Positions 1-64,000 of a stretch of 64,000 nt of DNA are shown piece by piece (positions within the stretch are counted from its first letter, which is position 1; every line of letters begins with the position of its first letter). The position numbers and the translations under genes are program-made. The notes under the pieces are model-generated. The model had not been told where the DNA came from and made no database searches. It saw only the letters and a program-made list of their open reading frames with translations. Location of the stretch: assembly GCF_000271485.2 (NCBI RefSeq), contig NZ_AKVN02000001.1:624001-688000 (forward strand), given 5' to 3'. The stretch is from Pelosinus fermentans DSM 17108 (GTDB taxonomy: Bacteria > Bacillota > Negativicutes > DSM-13327).

Positions 1-1
1 T

Positions 2-361
2 ATGGAATTGCTCAATCCTCACATTTGGAAGGAGCTGTTCTTCAAATCGGGATTAATTTATACAAAGGTCAAGGATGAAGCACCTGCCAAATATATACAT
101 GAAACGGAGGTGACAAATTCTTTAATTGCCAGTGGATGCTATGTGGAAGGAAAAGTCGAAAATAGTATTTTATTTCGGGGCGTAAAAGTACATAAGGGAG
201 CATATATTAAAAATAGTGTTATTATGCAGAAGGGGAATATCGGTCCAGGAGTGATCCTCGAAAATGTTATTTGTGATAAGGATGTTCATATTACCGCTAA
301 TAAGCAGTTAAAGGGTGAGTACAGTTATCCCCTTGTAATAAAGAAAGGACGGGTGATTTAA
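2..361 (+). CDS. glgD: GlgD subunit of glucose-1-phosphate adenylyltransferase, C-terminal part
   Basis: C-terminal 119 residues of a GlgD-type ADP-glucose pyrophosphorylase homologue; the 5' end lies outside the window, so the ATG at position 2 is probably internal. The visible part is the left-handed beta-helix domain, with hexapeptide-like repeats (SLIASGCYVEG, SILFRGVKVHKGAYI, SVIMQKGNIGPG, LENVICDKDV). GlgD is the regulatory, usually catalytically weak partner of GlgC in Firmicutes and helps supply ADP-glucose for glycogen synthesis. The stop codon is two bases before the glgA start, so the two are cotranscribed and probably translationally coupled. GlgD rather than GlgC is chosen from the divergent tail ending in KKGRVI; that choice is by recognition, not alignment. 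Confidence 0.85.
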   Translation: MELLNPHIWKELFFKSGLIYTKVKDEAPAKYIHETEVTNSLIASGCYVEGKVENSILFRGVKVHKGAYIKNSVIMQKGNIGPGVILENVICDKDVHITANKQLKGEYSYPLVIKKGRVI

Positions 362-363
362 CT

Positions 364-1830
364 ATGATAAAAGTATTAATCGCAGCCGCCGAAGCGGTAC
401 CTTTTGCAAAAACAGGTGGATTAGGAGACGTTATTGGCTCATTGCCGAAAGAGCTGATTAAGCAAGGTGTGGATGCCAGGGTCATTATGCCTAACTATCA
501 AGATATACCCGAGGGCTTCAAGTCACAAATGGTGTTTAAAAATCACTTTTTTGTGCAGGTTGGCTGGCGGCAGCAATATTGCGGGATTTTAGAATTTGTT
601 TATGAAGGTGTGACCTTCTATTTTGCGGATAATGAATATTATTTTAAACGCCATGGCTTTTATGGTTATGGGGATGATGCGGAGCGCTTTGGTTTCTTTT
701 GCCGTGCGGTATTAGAGGCTTTGGACAAAATCGATTTTACGCCAGACATCATTCATTGCCACGATTGGCACACTGGAATGATTAGTGTGTTGTTAGATGC
801 TCATTATCGTGAGAAGCCAAAATATAAAAAAATCAAGACCTTATTTACCATTCATAATTTAAAATATCAAGGTGTATTTTCCCAAGATATTATACACGAT
901 ATATTGAGTCTAGACTGGAAATATTTCACCCCTGAAGGTGTGGAATTCCACAAAGCTGTTAACTTTATGAAGGGCGGTCTGGCATATGCGGATATGATTT
1001 CTACGGTCAGCAGAACATATGCCAAGGAAATTCAAGATCCTTATTTTGGTGAGGAATTAGATGGATTTTTACGGAAGCGTCAAAATCGTTTAGTGGGCAT
1101 TGTAAATGGCATTGATTATGCTGTATATAATCCAGCGACGGATAAGCTGATTTCCGCTACGTACGATGTGGATACCATAGAGAATAAAAAGAAAAATAAG
1201 ATGGAACTGCAAGCTCGCCTGGGTCTGCCTGTCAGGGAAGATGTACCGGTTATTGCTATCGTTTCCCGCTTAGTGAGTGCCAAGGGATTGGATTTAGTCG
1301 AAAGAATGTTTCAGGATGTGGTGAAACAGGCCGCTATTGCTGGACGGGATACCTATGATATCCAATTAGTGGTTTTAGGGACTGGCGAAGCGCGGTATGA
1401 GAATTTCTTTAAATACATGGCCTGGCAGTATCCTGGTAAAGTATCTGCCAATATTATGTTTGATGAAGATTTAGCTCATCAAATTTACGCCGGCGCCGAC
1501 ATGTTCCTAATGCCTTCCTTATATGAACCTTGCGGTATTGGGCAGCTGATCGCTATGCGTTATGGCTGCTTGCCAATTGTGAGGGAAATTGGCGGCCTGC
1601 GCGATACGGTACGGTCATATAATCAAGAGATCTGCGAAGGAAATGGTTTTACTTTTGTAAACTATAATGCTCATGAGATGGCAGATACAATCAATTGGGC
1701 ACTAAAAACATTCCAAGATAAGGAATGCTGGAATAAAATAGTGAAAAATGCAATGCTGAGCGATTATAGCTGGCAAAAATCAGCTAAAGAATACAAGGAA
1801 ATGTATCAAAAATTAATAAAGCAGGTGTAA
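364..1830 (+). CDS. glgA: Glycogen synthase (ADP-glucose type, GT5)
   Basis: A 488-residue protein of the usual GlgA length. It transfers glucose from ADP-glucose to the non-reducing end of growing alpha-1,4-glucan in the cytoplasm. The N-terminal ADP-glucose loop KTGGLGDV starts at Lys16. Further GT5 hallmarks are the HCHDWHTG segment and the C-terminal PSLYEPCGIGQLIAMRYG nucleotide-binding region. It follows glgD by two bases and precedes the GH13-GH77 fusion by 81 bases, so it sits in a glg operon. A weak ribosome site (AAGGACGGGTG) overlaps the end of glgD. Nothing in the sequence looks damaged. Confidence 0.97.
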   Translation: MIKVLIAAAEAVPFAKTGGLGDVIGSLPKELIKQGVDARVIMPNYQDIPEGFKSQMVFKNHFFVQVGWRQQYCGILEFVYEGVTFYFADNEYYFKRHGFYGYGDDAERFGFFCRAVLEALDKIDFTPDIIHCHDWHTGMISVLLDAHYREKPKYKKIKTLFTIHNLKYQGVFSQDIIHDILSLDWKYFTPEGVEFHKAVNFMKGGLAYADMISTVSRTYAKEIQDPYFGEELDGFLRKRQNRLVGIVNGIDYAVYNPATDKLISATYDVDTIENKKKNKMELQARLGLPVREDVPVIAIVSRLVSAKGLDLVERMFQDVVKQAAIAGRDTYDIQLVVLGTGEARYENFFKYMAWQYPGKVSANIMFDEDLAHQIYAGADMFLMPSLYEPCGIGQLIAMRYGCLPIVREIGGLRDTVRSYNQEICEGNGFTFVNYNAHEMADTINWALKTFQDKECWNKIVKNAMLSDYSWQKSAKEYKEMYQKLIKQV

Positions 1831-1851
1831 TGGCAGGGGATTCATGAGAAA

Positions 1852-1878
1852 GACAAGAATGGCTCTGATGGTCTTGTC
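1852..1878 (+). other. Small inverted repeat in the glgA to GH13 gap
   Basis: GACAAGA at 1852-1858 is mirrored by TCTTGTC at 1872-1878 around a 13-base loop. It sits in the 81-base gap before the debranching/glucanotransferase gene. It could be an RNA processing site or a weak hairpin that tunes the downstream gene. There is no T-run, so it is not a terminator. Confidence 0.3.
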
Positions 1879-1911
1879 AGTAGGTATTTTCTAACAAGTG
1901 AGGGATGTAAT

Positions 1912-4900
1912 ATGAAGCAAGAATTAATTCTTCATGATTCACAATTGGAGTTTTTTCGCAGCCCCTTTGGGGCTGTTTGTTGTAATCAACCTATTGTTCT
2001 TCATTTGAAAATACAGAATTCTGTTACTCCTGTAAGTGTTGTACTTCGTTTATGGCGAGAGGACCGGGGTGAAGAGAAAATCCCGATGAAGCAGTTAGAC
2101 GATTCAGGACAGACGATACTCTATCAAGTACAGCTGAATGCTCCCTTAGCTCCTTGCATTATGTGGTATTATTTTATTATTCGGCTGGAGGATAAGGTAT
2201 ATTATTATGGAAATCAGACTGACCGTCTAGGTGGAATCGGTCAATTATATGAGGCAGAACCTCCCGGTTATCAAATTACTGTATATAAGAACGGAGCCGT
2301 TACTCCTGACTGGTTTAAAGGTTCTGTAATGTATCAAATTTTTCCGGATCGCTTTTATAAGGAAACAGCAGATGGACAGGTTTTAGCAGCCCCAAAGGGA
2401 AGCGTTATTCACGCCCATTGGGATAATCATCCTTATTATATTCGTGATGCAGATACAGGACGGATTGTATCCTATGACTTTTTTGGGGGAAATTTGCAGG
2501 GAGTCATTGCAAAACTACCCTATTTGAAGGAACTTGGTGTTAGTGTCATTTACTTTAATCCTATCTTTGTATCCCCCAGCAATCACCGCTACGATACAGG
2601 GGACTACAAAACCATAGATGCCATGCTTGGTGACAACCAAACCTTCAGGGCATTGTGCGAAAAAGCAAAAGAATATGGTATTGCTGTAATTTTAGATGGT
2701 GTTTTTAGTCATACGGGCAGTGACAGCATTTATTTCAACCGGGAAGGAAATTATCCTGTGGTGGGTGCTTATCAATCCAAGGAATCTCCTTATTATAATT
2801 GGTATCGCTTTAAAGAGTATCCCCACTCTTATGAGGCTTGGTGGGGGATTGACACAATGCCCAATGTGGAAGAGAATGAACCTTCCTATGTTGATTATAT
2901 AATTGAAGGAAGGAATAGTGTGATTAGGCAGTGGCTGCAGCTGGGAGCTAAGGGATGGCGTCTGGATGTGGCGGATGAGCTGCCGGATGAATTTATAAAA
3001 AGGATCTATAAAACCATGAAAAATGTGGACCCGGACAGCGTACTCATTGGTGAGGTCTGGGAAGATGCTTCTAATAAAGAGAGCTATGGAAAACTTAGAA
3101 AGTATCTGCAGGGGGATGAATTGGATTCGGTTATGAATTATCCCTTCCGCGGGATTGTACTGGATTTTATTCTTGGCGCGATTGGTGCTCCTGCCGTTCA
3201 TCGACGATTTATGAGCCTGGCAGAAAATTATCCTCGTCAAAACTTTTATGCCATGATGAATTTAATTGGCAGTCATGATGTAGCCAGAGTATTGACCTTG
3301 CTGGGAGAGGCTCCCTCTCCGGACAGTCTGACTGTTGCTCAGCAGGCTGTATATCGTCTGCCTGCTGACAAACGTCAATTAGGAATTGCCAGATTGAAAA
3401 TATTGGTTTTATGGCAGATGACCTTTCCCGGTGTTCCCTCCATTTATTATGGGGATGAGGCTGGTGTAGAAGGTTTTAAGGACCCTTACAATCGCAGAAC
3501 GTATCCATGGGGCCAAGAAGATCAGGAACTGCTGGCTTGGTATAAACAAGTGATTGCAGTACACAATCGCTACGATGTTTTCAAAACAGGAGAATGGATT
3601 TCCCTGCCTGTCCATGAACAGGTATATGGATATATTCGCAAAATTAGCAATGGCAAGAATGTTTTTAGTCAATCAGCTCAGGATAATACGGCAGTGATTT
3701 TGTTAAATTCGAGTGTAGATCAATCCATAACCGTGGAACTTCCTATTCGCAAGTGGTGCCATGGTGTCATGATCGATATGCTGAATAACAATCAGGAAAT
3801 ACGGATTGTAAAAGGAATGTTGACGGTATGTTTACAGCCTTTGGAAGGTAAGGTTCTCTTACAAGTGGAAAAAAGCTTTTTCCCGCGCCAAGCAGGAATA
3901 CTCTTGCATCCCACATCATTGACTTCTAAATATGGCATTGGGGATTTGGGAAAAGAAGCCTATGAATTTATTGATTTTTTACATAAGAGCAAACAGAAAT
4001 TGTGGCAGGTACTTCCGTTGAATCCAGTAGGGGATAGTCATTCCCCCTATCAATGTCCTTCTGCCTTTGCGGGCAACCCTCTGTTGATATCCTTAGATAA
4101 ATTAGTGAGCTTAGGGTTTTTGAATGCTAAAGATCTAGGACAGGTTCCTGTCTTCCCTGATGAGCAGGTTATATTTTCTAAAGTAAAAGAATATAAGGAA
4201 TCCTTATTGTATAAAGCTTTTATGACATTTAGGAAGCAACGTATATCTCAGGATTATGAACGTTTTTGTAAGGCAAATCATGGTTGGCTTTCCGATTATA
4301 CGTTGTTTATGGCGCTAAAAACCTATTTTAAGGGGCAGCCATGGCACCTTTGGTCTAGAGAAGCTGCTTTGCGGGAACCGGCAGCGCTGAAAAAGTATAA
4401 AGAATTACTGGCGGATGATATTGATTATCATACTTTTTTGCAATTTATCTTCTTTAGTCAATGGGAGGAGGTAAAAAAGTATGCGAACCAGCAGCAGGTC
4501 AATATTATTGGTGATATACCTATTTTTGTGGCCCACGATAGTTGTGATGTCTGGGCAAATCAGCAGCTGTTTGATCTAGATGAAAATGGCAGGGCAAAAA
4601 CAGTGGCGGGGGTTCCGCCTGATTATTTTAGTAAAACGGGTCAATTATGGGGGAATCCTCATTATCGCTGGGCAGAAATGGCCAAAGATGATTACCGCTG
4701 GTGGAGAGAACGGCTGCAAGTTTTATTTTCCTTAGTTGACATCATCCGTGTAGACCATTTTCGCGGTTTTGAATCCTTTTGGGAAGTTCCCGCTATAGCA
4801 GAAACGGCAGAGCAGGGGCAATGGGTAAAGGGACCGGGAGAGAGATTTTTTCGTATTTTGCAAAAGCATTTAGGTCCATTGCCTATTATTGTAGAAGATT

Positions 4901-5379
4901 TAGGGATCATTACACCGGAAGTGGAGGATTTAAAATATGAACTTTCTTTTCCGGGAATTAAGGTGCTGCAGTTTTCGTTTTATTTTGATGAACAGGGAAA
5001 ATGCATACCCTTTACCTGTGAAAAGAATGTGGTTATCTATACAGGAACTCATGACAATGATACAATTAGCAGCTGGTATGAAAAACTGCTGGCAGAAGAC
5101 CTGACGTTAGCAGCATGCATACAGCAGGAAATTGGTCTGGATGAGGAAGACGGGATTGCGCCTCATTGGAAATTTATAGAATTTTTATATAAGGCTAATG
5201 CGGATACTGCTATTGTTCCCTTACAGGATATTTTAGGGTTATCTGGTATAGCCCGAATGAATCTTCCAGGTACAGCAGGAGGAAGCAATTGGGCTTGGCG
5301 GCTGAATAAGAAGCTGCTAACCAATGAGGTCAGTAGTCAGCTGGCTGGACTTACAGAAAAATATGCAAGATATTCATAG
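1912..5379 (+). CDS. Bifunctional GH13 glycosidase/debranching enzyme fused to 4-alpha-glucanotransferase (GH77)
   Basis: One 1155-residue chain carries two enzymes of alpha-glucan breakdown. Residues about 1-130 resemble the N-terminal beta-sandwich of neopullulanase-type GH13 enzymes. About 140-560 is the GH13 barrel, with the nucleophile in GWRLD (Asp352), the acid/base in LIGEVWED (Glu381) and the third acid in GSHD (Asp456). From about residue 655 (FFPRQAGILLHPTSL) a complete MalQ-like GH77 module follows: RVDHFRGF (Asp948), VEDLG (Glu995) and THDND (Asp1048). All catalytic acids are present, so both halves should be active: the first hydrolyses or debranches maltodextrin and the second disproportionates it. 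Database pipelines often call such fusions GlgX/4-alpha-glucanotransferase. The start uses the site GAGGGATG nine bases upstream. Confidence 0.93.
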   Translation: MKQELILHDSQLEFFRSPFGAVCCNQPIVLHLKIQNSVTPVSVVLRLWREDRGEEKIPMKQLDDSGQTILYQVQLNAPLAPCIMWYYFIIRLEDKVYYYGNQTDRLGGIGQLYEAEPPGYQITVYKNGAVTPDWFKGSVMYQIFPDRFYKETADGQVLAAPKGSVIHAHWDNHPYYIRDADTGRIVSYDFFGGNLQGVIAKLPYLKELGVSVIYFNPIFVSPSNHRYDTGDYKTIDAMLGDNQTFRALCEKAKEYGIAVILDGVFSHTGSDSIYFNREGNYPVVGAYQSKESPYYNWYRFKEYPHSYEAWWGIDTMPNVEENEPSYVDYIIEGRNSVIRQWLQLGAKGWRLDVADELPDEFIKRIYKTMKNVDPDSVLIGEVWEDASNKESYGKLRKYLQGDELDSVMNYPFRGIVLDFILGAIGAPAVHRRFMSLAENYPRQNFYAMMNLIGSHDVARVLTLLGEAPSPDSLTVAQQAVYRLPADKRQLGIARLKILVLWQMTFPGVPSIYYGDEAGVEGFKDPYNRRTYPWGQEDQELLAWYKQVIAVHNRYDVFKTGEWISLPVHEQVYGYIRKISNGKNVFSQSAQDNTAVILLNSSVDQSITVELPIRKWCHGVMIDMLNNNQEIRIVKGMLTVCLQPLEGKVLLQVEKSFFPRQAGILLHPTSLTSKYGIGDLGKEAYEFIDFLHKSKQKLWQVLPLNPVGDSHSPYQCPSAFAGNPLLISLDKLVSLGFLNAKDLGQVPVFPDEQVIFSKVKEYKESLLYKAFMTFRKQRISQDYERFCKANHGWLSDYTLFMALKTYFKGQPWHLWSREAALREPAALKKYKELLADDIDYHTFLQFIFFSQWEEVKKYANQQQVNIIGDIPIFVAHDSCDVWANQQLFDLDENGRAKTVAGVPPDYFSKTGQLWGNPHYRWAEMAKDDYRWWRERLQVLFSLVDIIRVDHFRGFESFWEVPAIAETAEQGQWVKGPGERFFRILQKHLGPLPIIVEDLGIITPEVEDLKYELSFPGIKVLQFSFYFDEQGKCIPFTCEKNVVIYTGTHDNDTISSWYEKLLAEDLTLAACIQQEIGLDEEDGIAPHWKFIEFLYKANADTAIVPLQDILGLSGIARMNLPGTAGGSNWAWRLNKKLLTNEVSSQLAGLTEKYARYS

Positions 5380-5399
5380 TCTGTTGGAGAAGCTCATTT

Positions 5400-5477
5400 A
5401 CAACGGCAAAGGATGAGCATAGCTAACGCTTCGCCGTTGTACTTAACCTACGCTTATAGTTAGGCTCATCCTTTGCC
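5400..5477 (+). other. Overlapping competing hairpins after the glycogen operon
   Basis: Two mutually exclusive helices share bases. Helix A pairs 5400-5407 (ACAACGGC) with 5433-5440 (GCCGTTGT). Helix B pairs 5405-5418 (GGCAAAGGATGAGC) with 5464-5477 perfectly over 14 bp, extended by CTAAC (5423-5427) with GTTAG (5459-5463). No clean T-run follows. It may end the glycogen transcript or be a remnant of a small palindromic element. Confidence 0.55.
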
Positions 5478-5546
5478 TGTCTGTAGCTATAGATAGTTAT
5501 TTTCGAGAGACTACATTCTTTCAGAGGGAAAATATTGTAAAAACTA

Positions 5547-5576
5547 TTGACGAAAGGATAGGATCAATAGTAATAT
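5547..5576 (+). promoter_or_regulatory. Sigma-A type promoter of the Rrf2-cydAB operon
   Basis: TTGACG at 5547-5552 and TAATAT at 5571-5576 are separated by 18 bases. The predicted start of transcription falls on or next to the inverted repeat that is the candidate Rrf2 operator, which would suit repression. Confidence 0.65.
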
Positions 5577-5582
5577 TAAATT

Positions 5583-5604
5583 AATACCGAACCGGTATGG
5601 TATT
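5583..5604 (+). promoter_or_regulatory. Candidate Rrf2 operator (nested inverted repeats)
   Basis: AATACC (5583-5588) mirrors GGTATT (5599-5604). Inside it, ATACCG (5584-5589) mirrors CGGTAT (5593-5598). It lies between the -10 box and the regulator's own ribosome site. Rrf2-family proteins bind short inverted repeats and often autoregulate, so this is the likely site. The assignment is inferred from position and symmetry. Confidence 0.55.
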
Positions 5605-5626
5605 GATTATAAAAGGAGGTGTGTAC

Positions 5627-6049
5627 GTGCAGTTCAACCAAGCCACAGACTATGCTTTCCGCGTCATTCTGCATTTGGCGGAACTGCCTGAAGGAGAATT
5701 AGCCAATAGCCAGACAATCGCTGAGCAACAAAGTATACCAGCAGGTTTTTTGCAAAAGATAATGCGTTCTTTAGTAAAAGGAGAATTGGTAAAATCCTAT
5801 CGGGGAGTAGACGGAGGTTTTGTCTTGGCGATGTCGTCTGAAAAGATCAGCCTTTTGGATGTAATTGAAGTAATGGAAGGGCCTTTGGATTTGCAACGGT
5901 GCTTAAAAGAAGATTCCGCCTGCACGAAAGGGTGCGGAGGAAAATGTCCTGTACATGCTTCACTAGCTGTGATTCAAGCAGATTTTACAAAGGCTTTGCG
6001 TGAAGTTAACTTTGCTGGATTAGTGGGAAAAGATAAAGAGGAGAGGTAG
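5627..6049 (+). CDS. Rrf2-family Fe-S transcriptional regulator
   Basis: About 140 residues, typical of Rrf2/IscR/NsrR-like regulators. The sequence after the GTG start (QFNQATDYAFRVILHLAELPEGE) is the classic Rrf2 N-terminus with its winged helix. Three cysteines in CLKEDSACTKGCGGKCPVH (a fourth lies close by) match the usual [Fe-S] cluster loop, so it should sense oxygen, NO or iron-sulphur status. An in-frame ATG exists 30 bases upstream (5597), but it lies inside the operator. GTG 5627 has a strong AAAGGAGGTG site seven bases before it and gives the conserved N-terminus. It precedes cydA by nine bases, so it probably controls cytochrome bd expression. Confidence 0.9.
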   Translation: MQFNQATDYAFRVILHLAELPEGELANSQTIAEQQSIPAGFLQKIMRSLVKGELVKSYRGVDGGFVLAMSSEKISLLDVIEVMEGPLDLQRCLKEDSACTKGCGGKCPVHASLAVIQADFTKALREVNFAGLVGKDKEER

Positions 6050-6058
6050 GGGAAGAAT

Positions 6059-7447
6059 ATGGAAGAAGTGCTTTTGGCACGATGGCAATTTGCTATTACG
6101 ACAGTGTACCACTTTTTATTCGTGCCGTTGACATTGGGATTGTCCGTATTAGTGGCCGTAATGGAAACCATGTATGTCAGAACAGGCAATGAAACGTACA
6201 AAACAATGACCAAATTCTGGGGTAAATTGTTTTTAGTCAATTTTATTATGGGTGTGGTTACTGGAATTGTTCAGGAATTTCATTTTGGTATGAATTGGGC
6301 TGAGTATTCTCGTTTTATGGGGGATATTTTTGGTGCGCCCTTAGCTTTAGAAGCCTTATCAGCGTTTTTCCTGGAATCGACTTTCTTAGGATTATGGATC
6401 TTTGGCTGGGATCGATTATCAAAAACAATGCATGCAGCTTGTATGTGGCTGGTTGCCTTTGGCAGCAATTTATCGGCGTTTTGGATTTTGGTAGCCAATT
6501 CCTTTATGCAGTCTCCAGTGGGGTATGCACTTCGCAATGGTCGGGCGGAAATGACTGATTTTATGCAGGTAATTACCAATCCATATGTATGGGGACAATT
6601 CCCGCACACGATTTTAGGAGGCTTAGTAACTGCCGGTGTATTTGTAACAGCCATTAGTGCTTACTATTTATTAAAAAAACGTCATTTGCCTGTGTTTAAA
6701 CCTTCCATAAAGATTGGTTTGGCATGCATGTTGGTAAGCACATTGTTAGTCATGGGTACAGGACATTTACAAGCTCAATTTCTTGCTACAAAACAGCCTA
6801 TGAAGATGGCAGCCATGGAGGCATTGTGGGAATCTGCTGATCCGGCCCCTTTCGCAATTGCAGTAGTGGTGGATGAGAAAAACAAAAAGAATTCTTTTGA
6901 AATCGGTATCCCAGGGGCATTATCTTTTCTGGCTTATGATAAGTTTTCAGGAGAAATCAAAGGGATTAACGAATTGCAGGCAGCTGCGGAGAAAAAACAT
7001 GGACCGGGCAACTACACTCCGAATATTGCCCAATCCTTCTGGACATTTCGCATCATGGTATTATCCGGATTGTGGATGATGCTCGTGGCAGCATTAGGTG
7101 CGTTCTTCTTTTATAAGAAACGGTTAGAAGAAAATCCTTTTATTCTCAAGTTGTTGTTGTGGAGCCTGCCTTTTCCTTATATTGCGAATTCTACAGGCTG
7201 GATTCTGACAGAAGGCGGAAGGCAGCCTTGGATTGTAGTAGGTTTGCAAAAAGTCAGTGAGGGTGTGTCCACTAATGTAACCAGTACCGAAATCTGGATT
7301 TCGATGATTGGTTTTACGGTACTGTATGGAGCATTAGCGGCAGTAGCTATTTACTTAGTGCGTAAATTTATTATAATCGGACCCTTGGATGAAAAACCCG
7401 TTCTAAGTGTGCTGACGAAGAAGAAGGAGGCGACATTATGGAACTGA
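6059..7447 (+). CDS. cydA: Cytochrome bd quinol oxidase subunit I
   Basis: A 462-residue integral membrane protein, the haem-carrying subunit of the bd-type quinol oxidase that reduces O2 to water without pumping protons. The expected haem ligands are in place: His18 (VYHFLF), His183 (FPHTILGG) and Met333 (FRIMVL). The GWILTEGGRQPW quinol-side motif is present. The loop between the two halves is short, as in the CydA-S subtype of Firmicutes. It lies nine bases after the Rrf2 gene and overlaps cydB by ten bases. In an anaerobe this enzyme usually scavenges O2 and protects oxygen-sensitive enzymes. Confidence 0.97.
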   Translation: MEEVLLARWQFAITTVYHFLFVPLTLGLSVLVAVMETMYVRTGNETYKTMTKFWGKLFLVNFIMGVVTGIVQEFHFGMNWAEYSRFMGDIFGAPLALEALSAFFLESTFLGLWIFGWDRLSKTMHAACMWLVAFGSNLSAFWILVANSFMQSPVGYALRNGRAEMTDFMQVITNPYVWGQFPHTILGGLVTAGVFVTAISAYYLLKKRHLPVFKPSIKIGLACMLVSTLLVMGTGHLQAQFLATKQPMKMAAMEALWESADPAPFAIAVVVDEKNKKNSFEIGIPGALSFLAYDKFSGEIKGINELQAAAEKKHGPGNYTPNIAQSFWTFRIMVLSGLWMMLVAALGAFFFYKKRLEENPFILKLLLWSLPFPYIANSTGWILTEGGRQPWIVVGLQKVSEGVSTNVTSTEIWISMIGFTVLYGALAAVAIYLVRKFIIIGPLDEKPVLSVLTKKKEATLWN

Positions 7448-8442
7448 ATATCTTGTGGTTTATCTTAGTAGGAGTCCTATTTACCGGCTTTTTTTTCCTG
7501 GAAGGTTTTGATTATGGCGTGGGTATGCTTTTGCCTTTTATCGGGAGAAATGATGTGGAACGACGCATTGTAATTAATACCATAGGTCCATTTTGGGATG
7601 GTAATGAAGTATGGATGATTACTGCAGGCGGAGCTTTATTTGCAGCTTTTCCCCATGTTTATGCTACTATGTTCAGTGGGTTTTACATGGCATTATTTTT
7701 AATGCTGGTAGCGTTGATTCTGCGAGGTGTAGCCATTGAGTTTCGCAGTAAGGACGAAAGTTCTAAGTGGCGCAGTACATGGGATTGGATGATCTTTATT
7801 GGAAGTACTTTGCCAGCACTGCTTTGGGGTGTCGCCGTTACGAATTTGATTCAGGGTATACCCATTAATAGTAAGATGCAGTATGCCGGGACTTTCTTTG
7901 ATTTGTTGAGCCCTTATACCTTAGTAGGCGGGGTTGCCTTTTTATTAGTATTTTTATTCCATGGAGCATTGTTTCTGACTCTTCGGGTGGAGGGAGAACT
8001 CATTGAACGATCCCGTAAAGCAGCGGTGAAAATTGGCTTGCTTGCAGCTTTGGTTTTTTTGAGTCTTGTAGGTTTAACTTACACAAATACGGATTTATTT
8101 AAAAGTGCATTAGCCAGCAGCGCCTTATGGGGGGCAGTAGCAGTCTTTGTCGCCGGTTATGTTCTGCTTTGGTTAAAAAGATTTGGCTGGGCTTTTGCCA
8201 TGAGTGGATTGGCAATTGCTTTTACGACGATAGCCTTCTTCAGCGGTTTATTTCCCCGGATTATGGTATCCAGTATAAATCCTGCGTGGAGTTTAACCAT
8301 TCATAATGCCGCTTCCAGTGCGTATACGTTAAAGATTATGTCCTTTGCAGCCCTGGCCTTAGTACCGATTGTGCTGGCCTATCAGGGGTGGACCTATTGG
8401 GTATTTCGTAAACGGGTTACAGCGAAAGAGTTGGAATATTAA
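7438..8442 (+). CDS. cydB: Cytochrome bd quinol oxidase subunit II
   Basis: A 334-residue hydrophobic protein with about eight to nine membrane helices. It matches CydB from its first helix onward (LVGVLFTGFFFLEGFDYGVGMLLPF and FWDGNEVWMITAGGALFAAFP). It binds no haem of its own but is required for the oxidase. The start codon lies within the last ten bases of cydA, so translation is coupled. A strong hairpin follows the stop codon, so cydAB ends here, separate from the cydDC pair 5 kb downstream. Confidence 0.96.
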   Translation: MELNILWFILVGVLFTGFFFLEGFDYGVGMLLPFIGRNDVERRIVINTIGPFWDGNEVWMITAGGALFAAFPHVYATMFSGFYMALFLMLVALILRGVAIEFRSKDESSKWRSTWDWMIFIGSTLPALLWGVAVTNLIQGIPINSKMQYAGTFFDLLSPYTLVGGVAFLLVFLFHGALFLTLRVEGELIERSRKAAVKIGLLAALVFLSLVGLTYTNTDLFKSALASSALWGAVAVFVAGYVLLWLKRFGWAFAMSGLAIAFTTIAFFSGLFPRIMVSSINPAWSLTIHNAASSAYTLKIMSFAALALVPIVLAYQGWTYWVFRKRVTAKELEY

Positions 8443-8444
8443 TT

Positions 8445-8480
8445 ATGAATAAGGGCAGCTGGTAAGCTGCCCTTATTCAT
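8445..8480 (+). terminator. Hairpin terminator after cydB
   Basis: A perfect 15-bp stem (8445-8459 with 8466-8480) with a six-base loop TGGTAA. The core is GGGCAGC/GCTGCCC, flanked by A/T-rich stem ends that give the A and T tracts. It could act in both directions. Confidence 0.75.
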
Positions 8481-8510
8481 AGAGTTAAATCAAGTCTCTT
8501 TATTAAAATA

Positions 8511-8541
8511 TTGTGTATATTTTGTAGACTTATGGTATAGT
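8511..8541 (+). promoter_or_regulatory. Weak promoter candidate for the lactate-type dehydrogenase
   Basis: TTGTGT (8511-8516) and TATAGT (8536-8541) are separated by 19 bases, just after the cydB terminator. The spacing is long, so this is tentative. Confidence 0.35.
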
Positions 8542-8585
8542 GATAATAGGAGTCTTTGTTTCATTTAAAAAAGGGGGCGATGGGT

Positions 8586-11450
8586 ATGGTAATGAAAGTT
8601 GTAGAGAGTGATATTGCGAAACTTCCCGATAATTATAGGAGTTTTTATCATGATGTTATAAAATTTATCCCTAGGGAACGAGTTTTTGTTGACCCGATTC
8701 GCACATTAGCATATGGTGCTGACGCTAGTTTTTACAGCATGCTTCCCAAAATCGTAATTAAAATAAAAAATGCAGAAGAAATGTCCAATATTTTAAAAAA
8801 GGCCAATCAGGTGAAAATTCCTGTGACTTTTCGTGCAGCAGGGACGAGCTTATCTGGACAATCTATTACGGATTCCGTGCTCTTAGTTGCTACAGAAGGC
8901 TGGCATAATTACTCCATTAGTCCTGGCGGTGAATCCATTGCGTTAGAGCCAGGGATTATTGGTTCTGAAGCCAATTCATATTTAAAATCCTATTCGCGAA
9001 AAATCGGACCGGACCCTGCAACCATTAACAATGCTATGATCGGTGGCATTGCAGCGAATAATGCCAGTGGTATGTGCTGTGGTACGGCTGATAATAGTTA
9101 TAAGACAGTTGAGAGCATGAAGCTTATTTTTGCAGATGGTTCAGTGCTGGATACGGCAAGCGCAGCTTCGCGAGAAGAATTTAAAAAAAATAATCCTTCC
9201 ATTATAGAAGAAATTGAAAAAATCCGTGATGAAATTAATGCAGACGCAGAGCTGACAAAGCTTATTAAGCGTAAATATAAAATTAAAAATACCACTGGAT
9301 ATGGTCTGAACTCTTTTGTCGATTATTCAGATCCTTTTGACATTATTAATCATTTAATGATCGGCTCAGAAGGCACATTAGGTTTTATTACGGAAATAAC
9401 CTATAAAACAGTCATTGAACATGAGCATAAAGCATCGGCATTAATGATTTTCCCTGATATGAATACCACTTGTCTGGCAGTAATGGAACTTGACCGTGAT
9501 TTGGTCGCTGCTGCTGAACTGATGGATCGTGCATCTCTTCGTTCTGTAGAGGATGAACCGGGAATGCCGGATTATTTAAAAACTTTATCACCGGATGCAG
9601 CTTCTTTATTGGTAGAAGTGCGGGCAGGAGATAAGGCGGCCTTAAATCAGTTAATTGAAGATGTAAAAGCACGCTTAGCAGATCTTCCTACTGTATTGCC
9701 AATTACTTTTACGGATGTTAAAGCAGAATATGAAGTTTTATGGCATATTCGTAAAGGAATTTTCCCTGCCGTTGGCGGTATGAGGAGACCTGGCACCTCT
9801 GTTATTATTGAGGATGTGGCTTTCCCGAAAGAACGAATGGCTGAAGCTGTGCTGGAACTTCGTAACATTATGAACAAATATAACTATGACGACGGCATCA
9901 TTTATGGACATGCTTTAGATGGCAATGTGCATTTTGTTGTAACGCAAACCTTTAAAAATCAAGAAGAAATTGAACGCTATCAGTCCTTAATCAAAGATGT
10001 TTGCGACATGGTAGTCAATGAGTATGGCGGATCGCTGAAGGCTGAGCATGGTACAGGCCGTAACATGGCACCATTTGTGGAAATGGAATGGGGCAAAACG
10101 GCTTATAGTTATATGCGCAAATTGAAAAAGGTATTTGATGCGGAACATACCTTAAACCCAGATGTTATTATCACGGATAACCAATTGCTTTATATTCAGA
10201 ACTTGAAGCCCATGGCTCAGGCTCATGAGATCATTGATAAATGTATTGAATGCGGTTTTTGTGAAATTAATTGTCCTTCGAAGAATCTTACAGCTACGCC
10301 TAGACAGCGTATTGTGGTGCAGCGTGAAATTGCCAGATTGCGCCAAACCGGCGAAGATCAGGAACGTCTGCGTCGTTTAGAAGAAGATTATGCCTATTTT
10401 GGTGATGAAACCTGTGCTACAGACGGATTGTGTTCTACCACCTGCCCTGTGGGCATTAATACAGGAGAGCACACGAAGCATTATCGGGCCCAATTAATGG
10501 GAGATAACGGAAAATCCATTGGACGTTTCATTACGAAAAATTTTGCCGGTGTAACAACTATGGCACGTATGGGACTGTCTAGTGCTAAAATAGCACATTC
10601 CGTACTCGGTACTTCTTTGATGGGCGGTATTGCTGGCGGACTTCATTCCATCAGCGGCCATAAAGTGCCTTTATGGAATCCTTGGATGGCAGGACCTGGT
10701 CAGACCCCTGATCCTTCCCGTTCCAAAAAGGGTGTAGATGGCCGTAAAGTCGTGTATTTCCCAAGTTGTGTGAGTCGTACTATGGGTGGTTCTGCTCCTG
10801 GCGATCGGGATAAACGTCAGCTTAGTCAGGTAATGATTCAATTGATGGAAAAAGCCGGTTATGAAGTGATTTTCCCTCGTGAGATGGATAAGTTATGCTG
10901 CGGTATGCCTTTTGAAAGTAAAGGGTTATTTGAGTCGGCAGATAAGATGAGCAGTGAATTGGAAAAAGAATTAATAGTTGTGAGCAATAATGGGGAGTAT
11001 CCTATTGTTTGTGATACAAGTCCTTGTATTTATCGTATGCGAAAAGTAATGGATAAGAAGCTGAAAATGTATGAACCCGTAGAATTTATCCACGACTACC
11101 TGTTTGACTTGCTGGAATTCAAACAACAGCCGGAAACCATTGCTGTACACGTAACTTGTAGTTCAACTAAATTAGGTCTTAAGGAGAAGTTTAAGAAATT
11201 AGCAGAAGCTTGTGCGACGAAGGTGGTCATGCCAGAGCGGGTTAGATGTTGCGGATTTGCTGGTGATAAAGGCTTTGAAGTACCAGAATTAAATGAATCT
11301 GCTCTAGCTGAGCTCAAAGACAGCTTACCTGCAGATTGTACTTCTGGTTATTCCAATAGCCGTACCTGCGAAATGGGTCTGGCCCATCGCAGCGGTCTTA
11401 GCTATCAATCCATGGTGTTCTTGGTTGATCGTTGTACAGTAGCAAAATAA
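8586..11450 (+). CDS. FAD- and Fe-S-containing D-lactate-type dehydrogenase (GlcD/GlpC fusion)
   Basis: About 954 residues. The N-terminal half is an FAD_binding_4 (PCMH) flavoprotein with VTFRAAGTSLSGQS and GSEGTLGFITEITY, then the FAD-oxidase C-terminal domain. Two [4Fe-4S] motifs follow: CIECGFCEINCP from residue 553 and CATDGLCSTTCP from 610. Two CCG domains follow with Cys pairs near 771 and 888. This order is that of quinone-linked D-lactate/2-hydroxyacid dehydrogenases; the exact substrate cannot be read from sequence. Several ATG codons compete; 8586 has AGGGGG at good spacing, and a TTG at 8556 is also in frame. It lies between cydAB and cydDC, so it may deliver electrons to the same quinone pool. 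Confidence 0.88.
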   Translation: MVMKVVESDIAKLPDNYRSFYHDVIKFIPRERVFVDPIRTLAYGADASFYSMLPKIVIKIKNAEEMSNILKKANQVKIPVTFRAAGTSLSGQSITDSVLLVATEGWHNYSISPGGESIALEPGIIGSEANSYLKSYSRKIGPDPATINNAMIGGIAANNASGMCCGTADNSYKTVESMKLIFADGSVLDTASAASREEFKKNNPSIIEEIEKIRDEINADAELTKLIKRKYKIKNTTGYGLNSFVDYSDPFDIINHLMIGSEGTLGFITEITYKTVIEHEHKASALMIFPDMNTTCLAVMELDRDLVAAAELMDRASLRSVEDEPGMPDYLKTLSPDAASLLVEVRAGDKAALNQLIEDVKARLADLPTVLPITFTDVKAEYEVLWHIRKGIFPAVGGMRRPGTSVIIEDVAFPKERMAEAVLELRNIMNKYNYDDGIIYGHALDGNVHFVVTQTFKNQEEIERYQSLIKDVCDMVVNEYGGSLKAEHGTGRNMAPFVEMEWGKTAYSYMRKLKKVFDAEHTLNPDVIITDNQLLYIQNLKPMAQAHEIIDKCIECGFCEINCPSKNLTATPRQRIVVQREIARLRQTGEDQERLRRLEEDYAYFGDETCATDGLCSTTCPVGINTGEHTKHYRAQLMGDNGKSIGRFITKNFAGVTTMARMGLSSAKIAHSVLGTSLMGGIAGGLHSISGHKVPLWNPWMAGPGQTPDPSRSKKGVDGRKVVYFPSCVSRTMGGSAPGDRDKRQLSQVMIQLMEKAGYEVIFPREMDKLCCGMPFESKGLFESADKMSSELEKELIVVSNNGEYPIVCDTSPCIYRMRKVMDKKLKMYEPVEFIHDYLFDLLEFKQQPETIAVHVTCSSTKLGLKEKFKKLAEACATKVVMPERVRCCGFAGDKGFEVPELNESALAELKDSLPADCTSGYSNSRTCEMGLAHRSGLSYQSMVFLVDRCTVAK

Positions 11451-11484
11451 CAAGTACTTTAGTACTATAATATGAGTTTCAAAA

Positions 11485-11523
11485 AGTTATGCTTCCTATT
11501 AAACAGTAGGGAGCATAACTTTT
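11485..11523 (+). terminator. Terminator after the lactate-type dehydrogenase
   Basis: AGTTATGCTTCCTA (11485-11498) pairs with TAGGGAGCATAACT (11507-11520) with one mismatch, followed by TTT. This is a good intrinsic terminator for the preceding gene. Confidence 0.75.
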
Positions 11524-11542
11524 GCTACTATTAAAACTCTAT

Positions 11543-11639
11543 GAACCACAAAGGCACAATGCCGCTAATGCGGCACACAAAGGAGAACACAAAAATAAGT
11601 TTTAAATACCCCTTTGTGTACTTTGTGTCTTTGTGGTTG
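11543..11639. repeat. Intergenic palindrome, CACAAAG type
   Basis: The left arm at 11543-11559 (GAACCACAAAGGCACAA) is mirrored by the right arm ending at 11639 (CTTTGTGTCTTTGTGGTT). A small internal hairpin, TGCCGC/GCGGCA, interrupts the left arm. It belongs to the same family as the other intergenic palindromes of the window, with CACAAAG replacing CGCGAAG. No coding sequence is credible here. Confidence 0.75.
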
Positions 11640-11689
11640 AATTCGTTTGGTTTAAATATTTTAAGAAAAAAGGGCAAGAAAAAATGATT

Positions 11690-11878
11690 GAACCGCGAAG
11701 GTGCGAAGAGATGCGAAGAACACGAAGGGGGATATCGGCCTGTCATTGCGAGCATAGCGAAGCAATCCCCTGCCTCTTACAAGATTGCTTCGCTATGCTC
11801 GCAATGACAAATCAATGTTACATCCATCCTTCCGAAGGAATATTTTCATTCTTTCTGTTCTTCGCGTCTTCGCGGTTC
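11690..11878. repeat. Intergenic palindrome, CGCGAAG type, containing a second palindrome
   Basis: The outer arms are GAACCGCGAAG (11690-11700, continuing with GCGAAGA units to about 11730) and CTTCGCGGTTC (11868-11878). Nested inside is an unrelated perfect 27-bp inverted repeat (11741-11767 with 11783-11809, 15-base loop) carrying ATTGCGAGCATAGCGAAGCA. This looks like one small palindromic element inserted in another. Confidence 0.8.
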
Positions 11879-11998
11879 AAAATATCTTTTCTCCGATATT
11901 AGCAGGTAATTTTTTTACAGAGAGAGGAACGGTTAGGGAGCATCGTGAATATATTGATGAATATACGAGAAATGTAGAAGATATTGGAGTCTGATATA

Positions 11999-13189
11999 AT
12001 GGATGACATGGAACAGGGGTATTCCCGGTTACTAAAGAAAAAGCAGAAAAAAGCAATCCATTTATCTAAGCAAATTGCTTTCGTGCAATATACTTTAGCT
12101 ATAGTAATTAGTTTTTCCATCCTGTTAAGCCTAGTGTGGTTAGGGTGGCAGTATGGAGGCACTAGCGTGACAGTTGCTAGTTCATCTGGGCATCAGGTAA
12201 TTACTTCGCAGCAGCCTGTGGCTGGACCTAGTTATTTAAAGGCATTCCCGATGGTCGATGGGATGGCAGGAGCTTCAGCAACCTTAAAAGGAGCATTGCC
12301 GGCTTGCCGAATTGTCATTAATTTGCCTAGTCGCACTCTTGATTTTTATAATGAAAATCAGTTGGTGAAAACCTATCCTGTAGCGATTGGCAAACCTGCT
12401 ACACCGACACCTATTGGCAGTTTTACTATTCAATATAAAGAGATTAACCCTTGGTGGTATCCTCCTAAAGGCAAGAAGATTGTACCTTCTGGTCCTGATA
12501 ATCCTTTGGGATACCGCTGGATGGAGTTTGCTCCTTTATATGGTATTCATGGCACGAATGAACCGTGGGCAATTGGAGGCTGGGTTTCAAACGGCTGTGT
12601 CCGCATGAATGAATTTGATGTGGAAGAATTATTTGAAGCTGTTCCTTATGGAACTGGCGTATACATACAGTATGATCTGGTGAGAATAGAAAAAAATACC
12701 ACGGGCCAAGTTTCTATAGGAGTCTATCCGGATTTATACGGTTTAAAAAGACAGCCCGTCACAGTTCTTGAGATCGAACATAAGCTGCTTGAAGCGGGTA
12801 TACCTAACTTCGCCGACTCCAGTACCCTGCAAAGTATAATTGCGCAGCGTCAAGGGCATCAAAATCCTTTGTTTCAAGTTCATAATTTCAAAGTGAATGG
12901 AATACTTCTGCCAGATTCGATTATTGCCAGCCAGGGACAAAACTTTGTTCCAATTTGGGCAGTAGCGAATTTTTTTCACACGGATGTAGTATGGGATGAA
13001 CAGCAGCAGTTGGTATATAGTCATCAGCAGGCTGTGCCTGGTTTTGTAAAAGGAAAGATTCTCTATGTAACCCAACATGATGTACAGTCTTTGTTTGGCG
13101 GTATGTGGCTTTGGAAAGAGACTGATAATTGCTGGGAGTTATCGGCTTTTGCAATTGGAAAGAGCGGCTCGGCAGGGCAGCAGAAATAA
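11999..13189 (+). CDS. Membrane-anchored L,D-transpeptidase (YkuD family)
   Basis: 396 residues. A single N-terminal membrane segment (FVQYTLAIVISFSILLSLVWLG) anchors it facing the envelope. The YkuD domain carries the catalytic signature HGTN (His184) and SNGCVRM (Cys200), so it should form or edit 3-3 peptidoglycan cross-links or attach proteins to peptidoglycan. The C-terminal ~90 residues (VNGILLPDSIIASQGQNFVP onward) resemble a copper-amine-oxidase-N/stalk-type domain often found in Firmicute cell-wall proteins. ATG 11999 is chosen because TTGGAG lies nine bases upstream; an in-frame TTG at 11984 is part of that site. It stands alone between two palindromic regions and ends at a good terminator. 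Confidence 0.9.
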   Translation: MDDMEQGYSRLLKKKQKKAIHLSKQIAFVQYTLAIVISFSILLSLVWLGWQYGGTSVTVASSSGHQVITSQQPVAGPSYLKAFPMVDGMAGASATLKGALPACRIVINLPSRTLDFYNENQLVKTYPVAIGKPATPTPIGSFTIQYKEINPWWYPPKGKKIVPSGPDNPLGYRWMEFAPLYGIHGTNEPWAIGGWVSNGCVRMNEFDVEELFEAVPYGTGVYIQYDLVRIEKNTTGQVSIGVYPDLYGLKRQPVTVLEIEHKLLEAGIPNFADSSTLQSIIAQRQGHQNPLFQVHNFKVNGILLPDSIIASQGQNFVPIWAVANFFHTDVVWDEQQQLVYSHQQAVPGFVKGKILYVTQHDVQSLFGGMWLWKETDNCWELSAFAIGKSGSAGQQK

Positions 13190-13279
13190 AAATATTGCAT
13201 GTTAGGAAAAAGCTCGTTATTATAGAATAAGATCGTTATTGCGCTGATAAATCCTTTGGTCTGTGAAAAGAAACTACTA

Positions 13280-13308
13280 CGGCAGCATGATGACATGCTG
13301 CCGTTTTT
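13280..13308 (+). terminator. Intrinsic terminator after the L,D-transpeptidase
   Basis: CGGCAGCATG (13280-13289) pairs perfectly with CATGCTGCCG (13294-13303), loop ATGA, followed by five T. Confidence 0.92.
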
Positions 13309-13340
13309 CCAGTAAGTAGAGAAAAAATAAAGGGAACGTT

Positions 13341-13440
13341 AACACAGAGGGCACAGAGATCCACGGAGAACACAGAGAGTGTACGCTGAGGGGATGCTTT
13401 TATTCTATCGATCCTTTCTCTGTGCCTCTGTGGTTCGATT
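13341..13440. repeat. Intergenic palindrome, CACAGAG type
   Basis: The left arm AACACAGAGGGCACAGAG (from 13341, with a further CACAGAGAG to 13379) mirrors CTCTGTGCCTCTGTGGTT (13418-13435). It is a third lexical variant of the family, with CAGAG units. Confidence 0.7.
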
Positions 13441-13460
13441 ATTTATGTTTTAATTTTCAT

Positions 13461-13481
13461 ATTCTTCGCATCTTCGCGTTT
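13461..13481. repeat. Isolated right half-arm, CGCGAAG type
   Basis: ATTCTTCGCATCTTCGCGTTT is the right arm of the CGCGAAG palindrome without a matching left arm nearby. It sits just upstream of cydD. Confidence 0.65.
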
Positions 13482-13546
13482 AAAATGTTTTATTTTTTAG
13501 GACAAGCTTATGGTAAGAGCAGATCTAGAAGGACGGGAGTATACGT

Positions 13547-15277
13547 ATGGTTGATAAACGACTTATGAATCAGCTGAAGCAGCATCGACGGCAGTTTTCT
13601 GTATTGGTTGGCCTGGGGCTGGGTGGTGGAGTGCTCGCTGTATTGCAGGCTGATTTCATGGCTAAAATTATAAATGGTGTTTTTTTAGCCCAATTGGATT
13701 GGGCAGGAGTCAGCCAGTGGATGGCTGCTTTATTTGTTGTAATGACTATGCGCAGCATATTTGTTTGGTTAATTGAAGTGACGGCCCATTCTTTGGCTGC
13801 TTATATAAAAAAGTCTATGCGGCAGAGGATCTTGACTTCGCTTTTTGCTTTAGGACCCATGTATATCAAAAGGCAGCAAACAGGAGAATTAATTAATGTA
13901 CTGGTGGAGGGTGTAGAAAATCTGGAACCTTATTTTGCTAAATTTCTGCCCCAATTATTTACTGCGGTTACTGTTCCTCTCGTTGTGCTGTCAGTAGCAT
14001 TTCCTCTTGATATCACTACAGGTATTATTTTATTGCTGACTGCGCCGCTGATTCCCGTTTTTATGATATTGATAGGACGTACAGCAGAACAGGTTAATAA
14101 GCGTCAGTGGGAGACCTTGTCCCGCCTGAGTGCTCATTTTCTGGATGTGCTGCAGGGCTTGACGGTGCTGAAAATTTTTGGACGCAGTATTGAGCAGATA
14201 CAGGTCATTCATCGTATGAGTTCAGAGTTTCGTGATAAGACTCTTGGCGTGTTAAAAATTGCATTCTTATCCGCTTTGGTATTGGAATTAGTCGCAACGA
14301 TTAGTACGGCCTTAGTGGCTGTAACCATAGGACTGAAGCTGCTGTATTATAAGATGGAGTTCAGCCAAGCATTTTTCTTATTGCTCTTGGCTCCTGAGTT
14401 TTATTTGCCTTTGCGTCAATTAGGTACTCATTTTCATGCAGGAATGGCTGGAAGTGCAGCAGCAGAACGTATCTTTGGAATTTTATCCTTGCCTAAAAGT
14501 TGGGATGTGAAGGAGAGGACGATCCCTCTGGCCCGGCAGCAGCAAATAAGTATTGCCTTTGAAAATGTACATTATGCTTATGACAATGGGGAACGCCTGG
14601 CATTAAATGGCGTATCTTTTGCAATAAAGCCAGGAGAGACCGTGGCTTTAGTCGGAGCCAGCGGCTCTGGAAAAAGTACGATCGCCAGTTTATTATTAGC
14701 ATTTATGCACCCTGATAAAGGGCATATCACAGTCAATGATATGAATTTGACCGATATAAGACTAGAAGACTGGTTATCTCAGGTTGCTTTTGTGCCTCAG
14801 TCCCCTCACTTATTTTATAAATCAGTGGCGGATAACATTCGATTAGGGCGAGAGAATGCCAGCTTGGAGACGATCATGCAAGCGGCAAAAAATGCTGGTG
14901 CTCATGAGTTTATTATGGGGCTGCCAGAAGGCTATGATACTCTGGTGGGAGAAGGCGGACATGGATTAAGCGGCGGAGAGTGTAAGCGCTTAGCCATTGC
15001 CAGGGCATTTTTGCAGGATGCTCCTTTTTTACTGTTAGATGAAGCGACTGCAGGCCTGGATCCGCAAAGTGAAGCTGTAATTGATGAAGCGTTAAGCAGA
15101 CTGATGCAAAAACGTACTGTATTAATTATTGCTCATCGACTAAGTACTGTGTACAAAGCTCATTGTATCGTGGTGCTTCATGACGGAAAACAGGCTGAAG
15201 CTGGACCCCATGAGGAATTAATGAAGAATCAGGGTTTATATTCTCAGCTGGTGTTGGCCTTTAGAGGTGAAAAATGA
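13547..15277 (+). CDS. cydD: ABC exporter subunit CydD (cysteine/glutathione export, cytochrome bd assembly)
   Basis: 576 residues: an N-terminal six-helix ABC membrane domain and a C-terminal ATPase domain. The Walker A motif is GASGSGKST, Walker B is FLLLDEAT, and the signature is LSGGECKR, with Glu at the usual Gln position. CydDC is a heterodimeric exporter of thiols needed to assemble cytochrome bd. The start is supported by GGGAG seven bases upstream. It overlaps cydC by four bases (ATGA). The pair is separated from cydAB by the lactate-type dehydrogenase and the transpeptidase, an unusual split. CydD rather than another half-transporter is inferred from the pairing with cydC and the nearby cydAB. 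Confidence 0.9.
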   Translation: MVDKRLMNQLKQHRRQFSVLVGLGLGGGVLAVLQADFMAKIINGVFLAQLDWAGVSQWMAALFVVMTMRSIFVWLIEVTAHSLAAYIKKSMRQRILTSLFALGPMYIKRQQTGELINVLVEGVENLEPYFAKFLPQLFTAVTVPLVVLSVAFPLDITTGIILLLTAPLIPVFMILIGRTAEQVNKRQWETLSRLSAHFLDVLQGLTVLKIFGRSIEQIQVIHRMSSEFRDKTLGVLKIAFLSALVLELVATISTALVAVTIGLKLLYYKMEFSQAFFLLLLAPEFYLPLRQLGTHFHAGMAGSAAAERIFGILSLPKSWDVKERTIPLARQQQISIAFENVHYAYDNGERLALNGVSFAIKPGETVALVGASGSGKSTIASLLLAFMHPDKGHITVNDMNLTDIRLEDWLSQVAFVPQSPHLFYKSVADNIRLGRENASLETIMQAAKNAGAHEFIMGLPEGYDTLVGEGGHGLSGGECKRLAIARAFLQDAPFLLLDEATAGLDPQSEAVIDEALSRLMQKRTVLIIAHRLSTVYKAHCIVVLHDGKQAEAGPHEELMKNQGLYSQLVLAFRGEK

Positions 15278-17001
15278 GTATATTCCTACGTTTATTGCAA
15301 ATTATGGGTTCTTCTTGGCGGACCATGGTGATGGCAGGTCTCTTTGGTTTTTTAACCGTTGGGAGTAATATCGGATTGATGGCAGCATCTGCATATTTGA
15401 TTTCTGGTGCTGCTTTGCATCCTTCCATTACAGAGTTATCCATTGCCATTGTGGGAGTGCGTTTTTTTGGAATCGCCCGGGCGATTTTTCGTTACTTAGA
15501 ACGTTATGTTTCTCATGATGCCACATTTCGTTTGTTAGGTACCGTACGGGTATGGTTTTATACAAAGTTAGAAGGTTTAGCGCCAGCCCGGCTTTTGGAA
15601 TGGAGAAGCGGTGAGCTTTTTAGTGCTATCGTTAGTGATGTGGAGACGCTAAAGGAATTTTATCTTCGGGTATTGGCTCCCCCTTTCATTGCCATTTTAG
15701 TGGTAGTTGGCACATGTTTGTTTCTGGCACAATTTAATTTGGTCTTTGTGTATGTACTAACCGGCGGAGGGATATTCCTTGGGGTACTCTTGCCCCTGGC
15801 CGTTTCTCGGGTACAAAAATCCTTGGCAGAGGAGTTAGTGACGGCGAGGATGCAGATGAAAGCCCAATTGGTGGATAGTATTACAGGCATTGTGGAGCTT
15901 GCTGCTTTTGGTCAGACTCACCGCCAAGCTCAGAATATTGCTGAACTTGATGAAGAATTGGCAGGGATTCAGGGCAAAGTGGTGAACCAGGCAGGGATGA
16001 TCGATGCCCTGGGGTTATTTATCGTAAATGCTACGGTGTGGCTAGTCCTGTGGTTTGCAATACCCTTAGTACACAGTGGCCAGTTGGAGGGTATTTATTT
16101 AGCAGTTGTAGCCCTAACGGTGCAAAGCAGCTTTGAGGCTGTACTGCCCCTGCCATTGGCAGTACACTTTTTGGCTGAAAGCATGGCAGCCGCCAGACGG
16201 CTGTTTGGGATTGTCGACCGGGTACCGGCGGTTATTGAACAGACCGAAGGTATTTTAACCGGGACGGATGGGACGCTTACAGTAAAAGACTTGAGTTTTC
16301 GTTATCGTGCAGATGGGGCGGCAGTTTTGCGTAATATTTCCTTTACTGCTGCTTCTGGACAAAGTGTGGCGATTGTTGGTCCAAGCGGGGCAGGGAAAAG
16401 TACATTATTATACGTTTTGCTGCGCTTTTGGGAGTATGAAGAAGGAAGCATCCTTCTTGGCAGTCATGAGTTAAAGAAGTATCAGTCTCAAAATCTGAGG
16501 ACGATGTTTAGTGTGGTATCCCAGCAAAGCCACATGTTTAATGCCAGCATTCGGGATAATATTTTACTGGCAAAGCCTGATGCCAGTGAAGCAGAGTTTG
16601 AGCAAGTAATAGAGAACTCAGAGCTGACAGAGCTGCTAAAATCTCTGCCCCAAGGTTCGGATACGATGGTGGGGCAGAATGGTTTTGCTTTATCCGGAGG
16701 GCAGCGTCAGCGCATTGCTATTGCCCGGGCTTTACTGCGGAATGCTCCTATTCTCATTTTAGATGAACCAACTGTTGGACTTGATTCTTTAACAGAAGAG
16801 GCTGTTATGGGGACTCTTGCCAAGTTAATGGCTGGGCGTACTACGATTTTGATCACCCATCGATTGACAGGTCTTAAGCATATGGATACTATTTTTGTGC
16901 TTGAGGCTGGGCGAATTATTGAGCAGGGGACTCAGGAAGAATTACTCAAAAATGAAGGTTTATTTTATCAGTTATGGCATTTACAGCATGATGTGGTATA
17001 A
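15274..17001 (+). CDS. cydC: ABC exporter subunit CydC (thiol export, cytochrome bd assembly)
   Basis: 575 residues, a second half-transporter with an N-terminal membrane domain (LFGFLTVGSNIGLMAASAYLI and the FRYLERYVSHDATFRLL signature typical of CydC). Its ATPase domain has GPSGAGKST, LSGGQRQR and ILILDEPT. It partners CydD in the periplasm-directed thiol exporter. Its ATG overlaps the cydD stop by four bases, which couples their translation. No clear terminator follows. Confidence 0.92.
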   Translation: MSIFLRLLQIMGSSWRTMVMAGLFGFLTVGSNIGLMAASAYLISGAALHPSITELSIAIVGVRFFGIARAIFRYLERYVSHDATFRLLGTVRVWFYTKLEGLAPARLLEWRSGELFSAIVSDVETLKEFYLRVLAPPFIAILVVVGTCLFLAQFNLVFVYVLTGGGIFLGVLLPLAVSRVQKSLAEELVTARMQMKAQLVDSITGIVELAAFGQTHRQAQNIAELDEELAGIQGKVVNQAGMIDALGLFIVNATVWLVLWFAIPLVHSGQLEGIYLAVVALTVQSSFEAVLPLPLAVHFLAESMAAARRLFGIVDRVPAVIEQTEGILTGTDGTLTVKDLSFRYRADGAAVLRNISFTAASGQSVAIVGPSGAGKSTLLYVLLRFWEYEEGSILLGSHELKKYQSQNLRTMFSVVSQQSHMFNASIRDNILLAKPDASEAEFEQVIENSELTELLKSLPQGSDTMVGQNGFALSGGQRQRIAIARALLRNAPILILDEPTVGLDSLTEEAVMGTLAKLMAGRTTILITHRLTGLKHMDTIFVLEAGRIIEQGTQEELLKNEGLFYQLWHLQHDVV

Positions 17002-17126
17002 TATTCAAGAAAAAGATTATATACGATGCATTAAAAAACTTGTATAGCAATTGTTATGCAATTAGAAATACATGTTAATTAGCAGTATATTATAGATTGC
17101 TTATGATAGGAGATGGAGTAGGAGAT

Positions 17127-17813
17127 ATGCTAGAGGCCTTATTTTCTGTAGAAAAAAATTGCCCTATTTGTCAAGAAACTTTCCAGGTAACACGGGTGCG
17201 GTCCCGCTTGGTAATGATGAAGCAGGATTCGGATTTTTGTTCTTATTATAAAGATATCAATCCTTATTATTATAAAATCTGGATGTGTCCCCATTGTGGC
17301 TATGCAGCACAGGATAATTATTTTGAAGAAATTCAGCCTGCGGCGGCAGAGCGCATACAAGGATTTTTTGCAGACCGGAATATAAAAATTGATTTAAGCG
17401 GGACACGCAGCAGGGAACAGGGCATTGTAAGCCATCAATTGGCGATTGTTTGTGCTGAATTGGCATCCGTTCCTGCCAGCAGATTGGCTGGACTGCATAT
17501 GCGATTAGGCTGGCTGTATCGGGAGGCTAAAGCGGTAGAGCAGGAACAAGCTACTTTGCTTAAGGCAGTTGATTATTATGAGCACGCTTTGGACAATGAA
17601 AGTATGCCTGTGGGTCCAATGACGGAGTTGACGATTACCTATTTGATTGGTGATTTGCTGCGTCGGACAGGTCAGAGCGAGAGAGCATTGCTGTATTTAA
17701 ATAAAGTCGTTAGCAGCCCTAAAGCCAGGCAGGAAAAAAGGATTGCTGATTTAGCCCGGGATGCTTGGCAGGAAGTGCGTGCCCAAAGACGTGAAAAAGA
17801 GGAAAATGCATAA
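17127..17813 (+). CDS. DUF2225 family protein with zinc-ribbon-like cysteines
   Basis: About 228 residues. The N-terminal part has two Cys pairs, CPICQ and CPHCG, that could bind zinc, and the pattern SDFCSYYKDINPYYYKIWMCPHCGYAA typical of DUF2225. The C-terminal half looks like tetratricopeptide-type helices (MRLGWLYREA, YEHALDNE, ALLYLNKVV). The biochemical role of the family is not known to me. ATG 17127 is chosen over a TTG at 17097 and an ATG at 17103, because GGAG lies eight bases upstream and the family normally begins MxxLF. It stands between cydC and the serine T-box with no obvious functional link. Confidence 0.82.
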   Translation: MLEALFSVEKNCPICQETFQVTRVRSRLVMMKQDSDFCSYYKDINPYYYKIWMCPHCGYAAQDNYFEEIQPAAAERIQGFFADRNIKIDLSGTRSREQGIVSHQLAIVCAELASVPASRLAGLHMRLGWLYREAKAVEQEQATLLKAVDYYEHALDNESMPVGPMTELTITYLIGDLLRRTGQSERALLYLNKVVSSPKARQEKRIADLARDAWQEVRAQRREKEENA

Positions 17814-17939
17814 GCAAGATGCAGCATTTAGCCCTTTAAGTGAAAAATAGTCAAGTGGATGCAGTGAGTGTACAGTTTCAGAGAGTAAAACCTTAAAAAC
17901 TGAGGAAGGACTGGGAAAGTGTTTTCTGTAAAAATACAC

Positions 17940-17968
17940 TTGACTTTCATAAGGTGATAAAATATAAT
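17940..17968 (+). promoter_or_regulatory. Strong promoter of the serine T-box operon
   Basis: TTGACT (17940-17945) and TATAAT (17963-17968) are separated by exactly 17 bases. Transcription should start near 17975, giving a leader of about 300 bases that contains the T-box. Confidence 0.88.
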
Positions 17969-17974
17969 ATGTTT

Positions 17975-18202
17975 AAATTGATACATGAACATGAGGAAAG
18001 GGAAATTAAGTGTACAGAATGTACAGAGAGCCGGCGGGTGGTGTAAGTCGGTCATTTTGACAGTTGATTCCGCCCTGGAGTGGCTAATGATGAATTATGA
18101 CGGGTGTCGCCCGGTATAGCGATAAGAGTTGGCTATATATGTAGCAATTTGGGTGGCAACGCGGGAATATCTCTCGTCCCTGGTGGGATGAGGGGTTTTT
18201 TT
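17975..18202 (+). ncRNA. Serine T-box leader (tRNA-sensing riboswitch)
   Basis: The leader carries the conserved T-box core TTTGGGTGGCAACGCGGG (18148-18165) and a terminator: stem CTCTCGTCCC (18171-18180) with GGGATGAGGGG (18185-18195), then seven T. Stem I features are visible as the AGAGAGCCGG block near 18023-18035. In the specifier region GATTCCGCCCTGGAG, TCC (18069-18071), a serine codon, lies where the specifier triplet is expected. Uncharged tRNA-Ser should stabilise the antiterminator and switch on serA-DUF1015-serC. The T-box call is direct from the motif. The UCC specifier is read by eye. Confidence 0.93.
18170..18202 (+). terminator. T-box regulated terminator
   Basis: The stem from 18171-18180 with 18185-18195 (one G-U pair each at two positions) and the T-run 18196-18202 form the off-state terminator that competes with the T-box antiterminator. 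Confidence 0.88.
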
Positions 18203-18282
18203 ATATCTTTTTTTAAGATAACGTGTTTATTTATATTGAAAATGTATAACAGTAGGATGATAATTGTATGGAGGGAATGTAA

Positions 18283-19869
18283 ATGAGAATATTAGTAAGT
18301 GATCCGGTTTCAGCACAAGGGGTAGAGCTATTACAAAAAGAATATGAGGTAGATGTTAAGATAAAACTACCCATTGAGGAGTTAATAAAAATTATTCCTC
18401 AGTATGATGCTTTAGTAGTACGCAGCGAGACGAAAGTAACTAGAGCGGTTATTGAAGCAGCGGTTAATTTAAAAGTAATTGGCCGTGCTGGAGTAGGCGT
18501 TGATAATATTGATGTAGAGGCAGCTACCCAAAAAGGCATAATTGTACTCAATGCACCAGAAGGAAATACGATTGCAGCAACAGAACATACGATGGCAATG
18601 ATGCTGGCGCTGGCCCGGAATGTTCCCCAAGCTCATGCCAGCTTGAAAAATGGACAGTGGCTGCGCAGCAAGCTGATGGGTGTGGAAATGCGCGGTAAAA
18701 CATTAGGAATTCTAGGACTGGGGCGTATTGGTTCAGGTGTGGCAAAACGAGCTTTAGCGATGGAAATGAACGTTGTAGCTTATGATCCTTTTATTAACGC
18801 AGAGCAGGCCTCAGCTATGGGAATTCAACTGCTGGAACTAGATGAAATTTTCCCGTTGGCTGATTTCATTACGTTGCATTTGCCTTTTACCTCTGAAACG
18901 AAATATCTGTTAAATAAAGAGCGTTTTGCTAAAATGAAGCCCAGTGTACGGATTATAAACTGTGCACGAGGCGGCGTCATTCATGAAGGGGATTTGGCAG
19001 AGGCTGTTGAACAAGGTATTGTAGCAGGTGCAGCAATTGATGTATTCGAAAAAGAACCCGTCAATCCGGACAATCCGCTATTAAAGCTGGATCAGGTAAT
19101 CGTGACACCTCATTTAGGAGCTTCTACAGCAGAAGCGCAAGTTGGTGTGGCGGTGGATGTGGCAAAAGGTATTATTGCAGCGCTGAAGGGGGAACCTATC
19201 GCTACGGCAGTAAATATGGCACCGATTCAGTCGCATGTGTTAGAGGTTATTCGTCCGTATTTTAACTTGGCAGAAAAAATGGGTTGTTTGGCCATTAATT
19301 TGGCCGAAGGACGTATAACAGCAGTTGATGTAGAATATAATGGGGAAATTAGTGAAGTCGATACAAAAATGCTGACCACAGCCATGATTAAAGGTTTGCT
19401 AAATTCCATTTTGACAGAGCATATTAATTATGTGAATGCTCCAGGGGTTGCAAAATCCCGCGGTATTAAAATACGCGAAGTAAAAAGTAAAGAAACGGCT
19501 AACTTTGCTAATTTGATTACTGTGCGAGTGCATACGGATAAAAAGACCCATGTTGTAGCCGGAACTTTGTTTGGACATGAAGAAGGCCGTATCGTAATGA
19601 TTGATGGATACCGGGTGGATGTTGAGCCTCAGGGCTGGCTGATTGTGGGACTTCACTTGGATCGTCCGGGAATGATCGGCTATGTTGGTACTATTTTAGG
19701 TACTGATGGGATTAATATTAACAGTATGCAGGTTGGCCGTACAGAGGTTACGGGAACCAATATTATGGTGATGAGTGTAGATTCTGACGTACCAGCAGCG
19801 ACTATGCTTAAAATAAAAGCTGTGGATGGAATCTTGGGAGCAAAAATGATTAACTTTTGTGTAATTTAG
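18283..19869 (+). CDS. serA: D-3-phosphoglycerate dehydrogenase
   Basis: 528 residues, the long SerA type: substrate and NAD domains ([43 protein letters not shown]), an intervening domain, and a C-terminal ACT domain ([21 protein letters not shown]). It oxidises 3-phosphoglycerate to 3-phosphohydroxypyruvate, the first step of serine synthesis, and is usually feedback-inhibited through the ACT region. The ATG follows GGAGG at good spacing. The gene is the first of the operon behind the serine T-box. Confidence 0.97.
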
Positions 19870-19880
19870 GAGGAAAAAGT

Positions 19881-21134
19881 ATGGCTAGTGTAAAACCTTT
19901 CCGCGGTCTTAGACCGGCACCCGAATTGGCAGATAAAGTTGTTTCTCTGCCCTATGATGTAATGGACTCTGCTGAGGCAAGAGCCATTACATCCCAAAAT
20001 GAATTGAGTTTTTTGCGCGTTACGAAATCGGAGGTGGACCTTGCTCCAGATGTGAATCCCTATTCAGAAGAGGTATATCAAAAAGCCAATGAAAATCTTC
20101 AGGAGTTTATAAAAAAAGGAATTTTAATCCAGGATGAGAAACCTTGTTTTTATATTTATAAGCAGCAGATGGGAAGCCATACCCAGGTAGGATTAGTGGC
20201 AACGGTATCTGTTGTTGAATATAACAATAATATTATAAAGAAGCATGAATTGACCAGACCGGATAAAGAACAGGATCGAGTCAATAATATTACAGCTACA
20301 GGGGCGCAGACGGGAGCTGTATTTATAACTTATAAAGCAAATGATCATATGAATGCTGTTATAGCCCAGGGAATGACAAAACAGCCGGTATATGATTTTG
20401 TCACCGAAGATGGAAACAGCCACACGCTGTACATTGTGGATGACGCTGTTAAAATAGAGGCAATTGAACAGGCTTTTGCCCGTGTTGAGTCCTTATATAT
20501 TGCTGATGGACATCATCGTTCTGCTGCTGCTGCCAGGGTTTATGAAACCTGCAAGGCAAATAATCCTGAGCATACTGGTGAAGAAGCATATACCAGGTTT
20601 CTGGCAGTCATTATCCCTCATACAATGACAAAGATTATGGATTATAATCGAGTTGTAAAAGATTTAAATGGATTAACTGAAGAAGCCTTTCTCGAAAAAA
20701 TCCAAAATAAATTTACTATTGAACCGTGTACTCGAATCTCATGCAAAGCGGAATATCCCCATTATTTTGGCATGTATCTGAATAAAGCATGGTATAAATT
20801 AGTGGCGAAACCAGACAGTTATGACGAGACAGATCCCGTAGGAAAGCTGGATGTTAGTATCCTCCAGAGCAATCTGCTAGAGCCTGTCTTGGGTATCGGC
20901 AATCTTCGTACAGATAAACGCATTGATTTCGTCGGAGGCATTCGCGGCATGGGAGAATTAGAGCGTTTAGTAGATAGCGGTGAATATGTTGTTGCTTTCT
21001 CCATGTTCCCGACATCGACTAAGGATTTAATGGCAATTGCTGATGCTGGCCAAATTATGCCGCCTAAGTCAACTTGGTTTGAGCCGAAACTTAGGGATGC
21101 GATCGCAGTACATTTGATAAATGGAGGAAACTAA
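19881..21134 (+). CDS. DUF1015 family protein in the serine operon
   Basis: 417 residues. The start MASVKPFRGLRP and the block ADGHHRSAAAARVYE (208 onward) identify DUF1015, a cytosolic family with no function I can state with certainty. The GHHRS motif (Gly210-Ser214) resembles the phosphate-binding GxHR turn of ParB/sulfiredoxin-fold nucleotide enzymes, a group that includes the archaeal serine kinase SerK. An in-frame TTG at 19857 is ignored, because TAGGAGG lies eight bases before ATG 19881. It begins 12 bases after serA and ends two bases before serC. No phosphoserine phosphatase (serB) is seen in the window. A role in serine or phosphoserine metabolism is inferred from the neighbours only. 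Confidence 0.9.
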   Translation: MASVKPFRGLRPAPELADKVVSLPYDVMDSAEARAITSQNELSFLRVTKSEVDLAPDVNPYSEEVYQKANENLQEFIKKGILIQDEKPCFYIYKQQMGSHTQVGLVATVSVVEYNNNIIKKHELTRPDKEQDRVNNITATGAQTGAVFITYKANDHMNAVIAQGMTKQPVYDFVTEDGNSHTLYIVDDAVKIEAIEQAFARVESLYIADGHHRSAAAARVYETCKANNPEHTGEEAYTRFLAVIIPHTMTKIMDYNRVVKDLNGLTEEAFLEKIQNKFTIEPCTRISCKAEYPHYFGMYLNKAWYKLVAKPDSYDETDPVGKLDVSILQSNLLEPVLGIGNLRTDKRIDFVGGIRGMGELERLVDSGEYVVAFSMFPTSTKDLMAIADAGQIMPPKSTWFEPKLRDAIAVHLINGGN

Positions 21135-21136
21135 AG

Positions 21137-22225
21137 ATGGCACAGCGTGTTTTTAATTTTAATGCAGGTCCGGCAATACTGCCTTTAGAGGTGCTGGAAG
21201 AAGTACAAGGTGAATTACTCAACTATCACGAAACGGGCATGTCCATTTTAGAAATGAGCCATCGTTCGAAAGCATATGAAGGGATTAACCGTCAAGCCGA
21301 GGCCAATCTGAAAGAGTTGTTGGGCTTAGGTGATAACTATAGAGTACTATTTCTGCAAGGAGGAGCAAGTACCCAATTTGCGATGATACCAATGAATTTC
21401 CTGCCCCCGGGACGGACAGCAGACTATATATTGACAGGTTCCTGGTCAGAGAAGGCTTATAAGGAAGCCAAATTATTTGGAAATACCCATGTAGCTGCAA
21501 CAACTGCTGAGGGCAACTACAAGCGTACTCCTAATTTGGATGAAATTCAGTTAAGCGATAATCCTGCCTATGTACATATCACTTCAAATAATACGATTTT
21601 TGGTACCCAATGGAAAACCCTGCCTTCCTTTGGTGAAGTACCATTGTTTGCCGATATGTCATCGGATATTTTGTATAAGCCTTTTGATGCAGAAAAATTT
21701 TCTTTAATTTATGCCGGAGCACAAAAGAACTTAGGTCCATCCGGAGTTACCGTTGTTATTGCCCGCAAAGAGCTATTAGAGAATAATCCGAAAGATATTC
21801 CTACGATGCTGCGATACGAAACCCATGCTAAGAATGATTCCCTTTATAATACGCCACCGGCTTTTTCTGTGTATGTACTAAACTTAGTGCTGCAGTGGAT
21901 TAAGAAGCAGGGCGGATTAGTGGGAATGCAAAAGCGTAATGAAGAAAAAGCTGCTTTGATTTATCATACGATTGACAACAGCAATGGTTTTTATATAGGG
22001 CATGCGCAAAAGGACAGTCGTTCTTTAATGAATATTACCTTCCGTTTGCCGAGTGAAGAGCTGGAGAAGACCTTTGCCAGTGAAGCTGAGAAGGCTGGTC
22101 TTGTCGGTCTTAAAGGGCATCGTTCTGTAGGCGGTTTACGGGCTTCCACGTATAATGCCATGACGGTAGAAGGCTGCCGGGGACTACAACAATTTATGCT
22201 GCATTTTCAGCAGAAAAACGGGTAA
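21137..22225 (+). CDS. serC: Phosphoserine aminotransferase
   Basis: 362 residues, standard SerC length. It converts 3-phosphohydroxypyruvate and glutamate to phosphoserine and 2-oxoglutarate using PLP. The N-terminus FNFNAGPAILPLEVLE and the PLP lysine segment YAGAQKNLGPSG (Lys197) are diagnostic. It begins two bases after the DUF1015 stop with GGAGG upstream, so it is the last gene of the T-box operon. A hairpin terminator follows. Confidence 0.97.
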   Translation: MAQRVFNFNAGPAILPLEVLEEVQGELLNYHETGMSILEMSHRSKAYEGINRQAEANLKELLGLGDNYRVLFLQGGASTQFAMIPMNFLPPGRTADYILTGSWSEKAYKEAKLFGNTHVAATTAEGNYKRTPNLDEIQLSDNPAYVHITSNNTIFGTQWKTLPSFGEVPLFADMSSDILYKPFDAEKFSLIYAGAQKNLGPSGVTVVIARKELLENNPKDIPTMLRYETHAKNDSLYNTPPAFSVYVLNLVLQWIKKQGGLVGMQKRNEEKAALIYHTIDNSNGFYIGHAQKDSRSLMNITFRLPSEELEKTFASEAEKAGLVGLKGHRSVGGLRASTYNAMTVEGCRGLQQFMLHFQQKNG

Positions 22226-22245
22226 ACTACAGGAAGAAAAGTTAG

Positions 22246-22280
22246 AAAGCGGGAGTACAGGTTGACTGTATCCCGCTTTT
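22246..22280 (+). terminator. Terminator of the serine operon
   Basis: AAGCGGGAGTACAG (22247-22260) pairs with CTGTATCCCGCTTT (22266-22279), with one G-T wobble and a short loop, followed by a T-rich tail. Confidence 0.85.
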
Positions 22281-22446
22281 CATCTTATTCTTTTTACTCT
22301 GACGCTCAATTGCCATTTCTACTGTCGACCAACGAAGGTGGAATCTCGTTGAACTTTTTCTATGAGAGCGGCAGGATTATTTCCAGGAGACCGTGAAGTA
22401 GTAATGATAAAAAAGATAAAGATTATTAAATAATAGGTAAGATTTA

Positions 22447-22758
22447 TTATAATTTACTCTGCTGCAGGTTTAAGGAGGATTGATCTTGTTCAGATGAATC
22501 CGGCAGAGGGGTAATTTGGAGGGGAATACCTCCAGCAGTCGGTGCCAGGGTATTAAAAACGAAGGTGTAGATTAAGCCGAATAAGCCTGAGGCTAAACCT
22601 GCTAAAAGCGTGATAAAAGCTCCTCCAAGGAAGCCGAGAGAACTTCGGTCCATAATGAAAAAGAGCAAACCGACAATACTTCCCGTACAAATACCACCAG
22701 CAAACATTAGATAAAAAACAGGTCTATAGCCAAGGCGAATCAGTTTATAATTAAACAT
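22447..22758 (-). CDS. Small integral membrane protein of unknown function
   Basis: 103 residues read from the minus strand. Two or three hydrophobic helices are visible (FYLMFAGGICTGSIVGLLFFI and GFLGGAFITLLAGLASGLFGLIYTFVF) and then a polar tail (PDSSEQDQSSLNLQQSKL). I do not recognise the family. Glycines pack the helices closely, as in small transporters or holin-like proteins, but that is only appearance. A modest AAAGGCAG ribosome site precedes the ATG. It is divergent from the next gene. Confidence 0.6.
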   Translation of the reverse strand: MFNYKLIRLGYRPVFYLMFAGGICTGSIVGLLFFIMDRSSLGFLGGAFITLLAGLASGLFGLIYTFVFNTLAPTAGGIPLQITPLPDSSEQDQSSLNLQQSKL

Positions 22759-22821
22759 ACGATCAACTGCCTTTCGATCCGAGTCTTTCAGTGTGGAATA
22801 TAAAATCTAGGAGGAATGAAA

Positions 22822-23688
22822 ATGTCTAATGAAATATTTGATATTGGGATTATTGGAGGGGGACCAGCGGGTTTATCGGCTGCTTTAACAGGGCGGATTC
22901 GCAATAAGAGTGTTGCTTTATTTGAGCATATGGATTTTAGCCTGAAATTGCAGAAAGCTCACATTGTGGATAATTATTTAGGAGTACCACAGGTTACAGG
23001 CCAAGGGATGATGCAGCAATTTTTGGCTCATTGTACTGCCCACAATCCCAGCATTATAAAGGAAAAGGTTGTAAATGTCTTTCCAGGAGATGATTTTTTC
23101 ACTTTACTGACACCTGGGGCAACGTATCAGGCACGTACCGTGATTATTGCTACGGGTGTGGTAGCGACTACTTTGTTTCGTGGGGAAAAGGAATTCTTGG
23201 GTAAAGGTGTAAGTTACTGTGCTACTTGCGATGGGATGATGTATAAAGGGAAAGATGTGGCTGTTATTTCCTACACCAGTGAGGGTGAGCATGAAGCGGA
23301 GTATTTAAGTGAACTATGCCGCAGTGTATACTATTTGCCTCAGTATAAAGATATGGCTCCATTGCGTTCTGGTATCAAAGTCATCCATGAGAAGCCCCAG
23401 ACGATTTCAGGTGATGTAGTAGTAGAAAAATTGCAGATGGGAAAAGAGGAGCTAAACGTTCACGGAGTATTTATTATTCGCATGTCTGATCCCGTGGAAA
23501 ATGTGCTTCCAGGCCTTGCTCTTGACGGTGAAGTTATTAAGGTAAATCGCGACATGTCTACAAGCATTCCAGGGGTTTTTGCAGCAGGTGATTGTACCGG
23601 AAAACCTTGGCAGATAGCCAAAGCTACAGGAGAAGGCTTAGTAGCAGTATTAAGTGCTATTACTTATTTAGGGAAAAAGGATAAATAA
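22822..23688 (+). CDS. Thioredoxin-reductase-like flavoprotein with a degenerate NADPH site
   Basis: About 289 residues. The FAD domain has IGIIGGGPAGLSAALT, and the redox pair is CATC (Cys133, Cys136) in the usual TrxR place. The nucleotide-binding half is odd: where TrxR has a GGGxSAxEEA turn, this protein has VISYTSEGEHEAEYL, and the HRRxxxRA motif is missing too. That points to the pyridine-nucleotide-independent relatives, such as the ferredoxin-linked FFTR family, rather than an NADPH enzyme. The tail GVFAAGDCTGKPWQIAKATGEG is well conserved. ATG 22822 is preferred over 22816, since TAGGAGG lies seven bases before it. It converges with and overlaps the next gene by 25 bases. Confidence 0.85.
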   Translation: MSNEIFDIGIIGGGPAGLSAALTGRIRNKSVALFEHMDFSLKLQKAHIVDNYLGVPQVTGQGMMQQFLAHCTAHNPSIIKEKVVNVFPGDDFFTLLTPGATYQARTVIIATGVVATTLFRGEKEFLGKGVSYCATCDGMMYKGKDVAVISYTSEGEHEAEYLSELCRSVYYLPQYKDMAPLRSGIKVIHEKPQTISGDVVVEKLQMGKEELNVHGVFIIRMSDPVENVLPGLALDGEVIKVNRDMSTSIPGVFAAGDCTGKPWQIAKATGEGLVAVLSAITYLGKKDK

Positions 23689-24716
23689 AGCAGTCTTAAG
23701 GTAAACCATAGTGTGACGTAACCAAATAAGGTGAAGACAATGGAAACCAGAGAAGTAAAGCCAATATAACTAAAAAGTACACTGAATGTTATGACGATGA
23801 GTAACGCGGCAGTCTTGGATAAACTTGTGACTGCCGTTAATTTTGTAGTGCATCCATATAGGCATGCGAGGCCCGTGGTATACATGGCAGCCGCAAAGGT
23901 AAAAATATAAGCTGCATGATGAACAAAATGCTGTGATCCTGCAATATGCAGCATGGGAATTTCATATTCTGGAGATAACGGATAGTGAATCATAACTACC
24001 AGGATGATTAAACCTGCTAATAATAATAGCAGCAAGCTGCCGATTATGCTTCCGATTATGCGGATAGAAGGTTCGGGGGTACGGGCGCCTAGAGGAACTA
24101 ATAGAGTAGCACTCATGACTAAGTTGTAAGAAAGATAGAGCAAGCTGGAGAGCAGCCAATGAGAAGTTGATATGTTGATGGCTGCCGATGAAATATGCAG
24201 TATTGTAAAATTCCAGTCATGATAAGACAGTGAGTACATAGCAACAAAGCTTGTAATGGCTGCCAGCAGCGGCGTAATAATAAGGTTTGCCGTGGCGATA
24301 CCGTTAATACCCCAGAGTGTTGTGAGTAATAGGCTCAAGGCTATAGTGCCGATACCCAAACCATAAGGCAGGTGCAGCGTATCTCGGAATAAAGTGCCAT
24401 TGCCTGCCAGCATAACCGTTAGAACACCAAAGAGGGACAAGGTAATGATACAATCTAATACAGTACCAATTCTTTTCCCGCATGCATAATATAATAATTG
24501 ATGGTAACTGGTAGCTTTAATGGTATGACTGATCTTTAGAATCGTAATACCGAGCCAGGCAAATAAAATGGTTGTGAACAATAGACCAACTAATCCCATA
24601 CTGCCGTAGACGACGAAAAACTGGGTAAGTTCTTGTCCGGAAGCAAACCCTGCTCCCATAATGGTTCCTGCATAGATAGCGGCGATTTTGGCTATCTTAA
24701 GTACATGATAGGACAT
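23664..24716 (-). CDS. YkvI-family LeuT-fold membrane transporter
   Basis: 350 residues with about ten hydrophobic helices. It opens with IAKIAAIYAGTIMGAGFASGQELTQFF, the glycine-rich unwound first helix typical of YkvI-like relatives of the amino-acid/LeuT-fold transporters. Substrate is unknown. Its 3' end overlaps the 3' end of the flavoprotein by 25 bases in opposite orientation, so transcription of one could antagonise the other. The upstream 170 bases before the HD-GYP gene hold both divergent promoter regions. Confidence 0.82.
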   Translation of the reverse strand: MSYHVLKIAKIAAIYAGTIMGAGFASGQELTQFFVVYGSMGLVGLLFTTILFAWLGITILKISHTIKATSYHQLLYYACGKRIGTVLDCIITLSLFGVLTVMLAGNGTLFRDTLHLPYGLGIGTIALSLLLTTLWGINGIATANLIITPLLAAITSFVAMYSLSYHDWNFTILHISSAAINISTSHWLLSSLLYLSYNLVMSATLLVPLGARTPEPSIRIIGSIIGSLLLLLLAGLIILVVMIHYPLSPEYEIPMLHIAGSQHFVHHAAYIFTFAAAMYTTGLACLYGCTTKLTAVTSLSKTAALLIVITFSVLFSYIGFTSLVSIVFTLFGYVTLWFTLRLLYLSFFPK

Positions 24717-24884
24717 TGCATCACTCCTTAGAACTTGGCAGTTCTCTTATTTTTTCTATGTAAAAACTTGGGATATTATGCAGGATATATTAAAAAAAGA
24801 TTGAATTTTTCAGTAGAGAGTATGGGATTATTAATTAGGAAGAAAAGAGCTGGATAAAATGCACTAAGAGGAGTTTGCTGCCAG

Positions 24885-25883
24885 ATGAGAAAAGATATAG
24901 CGTATCGAATCGCCCAAGCTGTTCATGAGGGCCTATTTCATGGCGTACTTGTGATTGATAGTGAGTTTAGGTCAGTTTTTCTCAATCAGGCATTATGCGA
25001 TATGTGGAAGGTAAAGCAGCAGGACGTCTTACATCATTCTGTGCTGGACCTTTTCTGTAATGGCAATGTGAAGAAGTTCGGCGGTGCTTATCAGGGCCCT
25101 TTAATTGAAACGATGGTTACTGGCCGGGAAATAAGTGGCTCTGAAGTATATATTAATATGCCTGGAAATAAGGAAGGTAAATGGTTTTTGGTCAATACTT
25201 TTATCTTGCGGGATGAAAGCGGGCAGCCAGAATATGCTTTAGGGAATTATATTGTAATTGATAAGTTCAAAGTGTTTGAAAATAAGCTGAATGCTGTGAA
25301 TATGAATATTATTAAAGCCTTTTGCAAAGCCATTGGAGTGAGAGATATCTATACGATGCAGCATAGTGAAAATGTTGCTGCACTGCTTGTAGGCTTAACG
25401 GAATACATGAGGTTATCTGATAGTGAGGTAACGATGGCGTATTTAGCAGGGATCGTGCATGATGTAGGTAAAATCGGTATTTCGGAAGAGATTTTAAATA
25501 AGCCAGGTCGTTTGACAGAGGTAGAGTATGAAATTGTTAAACGCCATCCTTCCAAAGGGGCGGATATTTTGCAAGAGGTAGATGAATTTGCGACATTGGC
25601 TCATATTGTCCGCCATCATCATGAGCGATATGATGGAAAAGGTTATCCTAATGGATTGCAGGAGGAAGCGATTCCCCGGATTAGTCGTATGCTGACAATT
25701 TGCGATGCTTACGATGCTATGACCAGTGTACGGTGTTATTGTAGTCCTCACAGTGTTGAAGAAGCCTTAGAGGAAATAAAAAAATGTGCTGGTGGACAGT
25801 TTGATCCAAAGCTCAGCAGCATTTTTATTGATTTTATTCGAGAGTGTAATTCTGGGGGTGGTATGAGACCTGCTTTACAATAA
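24885..25883 (+). CDS. PAS-HD-GYP domain protein, probable c-di-GMP phosphodiesterase
   Basis: 332 residues. Residues about 10-125 look like a PAS sensor (GVLVIDSEFRSVFLNQALCDMW). About 150-325 is an HD-GYP domain with the metal site HDVGKIGI (His192, Asp193), the HHERYDGKGYPNGL motif (GYP at 253-255) and a downstream CDAYDAMTS. All visible metal ligands are present, so it should hydrolyse cyclic di-GMP. No signal peptide or membrane helix is evident, so it senses something in the cytosol. It is transcribed alone and ends before a hairpin terminator. Confidence 0.9.
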   Translation: MRKDIAYRIAQAVHEGLFHGVLVIDSEFRSVFLNQALCDMWKVKQQDVLHHSVLDLFCNGNVKKFGGAYQGPLIETMVTGREISGSEVYINMPGNKEGKWFLVNTFILRDESGQPEYALGNYIVIDKFKVFENKLNAVNMNIIKAFCKAIGVRDIYTMQHSENVAALLVGLTEYMRLSDSEVTMAYLAGIVHDVGKIGISEEILNKPGRLTEVEYEIVKRHPSKGADILQEVDEFATLAHIVRHHHERYDGKGYPNGLQEEAIPRISRMLTICDAYDAMTSVRCYCSPHSVEEALEEIKKCAGGQFDPKLSSIFIDFIRECNSGGGMRPALQ

Positions 25884-25980
25884 ATAGTGAATATTGTAGA
25901 ATATAATGGTATACGCTATTTATGTATAAGAACAGATTTATTCCGTTGTGTATCGCATAGCAGTGTTGATGCGGAAAAAT

Positions 25981-26014
25981 ACTCTCGTTTCTGGATAGCA
26001 GGCGGGAGTTTTTT
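25981..26014 (+). terminator. Terminator upstream of serS
   Basis: ACTCTCG (25981-25987) pairs with CGGGAGT (26003-26009, one G-T), followed by six T. It lies between the HD-GYP gene and serS. It might be a plain terminator or the end of a leader; I see no T-box core upstream of serS. Confidence 0.6.
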
Positions 26015-26089
26015 ATTATTATCTCCGTGTTCTCTAGTTTTTAAGAGAATGCGTTACTATTTTTACTAGGAGTAGGAGGAGGGTTTAGC

Positions 26090-27364
26090 ATGCTTGATGT
26101 TAAATTTGTTAGGGACCATACAGAAGAAGTGCAGCAAGCCTTGGTAAAGCGTGGAATGAATCTTAGTTTAGATGAATTTTTAACCTTGGAAAAAGAACGC
26201 CGGGAGCTATTAGGGCAGGTAGAAACGCTTAAAAATACGCGTAATACTGTTTCTCTTGAAATCAGTCGCTTGAAAAAAGCAAAAGAAAATGCGGATAATT
26301 TAGTATCCCAGATGCGTCTGGTCGGTGACCAAATTACTGAATTAGATGGTAAGGTAAAAGAAGTAGAGGGAAAATTGCAGGCCATTATTATGGATATCCC
26401 GAATATACCTCATCAATCAGTCCCTGTCGGACGTGATGAAAAGGATAATGTAGAGGTACGCAATTGGGGAACTTTGCCTACATTTGTGCAGCCACCACTC
26501 CCTCACTGGGAAATTGGCGAGAAGCTTAATATTCTTGATTTTGAACGAGGCGGCAAGGTGACAGGTGCACGTTTTACTTTTTCTCGCGGTCTAGGTGCCA
26601 GGCTGGAACGCTCACTCATTAGTTTTATGCTGGATGTACATACGAGCGAGCATGGCTACACTGAATTTTTCCCTCCTTTTATTGCGAATAAAGAGAGTAT
26701 GACAGGTACGGGACAGCTGCCTAAATTTGGCGAGGATATGTTTAAGTTAGAGGGACTGGATTATTATTTGATCCCTACGGCTGAAGTGCCAATTACCAAT
26801 TACCATCGTGGTGAAATTTTGGATGCGAAAGATTTACCTTTATATTATACTGCTTATAGTGCTTGTTTCCGCGCGGAGGCAGGGGCTGCCGGCCGCGATA
26901 CTCGTGGACTAATTCGTCTTCATCAGTTTAATAAGGTGGAGATGGTAAAGTTCTCTTTACCTGAAAATTCCTATGAAGAGTTGGAGAAATTAACACATAA
27001 TGCAGAACGTATTTTAGAACTATTAGGTCTGCCCTATCGTACGGTAGCTTTATGCAGCGGTGATATGGGATTCTCTTCTGCTAAGACCTATGATATTGAA
27101 GTATGGCTGCCTAGTTTCAATGCCTATCGGGAGATTTCATCTTGTTCCAATTTTGAGGATTTTCAAGGTCGTCGTGCGGATATTAAATTCCGTCGGGAAG
27201 CAAAGGCTAAACCAGAGTTTGTACATACTCTCAATGGATCGGGCTTAGCAATTGGTCGTACCGTAGCTGCCATTTTAGAGAACTATCAGCAGCCTGATGG
27301 CTCCGTTATTGTACCAGAAGTATTAAGGAAATATATGGGCGTTGATGTTATTGCTGCTAAGTAA
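26090..27364 (+). CDS. serS: Seryl-tRNA synthetase
   Basis: 424 residues, normal SerRS length. The N-terminal ~110 residues form the long coiled-coil arm that grips tRNA-Ser ([20 protein letters not shown]). The class II core shows [36 protein letters not shown] and the motif 3 region [20 protein letters not shown]. It charges tRNA-Ser with serine, whose synthesis operon lies 5 kb upstream. The start is supported by an AGGAGGAGGG site. Confidence 0.97.
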
Positions 27365-27470
27365 ATGATACTAGACAGAATAAAGATTCTTGTAGATAAT
27401 CGTACTTTCCATTCTACTTTGTAGGAGGAATAAGGGCGCAAATCTATTATAGTAGCGATGAAAAGCAACT

Positions 27471-27559
27471 AACCGCGAAGATGCGAAGAATAAAAGAGAC
27501 ACGAAGAGAGCCATAAATGTTCCTTCGTGTCCTTTGTGTTCTTCGCATCTTCGCGTTTC
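27471..27559. repeat. Intergenic palindrome, CGCGAAG type
   Basis: The left arm AACCGCGAAGATGCGAAGAA (27471-27490) mirrors the right arm TTCTTCGCATCTTCGCGTTT (27540-27559). A second short CACGAAG/CTTCGTG pair lies inside. It sits between convergent serS and the Pro-rich gene, where a bidirectional terminator would be expected. Confidence 0.85.
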
Positions 27560-27584
27560 AAAAGGTTTTTATTTTTTTAAAGAC

Positions 27585-28154
27585 TTAAATTCGTACTTCG
27601 AAGTTGCCTTTTATTTTGGATGATGCTTTCTTCTTTATCAGTACCATTTTCTGAGGAGAAGGAGAAGCGGTTGCTGAGGAATTCATTAAATTCAGAAGAT
27701 CCTGTTGACTGTCTGCAGAATAATTAAGAATGGTTCGCTGCTTTTGCTGCGTGTTCTTCCATAGGCGAAAGCAGGCAAGAGAAATGGCAATGAGTAATAC
27801 AAGAGAAAAGAAGAAGCCGAAACCAAAAGGAGAAGGTTTATTCTTAGAGGTGGATACAGTGGGGGCAGAGGTGGTTTGGGATGAAGTTTCCTGATATGTT
27901 CCTAAAAAAGGTTGCGCAGGGACAGGAGTGTTATCGGTCGAGGAGGGAGAGGCTGCCTTCTTTGTAGCTGCAGGAGGCGGACTAGTCGTTTTGCTTTCCG
28001 CTGGTGTCTTTACAGCTGCTGATTTGTCGGCGTTAATCGAATTAGATGCGGGTGGTGATGAAGGTACATCGGCAGCACTATTCTCAGAAGATTTAGGATT
28101 CACACTGGGAGGCGTAGGAGGCGTTGGTCTCGTTGGCGGGGTTGGAGTTTGCAT
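27585..28154 (-). CDS. Proline/serine/threonine-rich single-pass membrane protein, unknown function
   Basis: 189 residues on the minus strand. Residues 1-115 are low complexity and rich in Pro, Ser, Thr and Ala, opening with PTPPTRPTPPTPP. About 118-135 is one hydrophobic helix (GFFFSLVLLIAISLACF). The C-terminal ~55 residues are basic (KKKASSKIKG). There is no signal peptide. The AAAGGAG site nine bases before the ATG supports translation. Composition suggests a disordered spacer tethered to the membrane. I do not recognise a family, and the orientation is uncertain. Confidence 0.6.
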   Translation of the reverse strand: MQTPTPPTRPTPPTPPSVNPKSSENSAADVPSSPPASNSINADKSAAVKTPAESKTTSPPPAATKKAASPSSTDNTPVPAQPFLGTYQETSSQTTSAPTVSTSKNKPSPFGFGFFFSLVLLIAISLACFRLWKNTQQKQRTILNYSADSQQDLLNLMNSSATASPSPQKMVLIKKKASSKIKGNFEVRI

Positions 28155-28393
28155 AGCAAAGAAGCTCCTTTCTCATTCATATCTTACTCTATTGTATCAA
28201 ATATCACCGAAGCTTGTACATCATTAAAGTGCATTGCCGATTAGGGAATTTTGGTTTTTATTTTTAGTCCCGCAATCATAGGTTTTATTATAGGAATTAT
28301 GTGGTATCTTGTCGAAGTATAAGACTAATCCTTAGAATAGAGCTGCAAGTGCTCCTATATATACAGAGAGTTAAAGAGCGGAGGTAAAGTGTT

Positions 28394-30466
28394 TTGAAAG
28401 TAGAGTCGGGCACGTCTATTGCTCAAGAGATTGTTGCTTTAATTTATAATATAAGTGGGTACCCTGTTATGATTTGGGATCAAACGGGGGTACTTCTTGC
28501 TGAGTCTGGTGCTTTGGGATTTGGAGAAAAGTGCAGGCTTTCTGGTGATGAACATACTAGAAGTTTACAGATGAACACATCTTGTGATTATATAGAAGAA
28601 TTTATTTTTCTGGAGGATACCAGAAGGGGCAAAATTGCGATTGGCAGTACTACTGATACTGCAAAAATATTGATTGTGCTGGCGACGGAATTGGCTGTTC
28701 TTTTATGGCGGAAAAATAAGGCTTATCAAAAATTGAATCATCAAATGGGAGAATATGAGACATTATTTAATTTGATTCCTGTACAGAGTAAGATGATTGA
28801 AAAACAAATGCCGATCTGGGCTAAGATATTTGAAAGCAGCGGTGAGGCGATTTCAGTTACGGATAAAGAGAATCGCTTTGTTGCCGTAAATCGCGCCTTT
28901 TCTTTAGCTACAGGCTACTCCTCTGATGAAGTCATTGGAAAAGAGCCGAGCCTTTTGAAGTCTGGCTGCCATGATAAGATCTTTTACCAAAATATGTGGG
29001 CGGCAATTATTCAAACAGGTTCTTGGGAAGGAGAGATCTGGGAGAAGCGAAAAGATGGTGTAATTTATTTAAAATGGCTGCGCATTGATCAGATTAAAGA
29101 TGAAGAAGGCAATTTGATTAATTATTTGGCACGATTTACCGATATGAGTGAAAAAAAGGCCGCCGAAGAGCGGATTCATTATTTGGCAAGGCATGATGCG
29201 TTAACGGGGCTAGCCAACCGGGAAGTCTTAGGTAAACAATTAGCAAAAGATATAGAAAGGGCTCGGCACAGCGGCAGCGGCGTAGGAGTTATTTCGCTTA
29301 ATTTGGATCGGTTTAAAAATATTAATGATTCTTTAGGGCATAAAGTGGGGGATGAAGTCTTAAAGGAGCTTGCTGACCGGCTGGAGACCTGCTCTAAGAG
29401 AACAAGTCTAACAGCGCGTTTTGGTGGCGATACCTTTAACTTTATTGTACCAAAGATTTCTCAGAAAGAAGAGATTATAAAAGTAATTCATGAGGTCATG
29501 AGTGCTTTGGAAAGACCTCTCTTGCATGGTGGATTGGAGTTAATCATTACTGCAAGTATTGGCGTCAGTGTATATCCTGATGATGGAGATACGGCAGAAG
29601 TGCTGATTCGCAATGCTGATACAGCCATGCATAAGGTGAAGGATAACGGACGTAATTTTTATGAGTTCTTTGAAGCCAATATGAATGAATATGCATCGGA
29701 ACGTCTTATGCTTGAAAATAATTTACGGCGTGCATTGGCAAGAGAAGAATTTGTTTTATTTTATCAGCCCCAAGTGGACAGTCGAACAGAAGCTCTCATT
29801 GGAGTGGAAGCTCTGATCCGCTGGATGCGTCCTAATTCCGAAATCGTACCTCCAGGAGATTTTATTCCAATTTTAGAAGAGACAGGCCTTATTATTCCCC
29901 TTGGTGAATGGGTTTTGGCTGAAGCGTGCAGGCAGCATAAAGAGTGGATTCGAAAGGGCTTACCGCCAATTCCCATCTCCGTGAACATTTCTGCCATTCA
30001 ATTTCAGGAAAAGGAATTCTTGCCGATGCTTTCTAATATTATAAAAGAAAGTGGTATTGAACCAGGATATCTAGATTTGGAACTAACAGAGAGCGTTGTC
30101 ATGCAAAAACCGGAATTTGTTATCAAGCAGCTGAAGTTTATTAAAGAAATGGGAATCAATTTATCCTTAGACGATTTTGGAACCGGGTTTTCCAGTCTGA
30201 GTTATTTGCGCTATTTCCCTCTGGATCGGCTGAAAATTGACCAATCTTTTGTACGTGGTTTGTCGACGGACTCGGTGAATGAAGCGATCATTGAGGCAGT
30301 AGTGGCTTTAGGGAAGAGTTTGAAGATAAAAACCATTGCAGAGGGTGTTGAAACAAAACAGGAATTGGAGTTTCTGCGAAAGCTGGAATGCGATGAGATA
30401 CAGGGATATTATTTTTCGAAACCCTTGCTCAGTGAGGATTTTATAAAATGGTTTACCAATCGGTAA
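28394..30466 (+). CDS. Sensor protein with degenerate GGDEF and intact EAL domain
   Basis: 690 residues. The first ~110 faintly resemble a diacid-recognition-type sensor (IVALIYNISGYPVMIWDQTG). A PAS domain lies at about 145-250 (SGEAISVTDKENRFVAVNRAF). The GGDEF domain follows, with GGDTF at 344-348 instead of GGDEF, so cyclase activity is doubtful. The EAL domain has EAL at 472-474, ELTES and LDDFGTGFSSLSYL, all intact. It is therefore most likely a c-di-GMP phosphodiesterase with a regulatory GGDEF. The start is TTG 28394, nine bases after GGAGG. Confidence 0.9.
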   Translation: MKVESGTSIAQEIVALIYNISGYPVMIWDQTGVLLAESGALGFGEKCRLSGDEHTRSLQMNTSCDYIEEFIFLEDTRRGKIAIGSTTDTAKILIVLATELAVLLWRKNKAYQKLNHQMGEYETLFNLIPVQSKMIEKQMPIWAKIFESSGEAISVTDKENRFVAVNRAFSLATGYSSDEVIGKEPSLLKSGCHDKIFYQNMWAAIIQTGSWEGEIWEKRKDGVIYLKWLRIDQIKDEEGNLINYLARFTDMSEKKAAEERIHYLARHDALTGLANREVLGKQLAKDIERARHSGSGVGVISLNLDRFKNINDSLGHKVGDEVLKELADRLETCSKRTSLTARFGGDTFNFIVPKISQKEEIIKVIHEVMSALERPLLHGGLELIITASIGVSVYPDDGDTAEVLIRNADTAMHKVKDNGRNFYEFFEANMNEYASERLMLENNLRRALAREEFVLFYQPQVDSRTEALIGVEALIRWMRPNSEIVPPGDFIPILEETGLIIPLGEWVLAEACRQHKEWIRKGLPPIPISVNISAIQFQEKEFLPMLSNIIKESGIEPGYLDLELTESVVMQKPEFVIKQLKFIKEMGINLSLDDFGTGFSSLSYLRYFPLDRLKIDQSFVRGLSTDSVNEAIIEAVVALGKSLKIKTIAEGVETKQELEFLRKLECDEIQGYYFSKPLLSEDFIKWFTNR

Positions 30467-30545
30467 AGAAAAGTCTTGAAAAGGCTTTTGTTCCTGGAGT
30501 GAGAAGTGTAAGAGAGCATAAAAGCGAACAGGGGGAAAAAACGTT

Positions 30546-30642
30546 TGAAACGCGAAGGCGCGAAGAGTAAGAAGGACACGAAGGGAGGAAGGGCATGTTA
30601 TATTCCTTCGTGTTCTTCGCCTTCTTCGTATCTTCGCGTTTT
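30546..30642. repeat. Intergenic palindrome, CGCGAAG type
   Basis: The left arm GAAACGCGAAGGCGCGAAG (30547-30565) mirrors TATCTTCGCGTTTT (30629-30642), with internal CACGAAGG/CCTTCGTG. It follows the GGDEF/EAL gene directly and may end its transcript. Confidence 0.8.
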
Positions 30643-30667
30643 AAGTATTTTTTCTTTTCAAAATAAT

Positions 30668-30691
30668 AAAAACCCTGCAATGAATGCAGGG
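30668..30691 (-). terminator. Terminator of tRNA-Gln (minus strand)
   Basis: On the minus strand CCCTGCA pairs with TGCAGGG (30673-30679 with 30685-30691), loop of five, followed by five T (30668-30672). It lies 37 bases downstream of the tRNA. Confidence 0.85.
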
Positions 30692-30728
30692 TAAATTTAC
30701 ATAATAATGTATTGCTTTTGAAATTACA

Positions 30729-30804
30729 TGGCTAGGGCGGCAGGACTCGAACCTGCGGATGCGGGAATCAGAATCCCGTGCCTTACCAGCTTGGCGACGC
30801 CCCA
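30729..30804 (-). tRNA. tRNA-Gln (anticodon CUG)
   Basis: 76 bases on the minus strand fold as a cloverleaf. The 7-bp acceptor is TGGGGCG with CGCCCTA (one G-U). The D arm and T arm (GCAGGTTCGAGTCCTGC) are normal. The anticodon stem CGGGA/TCCCG closes the loop TTCTGAT, giving CTG, which reads glutamine CAG codons. The 3' CCA is encoded (30729-30731). The anticodon was read by eye. Confidence 0.92.
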
Positions 30805-30943
30805 ATGAAATTTCCTATATGCATTATATACTATTTTCTTCAGAATAGCAAATCGTTTTACCCTAGTAGACGGCTCTTTTTTATAATTATGTAGTGTAGC
30901 TGTTGATATCTTGTCAATGTTCTTTCTTCTTGGCAGAAAATCA

Positions 30944-30973
30944 TTGCGGTAATTAGAAAGAATCGTGTAAAAT
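30944..30973 (+). promoter_or_regulatory. Promoter candidate for topoisomerase III
   Basis: TTGCGG (30944-30949) and TAAAAT (30968-30973) are separated by 18 bases, about 80 bases before the ATG. Confidence 0.5.
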
Positions 30974-31053
30974 AAAGGTTCAGGAAAGTTTAATCCGGAG
31001 CTAGATCAAATTAACTTAATCATAGATTTAAAACAGATGACAGGGAGAGTCGC

Positions 31054-33033
31054 ATGAAATTATTTATTGCAGAGAAACCGAGTATGGCAGCAGAACTTGC
31101 AAAATGCCTGCCTGGCCCTCTCGTTCGCAAAGATGGATATATTGAAACCGGCGGCGGGGTGGTGACTTGGGTATTTGGTCACATTCTTCGTCAAGCAGAA
31201 CCGGGAGAATATGATGAAAAATATAAAAAATGGCGGGCTGCAGATTTACCCATTATTCCTGCGGAGTGGAAGCTGTTAGTGGCTGATTCCTGTATGAAGC
31301 AGTTTAATATTATTAAGACTCTCATTGGTAAAGCCGCAGAAATTGTTCATGCAGGTGACCCGGATCGGGAGGGACAATTGCTGGTGGATGAAGTATTAGG
31401 ATATACTCATAATGAAAAACCAGTTATGCGTATTCTTGTAAATGCACTGGATGAAAAAAGTATAAAAAAAGCACTTACAAATTTGCGCAGTAATCAGGAT
31501 TTCTTTAATTTAAATCAGTCGGCTTTAGCTCGTTCACGGGCTGATTGGCTTGTTGGAATGAACCTGTCTCGTGCGTTTACATTAGCCGCTCAAAGCGCTG
31601 GTCACGACATTACATTACCCATCGGCCGGGTTAAGACTCCTACTCTTGCGCTGGTAGTGAGACGGGAGCGGGAAATAAAAAACTTTAAAGCAGCAGATTA
31701 CTTTCTAATTAAAGCAGACATAAAACATGAGAATGGACCATTTAAAGCATCGTGGAAAGCAAAAGACGAACAGCCAGGCAGGGATTCAGAAGGACGTTTA
31801 GTTGATCCTGTTATTGCACAAGCATTGATTGAGAAACTGGAAAAAGCACAAGAAGACGTTTCTATCGTATCTTGTGATACCAATGAAAAAAAAGAACCCC
31901 AGCGCCTCCCCTTTTCTTTGTCGGCCCTACAGGTTCTGGCTGGAAAAAAGTACGGATATGATCCTCAGGCTGTTTTGACTGGAGTTCAGAATTTATATGA
32001 AAAGAAACTTACCTCCTATCCCCGTTCGGATTGTGATTTTTTGCCAGAGTCTCAAAAAGCAGATGCCACTGTCATCCTGGCTAATTTACGCAATAGTCAT
32101 CAGGAAGAGCTGGCAGTCTGGTCAGGGAAGGCTGATCTAACAATTAAGAGCCGTGCCTGGAATGATAAAAAGATTACGGCCCATCATGCGATCATTCCTA
32201 CGGAAGTACCCTGTAAAATGAACACATTGCCAGAAATCGAAAGAAATTTATATTTCTTAATTGCTCAGGCTTATGTAGCGCAATTTTATCCTGTTCACGT
32301 GTATAATCAGACTCGCGCAGAGCTTGAATATGCAGGTGAAGATTTTGTTGCTAATGGCAGAGTCATTGTGACAATGGGCTGGAAAGAACTTTATGGCGGT
32401 GAAGTCAAAGAAGAAGAGGATGAAGATAGTAAGACTCTGCCTAATATGCAAAAAGGTGATAAGGCTGATTTTATCAGTGCTTCGTTAGAAAAAAAGACAA
32501 CAAAGCCGCCAGTACGTTTTACCTCTAGTACGCTGCTGCAGGCTATGAAGGAAATACATAAATATGTTAAGAATCCTGAATTGAAAAAACATCTCAAAGA
32601 TGTTTCTGGAATAGGCACAGAGGCCACTCGGGCTTCTATTATAAAAGAACTGACAGTACGGTCTTTTTTAGAAGAAAAGAAAAAATACCTCTATCCTACG
32701 GAATCGGCTTATCTTCTCATTGATGCATTGCCGGAAGAATTAACCTACCCTGATTCCACAGCTATATGGGAGATTATCTTTAATCGTATGGTGGAGGGAA
32801 AAGCTGAGCTCAATAGTTTTATTGGTCAGCAGACAGAATTTATTACGAGCTTATGTTTAAAGGCCAAAGAAGTTCAGATTGAAAATAAAGATGCAAATGT
32901 AGTGAAGTGTCCGAGATGTAAGCAGGGTGTATTAAAACTGCGCAATGGCAAGAATGGGGCATTTTGGGGATGCTCCCGTTTCCCGGAGTGCCGGGGTACT
33001 TGTAATGACAAAGATGGACAGCCTCAGCTATAA
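31054..33033 (+). CDS. topB: DNA topoisomerase III
   Basis: 659 residues, a type IA topoisomerase that relaxes and decatenates DNA through a single-strand break. The Toprim domain opens with LFIAEKPSMAAELAK and contains HAGDPDREGQLLVDEV. The active-site tyrosine is Tyr322 in TSYPRSD. A C-terminal zinc ribbon has CPRC and the pair CSRFPEC, ending GTCND. The TopB rather than TopA call comes from the SxxxELAKCL start and the short tail. The ATG follows GGGAG. Confidence 0.94.
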   Translation: MKLFIAEKPSMAAELAKCLPGPLVRKDGYIETGGGVVTWVFGHILRQAEPGEYDEKYKKWRAADLPIIPAEWKLLVADSCMKQFNIIKTLIGKAAEIVHAGDPDREGQLLVDEVLGYTHNEKPVMRILVNALDEKSIKKALTNLRSNQDFFNLNQSALARSRADWLVGMNLSRAFTLAAQSAGHDITLPIGRVKTPTLALVVRREREIKNFKAADYFLIKADIKHENGPFKASWKAKDEQPGRDSEGRLVDPVIAQALIEKLEKAQEDVSIVSCDTNEKKEPQRLPFSLSALQVLAGKKYGYDPQAVLTGVQNLYEKKLTSYPRSDCDFLPESQKADATVILANLRNSHQEELAVWSGKADLTIKSRAWNDKKITAHHAIIPTEVPCKMNTLPEIERNLYFLIAQAYVAQFYPVHVYNQTRAELEYAGEDFVANGRVIVTMGWKELYGGEVKEEEDEDSKTLPNMQKGDKADFISASLEKKTTKPPVRFTSSTLLQAMKEIHKYVKNPELKKHLKDVSGIGTEATRASIIKELTVRSFLEEKKKYLYPTESAYLLIDALPEELTYPDSTAIWEIIFNRMVEGKAELNSFIGQQTEFITSLCLKAKEVQIENKDANVVKCPRCKQGVLKLRNGKNGAFWGCSRFPECRGTCNDKDGQPQL

Positions 33034-33144
33034 AAAGACTCGATTCGAGAATATAATAGTCGAATACAAACGATTTTCAAAGAATACTACCATTTTTGAT
33101 CCTTTTATGGTATTATTTTCTTATTGGCATAAGGAGGTAAACAG

Positions 33145-33594
33145 ATGAAGTGGTTTCAGAAAAAGGCTGTTATACTGATGATATCCTTCTTGGGTTTAGG
33201 GATAGGGCTGTCTGTTACTCAGGCTGCACCTATACAAAATAGTGACCTCATAAAGGTAACCGTAAATATAACCATTGAGAATCCGGATTATTTCTGGAAG
33301 TACCCTTTTTTAGGAAACGAAATTGATGGCATTCGAATTTCTGGCATGGGGCAAAGTTTTTTTATACAGCCAGCTTCAAGCGGTGAAAGAGTTGAATTTG
33401 ATGTACCTAAGAACTACCGATTAAAGATTGCTCTTGAATTGCAAAATAATAATGAGACTGTAAAAGAAACTCGTTACTCTACAAAACGAGGCGTAGATGA
33501 CAAGAAAAATACGCTGGAAATCCTTTTAAAAGCACCAGAACCTCAATCGATTATTCTTACTACAGCAGATTTCGAAGAAATACGAGGTAAGTAA
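33145..33594 (+). CDS. Small exported protein of unknown function
   Basis: 149 residues. The first ~27 form a signal peptide (MKWFQKKAVILMISFLGLGI, cleaved near TQAAP). The mature part looks all-beta (IKVTVNITIENPDYFWKYPFLGNEI). It has no recognised family or catalytic motif. A GGAGG site precedes the ATG. It lies just upstream of a response regulator and a hybrid kinase, but gaps of about 100 bases make an operon unproven. Confidence 0.7.
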   Translation: MKWFQKKAVILMISFLGLGIGLSVTQAAPIQNSDLIKVTVNITIENPDYFWKYPFLGNEIDGIRISGMGQSFFIQPASSGERVEFDVPKNYRLKIALELQNNNETVKETRYSTKRGVDDKKNTLEILLKAPEPQSIILTTADFEEIRGK

Positions 33595-33692
33595 CAAAGG
33601 TTAAGAAGCAGTGATTTGATTCATAGATTTCCAAAAATCTTTTTTACTATATAGCGGGATTCGTACATCTAGTTATATAGGGAGGTTCATGT

Positions 33693-34301
33693 ATGAGAAA
33701 AGAAAGAGTACTATTGGTTGATGATGATGGTATAGCTCTATTAGTGCACAGTAAAATGCTGGAACAGCATGCGGAAATTGTTACTGCGGCAAATGCAAAT
33801 GAAGCTTTGGAAATTATAAAGAAGGATAAGGCATTTGCTGTCATTATATCGGATCAATATATGCCGGATATGAATGGAGCTGAACTGCTGCAAATTGTAG
33901 GTGTCATGGTACCGAATATGGTTCGGATCATGATTACTGGTTTTGCAGATTTAGACGTTGCCATGCAAGCGGTGAACTTAGGAAATGTATTTCGGTTCCT
34001 GGTTAAGCCTTGCTGCCAGGAAGACTTAGTGCTGGCCCTTGCTGCTGGTCTTGATAAATATCGACAATCTGCAGGCGAAATATCCCAAGAGGCTGCATTA
34101 ACAGAACCATTAACAGAAAGGGAAAGAGAAGTTCTGCGTTTATTAGGCATTGGTTTTACCAGTGGAGAAATTGCCTTAGCTATGGGAATTACCATTGGTA
34201 CTGTTAAAACGCATGTGCACCACATTTTTGGTAAATTAGCAGTAAATAATCGGATTAAGGCAGTGGCGAAAGCAAAAAATATGGGACTTATATCCAGGTA
34301 A
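33693..34301 (+). CDS. Response regulator: receiver plus LuxR-type DNA-binding domain
   Basis: 202 residues. The receiver domain has the acid pair in VLLVDDDG and the phospho-acceptor Asp54 in ISDQYMPDMNG. The C-terminal GerE/LuxR helix-turn-helix is TEREREVLRLLGIGFTSGEIALAMGITIGTVKTHVHHIFGKLAV. It should bind DNA when phosphorylated, probably by the hybrid kinase 150 bases downstream, although a terminator separates them. The receiver is more like RpfG-type receivers (ISDQYMPDMNG) than classic NarL ones. GGAGG precedes the ATG. Confidence 0.9.
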   Translation: MRKERVLLVDDDGIALLVHSKMLEQHAEIVTAANANEALEIIKKDKAFAVIISDQYMPDMNGAELLQIVGVMVPNMVRIMITGFADLDVAMQAVNLGNVFRFLVKPCCQEDLVLALAAGLDKYRQSAGEISQEAALTEPLTEREREVLRLLGIGFTSGEIALAMGITIGTVKTHVHHIFGKLAVNNRIKAVAKAKNMGLISR

Positions 34302-34308
34302 CATAAGT

Positions 34309-34337
34309 GGAATATCTAAGAAAGATATTCCTATTTT
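34309..34337 (+). terminator. Terminator after the LuxR-type response regulator
   Basis: GGAATATCT (34309-34317) pairs with AGATATTCC (34323-34331), followed by TATTTTATTT. Confidence 0.7.
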
Positions 34338-34479
34338 ATTTCGCCTTCCTACAATTTTGTGAAAGATGAAATAATATCTTTTAAGTTATTGCAAAACTAT
34401 ATCTTTTGGCAGATGTGGTTTAGAAGTAAATCATCTATATTATGAATAAGTGGTAATCGTATTTGAGAAGGTGATTTTC

Positions 34480-37047
34480 ATGGAACATATAAATGTGTCA
34501 TTAATACTACTGCTAATTATAGTGGGCATGTCATATGCGATGTCCTTTTATGCTTGGCGATATCGCTTTATATATGGATTATGGCTTTTTTGGAGTGTAG
34601 CTTTTATTGGTATCACATTACAAATTGTCGCTTTCTTATTATATGAAGGTTTAGATATTGCAATGATAAGTGCTGGTATCGCCCTTTTATGTATTCTAGT
34701 TAGTCTTATTGCGTTTAAGTTCTTTGAGATTGTTCCAGCAGCAAAAAGCTTAGCTGTTGAGAATATGGAGGATGGTATTCTCGTACTTGATACAAAGGAC
34801 CGAATATTGGACATGAATGCCCAGTTGGAGAAAATCTTAGGCATTAAGAAAGTCAATGTTGTAGGGGTCGTTGTGGAAAGAATTGCAGCAACGTGGCTAG
34901 TGGAAGCGATACAAGGCGAAAAGTTTCAAAAATACACGACGATGCTTCAGCAAGGCGAAAGCTATTATGAAGTCAACTCTACGCCTTTGCAGCATCGGGG
35001 AAAAAATTTTGGCAGGGTGATTGTGCTCTGTGATGTTACCAGCCGTATGCTGGCGGAACAACGCTTTCAGCAATTATTACAGTCAGAAGAAAAATTACTG
35101 CAAACGGAAGCCTTAGCTCATATGATGTTTAATCACCATCAAGCCATGATGATGATTATTGAGAGTAAGACGGGTCATATATTAGAAGCCAATGCAGCAG
35201 CAGAAAATTTCTATGAATCACCCTTAATTGGCTGTCTGATACAAGAATTTATTGAATATCCCCCTGATGAACATGGAGAAAAGAACAGCAGTCAATATGC
35301 AAATGTCGGAGAGTATCAGTTTATGGCAAGGCATGCCTTAGCTTCAGGAGAAGTAAAAGATTTATCTGTGAATCTTACAACGAAAGTGATCGGTGAGATG
35401 GTATTATCTTTTTTAATTTTAGAAGATTTTACCGAAAAAATGCAGTTGGAAAAAGCGCTGCGGGAAGCAAAAGAGAAAGCTGAAAAAGCAAATCAGGCAA
35501 AGGATGATTTTTTAGCAATTATTAGCCATGAGCTTCGCACACCGATGAATGGTATTTTAGGAATGGCGAAACTGGTGCTAGGGACAAAATTGCAGCCCGA
35601 TCAGCGGGAGTGCTTAGAATTGGTACAGGTTTCAGGAGAAAAACTCCTGGTTTTATTAAATGACTTACTTGATTTTTCAAAAGTTCGGGATGGAAAACTG
35701 GAATTGGAAAATATTTGTTTTTCCCTGCGGGATGTAATGAGTGAATTTCATCGTATCTTAAGAATGAAGGCAAAGAAAAAGGGATTGCAGTGTGTGATTC
35801 ATATCGCCCAGGATGTACCCGATGGATTGTATGGTGACCCTCGGCGTCTGCAGCAAATTGTAATGAATTTAGCAGATAATGCGGTAAAGTTTACGAAGAC
35901 CGGCTTAGTTTCGATTGCTGTGAATGTTAAGCAGCATCTTGATAATCAGGTGAATTTATTATTTGTTGTACGGGATACGGGAATCGGGATTCCCCCAGAA
36001 AAAATCAATATTATTTTCCATAAATTTACCCAGGTTGACTCTTCCACCACGAGAAAATATGGTGGCACCGGCTTAGGACTTAGTATTGTGAAACACTTGG
36101 TTGAAATCATGGGTGGCAGAGTATGGGTTGAAAGCAGCTTAGACAAAGGCAGTTCTTTTTATTTTACCGTTTCTTTTGAGGTTTGCCAAATAACTTTGAG
36201 CAATCACCCATTAGAGCAGCTCAAACAGCCCGAAAGCAACAAGGAATTGCAACGTATTGAGAAGCTGCAGGTTTTATTAGTCGAGGATGAATTTATCAAT
36301 CAAAAGGTAGCTGTAAAAATGCTGACCAATCAAGGTCACAATGTTACATTAGCCTCCAATGGACAGCAGGCGATAGAATTTTTTAACAAAGAACAATTTG
36401 ATATTATTTTTATGGACATACAAATGCCTGAAATGGATGGGGTACAAACGACGGCTGCCATTCGTGATCTAGAAGAACAATGGGCGGATGAGCGGCATAT
36501 TCCGATTGTGGCTATGACAGCTTATGCGATGAAGGGGGACCGTGAACGTTTGATGTCTTGCGGGATGGATGAATATATTAGTAAACCTCTGGATGCTGAG
36601 GTATTAAATAATGTAGTCAGAAAACTGTTTTATGGGCGGTATGCAAAGTCTAAGGGGCAGGGGGAAATGGACAAAGAGTCGAGCCAAGTGGCAGCTAATC
36701 CCTACTTGGATCAGCTTTTGAGCATTTGTCAGGGTGATGTGGATACAGTGAAAGCTGTTATTAGCTGCTTTTTGGACAATGGTACGCAATATATGCGACA
36801 TATAGAGCAGGCTGTAAGCGAAAAAGATGCCAACCACTTGAAGCTCAGTGCTCATCGCTTAAAAGGTGCAGCAACGTATTTCGGAAATCAGACAGTTGTG
36901 GAATACGCTGCTCAGCTGGAGCAGATGGGAGATGCAGGTCAGCTAATTGATATTGAGCAGGTCTTTGCCAAGTTGCAAGCAGCTGTTAAAGAATTAGAAG
37001 ATGGGCTGCAGCAGGCATGGCGAGAATTACCCAATAGGAAAGAATAA
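34480..37047 (+). CDS. Hybrid histidine kinase with PAS, receiver and Hpt domains
   Basis: 855 residues. Two or three N-terminal membrane helices (VSLILLLIIVGMSYAMSFYA) anchor it with little outside the membrane. One or two PAS-like sensors follow. HisKA carries the phospho-histidine His350 in ISHELRTPMNG. The HATPase has DNAVKF and GTGLGLSI boxes. A receiver has Asp646 (FMDIQMPEMDG), and a C-terminal Hpt domain has His792 (SAHRLKGAATYFG). This is a full phosphorelay in one chain. ATG 34480 is chosen over 34450, as GAAGGTG lies seven bases before it. The partner may be the response regulator upstream. Confidence 0.9.
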   Translation: MEHINVSLILLLIIVGMSYAMSFYAWRYRFIYGLWLFWSVAFIGITLQIVAFLLYEGLDIAMISAGIALLCILVSLIAFKFFEIVPAAKSLAVENMEDGILVLDTKDRILDMNAQLEKILGIKKVNVVGVVVERIAATWLVEAIQGEKFQKYTTMLQQGESYYEVNSTPLQHRGKNFGRVIVLCDVTSRMLAEQRFQQLLQSEEKLLQTEALAHMMFNHHQAMMMIIESKTGHILEANAAAENFYESPLIGCLIQEFIEYPPDEHGEKNSSQYANVGEYQFMARHALASGEVKDLSVNLTTKVIGEMVLSFLILEDFTEKMQLEKALREAKEKAEKANQAKDDFLAIISHELRTPMNGILGMAKLVLGTKLQPDQRECLELVQVSGEKLLVLLNDLLDFSKVRDGKLELENICFSLRDVMSEFHRILRMKAKKKGLQCVIHIAQDVPDGLYGDPRRLQQIVMNLADNAVKFTKTGLVSIAVNVKQHLDNQVNLLFVVRDTGIGIPPEKINIIFHKFTQVDSSTTRKYGGTGLGLSIVKHLVEIMGGRVWVESSLDKGSSFYFTVSFEVCQITLSNHPLEQLKQPESNKELQRIEKLQVLLVEDEFINQKVAVKMLTNQGHNVTLASNGQQAIEFFNKEQFDIIFMDIQMPEMDGVQTTAAIRDLEEQWADERHIPIVAMTAYAMKGDRERLMSCGMDEYISKPLDAEVLNNVVRKLFYGRYAKSKGQGEMDKESSQVAANPYLDQLLSICQGDVDTVKAVISCFLDNGTQYMRHIEQAVSEKDANHLKLSAHRLKGAATYFGNQTVVEYAAQLEQMGDAGQLIDIEQVFAKLQAAVKELEDGLQQAWRELPNRKE

Positions 37048-37050
37048 AAA

Positions 37051-37077
37051 AAATACACGGCAAGGAGCCGTGTATTT
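37051..37077. terminator. Bidirectional terminator between the kinase and the small protein
   Basis: AAATACACGGC (37051-37061) pairs with GCCGTGTATTT (37067-37077), loop AAGGA, with A-tract and T-tract on either side. It serves both convergent genes. Confidence 0.9.
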
Positions 37078-37087
37078 TTCATTGCTT

Positions 37088-37342
37088 TTAGTGATGTACG
37101 GAATCATTTGAAAAAACTTTAAGAATTTCAAAGTTAAGTCTTTGCGTTTCTAATATAGCAGTAATTTTGGCATCCATTCGATATAAAGTGTTGACAATAT
37201 CATCTTGCTGATCCTCTGATAATAAATCAATGTTTGCGTGTAACTTTTGCAATTCTCCTGAAGTTAATTCTTCCAAGCTGTCAAGACGTTTAGTAATATT
37301 CTCCATCGAAACTAATATTTTGTTTAGTATTTCTTCGTTCAT
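37088..37342 (-). CDS. Small coiled-coil protein of unknown function
   Basis: 84 residues on the minus strand, with heptad-like leucines and acidic/basic pairs (LNKILVSMENITKRLDSLEEL) that suggest a coiled coil. No cysteine, signal peptide or membrane segment. The site CAGGGGAATT precedes ATG by a short gap. It shares the bidirectional terminator with the hybrid kinase. Function not known. Confidence 0.65.
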   Translation of the reverse strand: MNEEILNKILVSMENITKRLDSLEELTSGELQKLHANIDLLSEDQQDDIVNTLYRMDAKITAILETQRLNFEILKVFSNDSVHH

Positions 37343-37432
37343 ATAATTCCCCTGTCTTTATCAATGATATAAATATATGTAATTTTTGGTTGACTTATTA
37401 TACATTTTCCACTGCTGCTGCGTCAAGGCGTG

Positions 37433-37801
37433 TTATGGGATATCTTTAGGGGCAAGGATAGCCCCAGGTCCTTCTTCTCCTGTACGAATTCGCACTGCGT
37501 TTTCAATAGGATAAATAAAAATCTTACCGTCGCCGATTTTTCCCGTGGAGCAGACTTTCTTTGCAGCTGCCACTACTTTTTCTACAGGAACTTCACAGAC
37601 AACAATTTCTATCTTGATTCCAGCTAAAAGATTGATGTTATATTCTCTGCCACGGTATATTTCAGTATGACCTTTTTGCAGCCCGCAACCAAATACTTGA
37701 CTTACGGTCATACCTGTAACTCCGATTGCATTTAATGCTTCTTTCAATTCCTCCAGCTTGCCAGGACGGGTGATAATATCGATTTTGGTCATGATCGACA
37801 T
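37433..37801 (-). CDS. PII nitrogen-regulatory protein (first of two)
   Basis: 122 residues, a GlnB/GlnK-type trimeric sensor of 2-oxoglutarate and ATP/ADP. The T-loop is GHTEIYRGREYNINLLAG, with Tyr54 where uridylylation occurs in E. coli PII, and the C-terminal signature GKIGDGKIFIYPIENAVRIRTGE. It is about 80 % identical by eye to the second PII gene, so the pair arose by duplication. It should control the Amt transporter or a nitrogen enzyme. AAAGGCGG lies eight bases upstream. Which copy is GlnK or GlnB cannot be decided from sequence. Confidence 0.92.
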   Translation of the reverse strand: MSIMTKIDIITRPGKLEELKEALNAIGVTGMTVSQVFGCGLQKGHTEIYRGREYNINLLAGIKIEIVVCEVPVEKVVAAAKKVCSTGKIGDGKIFIYPIENAVRIRTGEEGPGAILAPKDIP

Positions 37802-37994
37802 GGTGGCTACCGCCTTTCATCATAATGTAAGAAGCAACGAAGTGAAGATGCTGCATATACTGATAATTAGCTATTTACGGTTAGATTCCTCCTGACCATT
37901 GATAATAAAGTGTGGGAAAATTCAATTATAATGCATAAAGTGAGGGATATTCAGGCAAGACTCTAAAGTAGATACAATGTGTAAAAAACATTTT

Positions 37995-38083
37995 GAACCG
38001 CGAAGATGCGAAGAACATGAAGAGCTTATAGCAATCTTATTATTTCTTCGTGTCTTTTACATTTCTTCGCGATCTTCGCGTTT
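37995..38083. repeat. Intergenic palindrome, CGCGAAG type
   Basis: The left arm GAACCGCGAAGATGCGAAGAA (37995-38015) mirrors TTCTTCGCGATCTTCGCGTTT (38063-38083). It sits between the two tandem PII genes. Confidence 0.85.
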
Positions 38084-38112
38084 AATGGCTTTGAATTTAG
38101 TATACCAAGAAA

Positions 38113-38140
38113 GAACCTGACAGTCGAAACTGTCAGGTTC
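38113..38140 (-). terminator. Terminator of the amt-PII operon (minus strand)
   Basis: GAACCTGACAG pairs perfectly with CTGTCAGGTTC (38113-38123 with 38130-38140), loop of six, followed on the minus strand by TTTCTT. Confidence 0.8.
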
Positions 38141-38183
38141 AAAAGGAGGATTATCGAAAAGAGGAATGTTATTAATCAATGTA

Positions 38184-38555
38184 TCAAGAGTTATCTTCCT
38201 GGCGATCCATAATGGCAATGTCGCCTTCTTCGCCAGTACGGATTCTAACGGCATTTTCAATGGGATAAACAAATATTTTACCATCGCCGATTTTACCGGT
38301 GCGACATACTTTTTTTACCGTTTCGATTACAGCTGTGACAGGAACTTCGCATACTACGATTTCCACTTTTATGCCGGCTAAAAGATTAATATTATATTCT
38401 TTACCACGGTATACTTCAGTATGGCCTTTTTGCAAGCCGCAGCCAAATACCTGGCTTACTGTCATACCCATTACACCAATGTCAGCTAAGGCTTCTTTTA
38501 ACTCTTCCAATTTACCGGGGCGAGTCACTACATCAATTTTGGTTATTTTTTGCAT
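38184..38555 (-). CDS. PII nitrogen-regulatory protein (second, cotranscribed with amt)
   Basis: 123 residues, PII family. The T-loop GHTEVYRGKEYNINLLAG has Tyr54, and the ATP-binding motif GKIGDGKIFVYPIENAVRIRTGEEG is intact. It follows amt by 22 bases in the same direction, the classic amtB-glnK arrangement, so this copy is the likeliest to gate the Amt channel. AAAGGTGG lies eight bases before the ATG. It differs from the upstream copy mainly at the C-terminus. Confidence 0.93.
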   Translation of the reverse strand: MQKITKIDVVTRPGKLEELKEALADIGVMGMTVSQVFGCGLQKGHTEVYRGKEYNINLLAGIKVEIVVCEVPVTAVIETVKKVCRTGKIGDGKIFVYPIENAVRIRTGEEGDIAIMDRQEDNS

Positions 38556-38577
38556 GAAGGATTACCACCTTTCTGAT

Positions 38578-40008
38578 TTAGTGAGATTTAGTATGTGAGG
38601 CTTGTAAAATTGAACTATTGATTGGTTCTGATTGACTGGCAGCATGAGAAAAGGCTAGAGGAGAACCAGCAGTTATATCTTGATAACTATAACCCCGTTC
38701 ACCGTGTTCTGCAATATCCAGACCAATGTCTTCATGGCTTTCATCAGAACGTACTTGCATGAATATGCTAATTACTTTTAATATCACAAAGGTCATAACA
38801 GCTGCAAAAACCCAGGTGACTGCAACGCCGAATAATTGAGTCCAAACAAGATCAGGATTGCCAAAAAATAATCCATCAGCACCACCTGGATTTACAGCTG
38901 TAGAGGCGAATAGGCCTGTGGCGATTGCACCCCAAGTACCGCCAATTCCGTGAACGCCAAAGGCATCAAGAGCATCATCATAACCAAGTTTTGCTTTTAG
39001 AATACTAACAGCAAAGAAACAAATAGCACCGCCAGCTAAACCGATCACAATAGCAGGTATTACACTAACAAAACCGGCAGCAGGAGTGATTGCCACAAGA
39101 CCGGCCACACAACCGCTCGCTGCGCCTAGTATAGTGGGTTTGCCATTGTAGAGCCATTCGGTTAAAACCCAAGCGAGTGTAGCAGCGGCTGCCGCTACGT
39201 GAGTAACAACAAAAGCGCTGACTGCTAAGCCACTGGCAGACAATGCACTTCCGGCATTAAAGCCGAACCAGCCGAACCAGAGAAGAGAAGCACCGATGAG
39301 GGTCATAGGCAAATGGTGAGGCAGCATAATTTCCGTGCCGTATCCCTTGCGTTTGCCAATAAACAAAGCCACTACTAAACCAGAAATACCTGAGGAAATA
39401 TGAACAACCGTTCCGCCGGCGAAATCCAGGATGCCCATTTCCCGCATCCAGCCACCGACACCCCATACCCAGTGTGCAAGAGGGTCATATACAAAGGTAG
39501 CCCAAATGACAATAAATACAGCGAAAGCAGAAAATCTCATACGCTCAGCAAAAGATCCTGTAATTAAAGCAGCTGTAATAATGGCGAACATACATTGAAA
39601 AACCATAAAAAGCAGATGAGGTATCGTTGCAGCATAGTCAGGATTTGGTAATTGGCCAACATCGTTTAAGCCGAACCAGGCTAAGCTGCCGATGATATGG
39701 TTGATATCAGGTCCAAAAGCGAGGGAATAGCCCCATAGTACCCATTGTACAGTAATAAGTCCGATGATAAAAAAACTTTGCATAAGAGTGCTCAGTACGT
39801 TTTTAGTTCTAACCATACCACCATAAAATAAGGCTAAGCCAGGTGTCATAAGCATTACTAGTGCAGCACTTAGCAGAATGAAAGTAGTATCACCTGTGTC
39901 GATGGCAGCAACCTCGGCGGCGGCTTCTGCGCCATCTGCAAAGGCTGTTCCGAGACTAAGCAGCATCATAAGGACAGAAGTGCTCATAATAGTCAGTAGC
40001 TTTTTCAT
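38578..40008 (-). CDS. amt: Ammonium transporter (Amt family)
   Basis: About 476 residues: a cleavable signal peptide (MKKLLTIMSTSVLMMLLSLG, cleaved near AFADGA) and eleven hydrophobic helices. Typical Amt segments are present: PGLALFYGGMVRTKNVLSTL, FAERMRF, the GGTVVHISSGISGLVVALF pore region and the DDALDAFGVHGIGGTWGAIATG stretch. It conducts ammonia/ammonium into the cell under nitrogen limitation and is normally blocked by PII. The ATG at 40008 is chosen because GGGAGG lies before it; an in-frame upstream ATG at 40068 would place the start in the terminator area. It sits behind a structured leader. Confidence 0.95.
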   Translation of the reverse strand: MKKLLTIMSTSVLMMLLSLGTAFADGAEAAAEVAAIDTGDTTFILLSAALVMLMTPGLALFYGGMVRTKNVLSTLMQSFFIIGLITVQWVLWGYSLAFGPDINHIIGSLAWFGLNDVGQLPNPDYAATIPHLLFMVFQCMFAIITAALITGSFAERMRFSAFAVFIVIWATFVYDPLAHWVWGVGGWMREMGILDFAGGTVVHISSGISGLVVALFIGKRKGYGTEIMLPHHLPMTLIGASLLWFGWFGFNAGSALSASGLAVSAFVVTHVAAAAATLAWVLTEWLYNGKPTILGAASGCVAGLVAITPAAGFVSVIPAIVIGLAGGAICFFAVSILKAKLGYDDALDAFGVHGIGGTWGAIATGLFASTAVNPGGADGLFFGNPDLVWTQLFGVAVTWVFAAVMTFVILKVISIFMQVRSDESHEDIGLDIAEHGERGYSYQDITAGSPLAFSHAASQSEPINSSILQASHTKSH

Positions 40009-40070
40009 GTTAAAACCTCCCATGATTAAATTAGATCGTAAGATATAGTATTTTATACTTTTAGGCAAAC

Positions 40071-40108
40071 AAAAAGGCGCCTAAAGGTGGTAAGACCTTT
40101 AGGACGCC
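40071..40108 (-). terminator. Attenuator terminator in the amt leader
   Basis: On the minus strand the sequence from 40108 to 40076 forms GGCG-T-CCTAAAGGT / ACCTTTAGG-CGCC with a six-base loop, then five T (40075-40071). It lies after the promoter and before amt, 60 bases from the start codon, so it is a likely attenuator rather than an end-of-gene terminator. Confidence 0.85.
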
Positions 40109-40131
40109 ATTGTCCCTGATAAACAGTAAAA

Positions 40132-40156
40132 GCCTCCGCGAGTACTTTGCGAAGGC
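40132..40156 (-). promoter_or_regulatory. Leader hairpin upstream of the amt attenuator
   Basis: On the minus strand GCCTTCGC (40156-40149) pairs with GCGGAGGC (40139-40132) with one wobble. The preceding bases can instead form AGGCA-ATGA-TGCCT, sharing the same GCCT. The two are mutually exclusive, as expected of a sensor-driven switch. No ligand or protein is evident. Confidence 0.5.
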
Positions 40157-40190
40157 ATCATTGCCTATTTCGTATAAAATTTATAAATGA

Positions 40191-40219
40191 ATTATATCAA
40201 TGTTTTATAGCCATGTCAA
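40191..40219 (-). promoter_or_regulatory. Strong promoter of the amt operon (minus strand)
   Basis: Reading the minus strand, TTGACA (40219-40214) and TATAAT (40196-40191) are exactly 17 bases apart. The transcript should start near 40184 and cross the two hairpins before amt. It is a perfect vegetative promoter, which implies that control is exerted after initiation. Confidence 0.9.
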
Positions 40220-40456
40220 TAAAGAAACGCAAAATAAAAATCCGAACAAAAATAGTGTATTCCTATATAAAATTCGATAAAAATAGGTTATAATAGTTTC
40301 TGGATTTGTAAAAGCGTAAAAGTACAAGTCTATTTTTAATGTTGTATTTATATATATAGAAGCTTAATTATAAAGATTTTATTTTGTGAAGCCTGGCACC
40401 AGCCAAATTTTCTAATAAGCATAGAAAGTATAAGTTCTTTTTGGAGCAAAAATACG

Positions 40457-40544
40457 GAATCGCGAAGGCACGAAGAGACGAAGTTAATAGGTTAGAGAGT
40501 ATGTTTACTTCGTGTTCTTCCTATTCTTCGCGTCTTCGCGGTTC
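40457..40544. repeat. Intergenic palindrome, CGCGAAG type
   Basis: The left arm GAATCGCGAAGGCACGAAGAG (40457-40477) mirrors TTCTTCGCGTCTTCGCGGTTC (40524-40544). The two genes on either side are divergent, so here it is not placed as a terminator. Confidence 0.8.
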
Positions 40545-40613
40545 AAAAGGTCTAATTTTTTAAGGACGCGTAGCGTTTTTCTAACGTAAATATGGATGAG
40601 AAGGAGCAAGGTA

Positions 40614-42005
40614 ATGCAAAGCAAATATGATGTAGTGATTATTGGCGGAGGTCCGTCGGCAATTTTTGCCGCCTATGAACTAGTGTCCAGCAATCCAGCT
40701 ATTTCTTTAGCTATGATTGAAGAAGGCCATGATATTTATCATAGAACATGTCCTATAGCAGAAAAGAAAGTGAAACATTGCATAAACTGTAAACCATGCA
40801 GTATTATGCGCGGCTTTGGTGGGGCAGGAGCCTTCTCTGATGGTAAGTATAATTTCACCAGTGAATTTGGAGGCTGGTTAAATGAGTATCTTACAGATGC
40901 GCAAGTGGAAGAGTTAATTGATTATGTAGATTCGATTAATATAAAATATGGAGCACCTAAAGAATTCTTCACGACCAAGAACAGCAGTATTCGCAAAAGT
41001 GCAATTGCTCATGATTTGCATTTGCTGCAAGCAAAAGTTCGCCATTTAGGTACGGAAAATAATTTACATATTTTAAAGTGTCTTTACGAATTTTTAAAAG
41101 AGAAAATCACGATCGTTTTTAATAAGCACGTAGAAGATTTCCAAAAACAAGAAGAAGGCTTTATTGTAAAAATGAAAAATAGTCAGGAAGAGATTTGCTG
41201 TGACTATTTAATTGCAGCTCCGGGCCGTGCCGGCTCAGAATGGTTTTCTGAAAAATGCCTAAAGATGGGACTGACGATTTCCAGCAATCAAGTGGATGTT
41301 GGTGTACGGGTGGAAATTCCAGCAGAAGTGTTTCAGCATATTACAGATGAGGTATATGAAGCGAAGTTAGTGTATCGCACAAAGCAGTATGGTGATTTGG
41401 TTCGTACATTTTGTATGAATCCCAAAGGATATGTGGTAGCGGAAAATACAGATGGTATTATTACAGTGAATGGTCACAGCTATCGTGACGAAAAACTTCA
41501 TAGTAAGAATACGAACTTTGCTTTATTAGTCAGTAATCGCTTCACAGAGCCTTTTAACGAACCTCAGCAATATGGTAAGCGAATTGCTTCTTTTTCCAAT
41601 ATGCTAGGTGGCGGAGTGCTAGTACAACGTTTTGGTGATTTGATAAAAGGGCGCAGAACCAATGAACATCGATTAGATCAAAGCTTTACCAAGCCAACTC
41701 TTGCCGCGACCCCGGGAGATCTGAGTTTGGTTTTGCCAAAACGTCATCTGGATAATTTAATTGAAATGATTTATGCCTTGGATAAAATTGCACCTGGGAT
41801 GGCCAATGATGATACCCTCCTATATGGTGTAGAAGTAAAGTTTTATAGTTCCCGCTTAAAGTTGACAGAACAGCTAGAGACGGAGATTCCGAATATGTTT
41901 GGTATTGGAGATGGGGCAGGTATCACACGCGGTCTATCTCAGGCCAGTGCCAGCGGCATACATGTTGCTAGAGTGATTCACCAGAGAATGCAAAAAGATA
42001 TATAA
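40614..42005 (+). CDS. FAD-dependent dehydrogenase (COG2509-like)
   Basis: 463 residues. The N-terminal FAD site is DVVIIGGGPSAIFAAYEL, and the C-terminal FAD-binding end is FGIGDGAGITRGLSQASASGIHVA. Conserved middle blocks include MRGFGGAGAFSDGKYN and a Cys pair in CINCKPC (near residue 60). It belongs to the COG2509-type FAD-dependent dehydrogenases often next to electron-transfer or anabolic genes; its substrate is not known. ATG 40614 is chosen, with GAAGGAG seven bases upstream, over ATG 40596. The next gene encodes Ndh-2, but about 380 bases and half-repeat elements separate them. Confidence 0.82.
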   Translation: MQSKYDVVIIGGGPSAIFAAYELVSSNPAISLAMIEEGHDIYHRTCPIAEKKVKHCINCKPCSIMRGFGGAGAFSDGKYNFTSEFGGWLNEYLTDAQVEELIDYVDSINIKYGAPKEFFTTKNSSIRKSAIAHDLHLLQAKVRHLGTENNLHILKCLYEFLKEKITIVFNKHVEDFQKQEEGFIVKMKNSQEEICCDYLIAAPGRAGSEWFSEKCLKMGLTISSNQVDVGVRVEIPAEVFQHITDEVYEAKLVYRTKQYGDLVRTFCMNPKGYVVAENTDGIITVNGHSYRDEKLHSKNTNFALLVSNRFTEPFNEPQQYGKRIASFSNMLGGGVLVQRFGDLIKGRRTNEHRLDQSFTKPTLAATPGDLSLVLPKRHLDNLIEMIYALDKIAPGMANDDTLLYGVEVKFYSSRLKLTEQLETEIPNMFGIGDGAGITRGLSQASASGIHVARVIHQRMQKDI

Positions 42006-42065
42006 TATTCACCAATAAAGAAAGCATAAGTTTCATTAAAATGTGTAGCATTTATAAAAAAAAAT

Positions 42066-42095
42066 GAACCGCGAAGAATTACATCTTCGCGGTTC
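42066..42095. repeat. Minimal copy of the CGCGAAG palindrome
   Basis: GAACCGCGAAGA (42066-42077) pairs perfectly with TCTTCGCGGTTC (42084-42095) around a six-base loop, so the whole element is only 30 bases. The interior seen in other copies is missing. Confidence 0.85.
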
Positions 42096-42114
42096 AAAAT
42101 ATTTTAAATAAAAC

Positions 42115-42149
42115 CCTTTGTGTCCTTTGCGTCTTTGTGGTTCGATTCG
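42115..42149. repeat. Isolated right half-arm, CACAAAG type
   Basis: CCTTTGTGTCCTTTGCGTCTTTGTGGTTCG occupies this stretch; it is the right half of the CACAAAG palindrome with no left half. It abuts the minimal CGCGAAG copy. Confidence 0.7.
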
Positions 42150-42385
42150 TTTTCACAAGCTGAATCCAAATTTTACAAGGCTACGTGAAAAAATAGACAG
42201 AATTCATTGAAAAAAGCTATAAGATAGATAGCCTTTTGTTATAGCGAAAAAACGAGAAAAAAGACGATTGATTGAGATTTAAGGAGTAAAAATATATGAG
42301 ACAGCCTGTCAGCGGGAGTGAATGTTATTTATGAATATGTTATTGTTATAGAGAAGAGAGAGGAAGAGACGGAGGAACATAAAAA
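42150..42385 (+). other. Gene-free stretch upstream of ndh
   Basis: About 236 bases with several short A/T-rich inverted bits (for example GCTATAAG...CTTATAGC-like runs around 42210-42235). No promoter boxes or ribosome sites stand out apart from the one for ndh (GGAGG at about 42370). I see nothing else to support. Confidence 0.4.
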
Positions 42386-43648
42386 ATGCAAAATGAAACA
42401 GCGTTAAAACCACCCCATATTGTAATCATTGGGGCTGGTTTTGGCGGAATTCGTACAGCTCGTGCATTAGCAAAGCATGAAGTGAAAATTACCCTTATTG
42501 ATAAGTATAATTATCATTTATTTCAACCGTTACTATATCAGGTAGCAACAGCTGGATTATCTGTAGATGACATTGCGTATCCTGTTCGTGCTATATTTAG
42601 GGATCAGAAAAATGTAGACTTTCGTTTAGCAGAAGTATCGGATGTGGATTTTGATAATAAAGTCGTTACCATGAATACTGGTGAAATTGGTTATGACTAT
42701 CTGGTGATCGCAGCAGGTGGTTCGACAAATTATTTCGGTATGGAGTCTATGGAGAAAAACGGATTTGGCATGAAAACCTTAGATGAATCCGTTATGATCC
42801 GTAATCATGTACTGCGCATGTTTGAATTGGCAGCTCATGAGAAAGATGCTGATAAGCGCCGAGCATTATTAACCTTTGTGATTGTAGGCGGTGGCCCTAC
42901 TGGTGTGGAATCTGCAGGTGCTTTATCGGAATTGATTTACCATGTTATGGTGAAAGAATACCATACCCTGAATTTTAAAGAAGTACGCATTATGTTAGTC
43001 GAGGCTTCCGACAAATTATTTGCAACCATGCCAAAAGAGTTGCGTGATGCTACTGTAGAAACGTTAATCCGCAAACATGTAGAAGTACGTTTGTGTGTTC
43101 AGGTTACAGATTATAATGGGGAAAAAATGAGTCTAAAGGGCGGCGAAGTGATTCCAACCTATACTGTAGTTTGGGCAGCAGGAGTAAAAGCCAATTCTTT
43201 GATCGATACATTAAAGGTTGAGCAGGCCAGTATGAGGCGGGCGATTGTAAACGAATTTTTGCAGCTGCCTAACCGTCCTGAAGTATTTGTGATTGGTGAT
43301 TCGGCTCAATTTATGCAAGGGGAAAGGCCTTTGCCGATGGTTGCGCCTGTAGCAATACAGCAGGCTGAAGTCACGGCAAAGAATATACGCAGCCTAATAC
43401 GCGGTAAGGAACTTAAGAAATTCACATATAGAGATGTGGGAAACATGGCAACCATTGGACGTAATGCAGCGGTTGTGCACATGGGTAACTTTAAGACTCA
43501 TGGATTTATTGCCTGGGCTATCTGGTCCTTTGTACACATTTTACGACTCATTGATTTTCGTAATCGTGCCGTTGTATTTGTAAAATGGATGTGGGACTAT
43601 CTCGTATATGAAAGAGTCGTGCGCATTATTACCAGGCAGCGGCAATAA
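42386..43648 (+). CDS. ndh: Type II NADH:quinone oxidoreductase
   Basis: 420 residues. Two dinucleotide-binding folds are plain: FAD at IVIIGAGFGGIRTARAL and NADH at FVIVGGGPTGVESAGALSEL. The C-terminal amphipathic part after about residue 380 anchors it to the membrane face (HILRLIDFRNRAVVFVKWMWDYLV). It oxidises NADH and reduces quinone without pumping protons. In this window it can feed cytochrome bd through the quinone pool. GGAGG precedes the ATG. Confidence 0.93.
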   Translation: MQNETALKPPHIVIIGAGFGGIRTARALAKHEVKITLIDKYNYHLFQPLLYQVATAGLSVDDIAYPVRAIFRDQKNVDFRLAEVSDVDFDNKVVTMNTGEIGYDYLVIAAGGSTNYFGMESMEKNGFGMKTLDESVMIRNHVLRMFELAAHEKDADKRRALLTFVIVGGGPTGVESAGALSELIYHVMVKEYHTLNFKEVRIMLVEASDKLFATMPKELRDATVETLIRKHVEVRLCVQVTDYNGEKMSLKGGEVIPTYTVVWAAGVKANSLIDTLKVEQASMRRAIVNEFLQLPNRPEVFVIGDSAQFMQGERPLPMVAPVAIQQAEVTAKNIRSLIRGKELKKFTYRDVGNMATIGRNAAVVHMGNFKTHGFIAWAIWSFVHILRLIDFRNRAVVFVKWMWDYLVYERVVRIITRQRQ

Positions 43649-43712
43649 GAAATTATAAGTTTCTTTTAAAGAAGAACTTGAATCATAGAAGATTGGGTAA
43701 ATAAAACCTTTT

Positions 43713-43796
43713 GAAACGCGAAGACGCGAAGAGTAGGAAGGACACGAAGAGGATTATTCCTTCGTGTCTTTTATACCTTCGCACCTTCGCGTTTCA
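43713..43796. repeat. Intergenic palindrome, CGCGAAG type
   Basis: The left arm GAAACGCGAAGACGCGAAG (43713-43731) mirrors CTTCGCACCTTCGCGTTTC (43778-43796), with an inner CACGAAG/CTTCGTG pair. Confidence 0.85.
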
Positions 43797-43999
43797 ATTG
43801 TTTTTTCTTTTTAAAATAGCGCGTATAAACCACAGAGAATAAGAGGGGAAAAATGGCTATTTCCAATGAACCCTGATTCCTTTCTGATTATCGACTAATT
43901 TATTCCATTGAACCATTTTTTGTTTCCCGATGGTAGTACTTGAGGTATGGTATAAGTGGAATCTTAAAGAGTATTCAAAAAATAAGGAGGAGGTTTATT

Positions 44000-45802
44000 G
44001 TGAACGGTATTTATCTTGTTATTATTGCCGCGCTTTGGTTAACCCTTGCGTATCGCATTTATGGTTCCTTTATAGCTGCCAAAGTGCTTACGCTGAATTC
44101 AGAACGGGTTACTCCTGCGGTAAGTATGGACGATGGGCGGGATTACGTTCCCACAAACAAATGGGTTACCTTTGGTCATCATTTTGCAGCCATAGCTGGT
44201 GCTGGCCCGTTGGTAGGTCCGGTTATTGCTGCCCAATTTGGTTATCTGCCAGGCACGCTGTGGTTATTAATTGGTGCTGTTTTTGCTGGGGCTGTCCACG
44301 ATATGGTAATATTGTTTGCCTCAGTTCGCCACAATGGTTTATCAGTGGCGCAGATAGCAAAGAAGGAAGTCAGTAATTTATCGGGTTTTTGCACTTCAAT
44401 TGCGGTGTTATTTCTGCTGGTGATTACCCTGGCTGGTATGGCTGTAGTAGTAGCAAATGCTTTGTACAATAGCCCTTGGGGTACATTTACGGTTGCTGCC
44501 ACTATTCCGATTGCTATTTTTATTGGTATTTACCTGCGCTGGCTGCGCCCTGGGAAAATCCAGGAAGCTTCTATCATTGGTGTGCTATTGGTTTTGGCTG
44601 CTGTTTTTGTTGGTCCGTGGATTCAGCATTCGCCATTGGCACCGTATTTTACATTTGATGTAAAGCAATTATCAATTATGTTAGCCTTTTACGGTTTTTT
44701 TGCCGCTGCATTGCCAGTGTGGCTGCTGCTGGCACCACGGGATTACTTGAGTACTTATATGAAAATTGGAACCATTGCTGCATTGACTATCGGTATTATT
44801 GTAGTTAGACCTGAAATCCAAATGCCTGCATTCAGTCAATTTGTGAATGGCGGTGGACCCGTTATTGGCGGTCCAGCCTGGCCGTTTGTCTTCATTACCA
44901 TTGCCTGTGGTGCGTTATCTGGGTTTCACTCTTTAATCAGTACAGGTACGACACCTAAAATGATCATGAATGAAAAAGAGATTCTTCCTATTGGTTTTGG
45001 TGCTATGTTAGTCGAAAGTTTTGTTGCCTTAATGGCATTGATTGCTGCTACCAGCTTGAATCCGGCTGATTATTTTGCCATCAACTCTACTCCGGCAGCA
45101 TTTGCAAAATTAGGATTAGTCGTAGACCAATTACCCCATCTGTCAGAAATGGTTGGTGAAGATATAACCGGGCGTCCCGGCGGTGCTGTTTCTTTGGCTG
45201 TCGGTATGGCTCATATTTTCTCTAAAATACCAGGAATGGAATCACTCATGTCCTTTTGGTACCATTTTTGTATCATGTTTGAAGCCTTATTCATTTTGAC
45301 ATTAATTGATGCTGGTACTCGTGTTGGTCGTTATCTATTGCAAGAAATGGGTGGCGTAATCTATAAACCACTCAAAGATACTCACTGGTGGCCCGGTATC
45401 GTCTTTACTAGTGCTTTAATTTGCTTTGCTTGGGGCTACCTGGTACTCCAGGGGAATATTTCTACGATTTGGCCTCTATTTGGTGTTTCAAATCAGCTGT
45501 TAGGCACCTTGACGTTAGCAATTGGTACTACCATGCTCTTCCGTATGGGACGGGGCCGCTATGCCTGGATCACCATTATGCCCATGATGTTTTTAGCAAC
45601 AGTTACATTTACCGCTGATTATATGAATATTTTCAATACCTATTTACCAGCAAAAAATTACCTTCTGGCTGGTGTCAGCGGTGTCATGTTTATACTAGTT
45701 GTCGTTGTTCTCATTGACTCTATCATTCGCTGGGTGCATCTGTCACGAACGGTTCCACCTGATTATAGCGAAGCACCCGACCCTAAATCCATAATAAATT
45801 AG
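44000..45802 (+). CDS. cstA: CstA-family transporter (carbon starvation/peptide or pyruvate uptake)
   Basis: About 600 residues, a many-pass membrane protein. CstA motifs are visible: AIAGAGPLVGPVIAAQFGYLP, a TGTTPKM stretch in the middle and FWYHFCIMFEALFILTLIDAGTRVGRY. Family members import peptides or pyruvate during carbon starvation; the substrate here cannot be told. GTG 44000, six bases after AAGGAGGAGG, replaces an earlier in-frame start at 43940 that has no ribosome site and encodes charged residues. A strong terminator follows. It may work with the fermentation and oxidation genes nearby. Confidence 0.93.
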   Translation: MNGIYLVIIAALWLTLAYRIYGSFIAAKVLTLNSERVTPAVSMDDGRDYVPTNKWVTFGHHFAAIAGAGPLVGPVIAAQFGYLPGTLWLLIGAVFAGAVHDMVILFASVRHNGLSVAQIAKKEVSNLSGFCTSIAVLFLLVITLAGMAVVVANALYNSPWGTFTVAATIPIAIFIGIYLRWLRPGKIQEASIIGVLLVLAAVFVGPWIQHSPLAPYFTFDVKQLSIMLAFYGFFAAALPVWLLLAPRDYLSTYMKIGTIAALTIGIIVVRPEIQMPAFSQFVNGGGPVIGGPAWPFVFITIACGALSGFHSLISTGTTPKMIMNEKEILPIGFGAMLVESFVALMALIAATSLNPADYFAINSTPAAFAKLGLVVDQLPHLSEMVGEDITGRPGGAVSLAVGMAHIFSKIPGMESLMSFWYHFCIMFEALFILTLIDAGTRVGRYLLQEMGGVIYKPLKDTHWWPGIVFTSALICFAWGYLVLQGNISTIWPLFGVSNQLLGTLTLAIGTTMLFRMGRGRYAWITIMPMMFLATVTFTADYMNIFNTYLPAKNYLLAGVSGVMFILVVVVLIDSIIRWVHLSRTVPPDYSEAPDPKSIIN

Positions 45803-45811
45803 AGAGAAAAT

Positions 45812-45857
45812 AAAAAAGCAAATAAGCTCCGCTTGTTCGGGGCTTATTTGCTTTTTT
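45812..45857 (+). terminator. Terminator after cstA
   Basis: AAAAAAGCAAATAAGC (45812-45827) pairs perfectly with GCTTATTTGCTTTTTT (45842-45857), giving the T-tract in the stem; loop of 14 bases. Confidence 0.88.
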
Positions 45858-45884
45858 ATAGGGGAAACAAAAAAAGGTTTAGCA

Positions 45885-45959
45885 GAACCACAAAGGAATG
45901 CACAAAAAAATATAAATAAAACCCCCTTTGTGTCCTTTGCGTCTTTGTGGTTCAATTCG
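45885..45959. repeat. Intergenic palindrome, CACAAAG type
   Basis: GAACCACAAAG (45885-45895) mirrors CTTTGTGGTTC (45943-45953). The internal parts have decayed on the left side. Confidence 0.7.
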
Positions 45960-45980
45960 TTTTTATACTTTAGCCGACCT

Positions 45981-46074
45981 GTTCTTCGTAATCTTCGCGT
46001 CTTCGCGGTTCAAAATATTTTATTTTTACCATCTTTATCTTTTCTCTGTGTTCTCTGCGCCTCTGTGGTTCGAT
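45981..46074. repeat. Two isolated right half-arms in tandem (CGCGAAG then CACAGAG type)
   Basis: At 45981-46012 the right arm CTTCGCGTCTTCGCGGTTC appears. At 46043-46074 the CAGAG-type right arm CTCTGCGCCTCTGTGGTTCG follows. With the preceding palindrome, all three variants of the family lie side by side in about 190 bases, all ending in GTGGTTC or GCGGTTC and facing the same way. Confidence 0.75.
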
Positions 46075-46168
46075 TCTGTTTTGACTTTTCGCATATTGCA
46101 TAGCCGATGTGATTTATATATAATGAGCTATAAAAAAGGATGGTCCGTTCTAAGGGGGAATAGATAAG

Positions 46169-46846
46169 ATGATGGATATGCCGGTTGTTATTTCAGATCA
46201 TGTAATGGATAGCGTGAAGGGATGGAGCATCGAAAAGTCAATACCGAATTTTTCCCGTGTTATTGGGGTGTTAAAAGAAACTTGGGATTTACAGACATTT
46301 AGAAATTTGGAACGAGGGAAAGTAGCGGTTCCTGATGATGTGATGAATGAGTACTTAGCTTCAACGATAGAAGATAGTGAAGAAATAAAAGAATTGTCCG
46401 TCACGTCCTTAGAGGATCATAAGCTGAAAATTACTGCTTTAACGAAAAAAGCCGGGCGTATGGCTTTTATATGCCATATAAAGCAGTTTGAACATAATAA
46501 AGATAGTTCTGTTATGAAATTAAAAATCGTAGATAAAAAATTGCCTGATAAACCGATTGTATCCTGGATTTTTTCTAAAGTCAGTTTGGCTATGGTTACA
46601 AAATTTGTAGGTCATGTTGAACCTGGTTATGGCTTGGGAGTTAAAATCGTGGGGAATGAGGTAACCATTGATTTCCATCAGGCGTTATATAACTCTGATA
46701 TAGGCACGATTGATGTATTGGGGTATAAACCGTTGGATGCTGTGATCATTAAAGAGGCTGTACCGGAAAAGGGATTTGTCAACTTCACAACGGCTGTGGA
46801 TTTACCGGATGAAATTAAAGACAGGATTAAAAATATACTGCCCTAA
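46169..46846 (+). CDS. Conserved-looking protein of unknown function upstream of atoS
   Basis: 225 residues. I see no signal peptide, cofactor motif or catalytic signature. It is mixed alpha/beta, with a patch of moderately hydrophobic residues (IVSWIFSKVSLAMVTKFVG at about 130) that could be an amphipathic helix rather than a membrane span. Three ATG codons lie in a row at 46169, 46172 and 46178; AAGGGGG is ten bases before the first. It ends only about 30 bases before atoS on the same strand, so it may share its transcript. Its role is unknown to me. Confidence 0.65.
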   Translation: MMDMPVVISDHVMDSVKGWSIEKSIPNFSRVIGVLKETWDLQTFRNLERGKVAVPDDVMNEYLASTIEDSEEIKELSVTSLEDHKLKITALTKKAGRMAFICHIKQFEHNKDSSVMKLKIVDKKLPDKPIVSWIFSKVSLAMVTKFVGHVEPGYGLGVKIVGNEVTIDFHQALYNSDIGTIDVLGYKPLDAVIIKEAVPEKGFVNFTTAVDLPDEIKDRIKNILP

Positions 46847-46879
46847 ATACATCATGTACAAGCAGTGAGGATGAGAAGG

Positions 46880-48724
46880 ATGAGACGCTTTTTTCCAAAA
46901 ACATTACGTTATCAAATATTATTATTGATATTAATGATTGTCAGTATACCTATCTTACTGATCGGATATACGGTTAAAATACAGGCTGAAAATGCGTTGC
47001 TGCAAGAAAAGCAGATAAAGCTGTTTGGTATTGCCAGGCTGCTTGATCATCATCTTGGCAATGGTTTTGATACAATTTTATCAGAAAGGCACATGCTGGT
47101 TGAGAAACGCTCTGACAAGATAAAAGCTTTGAATGAAAGGTTGGCCAGCTATACCGACATCGTTGCAGCTGTTAATGCGGGAGTTGGTGTGGGCTATTAT
47201 AGTAAAGAATTTGATGCTATTATTACTTACGGACCCAGTGATACATATGCTAATAAAGTCGGTATTTCCATTGAAGAGCTGCATCCAGGGCGAAAAGTAA
47301 TGGAGACAGGGCATAGCATGGTGCAATTTGGCAAGTTAGTTCGGGGCAATATTATGAACGTTATGCTTCCCATTGAACGGAATGGACAAATAGTGGGATA
47401 TATATGGGCCAATGAATTGACAGATGATGTTCAGGCCCAGTTAAAAGTCATGGACAAAAATATATTTTGGTCTGTTTTGATTGGCATTTTGGTTGGTATG
47501 ATGTTGACGGTGGGGCTGACAAACCGTTTCGTAAAAGATGTAGAAGAAATTAAAAGGGGGCTACAACGTCTGCGATTTAACTTGAAGAAACCGATTATAT
47601 CTATGGAGGGTGAAATCGGTGAAATTGTTGATGAGATTAATCATATGGCCCAAGCTCTGATTGATGCCCGTTCTCTGAATGAGAATATTATGTATAGTAT
47701 TGCTGACGGCGTTGTTACTGTGGATACAGAAGGTATGATTACGACAATGAATCAGGCGGCTCAGCAAATAACTGGTTTTACCCTGGAAGAAGTGATTGGA
47801 AGACGATATAAAGAGATATTTCGTGAAAATGATCAGTTTCACAGTTTATTGTTAGACACATTGGTATCAGGAACAAATCATATTGGCATTGAAATTAATT
47901 ATCCAGTCAAGGAAAAGTATATTTATATTAGCATTAGTACGAGTATACTCATCGACAGTCATAATAAAACGATTGGCGCAGTTGTTGTTTTTAAGGATTT
48001 AACCCAGCAGCATAGTTTGCAGGAGCAAGTATATAGAGCGGAGCGGTTAGCTGCCTTAGGCGAACTTATGGCAAGCATTGCTCATGAAATACGCAATCCG
48101 TTGACGGCGATTAAAGGGTTCGTGCAGTATTTGCAAAATGTGGATAGTGACGAGGAACGACAAGAATATATGCCGATTATTATTAAAGAAGTGGATCGGG
48201 TCAATCGTGTCATTGAACAATTATTATATTTTGCAAGACCTTATAAAACCCACTATATGTGGGTTAATATCAATGAATTAATTGAAAGCACTTTAGTGCT
48301 GGTTCAAAATAAAACGACTAGACATAAGGTGGAATTTCGTTTATTTCTTGCGGACAGTTTACCCCAGGTAGAAGCAGATGCAGAACAAATTAGGCAGGTA
48401 CTGCTGAATCTTCTCATAAATGCGATGCAGGCTATCACTGATAAAGGATCTGTGATAATCGATACATGGCAGCCTGATCCATCCTTTGTTTGTGTCAGAA
48501 TCACCGATACAGGAAACGGTATTACAGAAGAAAATCGAAAAAAAATATTTGACCCTTTTTTTACGACGAAGTCAGCAGGAACTGGCCTAGGATTGGCAGT
48601 AGTCCAACGTATTATCAGTGCCCATTATGGACAGGTGGAGATTGAGAGTCAAGTCAACGAATGGACGGCAGTGACCTTGAAGCTCCCTGTTGTTCATCAA
48701 GGAGGCAAGCATGATGAAGCATAA
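46880..48724 (+). CDS. atoS: Sensor histidine kinase AtoS
   Basis: About 614 residues. Two membrane helices (near residues 9-32 and 190-210) bracket an extracytoplasmic sensor domain with IARLLDHHLGNGFD, as in AtoS. HAMP, then PAS (NIMYSIADGVVTVDTEGMI), then HisKA with His402 in AHEIRNPLTAIKGF and HATPase boxes NLLINAMQAI and GTGLGLAV. It should autophosphorylate and signal to AtoC. The start is probably ATG 46880, nine bases after GTGAGG, though GTG 46865 and ATG 46871 are in frame. It overlaps atoC by 14 bases. The ligand in E. coli is acetoacetate; here that is an inference. Confidence 0.9.
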   Translation: MRRFFPKTLRYQILLLILMIVSIPILLIGYTVKIQAENALLQEKQIKLFGIARLLDHHLGNGFDTILSERHMLVEKRSDKIKALNERLASYTDIVAAVNAGVGVGYYSKEFDAIITYGPSDTYANKVGISIEELHPGRKVMETGHSMVQFGKLVRGNIMNVMLPIERNGQIVGYIWANELTDDVQAQLKVMDKNIFWSVLIGILVGMMLTVGLTNRFVKDVEEIKRGLQRLRFNLKKPIISMEGEIGEIVDEINHMAQALIDARSLNENIMYSIADGVVTVDTEGMITTMNQAAQQITGFTLEEVIGRRYKEIFRENDQFHSLLLDTLVSGTNHIGIEINYPVKEKYIYISISTSILIDSHNKTIGAVVVFKDLTQQHSLQEQVYRAERLAALGELMASIAHEIRNPLTAIKGFVQYLQNVDSDEERQEYMPIIIKEVDRVNRVIEQLLYFARPYKTHYMWVNINELIESTLVLVQNKTTRHKVEFRLFLADSLPQVEADAEQIRQVLLNLLINAMQAITDKGSVIIDTWQPDPSFVCVRITDTGNGITEENRKKIFDPFFTTKSAGTGLGLAVVQRIISAHYGQVEIESQVNEWTAVTLKLPVVHQGGKHDEA

Positions 48725-50090
48725 CTACACCATATTGGTAGTTGATGATGAAGAGAGTGTACGAAAATTATTAACAGCTGTGCTTAAGCGGGAAGGTTAC
48801 CATGTAGAGAGTGCAGTAGATGGACAAGATGCCATAGAAAAATGCGCTACAGTTAAGCCTCATGCGATTCTGATGGATATTCGAATGCCTGTCATGGATG
48901 GGATCACTGCGTTTAAAGAAATGAAAAAGGTCCATCGCGGTGTGACAGTCATATTAATGACAGCTTTTGCTGCAGTTGAAACAGCGATAGAGGCGATAAA
49001 GCTTGGAGCTTTTGATTATCTCATTAAGCCTTTTGATATTGATGAAGTTACCTTATTGGTCAATCGTGCGATCCAGATACAACGTATGGAAAAAGAAATT
49101 ACAGTACTGCATCGCGAACTTAATGATTCGTATCGTTTAGATAAAATATTGACAAACAGTCCCAAAGTGGAGGAATTATATAGAATTATTGATAGGGTCG
49201 CCCAAAGCAATGCAAGTGTCTTGATAACAGGAGAAAGTGGTACCGGTAAGGAATTAATTGCAAACACCATTCATTATAATAGCCATCGTCGTAAGGGACC
49301 GTTTATTAAAATCAATTGCAGCGCATTGCCGGAAGGGTTACTAGAAAGCGAGTTATTTGGACATGAAAAGGGCGCTTTTACTGGAGCGATGATGCGTAGA
49401 GCAGGGCGGTTTGAGCAGGCTGACAAAGGGACTCTCTTCTTGGATGAAATTGGGGAAATTTCTACGAAGTTACAGGTTAAACTATTACGTGTACTTCAAG
49501 AACGGGAGTTTGAGCGGGTAGGCGGCAATGAGACGATCAAAATTGACATTCGTGTCATTGCTGCAACGAATCAAAATCTGGAAAAAATGGTGAAAGAGGG
49601 ACGCTTTCGTCAAGACTTATACTATCGTATGAACGTAGTCTGTCTCAATTCTGTGCCTTTACGTGAGCGCAAAGAAGATATCAGGTTATTAGCGGATCAT
49701 TTTTTGCACAAGTTTTCTTACGAAAATGATCGAGGAATTCTTAGATTTGATGATGGAGCAATGGCTGCATTAGAAAAATATGATTGGCCAGGTAATGTAC
49801 GGGAGTTAGCGAATGTCGCTGAACGGGCAGTGATCATGAGTACTGGCAGTGTAATTTTTATTGAAGATTTACCTTTGGTCTTACGGGATAAGAGCGTCAT
49901 TGCACAGAATGAAATTGAAAAAGACAGATATACAGGGCATACTCTCAAAGAAATGATTAAGGAAGAAGAATGTAAACTGATAAAACAAGCACTGCTTCGC
50001 AATCAGGGTAACAAGATGAAGACTGCGAAAGAACTGGGAATCAGCAGGCGTGCTTTAATTTATAAGACGCAAGAGTATGAGATTGAATAG
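48711..50090 (+). CDS. atoC: Sigma-54-dependent response regulator AtoC
   Basis: 459 residues. Receiver domain with Asp56 (ILMDIRMP), AAA+ domain with Walker A GESGTGK (174-180) and the sigma-54-contacting GAFTGA (221-226), then a Fis-type helix-turn-helix at the end ([16 protein letters not shown]). It activates sigma-54 promoters when phosphorylated by AtoS. AAGGAGG is five bases before ATG 48711 (or eight before ATG 48714). The atoDAEB operon behind it carries a sigma-54 promoter and repeats to which AtoC would bind. Confidence 0.95.
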
Positions 50091-50132
50091 TGTGAAAATT
50101 GGCGTAAAAGTGTGAAAGAAAATTCACACTTT
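50090..50132 (+). promoter_or_regulatory. Candidate AtoC upstream activating sites
   Basis: GTGTGAAA occurs twice 20 bases apart (50090-50097 and 50110-50117), and the second copy lies within an inverted repeat AAAGTGTGAA / TTCACACTTT (50107-50116 with 50123-50132). The cluster lies about 105-150 bases upstream of the sigma-54 promoter, a usual distance for an enhancer site. Binding by AtoC is inferred. Confidence 0.65.
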
Positions 50133-50198
50133 CATTTAAAAAATAAATAAGCTTAGTAAACGAGTCGTAGGATTACTAGCAGTGTTTATGCTATGTGG

Positions 50199-50237
50199 GC
50201 AGCCTTATCAAAAAAGATAAGGCTGCTTTATTTTTTT
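50199..50237 (+). terminator. Terminator after atoC
   Basis: GCAGCCTTATC (50199-50209) pairs perfectly with GATAAGGCTGC (50216-50226), followed by TTTATTTTTTT. The T-tract runs into the -24 element of the next promoter. Confidence 0.9.
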
Positions 50238-50251
50238 GGCATGTATCTTGC
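50237..50251 (+). promoter_or_regulatory. Sigma-54 promoter of atoDAEB
   Basis: TGGCATGTATCTTGC matches the -24/-12 consensus TGGCAYG-N4-TTGC, with GG and GC ten bases apart. Transcription should start near 50262, giving a 30-base leader before the atoD ATG. It lies just after atoC, which encodes a sigma-54 activator. Confidence 0.93.
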
Positions 50252-50292
50252 GTTAGATAAGGATGTTAAAAAATAAAGCAGGGAGGTTTGTT

Positions 50293-50955
50293 ATGATGAA
50301 CAAACATGTGACCATCGAAGAAGTAGGCCAATCATTTAAAGATGGTATGACTGTAATGGTTGGTGGTTTTTTAGGTGTTGGAACACCTGAAGTATTAGTG
50401 CAAGCGATTCTAGATAGAGAAATTAAAGACCTTACCTTGATCGTGACTGATACTGGTTTTATTGATAAAGGAGTGGGACCTTTAATCGTTAAGCGCTTGG
50501 TTAAGCACGTAATTGCCTCCCATATTGGTACCAACGTCGAAACCGGTAAACAAATGATTCAGGAGCAACTATCTGTGGAGTTAGTACCTCAAGGGACACT
50601 AGCAGAAAGAATACGTTGTGGTGGATCAGGTCTGGGCGGTGTCCTTACTTCAACTGGCATTGGTACGATTGTAGAGGCAAATAAAGAAAAAATCTGGGTT
50701 GATGGTGTGGAGTATTTAATAGAGAAGCCTTTAAGGGCTGATCTTGCACTGCTAAAAGCTAAAAAAGCAGATAAGGCTGGAAATTTAGTGTATGACAAAT
50801 CTGCTCGCAATTTTAATCCGGTAATGGCCTTAGCCGCTGATCTTGTTATTGTGCAAGTGGATGAAATTGTGGAAATTGGTGAAATTGATCCTGATGAGGT
50901 CATGACGCCAGGCGTACTTGTAGATCAAATTATATGTATTGGAGGGGCTAGGTAA
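50293..50955 (+). CDS. atoD: Acetate/acetoacetate CoA-transferase alpha subunit
   Basis: About 220 residues. CoA-transferase family I alpha subunit with [10 protein letters not shown] near the start and the long alpha/beta Rossmann-like domain ([24 protein letters not shown]). With AtoA it moves CoA from acyl-CoA to acetoacetate or short-chain acids. ATG 50293 lies six bases after GGGAGG; an in-frame ATG at 50263 would fall at the transcription start and is unlikely. It overlaps atoA by one base (TAATG). Confidence 0.95.
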
Positions 50956-51617
50956 TGAATGCAAAAGAGATAATTGCCAGACGGGTAGCAGTGGAAATGC
51001 AAGATGGAGATGTTGTAAATCTAGGCATTGGTCTGCCTACAATGGTGGCAAATTACCTGCCAGAGGGCATAAATGTGGTTTTGCAGTCGGAAAATGGTTT
51101 CGTTGGTCTAAGCAGCGTGGGTGAAGTTCCTGACAATAACTTAGTTAATGCAGGTGGACAGCATTGTGGTATTAATCCTGGCGGTGCGGTATTTGATAGT
51201 GCCATGTCCTTTTGTCTAATTCGCGGCGGGCATGTGGATGTCACTGTGCTGGGCGGATTGCAGGTCGACCAATATGGTAATTTGGCTAACTGGATGGTTC
51301 CGGGGAAGATGGTTCCTGGCATGGGAGGAGCAATGGATTTAGTGTCAGGTGCAAAAAAGGTTATTGTGGCTATGGAACATTCTGCGAAAGATGGTTCTGC
51401 AAAAATTTTAAAAGAATGCACTCTGCCCCTTACTGGTAAAGGGAAAGTCAATCTTCTTGTGACGGAATTAGGTGTATTTCGTGTAATTCCAGAAGGTCTT
51501 TTGCTGGAAGAAATTGCTCCTGGTGTAGAAGTTGAGACTGTGGCAGCTAGAACAGAGGCTGTACTCATCATTAGTCCAAATCTTAAAGTTATGCAGAATC
51601 TTGCATCACAAATCTAA
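50955..51617 (+). CDS. atoA: Acetate/acetoacetate CoA-transferase beta subunit
   Basis: 220 residues. The beta-subunit signature NLGIGLPTMVANYLPEG and the catalytic glutamate Glu46 in SENGFVGL, which forms the enzyme-CoA thioester, are both present. It pairs with AtoD in the same operon. The stop of atoD and the ATG of atoA share one base. A 20-base gap to atoE follows with GGAG. Confidence 0.96.
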   Translation: MNAKEIIARRVAVEMQDGDVVNLGIGLPTMVANYLPEGINVVLQSENGFVGLSSVGEVPDNNLVNAGGQHCGINPGGAVFDSAMSFCLIRGGHVDVTVLGGLQVDQYGNLANWMVPGKMVPGMGGAMDLVSGAKKVIVAMEHSAKDGSAKILKECTLPLTGKGKVNLLVTELGVFRVIPEGLLLEEIAPGVEVETVAARTEAVLIISPNLKVMQNLASQI

Positions 51618-51637
51618 CTATAAAAGGAGAGTCAGAA

Positions 51638-52960
51638 ATGGTAAATGCAATCGCAAAATTTTTTACCAACTTAGTAAATCGTTTTTTACCGGATCCGTTA
51701 GTTTTTGCCATCTTACTTACGATTATCACATTTGTGTTGGGCATTGCCATGACCCCAAACAGCCCACTAGATATGGTTAAGCTATGGGGGGATGGATTCT
51801 GGAATCTATTGGGTTTTGCCATGCAGATGGCTTTAGTATTGGTTACTGGGCATGCTTTAGCCAGCTCAGCACCCATTAAGAAGGGAATGACTAAACTCGC
51901 ATCCATTGCCAAGACACCGGCTCAGGGAGTTATGTTAGTGACATTTATGTCTGCTGTTGCTTGCATTATTAACTGGGGATTTGGCTTGGTTGTTGGTGCT
52001 ATGTTTGCCCGGGAAGTGGCTCGCCGCATTCCAAAATCGGATTATCGATTGCTCATTGCATCAGCCTATATTGGATTTTTGACATGGCATGGCGGTTTAT
52101 CTGCTTCGATTCCTTTGGTGGCTGCGACAAAAGGCAATCCCATGGAAAAAATATGCGGTCTGATTCCAATTTCGAGCACGATTTTTACGCCGTATAATAT
52201 TTTTATTACAGTAGCCTTAATTATTACTTTACCCTTTTTGACTCGCATGATGATGCCAAAGGAAAGTGAAGTCGTTGCAGTGGATCCTGCCCTTTTGCAA
52301 GATGAGGTGGCAGTTACCAAAGTGGTAGGGAAAGATGCCACTTGGGCGGAAAGAATTGAGGAAAGTCGTTTATTGGCCTTTGTCGTAGGAGGCTTTGGTA
52401 TTGTGTATCTAGGTATGTACTTTCTTCAAAAAGGTTTTGATATTAACGTGAATACTGTTAATTTGATATTTTTAACGGTGGGCATTTTGCTGCATAAAAC
52501 TCCTATGGCCTATGCCAGAGCGATTACCGCTGCAACTCGTGGCACCTCTGGTATTTTAATTCAATTTCCTTTTTACGCCGGCATTCAGATTATGATGGAG
52601 CATTCTGGCTTGGGCGGCATTATTACAAACTGGTTTGTGCATATAGCCACTAAGGAAACATTTCCGATTATGGCCTTCTTTAGTTCGGCATTAATAAATT
52701 TTGCAGTCCCATCAGGTGGTGGACACTGGGTAATACAAGGGCCGTTTGTTATGCCAGCAGCTCAGGCCTTAGGTTCCGATTTGGGGAAAGCGGCTATGGC
52801 GATTGCTTATGGTGAAGCGTGGATGAATATGGCTCAGCCATTTTGGGCATTGCCTGCATTGGCAATTGCTGGTTTAGGTGTTAGAGATATTATGGGATAT
52901 TGTGTAACGGCTCTGCTGTTTTCTGGGATTATTTTTGTTGTGGGATTACATTTTTTCTAA
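51638..52960 (+). CDS. atoE: Short-chain fatty acid transporter
   Basis: 440 residues with about ten to eleven hydrophobic helices. AtoE-family segments include PDPLVFAILLTIITFVLG and VPSGGGHWVIQGPFVMPAA. It should import short-chain fatty acids such as butyrate or acetoacetate for the CoA-transferase. GGAG lies before the ATG, 20 bases after atoA. Position and neighbours match the ato operon of E. coli. Confidence 0.94.
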   Translation: MVNAIAKFFTNLVNRFLPDPLVFAILLTIITFVLGIAMTPNSPLDMVKLWGDGFWNLLGFAMQMALVLVTGHALASSAPIKKGMTKLASIAKTPAQGVMLVTFMSAVACIINWGFGLVVGAMFAREVARRIPKSDYRLLIASAYIGFLTWHGGLSASIPLVAATKGNPMEKICGLIPISSTIFTPYNIFITVALIITLPFLTRMMMPKESEVVAVDPALLQDEVAVTKVVGKDATWAERIEESRLLAFVVGGFGIVYLGMYFLQKGFDINVNTVNLIFLTVGILLHKTPMAYARAITAATRGTSGILIQFPFYAGIQIMMEHSGLGGIITNWFVHIATKETFPIMAFFSSALINFAVPSGGGHWVIQGPFVMPAAQALGSDLGKAAMAIAYGEAWMNMAQPFWALPALAIAGLGVRDIMGYCVTALLFSGIIFVVGLHFF

Positions 52961-53012
52961 GCCGGGCTAATGGGTGAAGTAATTACATATAAAAAATGGA
53001 GGTAGATGAAAT

Positions 53013-54194
53013 ATGAAAGAAGTAGTAATTGTAAGTGCTGTACGTACTCCTGTAGGTAGTTTCAATGGTGCCTTGTCGCCTTTTACAGCCGTTGACTTAG
53101 GAGCCATTGTGATTAAAGAAGCAATTGTTCGCAGTGGCATTCGTGCAGAGCAGGTTGAAGAAGTTATTTTTGGTAATGTATTACAAGCTGGTCTGGGACA
53201 AAATCCTGCCCGACAAGCGGCAATTAAAGCAGGTATTCCTGCTGAGGCGTCGGCTTATACCATCAATAAAGTGTGTGGCTCTGGACTGAAGTCTGTAAAT
53301 ATAGCAGCCCAGACGATTATGACAGGTGATGCGGATATTGTAATAGCAGGTGGTATGGAAAGCATGACCAATGCTCCTTATGTTTTAGATAGTAAGGCAC
53401 GCTGGGGATTGCGTATGGGACATTCAAAGATTGTTGATACGATGATTCAGGACGGTTTGTGGTGCGCATTTAATGACTATCATATGGGGATTACCGCTGA
53501 AAATGTGGCTGAGGCCTATGGTATTAGTCGTGAAGAGCAAGATCAGTTAGCAGCTGAGTCACAGCAAAAGGCGATCCAGGCAATTGCTGAGGGTGTATTC
53601 AAAGAGGAAATTGTGCCCGTTATTATAAAGAATAAGAAAGGTGAGAGTGTTTTTGATACAGATGAATATCCTAGAGCAGGAACGACTGCTGAAACCTTAA
53701 AGGGCTTAAAACCTGCCTTTAAGAAAGAGGGTACAGTAACTGCGGGTAATGCTTCCGGCATTAATGATGGGGCGGCAGCTATTGTATTAATGTCTGCCGA
53801 TAAAGCGAAAGAATTAGGGATTACGCCTTTAGCTCGTATCCGCTCCTTCGGTTCAGCAGGTGTTGATCCAAGTGTTATGGGAATTGGTCCTGTTCCAGCC
53901 ACTCGGAAAGCCTTGGCTAAAGCAGGTTTGACTGTAGCTGATTTGGACTTAATTGAAGCCAACGAGGCTTTTGCAGCTCAGTTTTTAGCGGTAGGCAAAG
54001 AGCTTGGTTTTGCAAAAGAAAAGGTAAATATCCACGGTGGTGCAATTGCCCTTGGACATCCTATAGGAGCTAGTGGAGCGCGTATATTGGTAACACTTTT
54101 ACATGGAATGAAGCAAAAGGATGCAAAAGTAGGATTGGCAACCTTATGCATTGGCGGCGGACAGGGCGTAGCAACAATTGTAGAGTTGATATAA
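53013..54194 (+). CDS. atoB: Acetyl-CoA acetyltransferase (thiolase)
   Basis: 393 residues, standard thiolase length. The catalytic Cys88 is in [11 protein letters not shown], His349 in [14 protein letters not shown] and Cys379 in LCIGGGQG. It cleaves acetoacetyl-CoA to two acetyl-CoA, or condenses acetyl-CoA in the reverse direction. It is the last gene of the ato operon, 52 bases after atoE, with TGGAGG upstream of the ATG, and ends at a strong bidirectional terminator. Confidence 0.97.
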
Positions 54195-54230
54195 ACATTT
54201 AAAAAATGAAGAGTATCATTTAGAACTTTC

Positions 54231-54284
54231 TATCCTAATAAAAACAGGCTTTGTACAAAGACAAAGCCTGTTTTTATTAGGATA
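54231..54284. terminator. Bidirectional terminator, 24-bp perfect stem
   Basis: The arms 54231-54254 and 54261-54284 are perfect inverted copies around a six-base loop, with CAGGCTTTGT in the middle of the stem and A/T tracts at both ends. The stop codon of the downstream, oppositely oriented HD-GYP gene lies within the right arm. Confidence 0.95.
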
Positions 54285-55335
54285 AGGGATAATCAGGAGT
54301 GCACATTCGATTGATGCTGCGGGTTTTATCGGCAGATAGATCAATCAGCTTTTGATCGAGAGTTTTAACAATTGGATCATTTGAGTTAGGCGAAAAGAAA
54401 ATAATCGTTGCTTCTTGTCCATCGCTTAAGATGACATTACTATTTAATAAAGAATCACGAACCTGTTTCGTAAACATTTGACAGATGGTAGGGTCAAGTT
54501 TGCCAAACATATCCTTTGTTAATACATTAAGAGCATTAAAAGGATTGCAATAGTCTTCTATATAGGAATGGTAATGAAATATATCGGCAATGGCAATAAT
54601 TTTAGCATAGGGATGAATTCTTGGACCGGAAATACCCATGGGGAAGCCAGTACCGTCCAAATATTCATGATGTTGTAAAACGCTCAAGGTTACTTCGTCA
54701 GAAATGCCTTTAACATTCTTAATCAGCTGGGCTCCATTTATAACATGCGCTTTTTCGGAAGTGGAACTGTTTTCATGACTAATAACCATTTTCCCAATAT
54801 CATGGAGCAGTCCGGCTAAGGTGAGTGCTTTAAGCTCCGTTTCATTATAATGGAGCTGCCTGCCGATTAATCCACAGATATAGGCTACCATGGCAGTGTG
54901 GCGTGCGATCTTGCTGGCTAGTTGATAATCGCTAATCAGCAGGTAATCCATAAGGGCGGGTCCTGTTGTCAGTATCGAAGAATAGATAGCAAACGAAGTG
55001 CTCTTAAGAGCTAGAACAGGAACCTTATTTTGGTTGCGCACAAATTCAAAAGAACTGTCTGTAGAGGTTAGGATTGAATCATATTCTTGAAAGAACTGCT
55101 TGCATTCAGCAGATATATCAAATGAAGAGGATGGAGACGGCAATATAGCTTGTCCTTCCAATGGCTCATGGTCATCCTCACCATTTATATAAACATAATT
55201 GACACCCCACATGCTAAGGAGTGAGATGGCTCGCTGACTTAAAACTCCCCCTGCATTCAACAGCGTTTTTCCAGCGGGAGTGATGACAGCATCACTGAGT
55301 ACCAAACCTGGGCTTAGATTTTTAACGGCGACCAT
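54277..55335 (-). CDS. HD-GYP domain protein
   Basis: About 350 residues on the minus strand. The N-terminal segment VKNLSPGLVLSDAVITPAGKTLLNAGGVLS is the small domain common before HD-GYP modules. The HD-GYP core has LLHDIGKMVIS (His-Asp) and HHEYLDGTGFPMGIS, where GYP is GFP. It likely hydrolyses c-di-GMP or senses it. The start is uncertain: ATG 55335 gives the expected N-terminus but has no close ribosome site, and an upstream TTG near 55401 is also open. It shares its 3' end with the atoB terminator. Confidence 0.8.
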   Translation of the reverse strand: MVAVKNLSPGLVLSDAVITPAGKTLLNAGGVLSQRAISLLSMWGVNYVYINGEDDHEPLEGQAILPSPSSSFDISAECKQFFQEYDSILTSTDSSFEFVRNQNKVPVLALKSTSFAIYSSILTTGPALMDYLLISDYQLASKIARHTAMVAYICGLIGRQLHYNETELKALTLAGLLHDIGKMVISHENSSTSEKAHVINGAQLIKNVKGISDEVTLSVLQHHEYLDGTGFPMGISGPRIHPYAKIIAIADIFHYHSYIEDYCNPFNALNVLTKDMFGKLDPTICQMFTKQVRDSLLNSNVILSDGQEATIIFFSPNSNDPIVKTLDQKLIDLSADKTRSINRMCTPDYPLS

Positions 55336-55498
55336 TTTAGTAGCGATAAGAACCAACTCCTTTTTTAAAAGACTATATAAGTAAGATCGAATCATATGCA
55401 AAAAAAAATAAGTACTATATAGTAAGATTATACATGTTATAGCGAATATCTCAAAGATATTTTCGAGAAAATACTGAATAGTAAAAATACGCTTTTTT

Positions 55499-55527
55499 TT
55501 GCATAATGCAAGAGGGCGAGTTATAAT
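55499..55527 (+). promoter_or_regulatory. Promoter of the YdcF-like gene
   Basis: TTGCAT (55499-55504) and TATAAT (55522-55527) are separated by 17 bases. Confidence 0.75.
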
Positions 55528-55577
55528 GAGGCTAAACGAGTCCAGAATGTCATTTACCGAGCATGGAGGAGAAAATA

Positions 55578-56330
55578 TTGGTATATTTCATTAAGTTTAT
55601 ATATAGCACCTTCTTGTTCCCCCCGGGAATTATTTTAGTAGGCCTATTTTTTTTATGTTTGTATGCATTCCAAAAACATCGTAAATTAGCAAAAATAATA
55701 GGGATATTTACAGTATTGTTTTATTTATGTACGATTTCCCTGGTAAGTGATCGATTAATAGGATCTTTGGAAAAAGAGTATCCAGTTCCCAGTTTGGTAG
55801 AAGGGGATGTTATTGTCATGCTGGGAGGAGGATCAACCCTTGATACACCGAATGTCAACGGATTAGGACATTTGTCAGGCTTTGCTGCCAATCGTCTTTT
55901 AACTTCGGCTCAGCTGTACCAAAAGCTGCATATTCCTATTATCTTATCAGGCGGAAAAGTCTTAGAGACTACAGGGTGTGAGGCACAGATCAGCAAGCTT
56001 ATTTTGCTTGGGTTAGGAGTTCCGGAAGAGAAAATTATTATTGAAGATAAAAGTTTAAATACTACGGAAAATGCGATGTATACGAAAGTGCTGCTGGGAA
56101 AGTATGGATTTAAACGGCCTGTTCTGGTGACCTCAGCTTTTCATATGAAACGGTCTGTATTGCAATTTGAGAAGACACAGGTAACTGTTCTGCCTTATCC
56201 AACGGATTATCAAAGTAATATAAAAAATCAATTTGAGCTACATCAATTATGGCCTTCGGCAGGTGCTCTGCTGAATACAAGTTTAGCATTGAAAGAATAC
56301 GTAGGTATTTTAGCAGTTAATTGGTATTAG
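55578..56330 (+). CDS. YdcF/ElyC-like membrane protein (DUF218)
   Basis: About 250 residues. Two N-terminal membrane helices (IKFIYSTFLFPPGIILVGLFF and IIGIFTVLFYLCTISLV) precede a DUF218 domain starting VIVMLGGGS with downstream ILSGGK, an acidic turn EDKSLNTTENA and VTSAFHMKRS. Relatives such as ElyC and SanA act in cell-envelope maintenance; the exact role is not settled. TTG 55578 is six bases after GGAGGAG and is preferred over an in-frame ATG at 55563 that lies inside that site. There is no clear terminator. Confidence 0.85.
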   Translation: MVYFIKFIYSTFLFPPGIILVGLFFLCLYAFQKHRKLAKIIGIFTVLFYLCTISLVSDRLIGSLEKEYPVPSLVEGDVIVMLGGGSTLDTPNVNGLGHLSGFAANRLLTSAQLYQKLHIPIILSGGKVLETTGCEAQISKLILLGLGVPEEKIIIEDKSLNTTENAMYTKVLLGKYGFKRPVLVTSAFHMKRSVLQFEKTQVTVLPYPTDYQSNIKNQFELHQLWPSAGALLNTSLALKEYVGILAVNWY

Positions 56331-56486
56331 TACCTTACCAGCCCTAAATCAGTGGATACTGACAGTCTATTCTCCGTACCCCTTTGTTGTCGTCGGTCGG
56401 CATACTCCCGGTATGCTTCCCTCCTTCGCCTTGTGCTGCGAAAAATAGCCTTGCCATTATCCTACCGTTTTAAAGCTGACAAGGTA
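56331..56486. repeat. Long imperfect palindrome, mobile-element-like (156 bp)
   Basis: The left end TACCTTACCAGC (56331-56342) and the reverse complement of the right end (56475-56486) agree at 10 of 12 bases. The similarity continues for about 40 bases, including the CTATT/AATAG blocks. It begins right at the stop of the YdcF-like gene. It encodes nothing credible and resembles a non-autonomous miniature element or a structured RNA. Confidence 0.65.
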
Positions 56487-56487
56487 T

Positions 56488-56652
56488 TAGGGCGTGTCTG
56501 GAAACTATCAAAACGGCCATTGACGGCACTTTTTGCACCATACTTCGTTAAAACTTCTTGAAATAAGAACCATTATTCCTGCGAAGTTTTGCCTCGTCTG
56601 GCACAAAAATCACTCGTCATTGACCATTCCGCTAGCTTTCAGACACGCCCTA
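56488..56652. mobile_element. Miniature inverted-repeat element (about 165 bp)
   Basis: The perfect 13-bp terminal inverted repeats TAGGGCGTGTCTG (56488-56500) and CAGACACGCCCTA (56640-56652) continue imperfectly a few bases inward. There is no transposase. The TA at each end could be the duplicated target. Such MITEs are usually mobilised in trans by a full insertion sequence elsewhere in the genome. It lies directly after the 156-bp palindrome. Confidence 0.75.
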
Positions 56653-56795
56653 GTACAAAAAAAGGATGTAATTTAAAAAGGACTAAGTATAGACATCTCC
56701 TATATAAGACTGTTACAATATGCTAAGAACGTATACGTTGGCAGGTCATTTTTGCGATGCTGCTAATGAAAAATATTGAGAAAAGAGTGAAAAAT

Positions 56796-57965
56796 ATGAT
56801 TGGTGTAAGCAAATTGCTTTGTGATACGGAAAATTTCGGGGATTCATTGCGTTATGCTCCCGGTGTCCATGGACAACGTCATGGTGCTGCTCAAGGTATG
56901 GGACCGGTACTTTCTTGGAATATTACCCGAACCTGTAATTTGAGATGTGTACATTGCTACTCTGATTCCGATGGGAAAAAATATGATGGTGAGCTGACAA
57001 CGAAAGAGGCTAAAAAATTTATTGATGACTGTGCTGCCTTTAAGGTCCCTGTTTTGTTGTTGTCAGGAGGAGAACCACTCATTCGTCCTGATGTTTTTGA
57101 ATTGGTGGAACACGCCAAGAAATATGGCATACGTTCTACTTTTTCTACCAATGGCACATTGATTGACAAACAATTAGCAAAAGATATTAAGGCACTAAAT
57201 GTAGGTTATGTGGGTATTAGCCTTGATGGTCTGGGTGAAGCCAATGATAAATTTCGTGGTAAGCAAGGGGCCTTTGAGAAAGCCCTGGAAGGCATCCGCA
57301 ACTGTCTGGATGTGGGACAACGCGTTGGTTTGCGTTTTACCATTAACCGCTATAATTTTCATGATTTAGAAAATATTTTTCGCTTGATAAAAGAAGAAAA
57401 AATTCCACGGGTCTGTTTTTATCATTTGGTGTATTCAGGAAGAGCTTCTCAGATGATGGAGCATGATGTTACTCATGAGGAGTCTCGTCAGGCTATGGAT
57501 CTTATTATGGCTAAGGCGCAAGAACTTGATAAAACCTGTGAAATACTTACTGTTGATAACCATGCGGATATTGTATATTTGTATTTGCAGGCTCTTAAGA
57601 AGGATCCTGTGCGGGCCGAGAAGGTATGGAATCTGATGATGCGCAATGGCGGCAATCGTTCAGGCATCGCTTTTGGCAATGTAGATCCTTTAGGCAATGT
57701 TCATTCGGATCAATTTACCCAGAATTATACCTTTGGAAATGTTCGTGATCGAGCAATTGGTGACATTTGGACAGATGAGTCCAATCCCATTCTTGCAGGG
57801 TTAAAGGATCGCAAAGCATTATTAAAAGGCCGCTGTGGTATCTGTAAATGGCTAAATGTCTGTAATGGCAATTTCCGTGCCCGGGCGGAAGCTGCCACAG
57901 GTGATTTCTGGGAATCAGATCCAGCCTGTTATTTGACAGACGAAGAGATCGGTATCGTAAAATAG
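56796..57965 (+). CDS. NirJ1/AhbC-like radical SAM protein
   Basis: 390 residues. The radical SAM motif CNLRCVHC carries Cys47, Cys51 and Cys54. Downstream features are LSGGEPLIRPDV, ISLDGLGEANDKFRG and a C-terminal cluster CGICKWLNVC...DPAC. The N-terminus MIGVSKLLCDTENFGDSLRY matches NirJ1-type proteins, which act on modified siroheme in the anaerobic route to haem (AhbC-like). That assignment is by recognition and not certain. ATG 56796 is chosen over ATG 56757. Its product may contribute haem for cytochrome bd. A terminator follows. Confidence 0.82.
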   Translation: MIGVSKLLCDTENFGDSLRYAPGVHGQRHGAAQGMGPVLSWNITRTCNLRCVHCYSDSDGKKYDGELTTKEAKKFIDDCAAFKVPVLLLSGGEPLIRPDVFELVEHAKKYGIRSTFSTNGTLIDKQLAKDIKALNVGYVGISLDGLGEANDKFRGKQGAFEKALEGIRNCLDVGQRVGLRFTINRYNFHDLENIFRLIKEEKIPRVCFYHLVYSGRASQMMEHDVTHEESRQAMDLIMAKAQELDKTCEILTVDNHADIVYLYLQALKKDPVRAEKVWNLMMRNGGNRSGIAFGNVDPLGNVHSDQFTQNYTFGNVRDRAIGDIWTDESNPILAGLKDRKALLKGRCGICKWLNVCNGNFRARAEAATGDFWESDPACYLTDEEIGIVK

Positions 57966-57993
57966 CGAGACTTTCGATAATCCTGGATATTTT

Positions 57994-58023
57994 GCTGTCA
58001 CCATAAGGTGGCAGCATTTTTTT
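57994..58023 (+). terminator. Terminator after the radical SAM gene
   Basis: GCTGTCACC (57994-58002) pairs with GGTGGCAGC (58007-58015, one wobble), loop ATAA, followed by ATTTTTTT. Confidence 0.88.
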
Positions 58024-58175
58024 GACTCCAGAAAGGTAAATATAGAATCTAGGGGTATTGAAAACGTAACCAAGGAAAACCTCTTGTTTTATAAGCGGAT
58101 CATGTAATGTTTGCAGGAATATAAAGTTCATTACGGAATTTTCTTAAAAGGACAGCCTATTAAGGGGGTATGATG

Positions 58176-59000
58176 ATGATTTCATTGCTTAGGGGGAAAG
58201 ATACAGATGAGGTAATAGAATTTTTAAAGCAAGATAGTATAGCAGGTGCTTTTATCATAGGAAATGTGCTGGAATTTGGCTTGGATAATCGTAAAGATCA
58301 GAGAAGATGCGGCGATTATTACGGATATTTTTCAAAGGGTCAATTAACCGGGATATTGCCTTTTTATAACATGGGCAGCTGTATCCCTTTATTTCATGAG
58401 GAGGAAGTGATTGAGCCTTTTGCTCAGATTATGGTGCACCGTCCCCTAGAGATGTTAATCGGCATGAAGAAGTTTATTCAGCCTTTGTATGATATCATTT
58501 CCGGAGAGAAAAACACGTTAACGTATCAGGAGAGCAGTTATTTTGTAAATAAGAGCTTAACGCCTTTTCCGTTAGGAGACAGCAGTTTTGCCGAAGCAAA
58601 TGAGCTTGATCATCATCGTGTAGTAGCTTTTGTAAAGGATGCCTACTGGCACGGTTTCCATCAGCAATACAGCCTGGAAGAAGTCGAAGCATTTGTGGAG
58701 CAGCGTGCCATTGAGGAAGAACTATTATTTCTTATGGCAGAAGGTAAAATGGTTGCCCAGGCATATATCCAAGCGGCTACGGATGAAATTAATCAGATTG
58801 GCGGTGTGTATACCGTAGAAGAAGAACGGGGGAAAGGATATTGCAAGGCCCTTGTATCTAAACTATGTCAAAATATTATCAAGCGTGGAAAGACGCCGAC
58901 GCTAATCGTACGTAAAAATAATTTTTCCGCAGTACGAGCTTACACCTCTTTAGGATTTACGTACTTTGATGATTATCTTCTGATCAAACTTCAAGTATAG
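58176..59000 (+). CDS. GNAT-family N-acetyltransferase
   Basis: About 274 residues. The C-terminal half (from about 150) is a GNAT fold with VYTVEEERGKGYCKALVSKL as the acetyl-CoA-binding turn and a final LIVRKNNFSAVRAYTSLGF. The N-terminal half (IEFLKQDSIAGAFIIGNVLEFG) is an added domain like that of two-domain GNAT proteins (DUF4081-like). Substrate unknown. AAGGGGG is seven bases before ATG 58176, which is preferred over the two ATG just upstream. Confidence 0.82.
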   Translation: MISLLRGKDTDEVIEFLKQDSIAGAFIIGNVLEFGLDNRKDQRRCGDYYGYFSKGQLTGILPFYNMGSCIPLFHEEEVIEPFAQIMVHRPLEMLIGMKKFIQPLYDIISGEKNTLTYQESSYFVNKSLTPFPLGDSSFAEANELDHHRVVAFVKDAYWHGFHQQYSLEEVEAFVEQRAIEEELLFLMAEGKMVAQAYIQAATDEINQIGGVYTVEEERGKGYCKALVSKLCQNIIKRGKTPTLIVRKNNFSAVRAYTSLGFTYFDDYLLIKLQV

Positions 59001-59138
59001 CTGGCATGATGTAAGGTGCTGTTTTACGAAATTAGAATAAAAAAAGTATATTTCAGATTGAATCTTAAAAATGAATGAGTTAATATAAGAACATTACGTC
59101 ATTCATGCAAGTAAGAATCTTAATAAGAGGAGAATTCC

Positions 59139-60812
59139 GTGAAGATCAAAACAAAATTAATTATAGGATATACTGTTTTATCATGTTTAGTTATTGCTGT
59201 AACCATATCTTCCATTTACGGATTTAAAAATTTACAAACTGCCTATGAGACAATTACCAACCAATCAGACGTTACGGTGATTCATTTGCGGGAGATACAA
59301 TATTATTTTACCGGGCAGGCCAATGATGAACGCGGATTCTTGTTAACTGGCAGTCAGGAATTTCGCAAGGAAATCGGCGAAAAATCCGACAATATAAAAA
59401 AACGTGTCCTATTGCTTCAAGGACTGATTACGACAAAGGAACAGCAAGAGCTATTAAGTAAGATTGATGCCGCACATACTCGTTTTACGCAAAGCAATTA
59501 TTCTGTAATGGATCTTTATTCGACTGGACATATAGAAGAAGCAAAGCAAATGTCATTTGGAGATGGTCGAAAAACTCGCAAAGATTTGGAAACCGCTTTT
59601 AACCAGTTGGTAACATTTACGTTGGAAAAGGCTGCTGATCAAAAACAGCAGGCTCTGGAGCTGGCAAAGAACATTATGATTGGCATACTAATCGCTTCAG
59701 CTATTGCAATTAGTATCGGTATTCTATTAGGTCTCTACATGGCACGTACCATAACGAAACCGATCATTCAAATGACGGATCATATGGTAAGGGGTGATTT
59801 GCATTTTGCTGCGAATGTTACGTCTGCAGATGAAGTTGGTCATTTAATTCGGGCCTTTGACAAAATGATAACAACTTTGCGTTCTATGGTTACCGGTGTA
59901 CAATCCAATGCAGAACAAGTTGCTGCTTCGGCGGAAGAATTGACAGCTAGTGCCGAAGAATCTGCCCATGCAGTCAATCAGGTTGCCACCTCTATTATGG
60001 AGGTAGCCCAGGGATCGGATGAGCAAGTCACGATTGTGAATGAAAACATAGCGGGTATTGAGCAGTTAGCTGCCAGTATTGGGCAGGTTGCTGTTAAAAC
60101 GACTCAGGTATCTTTAAATGCCCAGCAGGCTGCTATTTCTGCGAAATCTGGGAGCGACGCTATTGAGGCTGCCATTAATCAAATGCTGCAAGTGGAACAG
60201 TCTGCGGTCAAATCGGCAGAAGTTATTGCTAAATTAGGAGGGCACTCTCAGGAAATTGGGCAGATTGTCGATGCCATTGCCAATATTGCGGGTCAAACCA
60301 ATCTTCTTGCTCTTAATGCTGCAATTGAAGCCGCAAGGGCAGGAGAACACGGCAGAGGTTTTGCTGTTGTTGCCGAAGAAGTACGAAAACTGGCAGAACA
60401 GTCCCAGCATGCTACCAAAGAGATTGGGGATCTCATTCATGAAATTCAGGGAGATACTGATGAAGCAGTGCAGGCTATGCGAATTGGATCGCAAGAAGTG
60501 CAAAAAGGCAATACAGTGGTCAATCTAGCAGGGCGGTCTTTTAACGAAATTGCTGGTTCAGTAGAGCAAGTTTCTTCCCAGATGCAGGACATTTCAGCGC
60601 TCACCCAACAAATTCTTGACAAGAGCCAGCACATTGTTGCCTCAATCGGCAACATCGCTGCGATTAGCAAGGAAAATGCCAGTCGAACCCAAACTGCATC
60701 GGCAGCAACAGAGGAGCAATCCGCATCACTAGAAGAAATTGCTTCTTCCAGCCAGGTATTGGCAAAGTTGGCTGAAGAACTGCAACGTTCTATTTCTCAC
60801 TTTAAAAGTTAA
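59139..60812 (+). CDS. Methyl-accepting chemotaxis protein
   Basis: 557 residues. The first helix ([23 protein letters not shown]) and a second ([23 protein letters not shown], near 185) bracket a sensor domain of about 140 residues that is mostly helical (four-helix-bundle-like). HAMP follows, then a long coiled signalling domain with the conserved tip [45 protein letters not shown]. It senses an extracytoplasmic signal and controls CheA. GTG 59139 starts six bases after AGAGGAG. The ligand cannot be inferred. Confidence 0.95.
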
Positions 60813-60840
60813 TTCATCTGTATCAAGTTGAACCATAAGA

Positions 60841-60873
60841 ACACACCGGCCTCTTGAGGCAAGTGTGTTTTTT
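60841..60873 (+). terminator. Terminator after the chemotaxis receptor
   Basis: ACACACCGGCCTC (60841-60853) pairs with GAGGCAAGTGTGT (60856-60868) with a small internal mismatch, followed by TTTTTT. Confidence 0.85.
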
Positions 60874-61009
60874 ATTTTCTTGTAATATAAGAACTTATAG
60901 GTTTTTGTGGTTCATCGTTTAATTTTTATGTTTGTTTCTGGGAAAGATCTGATGTACTATAGGTTTTATAGGATAAAAGTAAGATAATTTAAAAGTAGGG
61001 GGAATTATT

Positions 61010-62029
61010 GTGGATATGAGAGAAGTAAGAGAAACTGCAAGGAAACAGATGATTGGTAAATGCCGGGTGTGTCCAGTTTGTAATGGACGGGCTTGTGCAG
61101 GAGAAGTTCCCGGCATGGGAGGAACGGGGACAGGTGAAGCCTTTACTGAAAATGTACGGGCTCTTGCCAGGCTGAAGTTGAACATGCGGGTCATACATGA
61201 TGCTTTGCAGCCTGACACAACAGTTGAAATGTTTGGTCAGCAGCTCAAAACTCCTATCATGGGAGCACCGATTACTGGTGCAGTGATTAATGCAGGTGAG
61301 GCATTGACAGAACTCAATATGGTTTCAGCTCTTGTAGAGGGCAGTCATTTGGCGGGAAGTATCGGATGGATTGGTGATCCGGCTAATCCTAGTATGTATG
61401 AAGATGGTTTAGCATCCATTCGCAGGGCCGGTCAAGGCATTGCTATCATAAAACCTCGTGTGGATAATCAGGAAATTATTGCGCTTTTTAAATTGGCTGA
61501 AAAAGCTGGTGCCATCGCATTAGGAACAGACCTTGACGGAGCAGGTCTGATTACCATGGCTTTAAAGGGGCAGCCGGTTGGTCCGAAAACTACAGAACAG
61601 CTTATAGAGTTGATACAATCTACTGCCCTGCCCTTTATTATCAAAGGAATTATGACGGTGGATGAGGCTGTTACATGTGTAGAAGTAGGAGCAAAGGCGA
61701 TTGTCATCTCGAATCATGGAGGCAGGGTACTGGATCATACTCCTGGTGTGGCAGATGTGCTGCCGGAAATTGCCAGGGCAGTAAAGGGGAAAATTACGAT
61801 ATTAGCTGATGGCGGGGTACGTTCTGGAGCCGATGTATTAAAATTACTGGCGTTAGGGGCAGATGGAGTGTTAGTCGGCCGGCCACTCATTATGGGGGCC
61901 TATGGCGGAAATGCAGAAGGCGTAAAAACCATTATTGATAAATATACCAGTGAATTAAAGGCTGCTATGATTTTAACAGGCTGTAAGAGCGTTAAGGAGA
62001 TCCCGCCAGAGGTTTTATGGAATAAATAA
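61010..62029 (+). CDS. FMN-dependent alpha-hydroxy-acid oxidase/dehydrogenase with Cys-rich N-terminus
   Basis: 339 residues, a TIM-barrel FMN enzyme of the LldD/glycolate oxidase family. Conserved elements are ISNHGGRVLDHTPG (catalytic His, Arg in the usual place) and ILADGGVRSGADVLKLLALGADGVLVGRPL. It likely oxidises L-lactate or another 2-hydroxy acid. The N-terminus has a cysteine cluster CRVCPVCNGRAC that canonical members lack and which might bind a metal or Fe-S centre. GTG 61010 lies seven bases after AGGGGG. It stands alone, ending at a terminator. Confidence 0.9.
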   Translation: MDMREVRETARKQMIGKCRVCPVCNGRACAGEVPGMGGTGTGEAFTENVRALARLKLNMRVIHDALQPDTTVEMFGQQLKTPIMGAPITGAVINAGEALTELNMVSALVEGSHLAGSIGWIGDPANPSMYEDGLASIRRAGQGIAIIKPRVDNQEIIALFKLAEKAGAIALGTDLDGAGLITMALKGQPVGPKTTEQLIELIQSTALPFIIKGIMTVDEAVTCVEVGAKAIVISNHGGRVLDHTPGVADVLPEIARAVKGKITILADGGVRSGADVLKLLALGADGVLVGRPLIMGAYGGNAEGVKTIIDKYTSELKAAMILTGCKSVKEIPPEVLWNK

Positions 62030-62118
62030 TGGTTTATAGGGGAAAATAGTTGGAGGATAAGTTTATTACATACGTTTAGATTGATGATGAAATGCAATAA
62101 GATGAGTTTATTTTTTAG

Positions 62119-62138
62119 ACCCGCGATAGCGGGTTTTC
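62119..62138 (+). terminator. Terminator after the FMN hydroxy-acid oxidase
   Basis: ACCCGC (62119-62124) pairs with GCGGGT (62129-62134), loop GATA, followed by TTTC. Confidence 0.75.
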
Positions 62139-62189
62139 TTATTCTTTGAAGTGGCGAATAAGTATTTTGTAAATTTATATATTTTCTTA

Positions 62190-62217
62190 TTGCACTTTTG
62201 CTACTGTATGGTACAAT
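62190..62217 (+). promoter_or_regulatory. Promoter of the decarboxylase gene
   Basis: TTGCAC (62190-62195) and TACAAT (62212-62217) are separated by 16 bases. Confidence 0.65.
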
Positions 62218-62291
62218 CATATAGTTACTTTTCTTGCTGCAACCAGCGAAGACAGGTTCCAACGAAATAACAAACAGGATGGGAGAGGGAT

Positions 62292-63443
62292 ATGAATAGT
62301 TATTTTAAATTATCAAAAGCAGCTGTTGAAAGTTTGGCACAACAATATGATACCCCGTTGTTATTGGTGTCAACAGAACAAGTAGAACGTAATTATTCTT
62401 TTTTGGCGAGTTATTTACCGGGAGTGAAAATGCATTACGCGGTAAAAGCCAATCCTCATGAAGCAATTATCCGGAAATTGGCTGAATTGGGTTCGTATTT
62501 TGATGTAGCATCAGATGGAGAAATGCAATTTTTAACGGATATGGGCATTCCAGCAGAACGTATGGTATATGCCAATCCGGTGAAGACGGCAAGCGGACTT
62601 AAGATAGCCAAGCATATCGGTGTATATAAATTTACCTTTGATAGTGAAAGTGAAATAAGTAAAATGGCCAAGGCAATACCTGGTGGGACGGTGCTGCTCC
62701 GGGTTAGAGTGGACAATCCTAATGCCTTGGTCGATCTAAATAAGAAATTTGGTGCTCATCCTGATGAAGTATTACCCCTTCTTACCTTGGCTCGTCAGCA
62801 AGGTCTTGATGTGGCTGGCCTATGTTTTCATGTGGGCAGTCAATCTTCCAGTGCTGATGCCTATGTAGAGTCATTAGAAATATTTCGGCGTTTGTATGAT
62901 CAGGCAAAAGAAGCAGGTTTTGATTTGCGCATCCTAGACATCGGAGGCGGTTTCCCTATCCCAGTAATTGATGGTAATACGATTGATATTGTTGCTATGC
63001 TGCAAACGATTAATAAAGCCATTACCCACTACTTCCCTGATACGGAAATTTGGGCTGAACCTGGGCGTTTTATCTGCGGAACAGTAGCGAATCTAATTAC
63101 TCGCGTGATTGGTACTCAAAAGCGCAATGGGAAACAATGGTATTTCCTGGATGATGGATTATATGGTACTTTTTCAGGAGTTATTTTTGATCATTGGGAT
63201 TTTGAATTAGAAACCTTTAAAAGTGGCGAGAAGGTACCTGCTACCTTTGCAGGACCAAGCTGTGATTCCTTGGACATTTTGTTCCAGGATAAATGGATTC
63301 CTAGCTTAGAAATGGATGATCTGATATTAGTGCCAACTTGCGGGGCTTATACCTCAGCGTCGGCTACTGAGTTTAATGGTTTTTCTAAAACCCGGATCCT
63401 AGTATGGGAAGAAGTAAAGGATAGTTTAAAAATAAATACATGA
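62292..63443 (+). CDS. PLP-dependent lysine/ornithine decarboxylase (alanine-racemase fold)
   Basis: 383 residues. The PLP lysine is Lys52 in HYAVKANPH, and the second site GPSCDS gives Cys324. These are hallmarks of group IV (fold III) decarboxylases. Length and motifs match the Selenomonas ruminantium lysine/ornithine decarboxylase, whose product cadaverine is bound to the peptidoglycan in that genus. Here it would make cadaverine or putrescine; which diamine cannot be told from sequence. It stands alone with a promoter 75 bases upstream and a good terminator. Confidence 0.9.
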   Translation: MNSYFKLSKAAVESLAQQYDTPLLLVSTEQVERNYSFLASYLPGVKMHYAVKANPHEAIIRKLAELGSYFDVASDGEMQFLTDMGIPAERMVYANPVKTASGLKIAKHIGVYKFTFDSESEISKMAKAIPGGTVLLRVRVDNPNALVDLNKKFGAHPDEVLPLLTLARQQGLDVAGLCFHVGSQSSSADAYVESLEIFRRLYDQAKEAGFDLRILDIGGGFPIPVIDGNTIDIVAMLQTINKAITHYFPDTEIWAEPGRFICGTVANLITRVIGTQKRNGKQWYFLDDGLYGTFSGVIFDHWDFELETFKSGEKVPATFAGPSCDSLDILFQDKWIPSLEMDDLILVPTCGAYTSASATEFNGFSKTRILVWEEVKDSLKINT

Positions 63444-63450
63444 GACAAAA

Positions 63451-63486
63451 AGAGGCAGAAAACCTAAGGGGTTCTGCCTCTTTTTT
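63451..63486 (+). terminator. Terminator after the decarboxylase
   Basis: AGAGGCAGAA (63451-63460) pairs with TTCTGCCTCT (63472-63481), with a further AACC/GGTT pair inside, followed by a T-run. Confidence 0.88.
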
Positions 63487-63531
63487 ATCCAAATTAAATA
63501 ATAATTAAGAAATATCCATTTTTTCTCAAAT

Positions 63532-63560
63532 TTGACAAAGTATTATATTCTTAGTAAAAT
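63532..63560 (+). promoter_or_regulatory. Promoter of the YitT-family gene
   Basis: TTGACA (63532-63537) and TAAAAT (63555-63560) are separated by 17 bases, 36 bases before the ATG. Confidence 0.82.
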
Positions 63561-63595
63561 AATATAAATCTATACGTAAAAAAGGGAGGAATTAT

Positions 63596-64000
63596 ATGCC
63601 GGGAAAGAAAATTTCAACGAAAGAGTATATCCGAAGGTATGTTTTCATGTTTATTGGTTCCATTTTAGCAGCGGTAGGGTTAGAGGTTTTTTTGGTTCCC
63701 AATCAGATTATTGATGGTGGAGTAATTGGTATCTCTATCATGGCAAGTCATTTAACTGGATGGCCGCTAGGGTTATTTATCTTCGTATTGAATTTTCCAT
63801 TCATCTATTTAGGGTACATGCAGATTGGAAAAAACTTTGCGATATCAACCTTGTTTGCCTTGACTTCTCTGTCGATCTGGGTAAGTGTTTTGCTGCCTAT
63901 TCCAGGCTTTACAAATGATGTGTTTTTAGCAGCCATCTTTGGGGGAATTATCCTTGGAATTGGTGTAGGACTCATTATTCGCTATGGCGGTTCTTTAGAT
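63596..64000 (+). CDS. YitT-family membrane protein, N-terminal part
   Basis: The first 135 codons are open to the window edge with no stop. They encode at least four hydrophobic helices (YVFMFIGSILAAVGLEVFLV, IIDGGVIGISIMASHLTG, LGLFIFVLNFPFIYLGYMQI and FLAAIFGGIILGIGVGLIIR). This is the membrane domain of the YitT/DUF161 family, which usually ends in a cytosolic DUF2179 domain outside the window. The function of the family is not established. GGGAGG is six bases before the ATG and a good promoter lies upstream. Confidence 0.85.
   Translation, partial: MPGKKISTKEYIRRYVFMFIGSILAAVGLEVFLVPNQIIDGGVIGISIMASHLTGWPLGLFIFVLNFPFIYLGYMQIGKNFAISTLFALTSLSIWVSVLLPIPGFTNDVFLAAIFGGIILGIGVGLIIRYGGSLD

Follow-up and report, generated by a model that had tools for sequence, protein, structure and literature searches.

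The window analyzed here is a 64,000-nucleotide stretch (bases 624001–688000) of a large contig from the complete 5.03-Mb genome of Pelosinus fermentans DSM 17108. It contains, on the + strand, a serine synthesis operon in the order promoter, serine T-box, serA, DUF1015, serC (Table 1). DUF1015 is separated from serA by 11 bases, rather than the 12 counted in an earlier sequence-only reading of this DNA, and from serC by 2 bases, as that reading had it. All three genes score well over the cut-offs of their families. The single promoter and single serine T-box it described are both evident, as a strong promoter-like site and a leader with specifier UCC. At 92.3 bits, this leader falls 0.7 bit below the Rfam gathering score of 93 for RF00230 and is therefore missed at the default threshold, but its E value of 7e-21 makes it a clear match. 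The UCC (Ser) specifier plus purine is identical in six leaders preceding serA operons in Pelosinus, Lutispora, and Clostridium, and UCC has been published as the predicted specifier of clostridial serine T-boxes, which turn genes on during serine starvation (PMC8002221). Serine T-boxes also lie upstream of aminotransferase-serA-DUF1015 operons in Clostridium and Lutispora. One such operon, in Clostridium luticellarii, is preceded by two full tandem serine T-box leaders (L075:5415-5875), and one in Lutispora by the 3′ part of a second T-box (L031:5464-5778).

Table 1. Features of the serA-DUF1015-serC operon, in coordinates of the window
Feature	Position	Strand	Evidence or remark
Putative sigma-70-like promoter, TTGACT-17-TATAAT	17940..17968	+	11/12 consensus match
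Serine T-box leader, specifier UCC	17985..18184	+	RF00230 92.3 bits, E 6.9e-21
Putative intrinsic terminator, overlaps T-box antiterminator	18169..18196	+	12-bp stem and T tail
serA, phosphoglycerate dehydrogenase with ACT domain	18283..19869	+	TIGR01327 679 bits; ACT PF01842
DUF1015 class I protein, SerK-like predicted fold, proposed phosphoserine-to-serine enzyme	19881..21134	+	PF06245 377 bits; AF2 pLDDT 95.2; SerK/SbnI fold
H122-E123 codons, proposed equivalent of SerK H29-E30 (catalytic Glu)	20244..20249	+	Equivalence inferred from position
DGHHR phosphate/nucleotide loop, residues 209-213	20505..20519	+	Aligned with SerK D69-R73
MPPKSTWFEPK, residues 393-403 (K396, T398)	21057..21089	+	No variation within class I; K396 aligns with SerK K221
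serC, phosphoserine aminotransferase	21137..22225	+	TIGR01364 508 bits

The sequence-only reading noted that serB is missing from the window, and this extends to the whole genome, in which no gene exceeds the TIGR00338 cut-off for canonical SerB (144 bits). The top match, at 38 bits, is a 288-codon open frame annotated as a Cof-type HAD-IIB hydrolase. It is canonical SerB that is absent; the genome does encode other possible phosphatases, several of them HAD proteins and three of them histidine phosphatases, and no candidate phosphatase of the genome reaches any curated phosphoserine-phosphatase cut-off. In the same genome, a histidine phosphatase resembling PspA and CobC (L093, G000:C1:3608463-3609044) is another candidate for a phosphoserine phosphatase.

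The DUF1015 protein covers the full PF06245 profile (1–325) at 376.9 bits, against a curated cut-off of 25.8. This is the sole Pfam family found in our profile searches, which returned no match to TIGR00338 or to HAD families. The closest named relative found is that of Pelosinus propionicus (95% identical). With 417 residues and an N-terminal extension, the protein exceeds the compact ∼240-residue size of two free serine kinases, the archaeal ADP-dependent SerK (TK0378, PF0380; PDB 5x0b, 1vk1) and the staphylococcal SbnI (PDB 5uje, 6nr6). Among 239 DUF1015 relatives, E123 is present in all 239, H122 and the DGHHR motif each in 238, and K396 and T398 (KxT) in all 237 that have letters at those positions. 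The GHHRS turn occupies residues 210–214, where it had been placed before.

An AlphaFold2 model of the protein, built on an alignment of 81 relatives, has a pLDDT of 95 and a pTM of 0.92. Foldseek against the PDB returned nine chains with E <0.001, every one of them SerK or SbnI (E 6e-8 to 5e-6), with the tenth chain at E 0.1. In VIA-align superpositions, SerK and SbnI reach Z scores of 11–13 over 213–227 residues (best Z 13.1, rmsd 5.5 over 226 residues; SbnI Z 11–12), compared with 5.2 for sulfiredoxin and less than 5 for Noc and ParB (Z 3–5). A model of a class II DUF1015 protein (see below) gives the same top list of fold matches, with Z up to 14.5. The first fold search had no HAD or histidine-phosphatase structure among its matches, which is by itself no evidence.

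When a profile built from the 239 DUF1015 sequences is compared with SerK by hhalign, the alignment covers almost all of SerK at an E value of 2.5e-7, a pairwise value without database-search correction. The register places DGHHR on the DGHHR of SerK and PPKST on its SPKTT (SerK sequences confirmed against the PDB). The H122-E123 pair, not recovered by this alignment, lies in the model between the first long strand and the next helix, as does H29-E30 in SerK. Sequence searches of the PDB with DUF1015, as a single sequence or as a class I profile, gave nothing useful, and the link to SerK came only from the fold search and the wider profile. The earlier suggestion that the GHHRS turn points to a ParB/SerK fold thus fits the model, whose only strong PDB fold matches are SerK and SbnI, and a SerK-type ParB/sulfiredoxin fold for DUF1015 is supported. 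The predicted resemblance to SerK extends over residues 88–415 and includes the DGHHR loop, a C-terminal PK[ST]T motif, and possibly the HE motif. Unlike SerK (242 amino acids), DUF1015 has ∼88 extra N-terminal residues and insertions, and the two are only ∼14% identical.

Comparison of 158 further DUF1015 genes divides the family into sequence classes, each of which needs only two changes on the tree. The two main ones are class I, which holds the window protein and is marked by [KR]HETKER...FVGGIRG...MPPKSTWFEPK, and class II, marked by PHETPKR...MPQKSTxFYPK; class III has few members and resembles class I. All classes retain the HE, DGHHR, and K-T residues. In 118 evenly drawn Bacteroidota genomes, all 105 DUF1015 genes were examined, with “beside” defined as within 1.5 kb. 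Class I genes (48 genomes) adjoin serA/serC in 44 cases, and none of the 48 genomes has SerB. The 41 class II genes never adjoin serA/serC, and 33 of their genomes have SerB. Class III is found in 12 genomes; SerB is missing from all four in which the gene adjoins serA and serC, and in the three SerB-positive genomes the gene lies away from them. The remaining four genes were left unclassed. SerB is present in 0/48 class I genomes against 38/70 of the other Bacteroidota (p 8e-12; these and the following co-occurrence counts and p values ignore kinship). Avoidance of SerB by the whole family was rejected in Bacteroidota, since both occur in 36 of the 105 (p 0.22); the exclusion holds for class I only, which made it necessary to divide the family. 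Echinicola and Pedobacter, two Bacteroidota for which genetic data exist and which stand outside our class assignment, have no gap at SerB in GapMind.

Across many phyla, serA/serC are close by in 30 of 80 near relatives, and SerB over cut-off is found in none of the 30 genomes of class I loci. Class II genes are beside serA/serC in 0/78 cases, often with SerB in the same genome. In Desulfobacterota, SerB occurs in 2/136 genomes with DUF1015 against 7/22 without it (p 1.2e-5), and the two that have both carry class II; the class I genes of this phylum are beside serA/serC in 0/9 cases. Among 149 sampled Bacillota genomes, none has a TIGR00338 match over cut-off and about half lack DUF1015 as well; DUF1015 associates with serC_1 in this sample (31/44 versus 44/105, p 0.002). 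Gammaproteobacteria, tried as a high-SerB background, failed in this role, as only 30/114 species-level genomes exceed the TIGR00338 cut-off. This low count may mean that the missing-SerB question extends beyond Firmicutes, or that TIGR00338 is too strict.

Because TIGR00338 SerB is itself uncommon (30/114 Gammaproteobacteria, 0/149 Bacillota), its absence alone is weak evidence. The absence moreover follows clades and so is backed by few independent events: the gene tree shows only some eight changes of SerB status, and a pair test on it is underpowered.

Considered together, the predicted fold, the operon, the T-box, and the distribution agree on phosphoserine/serine chemistry within serine synthesis. 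Since class I combines a SerK-like shape and residues with occurrence where SerB is absent, it probably performs the last step of the pathway. Our best explanation, which we consider probable, is that the class I proteins, that of the window among them, stand in for SerB as SerK-fold enzymes that turn phosphoserine into serine. Somewhat less firmly, we propose that the free-serine-kinase fold has in class I a widespread branch among bacteria whose members act as dephosphorylating enzymes, unrelated to the HAD and histidine phosphatases and possibly using a phosphate acceptor instead of water, and that this branch completes serine synthesis in many SerB-less bacteria. The earlier proposal of a phosphoserine-handling enzyme now has good support from the fold, the operon, the T-box, and the phyletic pattern, with catalysis as a prediction. 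The outcome it had named as speaking against itself included a normal serB together with an unrelated fold; the genome has no normal serB, and the predicted fold is a related one.

In the proposed mechanism, SerA would produce phosphohydroxypyruvate and SerC phosphoserine, which DUF1015 would bind in a SerK-like pocket. The DGHHR loop together with K396/T398 would bind the phosphate group, while E123, which we propose to match SerK E30, would act as acid/base on the serine oxygen. Either water or an acceptor molecule would receive the phosphate. The operon would be switched on via the T-box by uncharged tRNA-Ser (UCC). The operon, the T-box, the predicted fold, the conserved residues, and the lack of canonical SerB are observed; substrate, direction, and phosphate acceptor are what we infer, with direction as the main uncertainty, and sequence cannot tell water from an acceptor. 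The synthesis direction is favored for the window, Clostridium, and Lutispora because a serine T-box raises expression when serine is scarce. On textbook energies, phosphate transfer from phosphoserine to ADP looks uphill, and hydrolysis or a low-energy acceptor is therefore preferred. Against this explanation, the characterized fold relatives are kinases that act in the opposite direction. Further points against it are the clade-bound absence of SerB, the rarity of TIGR00338 SerB in general, the other candidate phosphatases of the genome, the nine Desulfobacterota class I genes away from serA/serC, the sampled Bacillota with neither SerB over cut-off nor DUF1015, the failure of the profile alignment to pair E123 with E30, and the GapMind entries for Echinicola and Pedobacter.

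The same relatives, and the active-site motifs that DUF1015 conserves, suggest an alternative in which DUF1015 is a free serine kinase like SerK and SbnI, converting serine to phosphoserine. SerB would have been lost since the pair would waste ATP, and SerC and SerA would run backward to 3-phosphoglycerate, or phosphoserine would feed cysteine synthesis. In Desulfurococcales, serK also lies near genes for 3-phosphoglycerate dehydrogenase and an aminotransferase, and SerK of T. kodakarensis works in serine assimilation (PMC5120207). This placement of archaeal serK near serA-like genes, in a serine-assimilating context, is why the kinase with loss of SerB to a futile cycle has to be taken seriously, although we regard it as unlikely. 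The operon is controlled by a serine T-box and is on when serine is short, its SerA carries an ACT domain, which is typical of biosynthetic phosphoglycerate dehydrogenases, and a kinase would leave these genomes without a recognized enzyme from phosphoserine to serine. Unlike SerK, DUF1015 is widespread in bacteria, lies in T-box-controlled synthesis operons, and is present where SerB is missing, and unlike SbnI, which serves siderophore synthesis, it would belong to central serine synthesis.

The proposed reaction and pathway position of class I are those of the HAD-type SerB (TIGR00338), from which it differs in lacking a HAD match, in its fold, and in never occurring together with SerB in the sampled genomes. 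Non-orthologous replacement of SerB has precedents in the PspA-type histidine phosphatases and YsaA-type HAD proteins, whose folds are unrelated to DUF1015. It is conceivable, if rather improbable, that another phosphatase of this genome, either PspA-like (L093/L094) or MtnX-like HAD-IB (L090/L092), takes the SerB step and leaves DUF1015 some other serine-linked role. In favor of this, L093 scores 176 bits to PspA NF045917, L090 and L092 exceed the MtnX-like subfamily cut-off, and other organisms are reported to replace SerB with PF00300 SerB2 or YsaA (PMC9026213). The score of L093, however, is far below the PspA cut-off of 350, and L093 matches CobC at least as well. None of these phosphatases is encoded in the ser operon, in contrast to class I DUF1015, which adjoins the ser genes in most Bacteroidota class I genomes. 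The likelihoods that we attach to these alternatives partly overlap. The regulator offered as an option by the sequence-only reading finds little support: a non-catalytic regulator or chaperone of serine enzymes would be in keeping with the ParB-type fold of nucleotide-switch regulators (PMC12704722) and with the PDB description of SbnI as a bifunctional regulator/O-phosphoserine synthase, but is highly improbable given active-site motifs essentially invariant across phyla and top fold matches that are enzymes, not ParB or Noc.

In the openly readable literature examined, DUF1015 is named in two papers on matters other than its function and is assigned none, and an assignment may already exist in subscription papers and supplements, which lie outside it. 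In 2007, glycine riboswitches of Firmicutes metagenomes were observed to control COG4198 (the same family, COG4198/DUF1015; PMC2211319), an earlier hint toward glycine/serine metabolism that differs from the window operon in its RNA control and came without a function. “DU1015” is one of the architectures that a survey of the ParB-CTPase fold from 2025 picked for nucleotide-binding tests, and the main text of that survey gives no result for it (PMC12704722). The missing step itself is well recorded: among 2856 human-gut genomes, 450, in Firmicutes, combine SerA and SerC with the lack of a known SerB (PMC9026213), SerB is also missing in C. perfringens (PMC7311316) and is listed as an open gap in PMC5764234, and the SerB gap is likewise recorded for D. 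vulgaris. For this last step of serine synthesis, which has no assignable enzyme in many bacteria, class I DUF1015 offers one testable candidate whose fold, operon, regulation, and occurrence across several phyla all fit. If the proposal is true, a kinase fold has been recruited for the opposite reaction, and predictions of serine auxotrophy would be corrected for genomes with class I DUF1015.

Class II was set aside because its neighbors are not serine genes. In Bacteroidales (loci L096-L215, e.g., L096:5276-6559), it often adjoins scpA-, tsaE-, and tsaB-like genes, as judged by eye, and an obvious guess for its role would be that of a free serine kinase. In three SerB-positive Bacteroidota (G246, G281, and G262; loci L098, L100, and L135), the FVGGIRG and WFEPK motifs of the class III protein have drifted and the gene lies away from the ser genes, as if freed from a serine role.
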